This document shows positions 1 to 38,512 of a DNA stretch of 38,512 nucleotides, piece by piece. A program made the position numbers and the translations under genes. The notes beneath the pieces were generated by a model. That model had not been told where the DNA came from. It searched no databases and saw nothing but the letters and a program-made list of their open reading frames with translations. Each line of letters starts with the position of its first letter. Position 1 is the stretch's first letter. This stretch comes from Tannerella sp. (GTDB taxonomy: Bacteria > Bacteroidota > Bacteroidia > Bacteroidales > Tannerellaceae): assembly GCA_031257565.1 (NCBI GenBank), contig JAIROL010000100.1, forward strand, positions 1-38,512, given 5' to 3'.

Positions 1-840
1 ACCCGTTACCGTCGTAAGTTGGTGGAACAGCAAAGTGCGGAGACAAACAGGATGATACGAATCTTTGAAGATGCAAACCTGAAACTCTCAAGCGTATTTT
101 CGGATGTTACGGGAGTTACCTGTACAAAAGTAATAGATCAGATTATCGGAGGAGAAGAAGATCCTGAAGAATTGATCAAACTATGCATCCATAAGAATCT
201 TAAAACAAGTCCTGAGGAAATAAAAGAGGCTATTCGTGGTCAGATGACAGATCACCATCGCTTCATGCTATCCGTCATTCGTAAAGATATTGCCCAAACA
301 CAATTGTTGATCAACGAACTGGACAAAAAGATAACAGAATTGATGTCTCCTTATGCAGATGAAATTGCGCGTATAAGTGAAATACCCGGAGTAGGCGAAC
401 AGACAGCCATGGAGTTGATTGCAGAAATAGGAACTGACATGTCTGTCTTCCCCACCGAAGGTCATTTGGCCTCTTGGGCAGGCATGTGTCCCGGTAACAA
501 TGAAAGTGCAGGTAAAAAAAAAAGTTCCCGAACAACACATGGCAGTAAACAGGTAAGAGCTACACTTTCGGAAGCAGCCTGGGGGGCTTCAAGAACAAAA
601 GACACTTATTTGTCGGTAAGGTACAAAAAAATAGCATCGCGACGCGGCAAAAAGAGAGCCATTGTTGCAGTAGGACATTCGATCCTGAGAATCATGTACC
701 ATATACTGAAAGATAATGTGTCATATAAGGAACTTGGAGCCGGATTTGAAGATGAAAAAAAACGTCAAGCCCGTATAAATCATTATAAACAAGCTTTATC
801 TGAACTCGGAGTGGATTTTCCCGATACAAAAAGCGCTTAG
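1..840 (+). CDS. IS110-family transposase, C-terminal part (runs in from window edge)
   Basis: The reading frame is open from base 1, so the gene starts upstream; the TTG at 19 is just an internal codon. About 279 residues are visible. The C-terminal half (from the ISEIPGVGEQTAMELIAEIG motif onward) matches the Transposase_20 (IS116/IS110/IS902) domain: a helix-hairpin-helix-like GVGEQTA motif, then SWAGMCPGNNESAGKKKS and a basic Arg/Lys-rich stretch. The family's N-terminal DEDD RuvC-like domain would lie outside the window. IS110 enzymes are DEDD/serine recombinases that move a circular intermediate and, in characterised members, are guided by a bridge RNA from a non-coding end of the element. 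No frameshift is seen in the visible part, so the copy may be active. Confidence 0.93.
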   Translation, partial: TRYRRKLVEQQSAETNRMIRIFEDANLKLSSVFSDVTGVTCTKVIDQIIGGEEDPEELIKLCIHKNLKTSPEEIKEAIRGQMTDHHRFMLSVIRKDIAQTQLLINELDKKITELMSPYADEIARISEIPGVGEQTAMELIAEIGTDMSVFPTEGHLASWAGMCPGNNESAGKKKSSRTTHGSKQVRATLSEAAWGASRTKDTYLSVRYKKIASRRGKKRAIVAVGHSILRIMYHILKDNVSYKELGAGFEDEKKRQARINHYKQALSELGVDFPDTKSA

Positions 841-1118
841 ACGCAAATCTCCTATGGTCGATTTTTACTGGAATAATGACATTTAAACATGTCTGACAAG
901 TCCGAACATGAAACTGACCGAAGTAACCAAGAGGCAAAGACTGGGCTTCGAACCCGCACATGAAATTATAAACCATACTTGGTTATTACATAACAATGCC
1001 TGAACTAATAACAATGCAAACATCGTTTTTGATGCTTGCAGCCCTTTTATTTGTCTTATTTTTAGATGATTATTAACCAGATACTTCCTGAGGGGGGTAT
1101 CCTTATTTTAATTTACAC
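841..1118 (+). other. Non-coding flank of the IS110 element, with a hairpin and short direct repeat
   Basis: No convincing gene lies in these 278 bases. The part next to the transposase stop should include the right end of the IS element, but its boundary cannot be placed from one copy. A 7-bp inverted repeat (gttatta 982-988, taataac 1006-1012) frames a 17-nt loop, and the 9-mer taacaatgc occurs twice with an 18-nt period (991-999 and 1009-1017). In IS1111-type members of the family the guide RNA lies on this side of the gene, so a structured RNA here is possible but unproven. Confidence 0.4.
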
Positions 1119-2282
1119 ATGAAACAAATCATTACATACATAATGACGTTCTCTTTATTTATTTCATACGGATGTAAAGAGCGAACCGGCGATAAAACAA
1201 ATGCAATCTTAGTTGATATTGACAATATTTCAGATGACATATCTGTTTTCGACATATTCGACAAAACAGAAATTATTCCGCTTGAAACGAATAAAGAGTC
1301 TCTTATCAAATATATAACCAAACTTGTTTGCTACAATAACGACTTATACATTTTCGATTATAATCTGTCGAAGATACTCGCATTTGATCATAGTGGGAAA
1401 TTCCTGTTCAATATAGACAACCGCGGACAAGGTCCGGAACAATATCTTCATATCGCGGATTTTGATATTGATACGGAAAATGACAGAATTATATTTGTTT
1501 CCGCGATTGATTCAAAATTGCATGAATACGATATGAAAGGTAATTTCATACAAAAATACAATTTGCCGGAAATCAGGAATGGAGCTTATTTATACATGAA
1601 ATACTTAACTTCCGATATAATTGCTTTCTGGACTTTCGATTATAATAACAGGCTTAAATTTTATTCGAAAAATGAAAACCGTTTCATCAGTGAATGTTTT
1701 CCCGAAACAGAAAATTTTTATGGGAAAATAAATACGCCCCTCTTTCCTTACGGCAATCGTATGGCGAGGCCTGTTGATAATAATATTTATGAAATGACTG
1801 TTGACGGAAAACTCTCCATCGCCTATACATGGGATTTCGGGGAATTAAATATTGATTTAAAAAAGTTGATTATTCCGCCTGTTGAAAATCGTAGCGACAG
1901 CAAAACTAAAAAAATAATAATGGGATATATGGAAAAAGTTCGGGCGTCTGAAATCATAAATTATATTTTCGGAAACTCGGGAGGCAATTCGGATTACACA
2001 TACGTGCAGGTTATAAGAAAAAACAAAGAGGTGAATATCTTCTATGACAAAAGGAGGCGACAGTCCGTGGTTTTCGAGAAGACGAAAGAAAATGCATACT
2101 TTTATCCTGTTTTCTGGAGTGAAGATTTTGTTATAGGCCTCATACCGGAGATGTCGGACATTGAATGGAAAAGAGTAGTGCCCGACACCATTCTGGACGC
2201 GGAAAATATGGAAAGGAAAAATCAGCACAATGAATTTGACAATCCCATGCTCGTAAAATATTACTTTAAAAAACAATTATGA
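1119..2282 (+). CDS. Six-bladed beta-propeller lipoprotein (BF3164-like/DUF4934 type)
   Basis: A 387-aa predicted surface or periplasmic lipoprotein. The N-terminus has a short charged start, a hydrophobic stretch and a lipobox ending at Cys19 (ISYGC). The body begins with the family-typical phrase IIPLETNKESLI and then repeats blade-like segments: NNDLYIFDYNLSKILAFDHS, then GKFLFNIDNRGQGPEQY, then DFDIDTENDRIIFVS. This is the Bacteroidota 6-bladed beta-propeller family, whose function is mostly unknown. Its stop overlaps the start of the next gene in an ATGA (2279-2282), so the two are co-translated. In other genomes such propellers often sit beside thioredoxin-like lipoproteins, as here. 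No promoter of the usual consensus is obvious upstream; the flank is IS110 sequence. Confidence 0.75.
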   Translation: MKQIITYIMTFSLFISYGCKERTGDKTNAILVDIDNISDDISVFDIFDKTEIIPLETNKESLIKYITKLVCYNNDLYIFDYNLSKILAFDHSGKFLFNIDNRGQGPEQYLHIADFDIDTENDRIIFVSAIDSKLHEYDMKGNFIQKYNLPEIRNGAYLYMKYLTSDIIAFWTFDYNNRLKFYSKNENRFISECFPETENFYGKINTPLFPYGNRMARPVDNNIYEMTVDGKLSIAYTWDFGELNIDLKKLIIPPVENRSDSKTKKIIMGYMEKVRASEIINYIFGNSGGNSDYTYVQVIRKNKEVNIFYDKRRRQSVVFEKTKENAYFYPVFWSEDFVIGLIPEMSDIEWKRVVPDTILDAENMERKNQHNEFDNPMLVKYYFKKQL

Positions 2283-2869
2283 GAACGCTATACTGCATTA
2301 TATTCCTGCTGATTACAGCATCTTTCGCCGGTTGCAGGCAGAAAGATGCGGACGATATAGCCAAACTGAAGGAACTCAACCAGCGTCTGGAGGATGAGTT
2401 CTATAATGTAAGGGAGGCGGAACGAATCAGCCTGGAGATATACCGCCGCACGCTTGAATATTCCCGGACATCCATTGATGACAAGCCGGTTTTTTTTGGG
2501 AAGGATACCGTAAATACGTTTTCATTGGATGAACTGGCGCTGAAGCCCCGCCTGATATTCTGCTTTTCAACTAATACGTGTACGCCGTGTATTGATTCGG
2601 TGATCGGATTGATAAAAGGACGGTTTACCGGTTTCGAGAGCAACGAAACGATTCTGATAGTCGGCGACTATCCATTGAGGATCCGGGAAAACTGTTACGG
2701 GAAACGAATGTTAAGCGGTATAGACCTGCCTGTCGCGGAAATTGAAGCGCCTTTTTTCTTTGTGCTGGACAAGAGTATGGAAATATCATTCCTGCATATT
2801 TTCAACAAAATGAATCCGGAACTGACAAAAATATATTTGGATGAAATCTGTAAAAAATATGATTTTTAA
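2279..2869 (+). CDS. Small lipoprotein with a thioredoxin-like CxxC motif
   Basis: 196 aa. A lipoprotein signal ends in SFAGC (Cys19). A charged, probably helical region follows (about residues 22-60). The central part has RLIFCFSTNTCTPCIDSV, in which the CTPC pair after a beta-strand resembles the active site of thioredoxin/TlpA-like folds. After it come ETILIVGDYP and FFFVLDKSMEI, resembling the later strands of that fold. The usual cis-Pro is not clearly seen, so reductase activity is uncertain. Start ATG overlaps the stop of the propeller gene. Likely partner of that propeller protein at the cell envelope; the substrate is unknown. Confidence 0.6.
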   Translation: MRTLYCIIFLLITASFAGCRQKDADDIAKLKELNQRLEDEFYNVREAERISLEIYRRTLEYSRTSIDDKPVFFGKDTVNTFSLDELALKPRLIFCFSTNTCTPCIDSVIGLIKGRFTGFESNETILIVGDYPLRIRENCYGKRMLSGIDLPVAEIEAPFFFVLDKSMEISFLHIFNKMNPELTKIYLDEICKKYDF

Positions 2870-3020
2870 CTGTGTAAACCCAACTTGTCATTTATACCCC
2901 CTCAAAAAGCCTCGAAACGGTCCAAAACGAGCCTTGTTGATTTTTTTAAACTACTAATTTACAGGTATTTATAATTTTATCTGCTCGAAAAAAGTTACTT
3001 GTAGTCCCAGAGTTGTGTTT

Positions 3021-3046
3021 TATGGTATGGGGATACCGTTTTTTTA
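3021..3046 (+). terminator. Possible terminator in the 2870-3233 gap
   Basis: A short stem (ggtat 3024-3028, atacc 3033-3037, GGGG loop) is extended by weaker pairs and followed by a run of seven T. It would end transcription of the lipoprotein pair, though it lies 150 nt past their last stop. The rest of the 364-base gap holds two -7 promoter motifs (TATATTTG at 3050-3057 and TACCTTTG at 3180-3187) and no convincing gene. Confidence 0.4.
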
Positions 3047-3156
3047 TCGTATATTTGCACCGCGAAAATATACCGTACGTTAAACTTCAAACAGACAAAC
3101 CCAAAAATGAGAAAAAAAAATCCGTAGTCTTCTATGAATGAAATTTGAATTACGCG

Positions 3157-3187
3157 CTTGGAAATACCTTATTTTTATGTACCTTTG
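3157..3187 (+). promoter_or_regulatory. Bacteroidota promoter of the YycJ-like gene
   Basis: The -7 element TACCTTTG (3180-3187) matches TAnnTTTG. A CTTG at 3157-3160 lies 19 nt upstream, the normal -33 spacing. Transcription would start about 40 nt before the ATG at 3234. A second match, TATATTTG at 3050-3057, lacks a clear -33 box. Confidence 0.65.
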
Positions 3188-3233
3188 CGGCAGATATTGG
3201 TTGTGCGGTATTTTACCGTTTTTTAAATAATAG

Positions 3234-4064
3234 ATGGCGAAGTTACGTTTTTTTAGTCTGGCCAGTGGTAGCAGCGGTAATTGTTATTACTTAGGAACCT
3301 CTTCTTTCGGTATTTTGATAGACGCCGGAATAGGAGTGCGTCAGATAAAGAAAATATTAAAAGAACGCGGGATTGAATTTGAAAAAATACAGGCCATATT
3401 AGTAACCCATGATCACGCGGATCATATAAAGTCTGTAGGTTGTCTTGGAGAAACGCTTAACATTCCCGTATATGCGACGGAACTGGTACATGCCGGAATC
3501 CGTAGAAGCCGTTATGTAGAAGAGGTTTTAGTACAATGTCGTCGCGTAGTGGAAAAGGAGATTCCCTTTTTCATACGGGATTTCAAAATTACGGCATTTG
3601 AGGCGCCTCACGATAGTAGCGATAATGTTGGCTATTCAATAGAATATGGAGACCGGACGTTTGTTGTCGTAACAGACGTGGGGCATATAACCGATACTGT
3701 TCGTAACTATGTTTGTCGGGCAAACCATTTGGTAATTGAGGCAAATTATGATGAAGAGATGCTGCAATCCGGTTCGTATCCGGTCTTTTTAAAGGAACGG
3801 GTCTCCAGCCGGTCCGGTCATTTGAGTAATCGTGATGCTGCGGAGTTTCTGGCGACAAATTATACGCCGGCGCTTAAAGATATTTGGTTGTGTCATTTGA
3901 GCCGTGATAATAATCATCCGGAATTGGCTTATAAAACAGTTGATCTCCGTTTGTTTCAGGAAGGAATAAGGGTGGGAAAGGACGTGTCGCTTGTAACGCT
4001 GAAACGAATGACTCCATCTGAAGTGTATGAGTTTGACGTAAAAGAGGCGGATGGTTTATCATGA
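3234..4064 (+). CDS. YycJ/WalJ-like MBL-fold metallo-hydrolase
   Basis: 276 aa, the normal length for the family. The N-terminus FFSLASGSSGNCYYL is the YycJ signature. The metal-binding motif THDHADH sits near residue 60, and later ligand candidates are in EAPHDSSDNVGY, VVVTDVGH and the C-terminal LCHLSRDNNHPE. YycJ proteins are metallo-beta-lactamase-fold nucleases or hydrolases; in Firmicutes they accompany WalKR and have been linked to cell division and DNA repair. No two-component genes are nearby here, so only the biochemical class is supported. Start ATG 3234 follows a good promoter by about 40 nt. Confidence 0.88.
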   Translation: MAKLRFFSLASGSSGNCYYLGTSSFGILIDAGIGVRQIKKILKERGIEFEKIQAILVTHDHADHIKSVGCLGETLNIPVYATELVHAGIRRSRYVEEVLVQCRRVVEKEIPFFIRDFKITAFEAPHDSSDNVGYSIEYGDRTFVVVTDVGHITDTVRNYVCRANHLVIEANYDEEMLQSGSYPVFLKERVSSRSGHLSNRDAAEFLATNYTPALKDIWLCHLSRDNNHPELAYKTVDLRLFQEGIRVGKDVSLVTLKRMTPSEVYEFDVKEADGLS

Positions 4065-4225
4065 TCCTTCAACCCGCATTGCAGCAGATCGGCGATATTT
4101 TCATAAAGATAACTACTTCTATGATTTTAACGGTGTTGCGGCTAATGGAAACAAACAAATTTGTTTCTCTTTTGAAACCAAAAAGCGGAAAAAGGCTGTC
4201 ATTGCATTTGCATTTATTGATATAG
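4061..4225 (+). CDS. Possible 54-aa hypothetical ORF overlapping the YycJ stop
   Basis: An ATG at 4061 overlaps the upstream stop in an ATGA arrangement, the same coupling seen at real junctions in this window. The product begins MILQPALQQIGDIFIK and ends with a His/Leu-rich tail. It has no recognised domain. It could be the surviving front part of a longer membrane or regulatory gene that has decayed; the following 280 bases show no continuation in any frame. Evidence is limited to the overlap and an open frame. Confidence 0.25.
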   Translation: MILQPALQQIGDIFIKITTSMILTVLRLMETNKFVSLLKPKSGKRLSLHLHLLI

Positions 4226-4505
4226 TTTTCAATAAATTAATACAACTCCCAATAAAGTGGAGTTTTCGGACAGACACTAACTATAAAAACGGCGCTCACT
4301 CTGCTATATCAACTCGAACAGGCAACAAAAGAGTTAGTCGCATTTCAAAATAAAATTGAGAATTTGATGGCAGGATACGAACGCAAGTATCTGATAAAGG
4401 ATGAGTAGTAGAAAGGTGCGACATCTAAAAAAAGATATTTTTTTCACGTTTTGTGCGAAAATTACAAGAAAAAACAGTAACTTTGCAGCGTATTACAAAT
4501 AATTT
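4226..4505 (+). other. Gap with hairpins and an orphan open frame
   Basis: No recognisable gene. A 6-bp inverted repeat (AACTCC 4244-4249, GGAGTT 4259-4264) and, just before the gap, an AT-rich palindrome (4148-4167, gaaacaaa/tttgtttc) may act as weak terminators. One + frame is open from about 4254 to the stop at 4406-4408 and ends with a helical, charged segment LEQATKELVAFQNKIENLMA; it has no start codon at its front and looks like the tail of a lost gene. Confidence 0.35.
4478..4485 (+). promoter_or_regulatory. -7 promoter element of the restriction island
   Basis: TAACTTTG matches the TAnnTTTG consensus. A TTTG lies 24 nt upstream (4450-4453), somewhat far for a -33 box. The start codon of hsdM is 20 nt downstream, so the 5' leader is very short. 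This is the only clear promoter seen for the six-gene run. Confidence 0.55.
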
Positions 4506-6329
4506 ATGGGCAATCAAATATACAATCAGATAGTATGTTTCATTTGGGGAATTGCCGATGACTGTCTTTTTAATGTTTATGTGAGAGGTAAATATCGCGA
4601 TGTGATATTGCCTATGACTGTCATTCGACGGTTGGATGCCGTTTTGGAAGACACCAAAGACGATGTGCTGAAAATGAAAGCGACACTCGACAAGGCAGGT
4701 ATTGTGAACCAAGACGAGGCATTGTGCAATGTCGCCAAACAGTCGTTTTGCAACAAATCGCCATTCCGACTGAAAGACCTCACAAGCCGTGCTACACCTC
4801 AAAAACTGAAAACGGATTTTATCGCTTATCTGGATGGTTTTTCGCCAAATGTGCAGGAAATTCTCGAAAAATTCAAGTTTCGCAACCAGATAGACACACT
4901 TGTCGAAGCCGACCGTCTTGGTGCGATAATAGAAAAATTTGTGTCGCCCGCAATCAACGTTTCGCCTGTTCCCGTGCTTAACGATGTAGGCGAAGTGAAA
5001 CTTCCCGCTCTCGATAATCACACTATGGGGACGATTTTTGAGGAATTGATTCGCCGTTTCAATGAGGAAAACAACGAAGAAGCGGGTGAACACTTTACCC
5101 CTCGCGACGTGGTGGAACTTATGGCTGACCTGATTTTTATGCCCATCGCCGACAAAATCAAAGACAACACCTATTCGGTTTATGACGGCGCAAGCGGTAC
5201 CGGCGGTATGCTGACTGTTTTGCAAGAACGGCTCTTGCTCCTCGCTCAAAAGAAAAACAAAAAAGTTTCAATTCATCTCTTTGGGCAGGAAATCAATCCC
5301 GAAACATACGCCATCACAAAAGCCGATATGTTGCTCAAAGGCGACGGCGGCGAAGCCGATCATATCGCGTATGGTTCAACACTTTCTGCCGATGCCTTCT
5401 CTCGTCGTCAGTTCGATTTTATGCTTTCCAACCCACCTTATGGCGTTTCGTGGAAAATAGACGCCGAGAAACTTGGAGGCAAAAAAGGAATAACAGATAC
5501 CCGTTTTGTAACGCAATTTGCCGACGATGCAGAATTTCAGATGATTCCGCGCGTGAGTGACGGACAGTTGCTTTTCTTGCTCAACAATGCGGCGAAGATG
5601 AAAGAGACGACCGAACTCGGCAGCCGCATAGCCGAAGTTCACAACGGCTCGTCGCTTTTTACGGGCGACGCAGGGCAGGGCGAAAGCAACGCCCGCCGCT
5701 ACCTGATTGAACGCGACCTCGTGGAAGCGATTATCGCTTTGCCCGAAAATATGTTTTACAACACGGGTATTGCAACGTATATCTGGATTTTAAGCAACCG
5801 CAAGGAAGAACGCCGAAAGGGGAAAATCCAACTGATTGACGCCACCGAACTGAAATTGCCGTTGCGAAAAAATCTCGGAAAGAAAAACTGCGAACTGACC
5901 ACCGAAATTCGCAAGCAAATTATGGATTTATTCCTTGATTTTAAGGAAACTGAAAACTGTAAGATTTTCAATAACAGCGACTTTGGCTATTGGAAAATTA
6001 CAGTCCAGCGTCCTTTGCTCGACGACGACGGCAAACTACTAACTGACCGTAAAGGCAACCGGCAGGCAGACCGAGAGTTGACCGACACGGAACAAATTCC
6101 ACTCAACTACGAAGGCGGGATTAAGGCATTTTTCAAAAAAGAAGTTTTGCCATATGCACCCGACGCTTGGATTGACGAAAAGAAAACGCAAATCGGCTAC
6201 GAGATAAGTTTCACGAAACATTTCTACAAGCCCGTTCAACTGCGCACACTCTCTGAAATCGTCGCCGATATTCGCACTTTGGAACAGGAAACAGACGGAT
6301 TATTGGATGAAATATTAAACAGCATATAA
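4506..6329 (+). CDS. hsdM: Type I restriction-modification DNA methyltransferase subunit M
   Basis: 607 aa. An N-terminal helical HsdM_N domain (about 1-150) is followed by the N6-adenine methyltransferase domain: HFTPRDVVELM near residue 196, SAM-binding motif YDGASGTGGML near 225, FGQEINPETYAI, and catalytic NPPY (SNPPYGVSW) near residue 309. The C-terminal part includes the common ALPENMFYNTGIATYIW motif. HsdM with HsdS methylates adenines in the recognition site and protects the host; with HsdR it forms the restriction complex. First gene of the operon, 20 nt behind a -7 element, 10 nt before the next ORF. All catalytic motifs are present. Confidence 0.96.
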   Translation: MGNQIYNQIVCFIWGIADDCLFNVYVRGKYRDVILPMTVIRRLDAVLEDTKDDVLKMKATLDKAGIVNQDEALCNVAKQSFCNKSPFRLKDLTSRATPQKLKTDFIAYLDGFSPNVQEILEKFKFRNQIDTLVEADRLGAIIEKFVSPAINVSPVPVLNDVGEVKLPALDNHTMGTIFEELIRRFNEENNEEAGEHFTPRDVVELMADLIFMPIADKIKDNTYSVYDGASGTGGMLTVLQERLLLLAQKKNKKVSIHLFGQEINPETYAITKADMLLKGDGGEADHIAYGSTLSADAFSRRQFDFMLSNPPYGVSWKIDAEKLGGKKGITDTRFVTQFADDAEFQMIPRVSDGQLLFLLNNAAKMKETTELGSRIAEVHNGSSLFTGDAGQGESNARRYLIERDLVEAIIALPENMFYNTGIATYIWILSNRKEERRKGKIQLIDATELKLPLRKNLGKKNCELTTEIRKQIMDLFLDFKETENCKIFNNSDFGYWKITVQRPLLDDDGKLLTDRKGNRQADRELTDTEQIPLNYEGGIKAFFKKEVLPYAPDAWIDEKKTQIGYEISFTKHFYKPVQLRTLSEIVADIRTLEQETDGLLDEILNSI

Positions 6330-6339
6330 TCAAAGAGAT

Positions 6340-7494
6340 ATGAATGTAGACGGACAACACAGCGACGACTACAGGCAATGGCTGACCGATTTGAAATTGC
6401 GCATCCGTCACTCGCAAATCAAAGCGGCTGTTAAGGTGAACACCGAATTGCTTCATCTGTACTGGGATTTGGGTAAGGACATTGCTACCCGACAACTCGA
6501 CGCCGCATGGGGTAGCGGCTTCTTCGAACAGTTGAGCAGAGACTTGCGCAGCGAGTTCCCGCATTTGAAGGGTTTCTCTGTAGTGAATTTGACCTACTGC
6601 AAACGATTTTATTTGTTTTATAGTGAAGATGTTAAAATTTTCCAGCAACTTGCCAGAAAATTGCACCAACCTGGTGAAGAATTTATTCACCAAGTTGGTG
6701 AAGAATTACAACCGACAGTTAATCAGCATAATATAATTTTTCGGCAAGTTGCTGAAGAATTTGAGAGCCATCCGATTTCTCAAATCCCGTGGCGTCATCA
6801 TGTTGAAATCTTTACCAAGTGTAAAACGCTCAAAGAAGCGCTGTTTTACGTACAAAAAACGATAGAAAACGGATGGAGCCGCGCCGTGCTGATGAATTTC
6901 ATAGAGGCGGATTTGTACGCTGCGCAGGGCAAGGCGCTCACTAACTTTTCGCGCTTACTGCCCGCTCCGCAAAGCGACCTTGCCAACGAAATCATCAAAG
7001 ACCCATACAACTTCGATTTTATCACCCTGACCGAGCCATACCGTGAGCGCGAACTGGAAGACGCTCTAACAGAGAACATTACTAAGTTTCTCGTCGAACT
7101 TGGGCAGGGCTTTGCATACGTCGGGCGGCAGGTACCGGTCAAAATCGGTGATACAGAGCGGTTTATAGACCTACTGTTCTATCATCTGGAACTGCGCTGC
7201 TTCGTAGTCATCGAACTGAAAGCCACCAAGTTTGAAGCCGAATATACAGGGAAACTCGGTTTGTACGTTTCCGCCATCAACCATCAGCGCAAGAAGCCGA
7301 TCGACAATCCAACCCTTGGTATGATTATCTGCAAGACAAAGGATAACATCGAAGTGGAATACTCGCTCGAAAGCAGCAGCCAACCCATAGGCGTTTCGGA
7401 GTACAAACTGTCGAAACTCCTCCCCGACAACTACAAATCCGTACTGCCAAGTATCGAAGAGATTGAAGCAGGATTAAAATCAATCAAAAACTGA
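6340..7494 (+). CDS. YhcG/DUF1016 family PD-(D/E)xK nuclease
   Basis: 384 aa. The N-terminal DUF1016_N domain (about 8-130) has the typical LLHLYWDLGKDI and LKGFSVVNLTYCKRFY. A linker holding three related segments (HQPGEEF, HQVGEEL, RQVAEEF) follows. The C-terminal nuclease domain shows IPWRHHVEIFTKCK, AVLMNFIEADLY, then RFIDLLFYHLELRCFVVIEL, whose Asp and the IELKA motif form the PD-(D/E)xK site. YhcG-type proteins occur in many defence and mobile loci, including type I restriction operons; a DNA-cutting role is expected but the target is unknown. Gaps of 10 nt to hsdM and 5 nt to hsdS make it a real operon member rather than a neighbour by chance. Confidence 0.92.
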   Translation: MNVDGQHSDDYRQWLTDLKLRIRHSQIKAAVKVNTELLHLYWDLGKDIATRQLDAAWGSGFFEQLSRDLRSEFPHLKGFSVVNLTYCKRFYLFYSEDVKIFQQLARKLHQPGEEFIHQVGEELQPTVNQHNIIFRQVAEEFESHPISQIPWRHHVEIFTKCKTLKEALFYVQKTIENGWSRAVLMNFIEADLYAAQGKALTNFSRLLPAPQSDLANEIIKDPYNFDFITLTEPYRERELEDALTENITKFLVELGQGFAYVGRQVPVKIGDTERFIDLLFYHLELRCFVVIELKATKFEAEYTGKLGLYVSAINHQRKKPIDNPTLGMIICKTKDNIEVEYSLESSSQPIGVSEYKLSKLLPDNYKSVLPSIEEIEAGLKSIKN

Positions 7495-7499
7495 AAGCA

Positions 7500-9383
7500 A
7501 TGAAACCATACCCGAAATATAAAGCAACTAATATCCCTTGGCTGACAGAAGCGCCCGATGATTGGGAAGTGTGGAAAATCAAATATCTGTTTTCTGAAAG
7601 GATAGAAAAAGGTTTTCCCGATGAGCCATTGTTAGTCGCTTCGCAAAATATGGGCGTTGTTCCTAAGGAAGTTTATGGGAACAGAACGGTTGAGGCAATG
7701 AAAGATTTGCATTTGCTGAAATTAGTCGAAATCGGTGATTTTGTGATTAGTTTGCGTTCATTTCAAGGTGGAATTGAATATGCTTATTATCGTGGAATTA
7801 TCAGTCCTGCATATACCGTAATGAAACAAAATACATTTATTGATGCAGGATATTTCCGTTATCTTGCTAAATCAAAATTGTTTATTGAACTTTTACAAAC
7901 TTGCGTAACCGGTATTCGCGAAGGGCAAAACATTGATTATAACAGATTGAAAAACGAATTTATTCCTCTTCCCCCGCTTTCCGTCCAATCCCGCATTGTC
8001 AGTTATTTAGACGCCAAAGTATCGTCAATCAACAAACTGATTGAGGCAAAGAAACGGCAGGTGGAGTTGCTCAAAGAGGAACTATATACCTACTTGTTTT
8101 CTGAAAAAGGGGATATTGAATCTTTGGGCTATTGGGATAATTGCTTCCCTCAACATTGGGAATCTACAACTGTAAAACGCATATTTCACGAAACTTCCGA
8201 CAAGGGTTATACAGACAAAGAGTTACTTGCGGTAACACAAGACAGAGGTGTGCTTTATAAAAATGACTGTTCAGAAAACTTTGTTTCGCCAAGTGGGGAT
8301 TATTCCTCACAAAAACTTGTTTTGCCACACGATTTTATCATTAGTTTGCGCTCTTTTCAGGGTGGAATAGAGGCATCTCTCATTAAGGGTTTAGTTTCGC
8401 CTGCTTATACAGTCTTTGCTATGAACGACTATAACGAGTTGTTGTTTATCTATTACAGGTATCTGTTTAAAACAAAACCATTTATTGCTTTCTTAAATAC
8501 ACTTGTTGCAGATACAAGAGATGGGAAAAAGATTGGATTTAAGGAATTTAGAGGTTTTTATATGCCTGTACCACCTGTCAGCCATCTTGAAAAAATCAAA
8601 GAATTGTCTTTGCGGTTGGATGTTCTTGTTATACAAGTAGAAAAATACCTGCAATTATTGACAGAGTATAAGATAAGTTTAATAAGTGATGTTGTAACAG
8701 GGAAAGTAGAAGTTCAAGAGGTAGCATTACAACAAAAGATTGAGAGCGAGGTTGTTCTGCCGAAAATAATCGAATTAGCGCCCAAGCAAAGCAAGACACA
8801 CAGCAAAGGTTATGATGATGCCGTAATTTTAGCAACACTTGTCAATGCTTTCGGGACAGAAGAATATCCTTTTACCGCTTTCGATTGTCAAAAATTCCCC
8901 TACTTGTTGCATCGGTATATCGAAGGAGTGGCGGCAAATTACAGCAAGTTTGCCGCCGGACCATATAATCCGCTTCTTAAATATCAAACGGCTCGACCTA
9001 TTGCTTTGAAAAAGAAGTATATTCGTGAACATACAGGGCGTTACAAAGGTTTGGTTACAGACGCAAATGTTCAAGAGGCAGTCGGTTATTTCACGGCTTG
9101 GTATGGGAATGAGCCGCTTGAATGGATTAAACAGTTTCGTTTTATATCAAACAGAAAAAATGAATTGGAACTGTTGACAACCGTTGATATGGCAATCGTT
9201 GATTTGCAAAATGACAATATGTCTGTTACAATGCAATCTATCAAAGATTTAATCAAAGGCAGCCCTGTTTGGAAAGATAAACTGAAACGCCCAATCTTTT
9301 CGGACGACAATATTGAGAGAGCAATCAAATGGAGTTATAAACTGTTTGGAACACAAAATAAGGAAGTCGGAAAAAAATTATGA
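7500..9383 (+). CDS. hsdS: Type I restriction-modification specificity subunit with C-terminal extension
   Basis: 627 aa; classical HsdS proteins have about 400-450. Two target-recognition domains are seen (about residues 18-165 and 215-375), each followed by a conserved segment (LPPLSVQSRIVSYLD; VPPVSHLEKIKELS) and a helical spacer. The two are clearly homologous: FVISLRSFQGGIE with SPAYTV in the first, FIISLRSFQGGIE with SPAYTV in the second. Residues from about 430 onward form another domain with LVNAFGTEEYPFTAF, KFPYLLHRYI and FAAGPYNPLLKY, which resembles the Panacea/SocA (DUF4065) type or other HsdS tails. The subunit reads the DNA target for both HsdM and HsdR. Stop overlaps the start of the Fic gene (ATGA). 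Confidence 0.93.
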   Translation: MKPYPKYKATNIPWLTEAPDDWEVWKIKYLFSERIEKGFPDEPLLVASQNMGVVPKEVYGNRTVEAMKDLHLLKLVEIGDFVISLRSFQGGIEYAYYRGIISPAYTVMKQNTFIDAGYFRYLAKSKLFIELLQTCVTGIREGQNIDYNRLKNEFIPLPPLSVQSRIVSYLDAKVSSINKLIEAKKRQVELLKEELYTYLFSEKGDIESLGYWDNCFPQHWESTTVKRIFHETSDKGYTDKELLAVTQDRGVLYKNDCSENFVSPSGDYSSQKLVLPHDFIISLRSFQGGIEASLIKGLVSPAYTVFAMNDYNELLFIYYRYLFKTKPFIAFLNTLVADTRDGKKIGFKEFRGFYMPVPPVSHLEKIKELSLRLDVLVIQVEKYLQLLTEYKISLISDVVTGKVEVQEVALQQKIESEVVLPKIIELAPKQSKTHSKGYDDAVILATLVNAFGTEEYPFTAFDCQKFPYLLHRYIEGVAANYSKFAAGPYNPLLKYQTARPIALKKKYIREHTGRYKGLVTDANVQEAVGYFTAWYGNEPLEWIKQFRFISNRKNELELLTTVDMAIVDLQNDNMSVTMQSIKDLIKGSPVWKDKLKRPIFSDDNIERAIKWSYKLFGTQNKEVGKKL

Positions 9384-10252
9384 GTAAAAAATCAATAAGA
9401 TTCTTTGAGAATAAAGAAGTTCGTGCCATTTGGGACGACGACGGCAACAAATGGTGGTTTAATGTTATTGATATTGTTGCCGTGCTTAACGAGCAGGACG
9501 ATTATACAAAGGCAAACAACTACTGGCGCTGGTTGAAACGAAAACTAAAATCAGAGAGCAATCAACTTGTGAGCGCCACTCACGGTTTCAGGTTTATTGC
9601 AGCAGACGGGAAAATGCGCCTTGCCGATTGCCTTGACAGCGAAGGAATTATGGAACTTGCCAAGAATTTTCCCAATACCAAAGCGATGAAGTTTCTTGAT
9701 TGGTTTACATACAGCGACAACACCATTGACGGGCAAAGCAAAAAGAAAGCATATACCTTTTGGGAGAGCAATCTGATTGGCAGCGCGGAAGTAGGCAGCG
9801 TTAAGGCGCTGCAAAAAATTCACGCCTACATTTTCGGCGGGCTTTACGATTTCGCCGGACAAATCCGCAACAAAAACATCAGCAAAGGCGGATTCACGTT
9901 TGCACCCTGCCAGCATTTTCATATCACTTTGCCTACTATTGAACGGATGCCCGAAACCACTTTCGACGAAATTGTGGATAAATACGTGGAAATGAATGTG
10001 GCGCACCCTTTTATGGAAGGCAACGGCAGAAGTACGCGAATTTGGCTTGATTTAATATTCAGGCGGAGTTTGAAAAAGTGCATCGATTGGAGCAAAATCA
10101 ATAAAAACGATTATTTGAGCGCAATGGTTGAAAGCCATACCGACAGCACCAAAATCAGACAACTCTTGCAGGGCGCATTAACCAACAAAATCCACGACCG
10201 TGAAATTTTTATGAAAGGTATCGACTATTCTTATTATTACGAGGAAAACTAA
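9380..10252 (+). CDS. Bro-N domain fused to a class III-type Fic AMP-transferase
   Basis: 290 aa. Residues 1-115 are a Bro-N/RhuM-like domain (IRFFENKEVRAIWDDDGNKW, FIAADGKMRLADCLDSEGIM), common beside type I restriction genes in Bacteroidota. Residues about 118-290 are a Fic domain closest in outline to NmFic: IDGQSKKKAYTFWESNLI, IFGGLYDFAGQIRN, the flap SKGGFTFAP and the canonical motif HPFMEGNGRSTR with catalytic His. The C-terminus carries SYYYEE (Ser284...Glu288), matching the (S/T)xxxE inhibitory motif of class III Fic proteins, except that G/N after Glu is replaced by Glu. Fic enzymes transfer AMP to proteins such as GyrB. It overlaps hsdS by 4 nt and precedes hsdR by 2 nt. Confidence 0.9.
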   Translation: MSKKSIRFFENKEVRAIWDDDGNKWWFNVIDIVAVLNEQDDYTKANNYWRWLKRKLKSESNQLVSATHGFRFIAADGKMRLADCLDSEGIMELAKNFPNTKAMKFLDWFTYSDNTIDGQSKKKAYTFWESNLIGSAEVGSVKALQKIHAYIFGGLYDFAGQIRNKNISKGGFTFAPCQHFHITLPTIERMPETTFDEIVDKYVEMNVAHPFMEGNGRSTRIWLDLIFRRSLKKCIDWSKINKNDYLSAMVESHTDSTKIRQLLQGALTNKIHDREIFMKGIDYSYYYEEN

Positions 10253-10254
10253 AA

Positions 10255-13182
10255 ATGAATACAACAAACGCCAACGAATCCGGCTTTGAAGCCCTGATAG
10301 TAAAGTATCTCGTGGAGCATAACGGCTACGAACAGGGCGCAAATGCCGATTATAACCGCGAATACGCGACTGACGAAACGCGACTGTTCCGCTTTCTGAC
10401 CGAAACGCAACCACGTCAGGTTGAGCAACTTGGCATTACCGACAGCGACCATAAACGCAACGCTTTTCTCATTCGTTTACAGGGCGAGATTGCCAAACGC
10501 GGTATTGTTGATGTGTTGCGCAAGGGTATAAAAATCTATCCTGCCAATGTGATAATGTTTTATCAAACACCTTCTGAAAAAAATACGGCAGCAAAAGCGA
10601 TGTTCGATAAAAATATTTTCACTGTTACACGACAATTGCAATATTCAAAAGACAATACACGTCTTGCGCTCGATTTGTGTATTTTCATCAACGGCTTGCC
10701 TGTGATAACCTGCGAACTCAAAAATCAACTGACCAAGCAGGACGTAGAAGATGCTGTATATCAATATAAAACCGATAGAGACCCGAAAGAATTGCTGTTT
10801 CAGTTCAAACGCTGTATAGTGCATTTTGCCATTGACGATGCGCAGATAAAATTCTGTACTCGGCTTGCCGGAAAATCCTCGTGGTTTCTGCCCTTCAATC
10901 GCGGCTATAACGATGGTGCAGGTAACCCGCCCAATCTCGACGGCATTATGACCGATTATCTTTGGAAAGAAACGCTTACCAAAACTTCGCTTGCCAACAT
11001 CATCGAAAATTATGCGCAGGTAGTAGAAGAAAAAGACGAAGATACAGGTAAAAAGAAAGAAAAACAGATTTTTCCACGCTATCATCAGTTATCGGTTGTG
11101 AGACAATTGCTTGCCGATGTTGCTGAAAAAGGCGTTGGACAGCGGTATCTCATACAGCACAGCGCAGGCAGCGGCAAATCGAATTCTATCGCGTGGTTGG
11201 CTCATCAGTTGGTCGGGCTGGAAAAAGGAGGCAACAGTGTGATTGATTCGGTGATAGTTGTAACAGACCGAATAAACCTCGATAAACAGATTGCTGCCAC
11301 GATAAGACAATTTATGCAGGTATCAAATACTGTTGCAAAGGCAGAAAATTCGGGTGATTTGAAAAAATACATCAAGGAAGGAAAGAAAATCATTATTTCA
11401 ACGGTACAAAAATTTCCGTTTATCCTTAACGATATTGGCACATCGCACAAGAACAGCCGTTTTGCCATTATCATCGACGAGGCACACAGCAGCCAGAGCG
11501 GTAGAATGTCGGCGGCGATGAATACTGCGCTCGGCGGCGATTACGACCCCAACGAAGATACTGAAGACCGCATCATTCGATTGATGGAAGGGCGCAAAAT
11601 GCTCAACAATGCGAGTTATTTTGCTTTTACAGCAACGCCCAAAAACAAAACATTGGAAATTTTCGGCATACCCGACAAACAATCCGACGGCTCGGCGCGA
11701 CACCTGCCTTTTCACAACTATTCGATGAAACAGGCTATTGAAGAAGGTTTTATACTTGATGTGCTAAAATATTTTACCCCGATAAAGAGTTACTACAAAT
11801 TAGCAAAAACAATAGAAGACAACCCGCCGTTCGACAAGAAAAAGGCGCAAAAGAAACTGCGCCGTTTCGTTGAAAGCGACGAGTTTGCCATTGCCACAAA
11901 AGCCGATATTATGGTAGAACATTTTCATACAAACGTAATATCAAAAATTGGCAGCACGGCACGTGCAATGGTCGTTACAGGTGGTATTGAGCGGGCTATT
12001 GAATATTATTACGCTATCTGTCAGTGTCTTGAAGCAAGGAAAAGTCAATGCAAAGCGATCATTGCTTTCAGCGGCGACAAAGAATATGGCGGACAGATAC
12101 TTAACGAGGCATCAATCAACGGTTTTGCAAGCAATTTGATTGAGAAAAATTTCAGAAAAGACCCTTATCGCTTTCTTGTTGTGGCAGATAAATTTCAGAC
12201 AGGATACGACGAGCCGCTTCTGCATACAATGTATGTGGATAAAATTCTTTCCGACATAAAAGCCGTACAGACCTTGTCGCGCCTGAATCGTGCTGCCCCG
12301 CAAAAGTTTGATACATTCGTACTTGACTTTGCCAATGAGCCGGACGATATTAAAAAAGCGTTTGAACGCTATTATCGAACAACAATTCTTTCGGGCGAAA
12401 CCGACCCGAATAAACTCTACGACCTGATTTCCGATATGGAACAGGCACAGGTTTATACTACTGCACAGGTTGAGCAGTTTGTTGAACTTTACCTGAACGG
12501 CGCAGAACGTTCGCTGCTCGACCCGATACTCGCTGCTTGTGTCGCTCTTTACAAAGCATTAGACGAAGAAGGGCAGGTTGTATTTAAGAGCGCGGCAAAA
12601 GCCTTTGTGCGCACTTATGGTTTTCTTGGGGCAATTTTGCCGTTTGGTAATGTGGAATGGGAAAAACTGTCGATTTTTCTGAATTTGTTGTTGCCTAAAC
12701 TGCCGTCGCCACAAGAAGAAGACTTGTCAAAAGGAATCTTGGATGCCATAGACCTCGACAGTTACAGAGTAGAGGCACGCACCCGAATTTCCATTCAACT
12801 CGAAGATGCGAACGCTACGGTAGAGCCGGCGCCGATTAGTTCGGGCAAAGGCAAAGCAGAACCTGAAATGGATTTACTGACTAACATACTGACAAAATTC
12901 AACGAACTGTTTGGTAATATTGAATGGAAAGACGCCGACAATGTGCGCCGTCAGATAGCCGAAATTCCCGCAATGGTGGCGAAAGACGAAAAATATCAAA
13001 ACGCAGCGCGCAATTCCGACCGCCAAAACGCCCGCATGGAAAGCGACCGAGTGCTTCAACAGGTAATTTTGAGCATTATGGCTGACAATATGGAACTGTT
13101 CAAGCAATTCAACGACAATCCCTCGTTCAAAAGATGGCTGGCAGATATGGTGTTTGATGTAACGTATGAGAAGAATTTATGA
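10255..13182 (+). CDS. hsdR: Type I restriction endonuclease subunit R
   Basis: 975 aa. The N-terminal nuclease domain has LALDLCIFINGLPVITCELK near residue 150 (D...ExK). The SF2 motor follows: Walker A in SAGSGKSNSIAW near 305, DEAH in IIDEAHSSQSGRMS near 408, motif III FTATPKNKT near 458, and FQTGYDEPLLHTMYVDK then QTLSRLNRAAPQK as later helicase motifs. The C-terminal part is helical and would bind the methylase core. HsdR translocates DNA in an ATP-dependent way and cuts far from the recognition site when the site is unmethylated. All motor and nuclease motifs are intact. 2 nt after the Fic gene; its stop overlaps the next start (ATGA, 13179-13182). Confidence 0.97.
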   Translation: MNTTNANESGFEALIVKYLVEHNGYEQGANADYNREYATDETRLFRFLTETQPRQVEQLGITDSDHKRNAFLIRLQGEIAKRGIVDVLRKGIKIYPANVIMFYQTPSEKNTAAKAMFDKNIFTVTRQLQYSKDNTRLALDLCIFINGLPVITCELKNQLTKQDVEDAVYQYKTDRDPKELLFQFKRCIVHFAIDDAQIKFCTRLAGKSSWFLPFNRGYNDGAGNPPNLDGIMTDYLWKETLTKTSLANIIENYAQVVEEKDEDTGKKKEKQIFPRYHQLSVVRQLLADVAEKGVGQRYLIQHSAGSGKSNSIAWLAHQLVGLEKGGNSVIDSVIVVTDRINLDKQIAATIRQFMQVSNTVAKAENSGDLKKYIKEGKKIIISTVQKFPFILNDIGTSHKNSRFAIIIDEAHSSQSGRMSAAMNTALGGDYDPNEDTEDRIIRLMEGRKMLNNASYFAFTATPKNKTLEIFGIPDKQSDGSARHLPFHNYSMKQAIEEGFILDVLKYFTPIKSYYKLAKTIEDNPPFDKKKAQKKLRRFVESDEFAIATKADIMVEHFHTNVISKIGSTARAMVVTGGIERAIEYYYAICQCLEARKSQCKAIIAFSGDKEYGGQILNEASINGFASNLIEKNFRKDPYRFLVVADKFQTGYDEPLLHTMYVDKILSDIKAVQTLSRLNRAAPQKFDTFVLDFANEPDDIKKAFERYYRTTILSGETDPNKLYDLISDMEQAQVYTTAQVEQFVELYLNGAERSLLDPILAACVALYKALDEEGQVVFKSAAKAFVRTYGFLGAILPFGNVEWEKLSIFLNLLLPKLPSPQEEDLSKGILDAIDLDSYRVEARTRISIQLEDANATVEPAPISSGKGKAEPEMDLLTNILTKFNELFGNIEWKDADNVRRQIAEIPAMVAKDEKYQNAARNSDRQNARMESDRVLQQVILSIMADNMELFKQFNDNPSFKRWLADMVFDVTYEKNL

Positions 13183-13907
13183 AAATAGTTGATATAATAG
13201 AAGATAAGATTAAAAAAATCCCCGCAGGACATATTTTTGCCTATACCGATTTTGATATTCAGGTTGAAAAGAAAAATACGGTCGTCAAGACATTGAACAA
13301 TTTTGTGGCAAAAGGGAAAATCGCCAAACTGTCGAAAGGGAAATTCTACAAGCCCGAAACCGGAAAGTTAGGAAAGTTATTACCAACCCAATATCAGGTA
13401 GTAAAAGACCTTATCGAAAAAGATGGCAAGTTAATCGGTTATATGACTTGCTATTCCGTATATAACGAATTGCTGCTTACAACACAAGTCGCAAGTATCA
13501 TTCAGATAGGAACAAACAAATATCGCCGACCGCTGAAACGTGGTAACTATCGTATTTCTTTTGTTTTGCAACCTAATGTGATTACAAAAACAAATTATCG
13601 GCTATTACAAATTCTTGACGCAGTGCGATTTGTGCGCAGTATTCCCGCAACGACGGCTGATGAGGCTTGTCGGCGGCTGATTCAGATATTCAAAGAATTA
13701 TCCCCCGAAGAACAGACAAAAATCGTGAAATTGGCATTGAAATATACCGATTATGTGCGTGCATTATGCGGAGCAATTCTTTCCTTCAACAGCGCCGGTG
13801 AATCGCTTATTGCTATTCTCGACAAATCACTTAATGGAGTTACTACGTACAGATTAGGTATCTCTGAAAAGATTTTGCCAACAAAAGAAAGATGGAGGAT
13901 AATATGA
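13179..13907 (+). CDS. DUF6088-type, AbiEi-like winged-helix protein
   Basis: 242 aa. The N-terminus (GHIFAYTDFDIQVEKKNTVV, then LNNFVAKGKIAKLSKGKFYK) is the DUF6088/AbiEi-like winged helix that precedes antitoxin or abortive-infection regulators. The remainder has SIIQIGTNKYRRPLKRGNY and a helical C-terminal tail. AbiEi proteins are DNA-binding antitoxins paired with AbiEii nucleotidyltransferases; no such partner is present, so its role here may be transcriptional control of the operon or restraint of Fic or the nuclease (inference). It is the last gene of the island and overlaps hsdR. No terminator is obvious in the 120 nt before truA. Confidence 0.75.
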   Translation: MKIVDIIEDKIKKIPAGHIFAYTDFDIQVEKKNTVVKTLNNFVAKGKIAKLSKGKFYKPETGKLGKLLPTQYQVVKDLIEKDGKLIGYMTCYSVYNELLLTTQVASIIQIGTNKYRRPLKRGNYRISFVLQPNVITKTNYRLLQILDAVRFVRSIPATTADEACRRLIQIFKELSPEEQTKIVKLALKYTDYVRALCGAILSFNSAGESLIAILDKSLNGVTTYRLGISEKILPTKERWRII

Positions 13908-14076
13908 ACATACCCGTATTACGTTCTGTCTGCTTTTTACATCCCGCAAACAAGATGCAGAGCGTGATAAATGAAAGAAGATAACAGCGTTTCATCGTAT
14001 TTATTTTTTATAGAAAAGAAATTGTAAATATGTTACTTTATTACATGTGCCTGCGTATATGTCAGAACTTTTATTG

Positions 14077-14084
14077 TATATTTG
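14077..14084 (+). promoter_or_regulatory. -7 promoter element of truA
   Basis: TATATTTG matches TAnnTTTG. Transcription would begin near 14091, which lies inside the longest possible truA frame and therefore excludes the ATG at 14030. No good -33 box is seen. Confidence 0.6.
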
Positions 14085-14110
14085 CACTGCTTAAAAAGGG
14101 AGAGAGAGCC

Positions 14111-14869
14111 GTGAATCGTTATTTTATTTACCTTGCTTATAATGGCACGCGTCATTGTGGCTGGCAGAATCAACCTAACGGGATGAGCGTGCAGCAGCGT
14201 TTGGAGGAAACTCTTTCAAAAGTGTTGCGTCAGGATATATCAATTGTAGGCGCCGGCCGGACAGATGCAGGAGTCCATGCCCGTATGATGGTCGCTCACT
14301 TTGATGTTACGGAGGCGTTGGAAAATACGGCTTTGTTAGTCGGAAAACTTAATAATATGTTATCCAAAGATATTGCAGTATATAAAATTGTTCCTGTGAG
14401 AGAAGACGCTCATGCACGTTTTGGCGCTTTATCGCGTACCTATGAGTATCTGCTTTCGGATCAAAAAAAACCGTTCAATTATGAATATATATACAGGACG
14501 CCGTTACGGAATATGGATTTTAAGGCTATGAATGAAGCATGCGCCGTTTTATTTGATTATGCTGATTTTACCAGTTTCAGTAAATTGCATACAGACGTTA
14601 AGACCAATTATTGTCATATCCGTGAAGCCGGTTGGAAGAAGGTTGGCGATATTTGGGTATTTACAATTAAAGCAGATCGTTTTTTACGAAATATGGTAAG
14701 GGCTATAGTCGGGACTTTGTTTGATGTGGGACGAAGTAAAATTTCGATAGATGATTTCCGGAAGATAATAGAAGCAAAGGACCGGCGCATAGCCGGCATG
14801 TCCGTTCCACCGGAAGGACTTGCCCTGACTGATATTGAATATCCGAATGATATATTTCTTGAGTCGTAG
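14111..14869 (+). CDS. truA: tRNA pseudouridine(38-40) synthase TruA
   Basis: 252 aa from a GTG at 14111. This start is chosen because a purine-rich ribosome site (gggagagagag) lies just before it, the upstream -7 element starts transcription after 14030, and family members begin with RYFIYLAYNGTRHCGWQNQP. The catalytic motif is VGAGRTDAGVHA (Asp nucleophile), followed by FGALSRTYEY and FLRNMVRAIVGT. TruA makes pseudouridine at positions 38-40 of the anticodon arm. The C-terminus VPPEGLALTDIEYP is complete. Its last 22 bases are overlapped by the start of an EamA-like relic. Confidence 0.97.
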   Translation: MNRYFIYLAYNGTRHCGWQNQPNGMSVQQRLEETLSKVLRQDISIVGAGRTDAGVHARMMVAHFDVTEALENTALLVGKLNNMLSKDIAVYKIVPVREDAHARFGALSRTYEYLLSDQKKPFNYEYIYRTPLRNMDFKAMNEACAVLFDYADFTSFSKLHTDVKTNYCHIREAGWKKVGDIWVFTIKADRFLRNMVRAIVGTLFDVGRSKISIDDFRKIIEAKDRRIAGMSVPPEGLALTDIEYPNDIFLES

Positions 14870-14993
14870 CCGTGTTTTGGTAACGTTTGCCGCCGGAGCT
14901 GTATTTTTTCATGAGAAGAACTTAAAAAGTAAAGATTTTGACCTGTTTTTAGTATTATTAGGAATGATATGCTTATATTTGGGGACGAAATAG
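14847..14993 (+). pseudogene. C-terminal relic of an EamA/DMT-family transporter
   Basis: A 48-codon frame, shifted by one from truA, starts with an ATG inside the truA end. From VLVTFAAGAVFFHEKNLKSK to FLVLLGMICLYLGTK it reads like the last two transmembrane helices of EamA transporters: a helix, a short HEK loop, a Lys-rich stretch, a final Gly-containing helix. Full EamA proteins have about 280-300 residues and ten helices, so most of the gene is missing. The simplest reading is that a deletion joined the truA end to the transporter end. A functional short membrane protein is the alternative. Confidence 0.5.
14974..14981 (+). promoter_or_regulatory. -7 promoter element of the DUF3256 gene
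   Basis: TATATTTG, 28 nt before the ATG at 15009, inside the last codons of the EamA relic. No -33 box of the usual form is visible. Confidence 0.45.
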
Positions 14994-15008
14994 ATAAATA
15001 TTATAGTT

Positions 15009-15635
15009 ATGAAAAGGTTTGTTGTTGGTTTATTGTTGTTCTGCTTAGCAACGTGTATAAAGGCGCAAAAAATGGGAGAATTTTTTGTCGGAATGCCGGA
15101 CGATCCGGTGATGCAGCTGGAAGAGGCGTGGAGAAAAGATCTTATTGATTTATATAAATCGGGAAAGCCTGCCACGCTGGAGAATACAATGCAGGGCAAG
15201 TCCACATTATCTAAACTGACGGAGGATTATATGTTGTTACAGTCAACGGAGTATAATACGATCGAGTTGAAACTTCTTCCTCTTGTGAATAATACATATA
15301 TAATTTGTATGGTAGAAACGGCGTATGCTCCTGTTGCGGATAGTCGCGTTACTTTTTATACAACAGAATGGCAGAGAGTTTCTGCAGACGGCTTATTTAC
15401 CCCGGTTGCCGAGGAGTGGTTTTGGAATGAGAATCATACGTCATTGGAATTTCTTGATGCGAAGTCCAGGTTGGATATGTATCTGGTGAAATATAGTCTT
15501 TCTGCGGAGAAGATGGTTTTAATAGCAGAATATACGACTCCTCAGTATCTTGACGAAGAATATCAGAAGAAAGTGAAGGCTTTTTTGAAAACCGAGCCCA
15601 GAGTATATGAATGGAAGTCCGGACGCTTTGAATGA
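15009..15635 (+). CDS. DUF3256 family secreted protein
   Basis: 208 aa. A Bacteroidota-type signal peptide (residues 1-20, ending IKAQ) suggests export by Sec and cleavage. The mature part has PVMQLEEAWRKDLIDLYKSG, LTEDYMLLQSTEYNTIELKL and YIICMVETAYAPVADSRVTF, the profile of DUF3256, a family restricted to Bacteroidota with no known function. A -7 element TATATTTG lies 28 nt upstream. No catalytic motif is visible. Confidence 0.8.
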   Translation: MKRFVVGLLLFCLATCIKAQKMGEFFVGMPDDPVMQLEEAWRKDLIDLYKSGKPATLENTMQGKSTLSKLTEDYMLLQSTEYNTIELKLLPLVNNTYIICMVETAYAPVADSRVTFYTTEWQRVSADGLFTPVAEEWFWNENHTSLEFLDAKSRLDMYLVKYSLSAEKMVLIAEYTTPQYLDEEYQKKVKAFLKTEPRVYEWKSGRFE

Positions 15636-15675
15636 ATAATATTTTTGATAATTATTTTTAACAGGAATGAATTCG

Positions 15676-15703
15676 TTTGTATGCCTTATTAGCATTACCT
15701 TTG
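15676..15703 (+). promoter_or_regulatory. Promoter of the LRR gene
   Basis: TACCTTTG (15696-15703) with TTTG 16 nt upstream (15676-15679), shorter than the usual 19-21. The start of transcription near 15710 excludes the ATG at 15677 and supports the ATG at 15734. Confidence 0.6.
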
Positions 15704-15733
15704 CAAAGTGGTAGGATATATAAAAATAAAGTA

Positions 15734-17224
15734 ATGAAGAATATTTTTTTATTGTGCGCGTTTATTGTAACCGAAATGTTAAGCGTGCGCGTTTATGCGC
15801 AAGCTCCTTATAATGATAGCGAAACGGCAAAGTTGCGTGAATTCCTTTTGCAGGAATCTGCCGAGACCGGCGTTAAAAATTATCAGCAGTTGGGATTGAC
15901 GCAGATGGATAACATTGATTGGGCTAAGGTGTCGGGATTATCATGGAATAGTTTGACTTATTTATTGGAGCGGGTTAGCTGGGCAGGTAAGAAGCTTTCC
16001 GGTCATATGGATTTTAGCGATTTTGCAGATCTCAAATATTTATATTGCAGTTTGAATGATATTAAGTCGGTGGATATAACTAATTCTCCGTCATTATTAA
16101 GGTTTGATTTTTATGAAAATGATCTTGCGGCGTTAGATGTAACTACAAACCCTAAATTAGAATATATACGCGTTAGTAATAATAATATCCGTACAATAGA
16201 TTTGTCGAATAATCCGGATTTGGGTTTCTTTTGTTGTACTAAAAATAAGGTAGAATCGTTGGATTTTTCAAATAAAGAAAAGTTGTATACGGTTTATTGC
16301 ATCGAAAATAATCTTCATTCTTTAAAAGTGGAAAATTGTATAGAGCTGGAAACGTTACTATGCGGAAGCAATCGCTTGACAAGTCTTAACTTATACAATT
16401 TGCCGTTCTTAAAATCATTTTCCTGCGCTTATAATAAGCTGACGGATTTACAATTTTATAATTGCAAATCTATGAATGAGATCTTATGTAATAATAATGA
16501 GTTAGCTTCATTGGATGTTTCTTCATGCGAGAACTTGTCCATACTGAATTGTAATAATAATCGATTGACGTCGTTGGAATTTGACGGTTGCGCAGCTCTA
16601 ACTTCGTTGTATTGCGAGAGTAATTTGCTTGATTGTCTGGATGTTTCTAATCTTCCATCGCTATCGGAATTATCCTGTAAGAATAATAACCTTTCATTTT
16701 CAACATTACCGCCTGCGACGGAACAGTTGGTTTCTTATTCTTATTCGCCTCAGAATTATGTTGCACTGGAATGTAAATATGACAGTATTGATTTAAGTGG
16801 CGCCTATATGGTAAATAATAGCGTTTCCAGATATTCGTGGTATTTTAATTATACCATTGTATCCCCTTCGGAAAGCGACAAAGGTCTTTTTGCTTTTGAT
16901 GCATCCTACATAGGAGAAACTTTTATCTGTAGAGTACTGAATAACGCTTTGCCTAAGCTGGTTATGCATTATGATGTGACATTTACCCGGGGGAATGAGA
17001 CGAATAATGTGAATCCGGAAAGTCGTATATCTTCCGTTTATGCTAGCCGGGGGTATATTCATGTGATGACGGTCTTGCCTGCCGAGGTCAAAGTATATTC
17101 GTTACAAGGAGTATTGCTGATGATGAAAAATGTAGATGAAGGGCATACGGATATACCTTTTGAACGTGGGATCTATGTGGTTGTTGTGGATGATAAGGTT
17201 TGTTATAAGCTGATAGTCAGGTAG
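15734..17224 (+). CDS. Secreted leucine-rich repeat protein with type IX sorting domain
   Basis: 496 aa from ATG 15734. A signal peptide (MKNIFLLCAF to VYAQ) leads to a helical segment and then eleven LRRs of exactly 21 residues, from about residue 100 to 330, each of the form LxxLxCxxNxLxxLDxSxxxx; nearly every unit has a Cys at the same place. A short beta domain follows. The last 75 residues fit a type A T9SS C-terminal signal: VKVYSLQGVLLMMKN, then GIYVVVVDDKVCYKLIVR. Such cargo crosses the outer membrane by type IX secretion and is anchored or released; the PorZ gene of this window is part of that pathway. The ligand is unknown. The Cys ladder is uncommon for extracellular LRRs but fits the small-Cys inner ladder of this LRR class. 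Confidence 0.85.
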   Translation: MKNIFLLCAFIVTEMLSVRVYAQAPYNDSETAKLREFLLQESAETGVKNYQQLGLTQMDNIDWAKVSGLSWNSLTYLLERVSWAGKKLSGHMDFSDFADLKYLYCSLNDIKSVDITNSPSLLRFDFYENDLAALDVTTNPKLEYIRVSNNNIRTIDLSNNPDLGFFCCTKNKVESLDFSNKEKLYTVYCIENNLHSLKVENCIELETLLCGSNRLTSLNLYNLPFLKSFSCAYNKLTDLQFYNCKSMNEILCNNNELASLDVSSCENLSILNCNNNRLTSLEFDGCAALTSLYCESNLLDCLDVSNLPSLSELSCKNNNLSFSTLPPATEQLVSYSYSPQNYVALECKYDSIDLSGAYMVNNSVSRYSWYFNYTIVSPSESDKGLFAFDASYIGETFICRVLNNALPKLVMHYDVTFTRGNETNNVNPESRISSVYASRGYIHVMTVLPAEVKVYSLQGVLLMMKNVDEGHTDIPFERGIYVVVVDDKVCYKLIVR

Positions 17225-17298
17225 TATGATAGTGGCATAGTATTTGTAATAGATCCTGTGAGATTACGAAAAACGAATAAACGGAAAGAATTTCAATT

Positions 17299-19896
17299 AT
17301 GATGAAGAATAATTATACAAAAAGACTTGTTGATGTTATAGAATATAGCCGTGAAGAAGCCTCAAGACTTCAGAACAGTTATATTGGAACAGAACATCTG
17401 ATGTTGGGCATTATCCGTGAAGGAGAAGGTATGGCATGCCGGATATTGCGCGCCATGGATGTTGATATGTCTGAACTGAAGAGAATTATAGAAAATGAAG
17501 TACGTAATGTTACGGATACGACGGCGAATACTTCATTGAATGATATTGTAATAAGCAAGACCGCCGAGCATATATTGCGCTTAAGTATGCTTGAATCGCG
17601 CCAATTGAGGAATATTCAAACAGGGACCGAACATCTGTTATTATCTCTTCTTAAAGAAAAGTTTAATGTTGTTATGGAATTTCTGGAAAGTAAAGGCGTG
17701 AGTTATCAGGTTGTTTATGATTGGATTACCGAGGACGGCCTGACGGATGAATTATCAAAGGATGCGCTGAAGCAGTCGAAAGAATATTATGAAGATATAA
17801 GCGACGGATATACCGACAATGAGGATGACGAGGAGGATGACGAGGTATTTAATCCGTCTTCGCGCAAGAGTTCTTCCGGTTCGGCTGCAGGAGGAAGCGC
17901 TGCGCAGGCGACGAAAGCGTCTTCGGATACTCCTGTGATCGATAATTTCGGAATAGATCTGACGCGCGCAGCGGCAGAAAGCCGTCTTGACCCTATTGTC
18001 GGACGCGAAAAAGAAATAGAACGTCTGGCGCAGATATTAAGTCGCCGAAAAAAGAATAATCCGATTCTTATCGGCGAGCCAGGAGTTGGAAAGTCTGCCA
18101 TCGTTGAAGGATTGGCTTTACGTATTGTTCAGCATAAAATATCGCGCGTATTGTTTGATAAGCGTGTGATAAATCTGGATATGGCGGCGATTGTCGCGGG
18201 AACAAAATACCGCGGACAATTTGAGGAAAGGATAAAAGCGATACTGAATGAAATGACAAAGAATCCGCACATTATCCTGTTCATCGATGAAATTCACACA
18301 ATCGTGGGCGCAGGTTCCGCTTCCGGTTCTATGGATGCGGCAAATATGCTGAAGCCGGCGCTGGCTCGTGGCGAGATACAGTGTATAGGCGCTACGACAT
18401 TAGATGAATACCGTAAGAATATAGAGAAAGACGGGGCTTTGGAGCGTCGTTTCCAAAAAGTGCTTGTAGATCCTACTACGGCGGAAGAAACTTTGCAGAT
18501 ACTTCATAACATAAAAGAACGTTATGAAGATCATCATAACACCCGCTATACGGAAGGCGCGTTAGAAGCATGCGTTAAGTTGACGGAACGTTATATCAGC
18601 GACCGGAACTTCCCGGATAAGGCGATAGATGCTCTGGACGAAGCCGGATCGCGTATGCATATTTCCAATATTGTAGTTCCGCCCTATATAGAAGAGTTGG
18701 AAAGACAGATCGAATCTGTAAAAGAAGAGAAAAAAACGGCTGTAAAGTCACAGAATTTTGAACTGGCCGCAAGTTTTCGCGACAAAGAACGTCAGTTGTT
18801 GTCAGAGTTGGACGTCGCCAAAGAAAAATGGGAAAAAGAGATGCAGGAACATCGCGAGACCGTTGATGAAGATAAGGTTGCCGAGGTGGTGGCCATGATG
18901 TCCGGAGTGCCCGTGCAACGTATTGCTAAGACGGAGAATGTACGTTTGCTTGAAATGGAAGATATCCTGAAGAATAAAGTAATAGGACAGGATGACGCTG
19001 TGCGTAAGATCGTAAAAGCAATTCAGCGAAACCGTATCGGTCTGAAAGATCCGAATAAACCGATCGGAACGTTTATGTTCCTTGGTCCTACCGGCGTAGG
19101 TAAAACATATCTCACAAAAGTGTTGGCCGAATGTATGTTTGGCTCTGCCGATTCCCTGATACGTATCGATATGAGCGAATATCTCGAAAAATTTGCCGTG
19201 TCGCGTCTTATCGGTGCGCCTCCCGGATATGTGGGCTATGAAGAAGGCGGACAATTGACGGAAAAAGTTCGTCGCCGTCCGTATTCAATCATATTGCTTG
19301 ATGAAATGGAGAAAGCGCATCCGGATGTATTCAACCTGTTGCTGCAGGTTCTTGATGAAGGTCGCTTGACCGATAGTCTCGGTCGTCGTATTGATTTCAA
19401 GAATACAATCCTGATAATGACGTCAAATATAGGTACAAGGCAGTTGAAAGATTTCGGGCGAGGTATCGGATTCCAGCCGCAGGGGAGTGGCGACGCGGAT
19501 AAAGGCTTTACAAATAGAGTGATACAGAAAGCGTTGAACAAAGCCTTTGCTCCGGAATTTCTGAACCGTGTGGATGATATTGTGATCTTTGATCCGCTTG
19601 AAAAAGAATCGATTAATAAGATTATAGATATTGAGCTTAAGAAAGTTTTCGAAAGAATAGATCAGATTGGTTATGATATAAAACTGACAGATGTCGCCAA
19701 AGACTTTATCGCATCGAAGGGTTATGATATTCAATTTGGCGCGCGTCCATTGAAGCGCGCTATTCGGAAATATATCGAAGACGAATTGGCAGATATTATT
19801 ATTCGTGAAGAAGTGAAAGAAGGGGATGAAGTCTTGCTCGATTATGACAAAGAAAATGGTAAAATTGTGCATATGGTATCTCGGAAAGAATCGTAA
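17299..19896 (+). CDS. clpC: ATP-dependent Clp protease ATP-binding subunit ClpC
   Basis: 865 aa. Two Clp_N repeats (residues about 1-150), an acidic then Ser/Ala-rich linker (about 155-205), AAA domain 1 with Walker [11 protein letters not shown] near 259, a UVR/coiled-coil middle domain ([20 protein letters not shown]), and AAA domain 2 with [10 protein letters not shown] near 596 and ClpB_D2-small at the end. ClpC unfolds proteins for ClpP and acts in stress-related protein quality control. The linker is longer and more acidic ([10 protein letters not shown]) than in many homologues. The start could be either of the two ATG codons at 17299 and 17302. It ends 23 nt before a strong terminator. 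Confidence 0.97.
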
Positions 19897-19918
19897 AATA
19901 GTTATGATATAGCGACAA

Positions 19919-19951
19919 AATGTCAGATGCGTGGCGTCTGGCATTTTTTTT
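19919..19951 (+). terminator. Intrinsic terminator of clpC
   Basis: A 12-bp stem (19919-19930 with 19934-19945, two G-U pairs) with a 3-nt loop is followed by eight T. It sits over the longest htpG frame's first codons and shows that the htpG N-terminal extension beginning at 19927 is not translated. Confidence 0.9.
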
Positions 19952-19992
19952 GCTTTCAAGAGGATGGAAAAATTAATCTTAAACAAAAAAAT

Positions 19993-22056
19993 ATGACAAA
20001 AGAAGAAAAAAAACAAGGTAGTATCGGGGTCACGAGCGAGAATATATTCCCGATCATTAAGAAATTTTTATATAGCGATCACGATATTTTTCTGCGTGAG
20101 GTAGTTTCTAATGCTGTCGATGCGACGCAAAAATTGAAAACGCTTTCTTCGGTTGGCGAGTTTAAAGGCGAACTTGGCGATATGTCGATACGTATACGCA
20201 TTGATGGAAAGAAACTTATTATTTCGGACAGAGGCGTCGGTATGACTGCCGGGGAAATAGATAAATATATCAATCAGATCGCTTTTTCCGGAGCGGAAGA
20301 GTTTGTTAATAAATATAAGAATGATGCGGCTTCCATCATAGGACACTTCGGTCTGGGGTTCTACTCTTCGTTTATGGTTGCAAAAAGAGTGGAAATTGTA
20401 ACTAAATCGTATCGTGATGACGCCGTTGCTATGAAATGGAGTTGTGAAGGTACTCCCGAATATGAAATGGCGGAAACAAAAAAGGACGATCGCGGTACGG
20501 ATATCATTCTTTATATAGACGATGAAAACAAAATTTTTCTTGAGAAAGATAAGATCGCGGAGTTACTGAAAAAATATTGCCGTTTCCTTCCTGTGCCTAT
20601 TGTTTTCGGTAAGAAACAGGAATGGAAAGACGGCAAGTACGCGGATACGGATGAAGATAATGTAGTAAATAACACGACGCCTGCGTGGACGCGTAAGCCG
20701 AGCGAACTAAAAGATGAAGATTATAAGGCCTTTTACCGGGAACTCTACCCGATGAGCGAAGAACCCTTGTTCTGGATACACCTGAATGTCGATTATCCGT
20801 TTAACTTAACGGGAATCTTGTATTTTCCGCGTATAAGAACGAATATGGATATTCACAAGAATAAGATACAACTGTATTGTAATCAGGTGTTTGTAACGGA
20901 TTCGGTAGAAGGGATTGTCCCGGAGTTTATGACATTGCTACATGGCGTATTGGATTCTCCGGATATACCGCTTAACGTATCCCGATCATATCTGCAAAAT
21001 GATCAGAATGTAAAAAAGATATCCGCACATATAACCAAAAAGGTTGCCGACCGTCTGGAAGAAATATTTAAAAATGACCGGACACAGTTTGAAAATAAAT
21101 GGGATGATCTGAAAATATTTATCCAGTATGGAATGCTCTGCGACGAGAAGTTTTACGAACGCGCCGTCAAGTTTGATTTGTTGAAAGATGTAGACGGTAA
21201 ATATTTTACGCTGGACGAGTATAAGAAACTGATAGAAGGCGCCCAGACGGATAAAGACGGTATACTTGTGTACCTTTATTCTACAAGTCCGAACGACCAG
21301 TATAGTTATATACAAGCGGCAAAAGACAAAGGTTATAATGTGCTGCTGTTTGACGGACAATTGGATATACCAATAGTCGGCCAGTTGGAGCAGAAATTTG
21401 AGAAAACTCGTTATGTAAGGGTTGATAGCGATACGGTCGGTAATATGATCCGTCAGGATGACGTACAAGCCGTGAACCTCGGCGAAGATCAGAAGAGCGC
21501 TTTGCAGGAAGTATTCAAGAGCCAGATTCCGGTAGTGGAAAAAACGGATTTTATTGTTTCGTTTGAAGCGCTTGGCGCGGAATCGAATCCGGTTATGCTG
21601 ACGCAGAGCGAGTATATGCGTCGTATGCGCGATATGGCCGCTATACAGCCCGGAATGTCGTTTTATGGAGAGATTCCCGATAGTTATAACCTTGTTCTCA
21701 ATACGGACCACAAGCTTGTAAAGAAAGTGTTGGAAGACGAGGAGAAAGCCTGCGCCGACAAAGTGAAACCTGTGCTTGACGATCTGAAAGGATGGGAAGC
21801 GCGTCAGAAGGATCTTCGTGACGCTCAGAACAAAAAGAAGCCGGAAGAAGTGACGGAAGCGGAAAAGGAAGATATGACGAATACAAACGCGAAACTGGAT
21901 GAGTTACGTCGGCAGCGCAGTCGGATTTTCGCCGATTATGCGAAAGGTAATCGGCTGGTAAATCAGCTTATTGATCTTGCTTTGCTAAGTAATGGTATGC
22001 TGAAAGGGGAATCCCTGAGCCGCTTTATAAAACGCAGCGCTGAAATGATCGGTTGA
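19993..22056 (+). CDS. htpG: Molecular chaperone HtpG (Hsp90)
   Basis: 687 aa from ATG 19993 (MTKEEKKQGSIGVTSENIFP). The start is chosen because the 22 codons upstream lie in the clpC terminator and family proteins start here. GHKL ATPase motifs: EVVSNAVDATQKL (ATP-contacting Asn/Asp), ISDRGVGMTAGEI, and GHFGLGFYSSFMV. The middle domain has RSYLQNDQNVKKIS; a charged segment near residues 600-640 (RQKDLRDAQNKKKPEEVTEA) precedes the dimerisation domain. Hsp90 helps late folding and remodelling of client proteins. It has its own terminator at 22107-22147. Confidence 0.97.
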   Translation: MTKEEKKQGSIGVTSENIFPIIKKFLYSDHDIFLREVVSNAVDATQKLKTLSSVGEFKGELGDMSIRIRIDGKKLIISDRGVGMTAGEIDKYINQIAFSGAEEFVNKYKNDAASIIGHFGLGFYSSFMVAKRVEIVTKSYRDDAVAMKWSCEGTPEYEMAETKKDDRGTDIILYIDDENKIFLEKDKIAELLKKYCRFLPVPIVFGKKQEWKDGKYADTDEDNVVNNTTPAWTRKPSELKDEDYKAFYRELYPMSEEPLFWIHLNVDYPFNLTGILYFPRIRTNMDIHKNKIQLYCNQVFVTDSVEGIVPEFMTLLHGVLDSPDIPLNVSRSYLQNDQNVKKISAHITKKVADRLEEIFKNDRTQFENKWDDLKIFIQYGMLCDEKFYERAVKFDLLKDVDGKYFTLDEYKKLIEGAQTDKDGILVYLYSTSPNDQYSYIQAAKDKGYNVLLFDGQLDIPIVGQLEQKFEKTRYVRVDSDTVGNMIRQDDVQAVNLGEDQKSALQEVFKSQIPVVEKTDFIVSFEALGAESNPVMLTQSEYMRRMRDMAAIQPGMSFYGEIPDSYNLVLNTDHKLVKKVLEDEEKACADKVKPVLDDLKGWEARQKDLRDAQNKKKPEEVTEAEKEDMTNTNAKLDELRRQRSRIFADYAKGNRLVNQLIDLALLSNGMLKGESLSRFIKRSAEMIG

Positions 22057-22106
22057 TACGGAGAAGTATAGACGCCTGTTTTATAAATACAGGATAGACT
22101 TGATGG

Positions 22107-22147
22107 AAGGTTATGCGGGCAAAATGCCTGTGTAACCTTTTTTTTTG
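22107..22147 (+). terminator. Intrinsic terminator of htpG
   Basis: A 14-bp stem (22107-22120 with 22126-22139, some G-U pairs) and a 5-nt loop, followed by a T run of about seven. Confidence 0.9.
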
Positions 22148-22152
22148 TGATA

Positions 22153-22185
22153 TTTGATGGAATTAAGGAAATCTTCGTATCTTTA
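22153..22185 (+). promoter_or_regulatory. Promoter of the mannosyltransferase gene
   Basis: TTTG (22153-22156), a 21-nt spacer and TATCTTTA (22178-22185). The last base differs from TAnnTTTG. Transcription would begin near 22192, so the ATG at 22221 is the better start than the ATG at 22194. Confidence 0.6.
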
Positions 22186-22220
22186 CACTTTAAATGACGA
22201 CTATTAATTTGGATAAATAT

Positions 22221-22970
22221 ATGTCAGACAGTGTAGTAATCATTCCGACTTATAACGAAAAGGAAAATATTGAAAATATAATCCGCGCCGTATTTGGTTT
22301 GGAAAAGCCTTTTAATATACTTGTTATAGATGATGGCTCTCCTGATGGTACCGCCGGTATTGTCAGACGATTGCAGCAGGAGTTTGCGGATCGTTTGTTC
22401 CTTGTCGAACGTTCCGGGAAACAAGGGCTTGGCGCCGCTTATATCTGCGGTTTTAAATGGGCGCTTGAACGCAAATATGATTTTATATTTGAAATGGACG
22501 CTGATTTCAGTCATAATCCGAATGATTTGCCGAAGCTTTATGCCGCTTGTGCGGAGCAGGGAGCGGATGTGGCGATCGGCTCGCGTTATATTAATGGCGT
22601 AAATGTTGTAAACTGGCCTCTCGGACGCGTGATGATGTCGTATTATGCATCCGTATATGTACGCTTTGTGACAGGAATGAAAATAAAGGATACGACTGCC
22701 GGATTTAAATGTTACAGACGTCTTGTGCTTGAAACGATCGAACTTGATAAAATTCATTTTAAGGGATATGCTTTCCAGATAGAAATGAAATTTACAGCTT
22801 ATAAATGCGGATTTAAATTAGTTGAGATACCTATTGTTTTTGTAAATCGTGTGCTGGGCACGTCAAAAATGAATACATCCATATTCGGAGAGGCGCTGTT
22901 TGGCGTATTGCGTCTTAAATGGCGGAGTTTTATCCGTCAATATCCGAAAGCCGCAGATCGGCCCGGTTGA
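22221..22970 (+). CDS. Polyprenol-phosphate mannosyltransferase (GT2)
   Basis: 249 aa from ATG 22221 (MSDSVVIIPTYNEKENIENI); the upstream in-frame ATG at 22194 would leave almost no leader. GT2 motifs: VIDDGSPDGTAGIV, the DxD motif in EMDADFSHNP and, further on, GSRYINGVNVVNWPLGR. DPM1-like enzymes move mannose (or a related sugar) from a nucleotide sugar to a polyprenyl phosphate in the membrane, for use in glycan or protein glycosylation. There are no C-terminal membrane segments, so it is the short cytosolic type. 61 nt before pyrC, likely co-transcribed. Confidence 0.9.
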   Translation: MSDSVVIIPTYNEKENIENIIRAVFGLEKPFNILVIDDGSPDGTAGIVRRLQQEFADRLFLVERSGKQGLGAAYICGFKWALERKYDFIFEMDADFSHNPNDLPKLYAACAEQGADVAIGSRYINGVNVVNWPLGRVMMSYYASVYVRFVTGMKIKDTTAGFKCYRRLVLETIELDKIHFKGYAFQIEMKFTAYKCGFKLVEIPIVFVNRVLGTSKMNTSIFGEALFGVLRLKWRSFIRQYPKAADRPG

Positions 22971-23031
22971 CGGCGCGCCATTCGTAATTCAATTAACCGG
23001 AAATTTCGTATTTCTATTTTAATTATAAAAA

Positions 23032-24372
23032 ATGGGAACGTTAATCAGGAATGCATTGATAATAAACGAAGGGCGTTCGTTTAAAGGTTCCGTATGGATT
23101 GACGGCAAATATATATCGTCGGTATATGAAGGCGACGATCTTCCGGCGGAATTGTTGCGGGATGCAAGAATAATAGACGCTTCCGGTAAATGGTTATTGC
23201 CGGGAGTAATCGATGACCAGGTTCATTTTCGCGAGCCGGGACTGACGTCCAAGGGCGACATCTGGAGCGAGAGCCGCGCTGCTGTTGCAGGCGGCGTTAC
23301 AACCTACATGGATATGCCGAATACGAATCCCCAAACTACCACTCTGGAAGATCTGGAATGGAAGTTTCAACGTGCGGCTGAAATGTCGATAGCTAACTAT
23401 TCGTTTTTTTTTGGCGGAACGAATGATAATGCCGACCTTATATCGAGGCTCGACCGTAAACGTGTACCGGGAATAAAGCTTTTTCTCGGTTCTTCAACAG
23501 GAAATATGCTTGTTGATAAAGAAGACGCCTTGCGTCGTTTTTTCGGAGAAACAGATATGCTGATAGCTGTTCATGCGGAAAAAGAAGATATCATCCGTAG
23601 AAATAAAGCGTATTATATTTCCATGTACGGAGAAAACCCGGATATATCTTTTCATTCGAAGATACGCAGCGCCGAGGCTTGTTATGCTTCGTCGTCCGAG
23701 GCGGTAGCGCTGGCGAAAAAACTCGGAACGCGTTTACACCTGTTTCATTTGTCAACGGAAAAGGAGTTGGCGTTACTCGACAGGGGACCTTTGAATGAAC
23801 GGAAGATCACCGGCGAAGCCTGTGTGCATCATCTTTGGTTTTGCGACGATGATTATAAAAAATTCGGTAATCGTATCAAATGGAATCCGTCTATAAAAAC
23901 GAAATCCGATCGTAATGCTTTGCGTGATGCGCTGAATAATAATATAATCTCAGTTGTGGCAACAGATCATGCGCCTCATCTGCTTTCCGAAAAAGAGGGT
24001 TCTTGTCTGACTGCGGCGTCAGGAGGTCCGCTGGTTCAGCATTCATTGCCGGCAATGCTGGAGATGGCTGCCGACAGAATCTTTACAAAGGAGAAAGTGG
24101 CGGAAAAGATGGCGCACCACCCGGCGGAATTATATGGAATAGACAGGCGCGGATATGTTCGTGAAGGATATTATGCGGATCTGGTGTTAATCGATCCGGA
24201 TAAACCTGTTACGGTAACAAAAGAGAATATATTGTATAAATGCGGATGGTCTCCGTTTGAAGGGTATACCTTCCGCCATTCTGTATATAGGACATGGGTG
24301 AATGGAAAAGAAGTCTATGCGGAGGATGGAATCGTTGACGAATCTACAGGTATGGAGATCAGATACAAATGA
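23032..24372 (+). CDS. pyrC: Dihydroorotase
   Basis: 446 aa, amidohydrolase fold. The metal-binding HFRE motif appears in [30 protein letters not shown] carries the lysine expected to be carbamylated; [18 protein letters not shown] and [15 protein letters not shown] give the other ligands and the catalytic Asp. It closes the dihydroorotate ring in pyrimidine synthesis. No other pyrimidine genes are in the window. Allantoinase or hydantoinase are the alternatives, but the DHAPH context and overall order fit dihydroorotase. Confidence 0.93.
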
Positions 24373-24483
24373 AAGAGAGCATTGTTTGTGATTTGCATAT
24401 GTTAAAATCGAGCTTTTTTTTAAAAAAAATGGGTTCAAATGTAAAAAACCTCCAAAAACATGTTTTATAATATAAAAAAAAAG

Positions 24484-24514
24484 TTGCAGGGGCGTCAAAA
24501 TATGCTCACCTTTG
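24484..24514 (+). promoter_or_regulatory. Promoter in the pyrC-nagB gap
   Basis: TTG (24484-24486), a 20-nt spacer, and CACCTTTG (24507-24514), one base from TAnnTTTG. No + strand gene follows, so it most likely drives the candidate small RNA. Confidence 0.5.
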
Positions 24515-24519
24515 CATCG

Positions 24520-24606
24520 ATAACCTAAACAATCTTTTTGCCTTAGAGACTAATACCTATTAAAACCTGTAAAAAGAGAGCCTTTTGAGAAAAAGTCTCT
24601 CTTTTG
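24520..24606 (+). ncRNA. Candidate small RNA between convergent pyrC and nagB
   Basis: About 86 nt between a Bacteroidota promoter and an intrinsic terminator, with no ORF. The 3' part is a long hairpin: outer stem 24572-24580/24597-24605 and an inner stem ctttt/aaaag, ending in T residues. The hexamer agagac (24545-24550) can pair with gtctct (24595-24600), so it competes with the outer stem and may allow two folds. The 356-base gap holds nothing else I can identify. It does not match an RNA family I can name. Confidence 0.45.
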
Positions 24607-24609
24607 CCT
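24572..24609 (+). terminator. Terminator of the candidate small RNA, perhaps bidirectional
   Basis: 9-bp stem aaaagagag/ctctctttt closing an inner stem-loop, flanked by T residues on + and A residues on the other side. It can end transcription from pyrC or the small RNA on + and from nagB on -. Confidence 0.65.
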
Positions 24610-24728
24610 TTTAAGTAACGAAAAATAAACAAGGTACACGAAGTTTTTTGCTTTTTGTTTCGTTAAAAATGCATGGCCGATTAGTTAAAAATACGCAACT
24701 TGGCCCGGAAGCACAATCCGACAAAGGC

Positions 24729-25538
24729 TTACGATAATGTCTTGGGATTAATATTTTCTTTTTCGATATCTTTGAAGTAATTGTATGTGCCAACTTTAAT
24801 TTCTGCACATGCCGCTTCATCGCAAACAATAATGCACTTGGGGTGCAATTGCAATGCGGTTATTGTCCACATCTGATTGATACTGCCTTCAATCGCCTGT
24901 TGAAGCGCCCGGGCTTTGTTATGACCATTCACAACGATAAGCGTTTCTTTGGCGTCCATCACTGTTCCTACGCCAACCGTCAATGCCGTTTTCGGAACTT
25001 TATTTACATCGCCCCCGAAGAAGCGGGAATTTGCAATTATCGTATCGGTCGTAAGGGATTTTATGCGGGTGCGGGAAGACAAGGAGGAGGCGGGTTCGTT
25101 GAACGCAATATGTCCGTCCGGACCTATACCTCCAAGGAATAAGTCAATGCCTCCGACTTTTTTTATACGTTCTTCGTAATTGATGCATTCTGCTTCCGGA
25201 TTCCGGGCGTTTCCGTTTAGAATATTTACGTTTTTTTCTTGTATATCAATGTGATTAAAGAAATTATTCCACATGAAAGAATGGTAGCTTTCCGGATGAT
25301 CTTTGGGTATTCCTACATATTCGTCCATGTTAAAAGTAATTACATTTTTGAAAGATATAGTTCCTTTCTTATTTAATTTTATAAGTTCTTTGTATATTCC
25401 CAGCGGAGAAGAACCGGTAGGCAGACCAAGTACAAACGGCTTTTTTACAGTCGGTTTTGCATTGTTGATTTTAGCGGCAATATAATATGCCGCCCATTTG
25501 GATAGCGTTTCGTAGTTAGGTTCAATTATGACTCTCAT
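24729..25538 (-). CDS. nagB: Glucosamine-6-phosphate deaminase
   Basis: 269 aa. Motifs: [17 protein letters not shown] (phosphate binding), [20 protein letters not shown] (catalytic Asp), [18 protein letters not shown] (catalytic His and Glu) and [14 protein letters not shown]. It turns glucosamine-6-phosphate into fructose-6-phosphate and ammonia, linking amino-sugar use to glycolysis. Length is normal, so it lacks the extra C-terminal domain of the fused nagB-like proteins of some Bacteroidetes. 72 nt after the flavodiiron gene on the same strand. Confidence 0.96.
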
Positions 25539-25610
25539 CGTTATTATTTATAAGTTTAAAGTTTTCCCTGTATACCATGTTGTTTGTTCGTTGGCTGATT
25601 TTTGCCGGAT

Positions 25611-26783
25611 TTATTGCAGACGTTCAGCCATCGCTTTTCCGAGTGCAATACATTGTTCATCCGTGCGGATATTTTGTTTTTGTTCGACAGGGGCGCCGAC
25701 AATTTCCCATTTCATCGTTTCTCCGAAAGCGGCTAACCGTTTTACGGCCGCCCCCGCCCATGTAAATGAACCGAAGTATCCGAATAAACGTCCTTTGATT
25801 TCACGTAATTCTATCTTGTCTAGCAGAGAATCAATCTCGGGAAACAGCTGATTGCCGTATGTCGGACTACCGATGATAACGCCTTTATAATTAAATATAT
25901 CACGTAATATGTAAGACGAATGGCAGTTGCTTACATTGTGCATCTTTATTTCCCGAACGCCTCCGTCCGATAAGGCGGATGCTATTGTTTCGGCCATTTG
26001 TTCGGTATGCCCGTACATGCTTCCATAGATAAGCGTTACGCCGTTAAGTCCTTCATAGCGGCTTAGCCTGTCGTAGGTTTCTATTGCTTTTGTTTTTTGT
26101 TCGTTCCATATCGGACCATGTGTAGAGCAAATCATCTGTATATCCGCATCCGCCAGTTTTTGTAAAGCTTTCTGCACGGGATTACCATATTTGCCGACAA
26201 TATTAGAGTAATACCGGATCATCTCATTCCAATACCGGCTCGTGTTCATATCCTTGTCGACGATTCCCCCGTCCAATGTCCCAAATGTCCCGAATGCATC
26301 AGCCGAAAAAAGTATTTTATCCGTTTCGTCGTAGGTAAACATCACTTCCGGCCAGTGTACCATTGGCGCTGTATAGAATTTGAATTTATGAGATCCGGCG
26401 TCGAGTATATCTCCGTCTTTCACTTCATATAAGCCATCGGTTATGTTGTAGTATCCTGCGAGCATGCCGAATGTCAACTTATTTCCGATAATCCGGATAT
26501 CCGGATATTTCTCGCGTAATAAACGGATGCTTCCCGAATGATCCGGTTCCATATGATTGATTATAAGATAATCGATGGCGCGTCCGTTTAATGTCCGGTC
26601 AATCTTTTCGAAAAATAATTCCGAATAACAGAGATCAACGGTGTCGATAAGTATATTTTTGTTTCCGGTAATCAGGTATGAGTTGTAAGAAATGCCATGA
26701 GGTAATGGCCATAGATTTTCAAACAGTTTTTTCTGACGGTCGTTTACTCCTGCGTAATAAATATTATCTGCAATTCGTTTCAT
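25611..26783 (-). CDS. Flavodiiron protein (A-type flavoprotein, O2/NO reductase)
   Basis: 390 aa. The N-terminal metallo-beta-lactamase-like domain has the diiron motif NHMEPDHSGS, then MVHWPEVMFTYD and LFSADAFGTFG, and a last ligand in CSTHGPIW. The C-terminal flavodoxin domain starts at LIYGSMYGHTEQMAETIASA and includes GSPTYGNQLFPEI. Such proteins reduce oxygen to water (or NO to N2O) with electrons from rubredoxin, protecting anaerobes from brief oxygen exposure. No rubredoxin gene is adjacent. All iron ligands I can check are present. Confidence 0.93.
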   Translation of the reverse strand: MKRIADNIYYAGVNDRQKKLFENLWPLPHGISYNSYLITGNKNILIDTVDLCYSELFFEKIDRTLNGRAIDYLIINHMEPDHSGSIRLLREKYPDIRIIGNKLTFGMLAGYYNITDGLYEVKDGDILDAGSHKFKFYTAPMVHWPEVMFTYDETDKILFSADAFGTFGTLDGGIVDKDMNTSRYWNEMIRYYSNIVGKYGNPVQKALQKLADADIQMICSTHGPIWNEQKTKAIETYDRLSRYEGLNGVTLIYGSMYGHTEQMAETIASALSDGGVREIKMHNVSNCHSSYILRDIFNYKGVIIGSPTYGNQLFPEIDSLLDKIELREIKGRLFGYFGSFTWAGAAVKRLAAFGETMKWEIVGAPVEQKQNIRTDEQCIALGKAMAERLQ

Positions 26784-26877
26784 TTTGTGTTTTTTGTCTG
26801 AATTATTTTTTATTAGAGTTTTGTTTATTCATGTGTACATTATTTATTTTTTAACGCTTCGCTAAAAGACCGTTGGT

Positions 26878-27717
26878 TCATGTTCGTTTCATGTGTACAG
26901 CGTTCTTTTTCAACGCTCTCCAAACAAAGTATATACCCGTCAGTACAAACGGAATGCTGAGTAGTTGTCCCATATTCAGCGCCATGCCTTCTTCGAAGGC
27001 TTCCTGATCGTTTTTCATGAATTCAATAACGAAGCGTGACGTGAAGATGCAAATCATGAAAATTCCGAAAATGAGTCCTTCTTTTTTCCATGCATCTTTC
27101 TTGAAGTAAAGCCACATACACAGGGCAAACGTTATTAAATAACATAGCGCTTCATATAGCTGAGTCGGATGACTGGGAGCCGAGAATACCGGTTCTGCGC
27201 CTTGCCTCCATGCATGCAGATTTTTGATGAAGCGGAAGCCCCATGGAAGGTCGGTCGGATGGCCATAAACCTCATGGTTCATAAGGTTGCCAAACCGAAT
27301 CAACGCCGCAACCAGACCTGTCGGCGTGACAAGCTTGTCAAATGTCCATAGCATGCTTTTACAGGCGACTTTTCTCGAATAGAAACAGATTGCGATAATT
27401 ATACCCAGTACGCCTCCGTGGCTTGCCAGTCCTCCTTCCCAGACCTTCAGTATTTCTACCGGATGAGAAAGATAGTCTCCAGGAGCATAGAAGAGGCAGT
27501 GACCAAGTCGTGCGCCGACTACTGTTCCGATAAGCGTATAATATAATAGCGGATCAAGCCATTTGGGATTGATTTTTTCGCGTTTCCACATTCGCTCCAC
27601 AATTTTATATCCGATGGCGAACCCGATGATAAACATGAGCGCATACCAGCGGATTTCTTTTGTTCCTATGGAAAATATGACCGGATCTGCGGTCCAGGTG
27701 ATTTCTAATAAAGACAT
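26878..27717 (-). CDS. lgt: Prolipoprotein diacylglyceryl transferase
   Basis: 279 aa, multi-pass inner-membrane enzyme. Signature segments: VGARLGHCLFYAPGDYLSHP, VWEGGLASHGGVLGI, and HPTQLYEALCYLITF; a conserved Arg/Asn region is in ALIRFGNLMNHEVYGHPTDL. It attaches diacylglycerol to the lipobox Cys of lipoproteins, including the propeller and CxxC lipoproteins of this window. 4 nt after ddh on the same strand, so an operon. Confidence 0.97.
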   Translation of the reverse strand: MSLLEITWTADPVIFSIGTKEIRWYALMFIIGFAIGYKIVERMWKREKINPKWLDPLLYYTLIGTVVGARLGHCLFYAPGDYLSHPVEILKVWEGGLASHGGVLGIIIAICFYSRKVACKSMLWTFDKLVTPTGLVAALIRFGNLMNHEVYGHPTDLPWGFRFIKNLHAWRQGAEPVFSAPSHPTQLYEALCYLITFALCMWLYFKKDAWKKEGLIFGIFMICIFTSRFVIEFMKNDQEAFEEGMALNMGQLLSIPFVLTGIYFVWRALKKNAVHMKRT

Positions 27718-27721
27718 ATTT

Positions 27722-28618
27722 CTATACTAATTGTTTAATGAGGTCTTCTGTTTCTCCGTAAAGCATATGGATTACCGGAATTTCAATCATTGTATATGCT
27801 CCCGGCTGTTGTTTTGTCGAGGCGCGCGCTACAGCTACCAGTATTTGCGCCGTCAAGGCCGGATTATTTATTTTCATATCAAACTCTATCAGTTGATTTT
27901 GTGTTTTTCCGGATACCCCTTTGCGGATAAGTTTTACTCCATGCCCCATATCTAACAGATTATCAACAGAATCGACCTGTATTACATGGGTTTCATCATG
28001 TGCAAAATAATCATCTTTTTTGATTTCCGCCGCTACTGCGGCAAATTTGTGGCCTTTTTCAACTTCTATGTATACCATACGGCGATGAATGCCGGTTCCT
28101 AAAGGAATAGTCATACTTAAAGCCGCTTTGACGCCCGTTATTGCCTTGACGGCAACCGTATGTCCCATGCTCATTCCCGGTCCGAAGTTTGTGTATGTAA
28201 TACCTTTTGGAATCATCGCTTCGAGAAGGGCGCGTACAACAGAATCGCTACCCGGATCCCATCCGGCGGCAACAATGGATACGGCTTTGTTTTTCTTTGC
28301 TTCTTTGTCAAGGTTGCGGCGCAGGTCCACGATCCGGCCATGTATGTCAAAACTGTCAACCGTATTTATCCCTAAAGCCAGCGCTTCTTTGGCAAACTTT
28401 TCGACCTGACGCGTCGGGGTGGCAAGTATGGCAACATCTGTTTTTTTTAGTTTTGAAATGCCGTCGGTTACAGTATAAGGTTTTAATTCCGCAGGAATGT
28501 CTTTCACGTTGCGGCGTACAACTCCTGCCACTTCAAAATCTGCAGAAGCTTCCAGCGCTTCCAGAACATATTTTCCAATATTTCCATATCCCACAATTGC
28601 TGCTCTTATCTTCTTCAT
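27722..28618 (-). CDS. ddh: Diaminopimelate dehydrogenase
   Basis: 298 aa. N-terminal Rossmann motif AAIVGYGNIGKYVLEALEAS; substrate-binding segments AAGWDPGSDSVVRALLEAMI, FGPGMSMGHTVAVKAI and GTGIHRRMVYIEVE. The enzyme makes meso-diaminopimelate directly from tetrahydrodipicolinate, NADPH and ammonia, a one-step lysine/peptidoglycan route. Operon with lgt. A minus-strand promoter (28669-28698) lies about 50 nt upstream. Confidence 0.95.
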   Translation of the reverse strand: MKKIRAAIVGYGNIGKYVLEALEASADFEVAGVVRRNVKDIPAELKPYTVTDGISKLKKTDVAILATPTRQVEKFAKEALALGINTVDSFDIHGRIVDLRRNLDKEAKKNKAVSIVAAGWDPGSDSVVRALLEAMIPKGITYTNFGPGMSMGHTVAVKAITGVKAALSMTIPLGTGIHRRMVYIEVEKGHKFAAVAAEIKKDDYFAHDETHVIQVDSVDNLLDMGHGVKLIRKGVSGKTQNQLIEFDMKINNPALTAQILVAVARASTKQQPGAYTMIEIPVIHMLYGETEDLIKQLV

Positions 28619-28668
28619 ACGCTTAATGTTTTAATTTGATGTTTATGTTTTATGCATTTTAAGAGATG

Positions 28669-28698
28669 CAAAAATAATAATTATTACCCGATCTGCAA
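28669..28698 (-). promoter_or_regulatory. Promoter of ddh-lgt
   Basis: Read on the minus strand: TTG (28696-28698), 19-nt spacer, TATTTTTG (28669-28676). It matches the Bacteroidota consensus and faces away from the rnz promoter. Confidence 0.6.
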
Positions 28699-28727
28699 GT
28701 TTGTTGCGGAATTATTTTTATTCGGAT

Positions 28728-28758
28728 TTTGTAGTTATCGGTCTGATTTTTATCTTTA
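28728..28758 (+). promoter_or_regulatory. Promoter of rnz
   Basis: TTTG (28728-28731), 19-nt spacer, TATCTTTA (28751-28758). Same variant -7 box as at the mannosyltransferase gene. The start codon is 24 nt downstream. Confidence 0.65.
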
Positions 28759-28781
28759 CATGATCAATTTCAAAATTTCTT

Positions 28782-29696
28782 ATGTCACATTTAAAAATTC
28801 ATATATTAGGTTGCGGTTCTGCAACGCCGACTCTCCGTCATGCTCCGACAGCCCAGATCGTTGATTTGCGGGATAAACTGTACCTGATAGACTGCGGCGA
28901 GGGGACGCAGCTTCAGATGCGTCGTTATAAAGTGCGCTTTAACAGGCTTAACCATATCTTTATTTCTCATATGCATGGAGACCATTGTTTCGGATTGCCG
29001 GGATTGATCTCTACGCTTGGAATGCTTGGCAGAAGAGGTGAATTAACGATTCACGGGCCTGCCGGCGTAGAATCTTTCATGTCTCCCGTTTTATCGCAAT
29101 TCGGCAGGGAACTACCCTATAAAGTGCATTTTAATGTTATTGATCCGCAAAAAGGCGAGATGATCATGGAAGATCGCTCATTGGAAGTCCATTCAATTCC
29201 TCTTAAGCATCGAATTCCTACCTGTGGTTTTTTGTTTTCGGAGAAATTGCGGGAGCCTCATATTTTACGTGAGATGATCGATTTTTATCATGTGCCTTTA
29301 AAAGAAATCGCAAATATAAAACAAGGCAAGGATTATATGACAGAGGATGGGACTATAATACCTTATACGCGGTTTACCCGTCCGGCAGATACTCCGAAAC
29401 GTTATGCTTATTGCTCTGATACAGCATTTTCGCCTTCAATTATACCTTATATAGAAGGAGTTGATTGTTTGTATCATGAGGCTACATTCCTGGAAAAAGA
29501 CATGCCGCGTGCGAAAGAGACATTTCATTCTACGGCGCGGCAGGCGGCGGAGATAGCTTTGCGCGCCGGAGTAAAGCGCCTGATATTGGGGCATTACTCT
29601 GCCCGGTATGAAGAATTAAACGGCTTTATGGAAGAAGCCGGATCCGTTTTTGCGAATGTTGTTTTATCGGAAGAGGGGAAGGAGATAATCGTTTGA
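28782..29696 (+). CDS. rnz: Ribonuclease Z
   Basis: 304 aa, normal for the short bacterial form. N-terminus LGCGSATPTLRHAPTAQIVD, metal-binding motif SHMHGDHCFGLPGLISTLGM, later ligands in YAYCSDTAFSP and LILGHYSARY. The PxKxRN tRNA-related segment is represented by IPLKHRIPTCGF. It cuts the 3' trailer of tRNA precursors, needed here since tRNA-Leu in this window has no encoded CCA. Start follows the promoter by 24 nt. Confidence 0.96.
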   Translation: MSHLKIHILGCGSATPTLRHAPTAQIVDLRDKLYLIDCGEGTQLQMRRYKVRFNRLNHIFISHMHGDHCFGLPGLISTLGMLGRRGELTIHGPAGVESFMSPVLSQFGRELPYKVHFNVIDPQKGEMIMEDRSLEVHSIPLKHRIPTCGFLFSEKLREPHILREMIDFYHVPLKEIANIKQGKDYMTEDGTIIPYTRFTRPADTPKRYAYCSDTAFSPSIIPYIEGVDCLYHEATFLEKDMPRAKETFHSTARQAAEIALRAGVKRLILGHYSARYEELNGFMEEAGSVFANVVLSEEGKEIIV

Positions 29697-29708
29697 TATT
29701 TAAGGCCT

Positions 29709-32030
29709 CTACTTTACAACGGCAATTTTTGCAACTACGCTTTCCGAAGCGTCGGATGTTGTCGCAAGAACAAGGTATACGCCTGTTGCGACACGGTTTC
29801 CGTTGCTGCTACGACAGTTCCATACAAGTTGGTTTCCGATGGCGCGTCCCTGGTATATCAGGTTTCCGTTTATATCCGTTATTTTTACGTTTGCATTGTT
29901 TGTCAGGCCGGTAATGGTCGCTTTGTCGTCGTATTCCGGGCGGACGGGATTGGGAAAGGCATATACATCAGAAAATGGGGTTGTTCCACTTATAACTCCG
30001 CTGCTGAATGAAACAAGTCCCTTACTGGTTCCGAAAAAAACTTCTCCTGTTTGATTGTTTATTGCAATACTGGTTATCGTGTTTGACAATAAAGGAGAAT
30101 TGTCCGTATTGAAATTGTAGATTGTTTCAGAGCCATCTTCGTTTATGAGAAAAACTCCCTGACTACCGGTTCCGATCCATTTCTGGTTGTCTGCATCGAC
30201 GGCAATTGCAGTGACTGATTCTCCGCTCAGGAAATAAGCCTCGCCGTCGCGTACAAGACGCGAGCAGGTCAATTGCTCCGGTTTGTCAATGGCGCGCGAA
30301 GGCGTGGTACATTTTAACGGTCCGATATTTGTCCCTATCCATATGGCGCCATTCCGGTCTTCCGCCATACAAAGAAATTCACCGGGCGTGATAGATGCTC
30401 CTATACTACTCTGGGCGTCTTTAAATGAACTGAAAAAATTACATATATCATCGGATTGGTCGTCTATGGTTCCGTTATCATTAATAACTGCAATTCCTGC
30501 ATTATTATATGGAATGTTTACCCACTTGTGACCTTTGGACGTAATGAGTATTTTGTCTAACTTATCAGCATTATTAAGAGGAGAATAATATAGGGAAGTC
30601 CACTCTCCATTTGCTTTTAAAACATTGATCGCATTTGTGGTAAGACAGTTTGTTACCCACAGATTTTTTTTGTCGTCAAAACAAACGCTTCCTATACGGA
30701 CATAAATTGGAGAATTATCGCTATCATACGTTGCCTTTAAAGTACTGTTGTTCATATTGTAAAGGTTTACAAATTCATTGTTTTCAAGCTCAATGACGCC
30801 TTCTCCGTATGTAGCAATGTAATAATGATTTTCGTCATCCGGGTCAACCGCAACGCCCATATAGTCCATGCTTTCAACGCCGATCAACTTTCTGATTTCA
30901 TTGTTGGCTATCGATTCGTCGAAATTATTCCATTCTTTGTTTTCATAAATCATCAACGTTCCGGGTCTACCTGAACGACTGAGCATTCGATCTCCTCCTG
31001 TGATAAGTAATTTGCCGTTGTGAAAAGTCATAAATGCGTCATAATTACGTTTGGGACTGTTTATGACTATGTCCGAGACAAATTTAGCGAAGTTGTTATT
31101 ACCGTCTTTTTGTATGCCGATGAGACCATTGGTTCTTGATGCAATCCAGTATTTTCCGTCTTCTTTTAATGATACGGCGTCGTCTATCATTCCTATATAC
31201 AGGTAGATGAAATTGTTGATGTCGGAATAAATATACAGATGATCAGCCGTGTATGCCAGGAGTTCTTTGTTTTGAACGGTTATATCTTTTATGTACGATT
31301 GATTTATCAACGTTTTTATTTCTCCTTCGGACGTCTCACAATAAATACCGTTGTTTTTAACGCAAAAAACGAATGTATTCTGAAAAATACATATACGGGT
31401 GATTTCGTTTTCATTAAAACTTTCAGTATTTAACTTTTTTTCTTTCCAGACGCTTTTGTCGAGAAGATTATCTTTCATTGAAGCATTTATTAATCCTTCT
31501 GTTGCTGAGGCATAAATCGAATCCCCCAATATACAGACAGAATTTACAATCTTATCCAATTTGTAAGTATCCAGTATTTCCTGTTTGTCGAGATTCATTA
31601 CCAGGATCCCAAAATCAGTTGAAAAATAAGCTAAATGATTATAAAAATAGACGTCGTTAACGGTTTTACTTTGCACATTTGACGAGTTTTTAAGATGCGG
31701 TATGTTTTTAAATCCGTCTCCATTATACAGATCAATATTTCCGTTACTGTAAACAATTACCAGTGTGTGCATGTCAGGACCATACTTAATCAGGCTGATA
31801 TCCGTATCGCTTAGTCCGTTTTGCTTTGAATACAAAAATATTTCCCCGTCATTTTTCCCGTAACTGTATAAAGCGCCGTTTGCCAGCACAAAAACACGTT
31901 CATTTGTTTCTGCGACATTTGTTGTTTCGTAATAAGCAAGATATGTATTCCAGTTCTTATTATTTTGCGCTTCCGACAATTGAGTAAAAAGTACCGAAAC
32001 AATAGCTGTTATAAAATATTTGAAGTTCAT
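29709..32030 (-). CDS. porZ: Type IX secretion component PorZ (propeller protein)
   Basis: 773 aa from the ATG at 32030 (MNFKYFITAIVSVLFT, a signal peptide ending SEAQ); the longer frame adds 17 residues without a signal. Two beta-propellers of Reg_prop-type blades make up the body (VNDVYFYNHLAYFSTDFGI; EDRNGAIWIGTNIGPLKC; VDADNQKWIGTGSQG), and the C-terminus is a T9SS sorting-type domain (VKITDINGNLIYQG, then VATGVYLVLATT). PorZ belongs to the outer-membrane attachment complex with PorU, PorV and PorQ that anchors T9SS cargo by adding A-LPS. It lies 56 nt after rdgB on the same strand. The LRR protein above is a likely cargo. Confidence 0.85.
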   Translation of the reverse strand: MNFKYFITAIVSVLFTQLSEAQNNKNWNTYLAYYETTNVAETNERVFVLANGALYSYGKNDGEIFLYSKQNGLSDTDISLIKYGPDMHTLVIVYSNGNIDLYNGDGFKNIPHLKNSSNVQSKTVNDVYFYNHLAYFSTDFGILVMNLDKQEILDTYKLDKIVNSVCILGDSIYASATEGLINASMKDNLLDKSVWKEKKLNTESFNENEITRICIFQNTFVFCVKNNGIYCETSEGEIKTLINQSYIKDITVQNKELLAYTADHLYIYSDINNFIYLYIGMIDDAVSLKEDGKYWIASRTNGLIGIQKDGNNNFAKFVSDIVINSPKRNYDAFMTFHNGKLLITGGDRMLSRSGRPGTLMIYENKEWNNFDESIANNEIRKLIGVESMDYMGVAVDPDDENHYYIATYGEGVIELENNEFVNLYNMNNSTLKATYDSDNSPIYVRIGSVCFDDKKNLWVTNCLTTNAINVLKANGEWTSLYYSPLNNADKLDKILITSKGHKWVNIPYNNAGIAVINDNGTIDDQSDDICNFFSSFKDAQSSIGASITPGEFLCMAEDRNGAIWIGTNIGPLKCTTPSRAIDKPEQLTCSRLVRDGEAYFLSGESVTAIAVDADNQKWIGTGSQGVFLINEDGSETIYNFNTDNSPLLSNTITSIAINNQTGEVFFGTSKGLVSFSSGVISGTTPFSDVYAFPNPVRPEYDDKATITGLTNNANVKITDINGNLIYQGRAIGNQLVWNCRSSNGNRVATGVYLVLATTSDASESVVAKIAVVK

Positions 32031-32086
32031 AAAATTATTAATATTTAGGATTTTAAATGATAAATGAGGAACGTTTCCCATGGTTG

Positions 32087-32668
32087 TCAGCGCACGGATT
32101 TAAGCCGTTCGGCGAATTTACGTGCAGCAATGGCGCGGTGACTTATTTTATTCTTTATATCCGCCCCTAATTCTGCAAATGTCTCATTATAGCCATCCGG
32201 CACAAATACGGGATCATAACCAAAGCCTGTCTTACCACGTTTATCTTCTATTATTTGTCCGTTAATAACGCCTTCGAAAAACTCATTTTTATTGTCTATG
32301 ATCAATGCTATCACTGTACGGAAACGCGCTTTCCGGTTTTGTTCACTTTCAAGTGCGCGGAGTAGCTTTTCCATGTTAGCGTTTGCGTCATGCGCATCGC
32401 CGGCATAACGCGCCGAACGCACTCCGGGTTCGCCGTTTAGAGCCTCTACCTCTAAACCCGTGTCGTCGGCAAAACAATCATAACCGAAGTGTTCCTTTAC
32501 ATATTTTGCTTTCTGTAATGCATTACCTTCCAACGTATTTTCCGTTTCCGGAATATCGTCATGACAACCTATATCGGAAAGGCCTACGATACGAATCTCA
32601 CCGGAAACAATTGCGCGTACTTCTTCCAGTTTATGAGCGTTGTTTGTTGCAAAAACAATCGTTTTCAT
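32087..32668 (-). CDS. rdgB: dITP/XTP pyrophosphatase RdgB
   Basis: 193 aa, normal length. Motifs: [51 protein letters not shown] and [16 protein letters not shown], with [10 protein letters not shown] at the C-terminus. It removes deaminated purine triphosphates from the nucleotide pool. Upstream neighbour of porZ in a probable operon. Confidence 0.96.
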
Positions 32669-32790
32669 TCATTTATAGTTTAATACAAGAGATGCGAAAC
32701 TATGAATACAGAACGGAAAAAGATGATTAAAATTGTTTTGTGCGAAAAGTCTTTTTCACTTTATGATTTTGCGCGAGTGATTTTATGCCG

Positions 32791-33663
32791 TTATGTTTTT
32801 ATTTGTTCGAAACCTTCTCCATATACTCCCTGTACGTTCCCTTGCGATATAAATGCCTGGTTATCTATGTTTTTTATCATGCGAAAGATCATCGCGCTTT
32901 CTTTCTTTTTCGCCAGCAGGACGATCACTTTTACCGGTTGTTTGGAATAGCCCCCTTCTCCATTAAGGATGGTACATCCTCTTTCTAAGTCTTTTATGAT
33001 TGATTCGACGATTTTTTCGTGTTTTTTTGAGAAGATAAAAAATTGGACTGATTGATTGTTTGCATTCAAAACACGGTCGAGAATATACAGTTCGGTAAAC
33101 ATGATTACATATCCGAAAACAATTTTATCTATATCATGGAAAATCAGATATGAGCATGCGATTATAATAAAATCACAATATAATAATGCCCGTCCGATTG
33201 AAATATTCTTGTATTTGTTAATAATTGCGCCGATAATATCGGTTCCGCCGGTACTGCCGTTTGCCGAGAAAATGATCCCTAATCCGGTTCCGCAAAGGAC
33301 TGCTCCGATAAGTATTGCCATGAAAGGTTCTCCGCTGACGAGCGATTCGCCTTTCAGTAACCATTCGAAAAACATCAACGTAAAGGTAAGGCATATAACG
33401 CCAAACAGAGAATTAATCACGAAGCGACGGCCGAGAATTTTGAGTGCAAAAACGAGCAGTATTACGTTTATCAACGCGTATGAGACCGATACGGGTATTT
33501 TTGTCGCATAGAATATGAGGGAGCCGATACCGGCGAGCCCTCCCGGAACTATTTCGTTAGAAAGGATAAACCCGTTAAATCCGAATCCGTACAAAACGGT
33601 ACCCAAAAAAATCATGATATAATCCTTGATCGGGTGATATATCTTGGCAAAAGACTTTCTCAT
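32791..33663 (-). CDS. YitT family membrane protein (DUF161 + DUF2179)
   Basis: 290 aa. Five or six membrane helices in residues 10-205, including FILSNEIVPGGLAGIGSLIF and GLGIIFSANGSTGGTDIIGA, the paired signature of the YitT_membrane domain. The cytosolic C-terminal DUF2179 domain (about 212-285) starts FIFSKKHEKIVESIIKDLER and contains LNGEGGYSKQPVKVIVLLAK. Function is unknown; transport is a guess. Lies between leuS and rdgB on the same strand. Confidence 0.9.
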   Translation of the reverse strand: MRKSFAKIYHPIKDYIMIFLGTVLYGFGFNGFILSNEIVPGGLAGIGSLIFYATKIPVSVSYALINVILLVFALKILGRRFVINSLFGVICLTFTLMFFEWLLKGESLVSGEPFMAILIGAVLCGTGLGIIFSANGSTGGTDIIGAIINKYKNISIGRALLYCDFIIIACSYLIFHDIDKIVFGYVIMFTELYILDRVLNANNQSVQFFIFSKKHEKIVESIIKDLERGCTILNGEGGYSKQPVKVIVLLAKKKESAMIFRMIKNIDNQAFISQGNVQGVYGEGFEQIKT

Positions 33664-33742
33664 AAATTAGTATATAATCTGAATTGTTTTATCTGATAAA
33701 AGCGGAGTAATAATACATTCCGTTTTTATATTGTTTCATTTC

Positions 33743-36580
33743 TTAAATCACGATATTAACAATTTTTCCGGGTACGACAATTACTTTTTTCGGAGCCTTA
33801 CCTTCGAGCCATTTTGTCGCGTTCTCACTTTCAAGAACTGTTTTTTCAATATTTTCACGCGACATGTCAGCCGGCAATTCAAGACTGAAGCGCGTCTTAC
33901 CATTGAATGAAATTGCATAGGTAACGATATTCTCGATCAGATAGTCTTCGTTATGTACAGGCCATTCTGCATCGCAGATCGTGGTTTCATATCCTGATTT
34001 ATGCCACAATTCTTCGGAAATATGGGGTGCAAACGGCGCTAATACGATCAGTAATGTTTCAAGTATGGCGCGTTTCCTGCACTTCATACCGCTCAGTTCA
34101 TTGACACAAATCATAAATGCGCTGACTGATGTGTTAAAAGAAAAATGTTCTATATCGAAAGTAACTTTCTTTATCAGCTTATGCAATGATTTAAGTTCTT
34201 CCGGCGCAGGTTCCCCATCCATTACGATCCACTCTCCGGAATTGCCGTAAAACAAACTCCATAGCTTTTTCAGGAAACGGTGTGCGCCGTCAATACCGTT
34301 TGTATCCCAAGGCTTTGACTGTTCGAGCGGACCAAGGAACATTTCGTACATACGCAAAGTATCGGCTCCGAATCTTTCAACGATCACATCCGGATTCACT
34401 ACGTTAAACATTGATTTGGACATCTTCTCAATAGCCCATCCGCAGATGTATTTACCGTTCTCCAGGATTAATTCCGCATGAGCAAATTCCGGGCGCCATG
34501 ATTTGAATTGTTCCGGATCCAGCACGTCATTATTTACGATGTTTACATCGACATGCAACGGCGTTACATCATACTGGTCTTTTAGATTCAGTGAAACAAA
34601 CTTGTTTGTTCCGTTTATCCTGTATACAAAGTTGGAACGTCCCTGGATCATTCCCTGATTTATCAGTTTTTTGAACGGTTCGTCATCGCAGATAACGCCT
34701 GTGTCATATAAAAACTTGTTCCAGAAACGGCTGTAAATAAGGTGTCCTGTCGCATGTTCCGTTCCGCCGAGGTACAGGTCGACATTGCGCCAGTATCCGT
34801 TTGTTTTTTTATCGACAAGCGCTTTGTTGTTGTGCGGGTCCTCGTAACGGATAAAGTAAGCCGAAGAACCGGCAAATCCCGGCATTGTATTCAATTCAAG
34901 CGGGAATATTGTTTTGTTATCAATTTTTGATGTTTCCACTACTTGTTTATTGGTTGTATCCCACGCCCATTTTTCGGCGCGTCCCAGTGGCGGTTCGCCG
35001 GTTTCAGTCGGCAAAAATTTGTCTACATCCGGAAGTTCCAGCGGCAGACACTCCTCCGGTAGCGTCTGAGGTAGTCCGTTTGCGTCGTAATAAATAGGGA
35101 ATGGCTCTCCCCAATAACGCTGGCGACTGAAAATAGCGTCGCGTAAACGGTAGTTTACTTTTATTCTTCCAAGGCCTTTTTCTTCGATATATGTTTTTGT
35201 TCTGGCAATAGCTTCGGGAACTTTCAGGCCATTTAATACGAGCCCGCCTTCAATTTCTTTTCCGGCCTGCGGCGAATTCATCATTACGCCTTCTTTCGCA
35301 TCGAAGCTTTCCTCCGAAATATCGCATCCTTCGATAAGCGGAACGATCGGCAGACTGAAATGTCTGGCAAATGCATAGTCGCGGCTGTCATGCGCAGGAA
35401 CCGCCATGATAGCGCCTGTTCCGTAACCGGCCAGTACATAATCGCTCGCCCAAATGGGAATGGCTTCATTTGTCAGCGGGTTGATAGCATAAGAACCGGT
35501 AAATACGCCGGTTATTTTTTTGTCCATCAGACGTTCTCGTTCGGTTTTCTTTTTTGTAGCGGTTTTGTAGGCTTCCACTTCCTCTTTCTGTGCAGAAGTA
35601 GTAAGTTGGTCTACCAACTCGCTTTCAGGCGCAAGCGCCATGAACGTAACGCCAAAGATCGTATCTGCACGGGTAGTGAAGATGGTAAATTCAATATCCG
35701 AATCTTTTACTTTGAATTGCATTTCAGCGCCTTCGCTGCGTCCGATCCAGTTACGTTGCGTTTCTTTCAGCGAATCTGTCCAGTCAATTTTGTCCAGACC
35801 ATCCAGGAGGCGTTGTGAATAAGCGGATACGCGTAAACACCACTGGCGCATCACTTTTTGTTCAACCGGATGACCTCCGCGTTCGGAAACGCCGTTGATA
35901 ACTTCATCGTTAGCCAGAACGGTACCTAATGCGGCACACCAGTTCACCATCGTATCGCCAAGATAGGCCAGGCGATAGTTCAGTAATATTTCCTGTTTTT
36001 CCTTTTCACTTTTTGTACTCCATTCACCTGCCGTGAATGAAAGCTCACAACCGCAGGCAATGTTCAGGCCTTCCGTTCCTACCCGTTCGAAAGCCTGAAC
36101 GAGTTCTTCTATCGGGCGCGCCTGCCGTTTATCATAGCAGTAATAACTATTGAACATTTTGATAAATGCCCATTGCGTCCAATGGTAATATTCCGGTTCA
36201 GATGTGCGTACCTCGCGGCTCCAGTCATAACAGAAGCCAATTTTGTCCATCTGTTCGCGGTAACGATTTATATTTTTTTCGGTTGTAATTGCCGGATGTT
36301 GTCCTGTTTGTATGGCGTATTGTTCGGCAGGCAATCCGTATGCATCATAACCCATCGGATGCAGAACATTGAGGCCTTGTAAACGTTTAAAGCGCGAGTA
36401 GATATCGGATGCGATATATCCGAGCGGATGTCCTACGTGCAACCCGGATCCTGACGGATACGGGAACATATCCAGCACGTACAGCTTCTGTTTACTCTCG
36501 TCTTCTTTGACTTCATACGTTTTGTCGGCCGCCCATTTTGCTTGCCATTTCTTCTCGATTTCCTTATAATTGTATTCCAT
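33743..36580 (-). CDS. leuS: Leucyl-tRNA synthetase
   Basis: 945 aa, class Ia. The HIGH-type motif is HVGH in [16 protein letters not shown] near residue 48; the editing CP1 domain lies around residues 280-470 with [20 protein letters not shown] and [11 protein letters not shown]; the KMSKS loop is EKMSKSMFN near residue 720. It charges tRNA-Leu, one of which is encoded at 37877-37961. The -7 element TACCTTTG on the minus strand is at 36626-36633. Confidence 0.98.
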
Positions 36581-36625
36581 AACTTTTTTTTATGTCCGGC
36601 AATTTAAATTTTACAAAATTGTCTG

Positions 36626-36633
36626 CAAAGGTA
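36626..36633 (-). promoter_or_regulatory. -7 promoter element of leuS
   Basis: Minus-strand TACCTTTG about 45 nt before the leuS ATG. The -33 box is not evident. It overlaps the area where the RluA relic begins on the other strand. Confidence 0.6.
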
Positions 36634-36647
36634 CGAAATTATATACA

Positions 36648-36899
36648 ATGATTAAGGTTATAAGAGTCCTATTTTTTGTGCCCCCCATCTTTGATTTGTT
36701 GGTTGTCATCAATAAGCCTGCAGGTATGCTTTCCGTTCCCGGGAAAGATAATCAGGTCTCTATTTATTATCTGATGAAAGAACGATACCATGATGCTGTC
36801 GGACTATCGATTGTACATCGTTTGGATATGGATAGCTCAGGACCCATGATTGTTGCTATACTTTGCTCGGCCTGGATTTGTGCAATAGAAAAAGAATAA
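36648..36899 (+). pseudogene. Truncated RluA-type pseudouridine synthase
   Basis: 84 codons. LLVVINKPAGMLSVPGK and IVHRLDMDSSGPMIVA are the hallmark segments of RluA/RluC enzymes; HRLD carries the catalytic Asp. Family members have about 220-320 residues, so the N-terminal part and everything after the active site are missing. After ...MIVA the frame becomes unrelated (ILCSAWICAIEKE) and stops. The enzyme would modify 23S rRNA or tRNA. The 5' end reads badly (VLFFVPPIF), so it is broken on both sides. A neighbour of IS630 debris. Confidence 0.8.
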
Positions 36900-36959
36900 G
36901 CATATTTGCAAAACCTTTCAAAATAATGCAGTATGCTTATTCAAATGAATTTATCCTAA

Positions 36960-37369
36960 GAAGAAATTCGGGCGCTAAGTTACAAAAGATTTCGGGAATC
37001 GGACAGGAAAGAACAAACCTTAGACCCGACTATAAAAGAAGCAGAAGAAAGAAAATGCCGGTTGTTCTTTTGCGATGCGGCCCATTTTGTGCTGGATACT
37101 TTCATTTATAAAGCATGGAGTTTGACCCGTAAGTTCATATCAAAGCCGCAGCCGGACGAAACCGCATCAACGTACTTGGCGCAGTCAATGCGATTACAAA
37201 AGAAGTTACAACATTGATAAACGATACTTATATCAATGCCAATGTGTTCATTTCATTCCTTTATCAACTCAAGGAATGCTATGCAGACAAACCTGTAAAA
37301 ATCGTCCCGGACAATGCAAGATATCAACACAAAAGGAAAATACCACACCGAAAATTGATTCATCCGTAA
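36960..37369 (+). pseudogene. IS630-family transposase, degraded
   Basis: Two frames make up one DDE transposase. The first, from about 36960 to 37139, reads EEIRALSYKRFRESD, then CRLFFCDAAHFVLDTFIYK with the first catalytic Asp. After a frameshift near 37139 the second frame reads AAGRNRINVLGAVNAITKEV, FISFLYQLKECYADKP, and IVPDNARYQHKRK with the second Asp, and stops at 37367. Intact members are about 330-350 aa. The N-terminal helix-turn-helix part is missing upstream (a junction after EEIRAL suggests an internal deletion). No complete terminal inverted repeats were found. The copy cannot be active. Confidence 0.8.
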
Positions 37370-37575
37370 ACAAATACGGCCCTCCCGATGAAAAGATTAA
37401 ACTGTTCATGTCCTTGTTTAGCGGACGGACTGATGTATATGCAAAACGCTGTTACAGCAAAAATTTCAATAGCAACTATTATATTCCTGCCTGCAAAAAC
37501 GAGTGGGTGAGAGGTATTTGCGAACGTCCCAAAGTAAAATGCAAAAATTGTTCAAAGCGGGAATTATTACCTTAA
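37351..37575 (+). pseudogene. N-terminal fragment of a TOTE-type helicase/primase protein
   Basis: The frame reads KIDSSVNKYGPPDEKIKLFM, SLFSGRTDVYAKRCYSKN, YYIPACKNEWVRGICERPK and VKCKNCSKRELLP, then stops at 37573-37575. This is the start of the large DEAD/DEAH helicase proteins with an N-terminal primase-polymerase (TOTE conflict-system) domain, which begin EEKIALFRSLFRGREDVYA. Only about 70 of roughly 1000 residues are left. The beginning overlaps the tail of the IS630 relic, and the end abuts a second IS630 piece on the other strand. TOTE proteins belong to anti-mobile-element conflict systems. Confidence 0.7.
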
Positions 37576-37729
37576 GGAACTTTCTTACCTGTGTTTCTTT
37601 TCTTTCGATTCCTGTAAGTTCTTTTATTTTGGCTGCTGCCTCGCCGATTGATTTTGGAGGATTTTCCTTGAAACAGGTTTCTATATTGCCTGAAAATTCC
37701 TGTAAATCACTTTGCGGACGATAAAATTG
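37565..37729 (-). pseudogene. N-terminal fragment of an IS630-family transposase, opposite strand
   Basis: Read on the minus strand: QFYRPQSDLQEFSGNIETCF, then KENPPKSIGEAAAKIKELTG, then IERKETQVRKFLK. This is the winged-helix segment ('NPPxSIxEAxxKIxELTGIxRxxTQVRxFLK') typical of IS630 transposases. The frame ends just where the TOTE fragment stops, so the two pieces were joined by deletion. Bases 37730-37826 downstream hold no clear gene. Confidence 0.7.
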
Positions 37730-37826
37730 ATATTGAAAAAAATAGAACGCTTAACCCAACTAAAATTCCATGCAGGATTGAGATAAAAACCATATCTTTG
37801 TTGCCTCTGGCGTTGCCCCGAAAAAG

Positions 37827-37864
37827 AAAAACGCTTAACTATCTATTGATAATTAAGCGTTTTA
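37827..37864 (-). terminator. Terminator of the tRNA-Leu transcript
   Basis: A stem of about 16 bp with a 4-nt loop (tatt). One position is a C/A mismatch on the + strand but a G-U pair on the minus strand, which favours minus-strand use. It lies 13 nt past the tRNA 3' end and continues into a T run on the minus strand. Confidence 0.85.
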
Positions 37865-37876
37865 AGAAACAATCCG

Positions 37877-37961
37877 TACTCGAAGGGGGACTTGAACCCC
37901 CACGGCCGCAATGGCCAAGGGATTTTAAGTCCCTCGTGTCTACCGATTCCACCATTCGAGC
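37877..37961 (-). tRNA. tRNA-Leu (anticodon UAA)
   Basis: 85 nt including a long variable arm, as in class II tRNAs. The acceptor stem pairs GCTCGAA with TTCGAGT (G-U at the top), the T-arm has GGGGGTTCAAGTCCCCC, and the anticodon loop is CTTAAAA with TAA in the middle. CCA is not encoded. A -7 element (38027-38034) and a terminator (37827-37864) frame it together with the relic upstream. It reads UUA/UUG codons. Confidence 0.95.
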
Positions 37962-37981
37962 CTGCGATTTTATACGTCGTG

Positions 37982-38017
37982 AGCGAAAGACGGGGCTTTA
38001 ACCCTTATCCGCTATGT
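37982..38017 (-). pseudogene. 3' half of a tRNA, probably a tRNA-Gly relic
   Basis: On the minus strand GGGTTAAAGCCCCGTCTTTCGCT has the order of T-arm plus 3' acceptor strand of a tRNA (normal: GGGTTCGAGTCCCGTCTTTCGCT for tRNA-Gly). The T-loop sequence is damaged and there is no matching 5' acceptor strand, D-arm or anticodon arm. Only about 36 nt fit between the promoter and the relic's 3' end. In Bacteroidales a tRNA-Gly often precedes tRNA-Leu(UAA), which fits the position. Confidence 0.55.
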
Positions 38018-38026
38018 CATTGTAAA

Positions 38027-38034
38027 CAAATATA
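38027..38034 (-). promoter_or_regulatory. -7 promoter element of the tRNA unit
   Basis: Minus-strand TATATTTG, about 10 nt before the tRNA relic. No clear -33 box. Confidence 0.5.
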
Positions 38035-38056
38035 TTTCAAATTTTTAAAAAATAAC

Positions 38057-38081
38057 AGGTACCGATTTAGTACCTTTTTTT
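38057..38081 (+). terminator. Hairpin with T run, role unclear
   Basis: AGGTAC (38057-38062) and GTACCT (38070-38075) pair around a 7-nt loop, followed by six more T. It looks like a short terminator on the + strand, but no gene on that strand ends here. Confidence 0.35.
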
Positions 38082-38131
38082 GTCCCGAAATGTCTTACAG
38101 ATATTTTTTGTCCCGAAATGTCTTACAGATA
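38076..38131 (+). repeat. 28-bp tandem duplication
   Basis: The unit ttttttgtcccgaaatgtct plus tacagata occurs twice without a mismatch (38076-38103 and 38104-38131). It lies upstream of the tRNA promoter and has no counterpart elsewhere in the window. Confidence 0.9.
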
Positions 38132-38453
38132 TTCTCCAATGTCTGCCTGACTTTCGCGTACAAAAGTATATACTTAATTTGAAATTTCCAAATTATTGAT
38201 AAATAAAATATTTTTCATTGTGTAAAGCTATTTCAGGACAAGACAAAAAGCAGATATCCGAAAAGTGGACGTCAACTCGATCTCGAACAAAGACAGCCGG
38301 ACATTTGTGTTCACAGCAAGTGATTTTTCTATTGATGTCAGCAAGCAAAAGGCAGTCAATAAAAACTTCTTGAAACTTCGATATTTTTCAAGAATCAAGA
38401 AGAATTTACAAGAAAAGTATTACCTTTGCAGAAAATTTTAATTTGTAAAAATT
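38132..38453 (+). other. Intergenic stretch with one promoter and a start-less open frame
   Basis: No recognised gene. One + frame is open from about 38229 to the stop at 38440 and reads KADIRKVDVNSISNKDSRTF then VFTASDFSIDVSKQKAV, with no ATG; it may be the tail of a lost gene. The promoter below lies inside it, which favours non-coding use now. Confidence 0.35.
38421..38428 (+). promoter_or_regulatory. -7 promoter element of the last gene
   Basis: TACCTTTG, 26 nt before the ATG at 38454. No -33 box of the usual form at 19-21 nt. Confidence 0.55.
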
Positions 38454-38512
38454 ATGTTGGAACATCCGCCCATAGCAACCGAACAGGAAGAATTAGATTC
38501 TGTAAAATTGGC
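38454..38512 (+). CDS. Start of an unidentified gene (runs off the window)
   Basis: Nineteen full codons: MLEHPPIATEQEELDSVKL. The ATG is placed normally behind a -7 element. The visible part is too short to assign a family; it is rich in Glu and has no signal peptide, so a cytosolic product is likely. Confidence 0.45.
   Translation, partial: MLEHPPIATEQEELDSVKL

Follow-up and report, generated by a model that had tools for sequence, protein, structure and literature searches.

In the type I restriction-modification (R-M) family, the HsdM2S complex methylates a bipartite site, and HsdR2M2S uses ATP to cut DNA that lacks this modification. Additional genes within such loci have been described several times. 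Campylobacter jejuni type I loci carry rlo and mlo genes (Miller 2005, as described in PMC5183652). In the Escherichia coli RptR-RMS-DarTG2-M48 island, DarTG2 lies between hsdS and hsdR, at a site proposed as a hotspot (PMC12255303). R-M neighbourhoods with DOC/Fic and RhuM-like proteins, the RhuM-like domain being often fused to DOC, were published in 2013 together with the idea of a layered or multi-level defence (PMC3710099). With respect to the individual parts, the C-terminal domain (CTD) of DarG blocks DarT by imitating ssDNA (PMC11481870), and at least one type I enzyme, EcoKI, tolerates an addition to the C-terminus of its HsdS, in that case GFP (PMC2914225).

We analysed a stretch of 38,512 nucleotides from Tannerella sp., hereafter the window, which carries a type I operon with three additional genes. 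Accessory defence genes in a type I operon are an arrangement already known; the newly noticed part is an HsdS subunit fused to a DarG-like domain. We consider it probable that the locus is a horizontally acquired type I operon, with exchangeable cargo acting as independent back-ups and with a DarG-derived docking domain on its HsdS. As in the rlo/mlo loci, foreign genes lie between and right behind the hsd genes and vary among relatives, but the C. jejuni loci belong to another lineage, and no DarG-like HsdS domain is mentioned for them in the excerpt of PMC5183652 available. The E. coli island resembles the wider family studied here in that its hsdS and hsdR genes enclose a toxin system, and its M48 gene has what we take as a counterpart in a YgjP-like metallopeptidase behind hsdR in two related loci (L083 and L185). 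It differs in that the window has neither DarT nor a DarG macrodomain, the part resembling the DarG CTD being fused to HsdS (compared with the excerpt of PMC12255303). The neighbourhoods excerpted from PMC3710099 share the multi-level defence idea and a comparable fusion of an N-terminal domain to Fic, but no PrrC/RloC-like HEPN protein was among the six genes of the window.

The gene order hsdM, YhcG/DUF1016, hsdS, Bro-N::Fic, hsdR and DUF6088, with gaps of 10, 5, −4, 2 and −4 nt, had been claimed in an earlier note made from the DNA alone. ORF coordinates and Pfam matches agree with it: all six ORFs are at the positions claimed, on the + strand (Table 1), with 4-nt overlaps at two of the five junctions. 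The HsdM, HsdS and HsdR genes occur together with open frames (Pfam, PADLOC). Family matches likewise support the description as a complete type I system with three companions: a Fic AMP-transferase, an AbiEi-like protein with a winged helix and, putatively, a second nuclease. Neither the YhcG nor the DUF6088 protein is covered by an NCBIfam model. Two of the PADLOC assignments have the prefix “PDC”, which we take to mark genes embedded inside other defence systems. Embedded defences are the subject of a preprint (Payne 2024, as cited in PMC12255303).

Table 1 Features of the type I operon, its flanks and its candidate promoter in the window.
Feature	Position	Strand	Length	Basis or remark
MBL-fold gene	3234..4064	+		Pfam; left flank of insertion
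Candidate −7 element, TAACTTTG	4478..4485	+		Fits TAnnTTTG; 20 nt before hsdM
hsdM	4506..6329	+	607 aa	Pfam HsdM_N + N6_Mtase; PADLOC MTase_I, 801 bits
YhcG/DUF1016, putative PD-(D/E)XK nuclease	6340..7494	+	384 aa	Pfam DUF1016_N + YhcG_C (YhcG_C 207.6 bits); PADLOC PDC-S02; hsdM-hsdS slot
hsdS	7500..9383	+	627 aa	Pfam Methylase_S; two related target-recognition halves + extra C-terminal domain
DarG-CTD-like domain of HsdS, residues ~432–618	8793..9353	+	~187 aa	NF048014 match, profile-profile, alignment A3
Bro-N::Fic, predicted NmFic-type AMP-transferase	9380..10252	+	290 aa	Pfam Bro-N + Fic; NCBIfam NF046029; PADLOC PDC-S04; HPFMEGNGRSTR + C-terminal SYYYE
hsdR	10255..13182	+	975 aa	Pfam HSDR_N, SWI2/SNF2 (SWI2_SNF2), T1R_D3-like
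DUF6088/AbiEi-like protein	13179..13907	+	242 aa	Pfam DUF6088; PADLOC AbiEi; truA is the next gene
truA	14030..14869	+		Pfam; right flank of insertion

The type I operon was inserted between an MBL-fold gene and truA. We recognized truA in 37 of the 41 genomes of the genus and examined the loci of 30. The MBL gene directly adjoins truA, with no hsd genes between them, in six of the 29 other same-genus loci (L240, L245, L246, L249, L266 and L267), and the operon is therefore the inserted part. No MBL gene was seen beside truA on the stretch examined in the remaining 23; some of these stretches end near truA (e.g., L241 and L244), and elsewhere truA has another neighbour. A 100-aa ORF at 4051–4353, overlapping the end of the MBL gene and preceding hsdM, may be insertion debris.

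The candidate promoter before hsdM fits TAnnTTTG, which we take to be the Bacteroidetes −7 element consensus. The motif is weak alone, since the window contains 46 matches where 39.4 are expected. From this element to position 10957, inside hsdR, the + strand held no further TAnnTTTG. A sigma-70-type scan of 3900–14150 gave 32 sites against 19.0 expected, several of them inside the operon.

HsdS has two target-recognition halves (residues ~1–410), 39% identical over 155 aa, followed by an extra non-HsdS domain that the earlier note had missed. Residues 432–610 matched positions 161–336 of the NCBIfam DarG profile NF048014 with an E-value of 5.7e-5, at 22.5 bits against a curated cut-off of 250. 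The likeness to DarG is thus one of the C-terminal domain type, by homology; the N-terminal macrodomain is lacking and the score lies below the cut-off. Profile-profile comparisons between the HsdS domain and the DarG CTD gave 90.9%, 96.2% and 95.9% (the last with E 5.5e-9) over 154–159 columns, versus 0.1–1.5% for seven other families of the island used as controls. A profile of the HsdS domains alone recovered DarG proteins, one of them beside a DarT gene (L237). Invariant positions common to the HsdS domain and DarG (alignment A3) include K35, Y38, R42, G59-P60, L133-E134, D140 and W161. At the level of sequence profiles, the HsdS C-terminal domain is shown to be homologous to the DarT-blocking DarG C-terminal domain (PDB 7yk3 chain B), over the whole domain.

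Structure searches added less. The DarG chain of 7yk3 was recovered by a joint HsdS/DarG profile, which itself includes DarG rows; a profile built only from HsdS domains gave no match in PDB, 7yk3 included. Designed TIM barrels, found in PDB with the HsdS domain alone (E 0.002), were dismissed as short low-scoring stretches. The AlphaFold model of the domain was poor (mean pLDDT 50.8). An identity with Panacea was also discarded: 12 HsdS domains reached 2.7% against 10 Panacea proteins (11 loci tried, one without an ORF), and DarG domains reached 68% over 63 columns. Net charge, considered as a sign of ssDNA mimicry, ranged from −7 to +10 in 13 HsdS domains and from −9 to +4 in 10 DarG domains, and these ranges were uninformative.

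The domain is rare. It was found in 4 of 295 relatives and in 10 of 296 genomes of the phylum, the own genome included in both. The ten phylum matches were six HsdS fusions, a split one (L147), two DarG proteins (L236 and L237) and another protein (L235). A single-sequence search of 198 genomes of the order with the HsdS domain returned the own genome only, a plasmid search found none, and a phage search gave one weak match (E 8e-3). In total 16 type I loci carry the domain, in 14 of them with HsdS and domain in one ORF, although L082 is open at the contig start and L085 has the second half of the domain in another frame. The other two are L147 and L084, where the domain alone is visible ahead of hsdR. 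The 188-aa ORF of L147 was rejected as a stand-alone antitoxin gene: it lies in the same frame as hsdS, behind a stop, and the same-genus locus L150 has a long HsdS, so L147 is better seen as a split gene. Three of the 16 loci are in one genome (G211), and others come from Spirochaetia (L083), a viral contig (L086) and an archaea-labelled bin (L085). The L085 contig was binned as a Nitrososphaerota archaeon, possibly a binning error. The clade with the window domain has members from two phyla, on HsdM/HsdR backgrounds of two very different kinds, and the domain is therefore not tied to one motor subunit.

The literature search, in which scarcely any preprints or subscription journals were covered, gave no report of HsdS fused to a DarG or antitoxin domain in the titles and abstract openings of the matches listed. 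No paper was found on HsdS with Fic and rloF.

We propose that the domain would serve for docking or neutralising. Its most likely source is a darTG cassette between hsdS and hsdR, from which the S subunit would have acquired it long ago; a deletion that began at the end of hsdS and reached into darG would have left the fused gene next to hsdR. The gene after the domain could be read in 15 loci: it was hsdR in ten, the layout that such a deletion would leave, cargo in four (the window, L203, L232 and L234), and unclear in L085. DarTG itself occurs as cargo of Bacteroidota type I operons in three loci: L195 reads S-DarT-DarG-R, whereas L163 and L167 read R-DarT-DarG. In the tree, the 10 DarG domains are all on one side of a long branch, as expected of an old split; this branch does not show a recent deletion, and transfer may have run in either direction. 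The HsdS domain of L150 groups with the L235 protein, apart from the other HsdS domains and on long branches, and there may have been more than one fusion event. HsdS would now use the domain to dock to protein or DNA.

A stronger version is that HsdS proteins of Bacteroidota and Spirochaetota have domesticated the DarG domain, so that the subunit which reads the DNA would also neutralise or sense a toxin, be it DarT or a comparable enzyme that targets DNA. We regard this as unlikely; if true, restriction and toxin control would be combined in one protein. A related reading, to which we give a still smaller chance, is that the restriction system lost its own DarT and acts as a guard, neutralising DarT or a similar ssDNA-modifying toxin of competing islands or phages. 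It would fit the mechanism of the DarG CTD, which inhibits DarT by filling the site where the toxin binds DNA (PMC11481870, excerpt). DarT (PF14487) was found in none of five tested genomes with the HsdS domain, the window’s included, but DarT is patchy and these genomes are 79–99% complete, which makes its absence weak evidence; the test left out G469, G525, G430, G602 and G590. In contrast to DarG, the window domain is joined to HsdS instead of a macrodomain and had no DarT partner in the five genomes. The HsdS fusion would join a restriction enzyme physically to an antitoxin fold whose toxin is apparently absent, and through it one can test directly how toxin systems embedded in a host operon get wired into it.

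Alternatively, the domain could be the antitoxin of a neighbouring cargo toxin, such as the Fic protein whose gene overlaps hsdS by 4 nt. This agrees with the DarG homology, with the direct adjacency in the window and with the Fic genes next to hsdS in L081 and L185. However, hsdR directly follows the domain, with no Fic in view, in L082, L083, L084, L186, L187, L233 and L150 (some on short contigs), no cargo gene was seen common to all 16 loci, and Fic is of the self-inhibited type. We hold this explanation to be very improbable. A dedicated antitoxin of Bro-N::Fic was also dropped as the main reading: among the 16 loci, Bro-N::Fic is beside the domain in the window only, the Fic of L081 and L185 being another one.

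The window Fic scored 258.7 against the cut-off of 230 for the NCBIfam NmFic family NF046029, and its PDB matches included the NmFic structures 5ckl and 3s6a, with 5nv5 as the best. The motif HPFx[D/E]GNGRxxR together with a C-terminal SxxxE is what we take to be the inhibitory motif and class signature of class III Fic (NmFic). Both parts are present in the window protein. Across 32 full-length Bro-N::Fic proteins, the strict catalytic pattern was found in 30 and SYYYE in all 32 tails when these were read directly (28/32 with a narrower scripted tail pattern). SxxxE is followed by E or Q, and by neither G nor N. By these motifs, Bro-N::Fic is predicted to be a self-inhibited NmFic type, from which it differs by the added N-terminal Bro-N.

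The earlier note had read the island as an integrated layered defence. In such a scheme, restriction would be the first line, and the type I enzyme would keep Fic and YhcG silent until a phage blocks it, as a type Ic enzyme does with PrrC. There is precedent in PrrC and in the multi-level proposal for R-M with RhuM-like and DOC proteins (PMC3710099, excerpt), and 8 of the 32 loci, two operons of the own genome among them, have Bro-N::Fic inside or beside an hsd operon. No hsd genes were in view in the other 24, however, with detection limited by three profiles and some short contigs; the 32 loci are the best matches to the window protein plus one plasmid locus, not a random sample. The protein also has its own SxxxE tail, and the nearest relatives of the window lack or replace it. 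The integrated scheme is unlikely in our judgement. The DUF6088 protein, in turn, has hsdR and truA as neighbours and no AbiEii beside it; an AbiEii gene adjoins DUF6088 in the relative L185, unlike in the window, as in an AbiE type IV toxin-antitoxin system.

How far the accessory genes belong to the operon was assessed in its relatives. At E ≤ 1e-100, relatives of HsdR turned up in 20/246 and 68/395 genomes, own included, and 80 stretches around HsdR matches were taken, G054 being already in as L058. Left out were 12 of the 75 non-own match rows from the 395 genomes (nine partial ones and the full-length G337, G549 and G353), plus one place in G123 from the 246. Once loci from other queries had been added and the duplicates L098 and L099 removed, there were 86 loci with an HsdR of at least 850 aa. 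Complete M..S..R operons were readable in 63 of them; in the remaining 23, the locus ran off the contig or no HsdM/HsdS was recognised. A set of 58 operons remained after removal of the window, L041, L056 and L070 (entered only via Fic) and L085 (via the HsdS domain); the split HsdS piece of L147 was not counted as cargo.

In these 58 operons, the M-S slot was filled in 31, the S-R slot in 34 and either of them in 49. Twenty representatives of the 114 cargo ORFs were scanned with Pfam, and 19 had a match at E ≤ 1e-3, one had none; the match of the L139 cargo is below the curated cut-off, and some short “cargo” may be spurious, as ORFs were called mechanically. The families include AlbA/Schlafen, RhuM, PDDEXK_3, GmrSD, M78-HTH, DUF5655, AAA and HNH, DUF4268, RmuC, HerA, HD and SMC. 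Bro-N::Fic was interstitial in one operon (L058). With this turnover, and with a Fic family seen mostly without hsd genes in view, the accessory genes are mostly exchangeable cargo. Unrelated, self-contained defence-type genes would find landing places on either side of hsdS and at the 3′ end of the operon, whose transcription they would then use; in the window these genes would be the YhcG nuclease, the self-inhibited Bro-N::Fic and an orphan regulator resembling AbiEi. Most likely they act as independent back-up effectors and not as obligate subunits.

High turnover and many unrelated families would also be expected if defence genes had gathered by chance, with co-transfer as the only link between the parts. 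We find this somewhat doubtful, since YhcG prefers one slot and tight packing recurs, so that position is not random. Between hsdM and hsdR, YhcG was in the M-S slot in 8/8 cases, compared with 34/98 for other cargo (58 operons, Fisher p 0.0004, an optimistic value because related genomes contribute several operons; four of the eight YhcG are short fragments), and in 10/10 when all 63 operons were counted. Beyond this slot count, YhcG is behind hsdR in L134 and L083, and a nuclease that matches YhcG weakly occupies the S-R slot of L203. Junctions with an inserted gene were at most 20 nt in 142 of 185 cases and exactly −4 in 49 (63 complete operons, window included; distances rest on mechanically called ORF starts). 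Such packing is therefore not special to the window locus. As an acquired operon with exchangeable cargo, the island adds a measured example of type I operons as nested defence islands with preferred slots.

The nearest relatives show which of the three accessory genes are stable. L081, from a Dysgonamonadaceae MAG, has an 88% identical HsdM, a 71% identical YhcG and, before hsdS, a different Fic with a winged helix/HTH; its HsdR ORF is only 223 aa. In L082 (HsdR 78%) and in L084 (HsdR 84%), whose contig starts inside the HsdS domain, nothing lies between hsdS and hsdR, and the M-S slot is outside the view. Downstream of hsdR, L084 has a KAP NTPase and others, and then a DUF6088-type gene 50% identical to that of the window. 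L185 has the order M-Fic-S-R-YgjP-x-AbiEii-DUF6088, with HsdR in two frames. The DUF6088 homologues of L084 and L185 thus lie further downstream, and in the nearest relatives Bro-N::Fic and DUF6088 are absent, replaced or moved. YhcG was kept in L081, the one near relative with a visible M-S slot.

A fixed, co-selected accessory set, as the earlier note had it, therefore fails for two of the three genes, Bro-N::Fic and DUF6088, which vary at close range (L081, L082, L084 and L185). The independent variation that it named as evidence against such a set was found for these two; for YhcG it appears only in the wider family (8/58).

The own genome has a second type I operon (L041, G000:C190), of a different type I system, with the order SIR2-HerA-M-YhcG-S-R-x-Bro-N::Fic, where x is a small gene. 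Its Fic is 80% identical to that of the window and its YhcG only 27%. That L041 again pairs YhcG and Bro-N::Fic could hint at a real cooperation of the two.

Some minor features were recognized in the DNA itself. DNA-repeat and Rfam scans gave nothing bearing on the island. The two HsdS halves share a stretch 85% identical over 41 nt (7737–7777 and 8331–8371), so the two half-sites of the HsdS target may be alike. Inside the YhcG gene (6659–6761) there are three imperfect 25-nt copies, as short direct repeats. A gene for a protein of 231–240 aa is present at or near the 3′ end of hsdR in L203, L232, L233, L083, L185 and L186; the two tested, from L083 and L185, matched a YgjP-like metallopeptidase, and the others are alike at the start.
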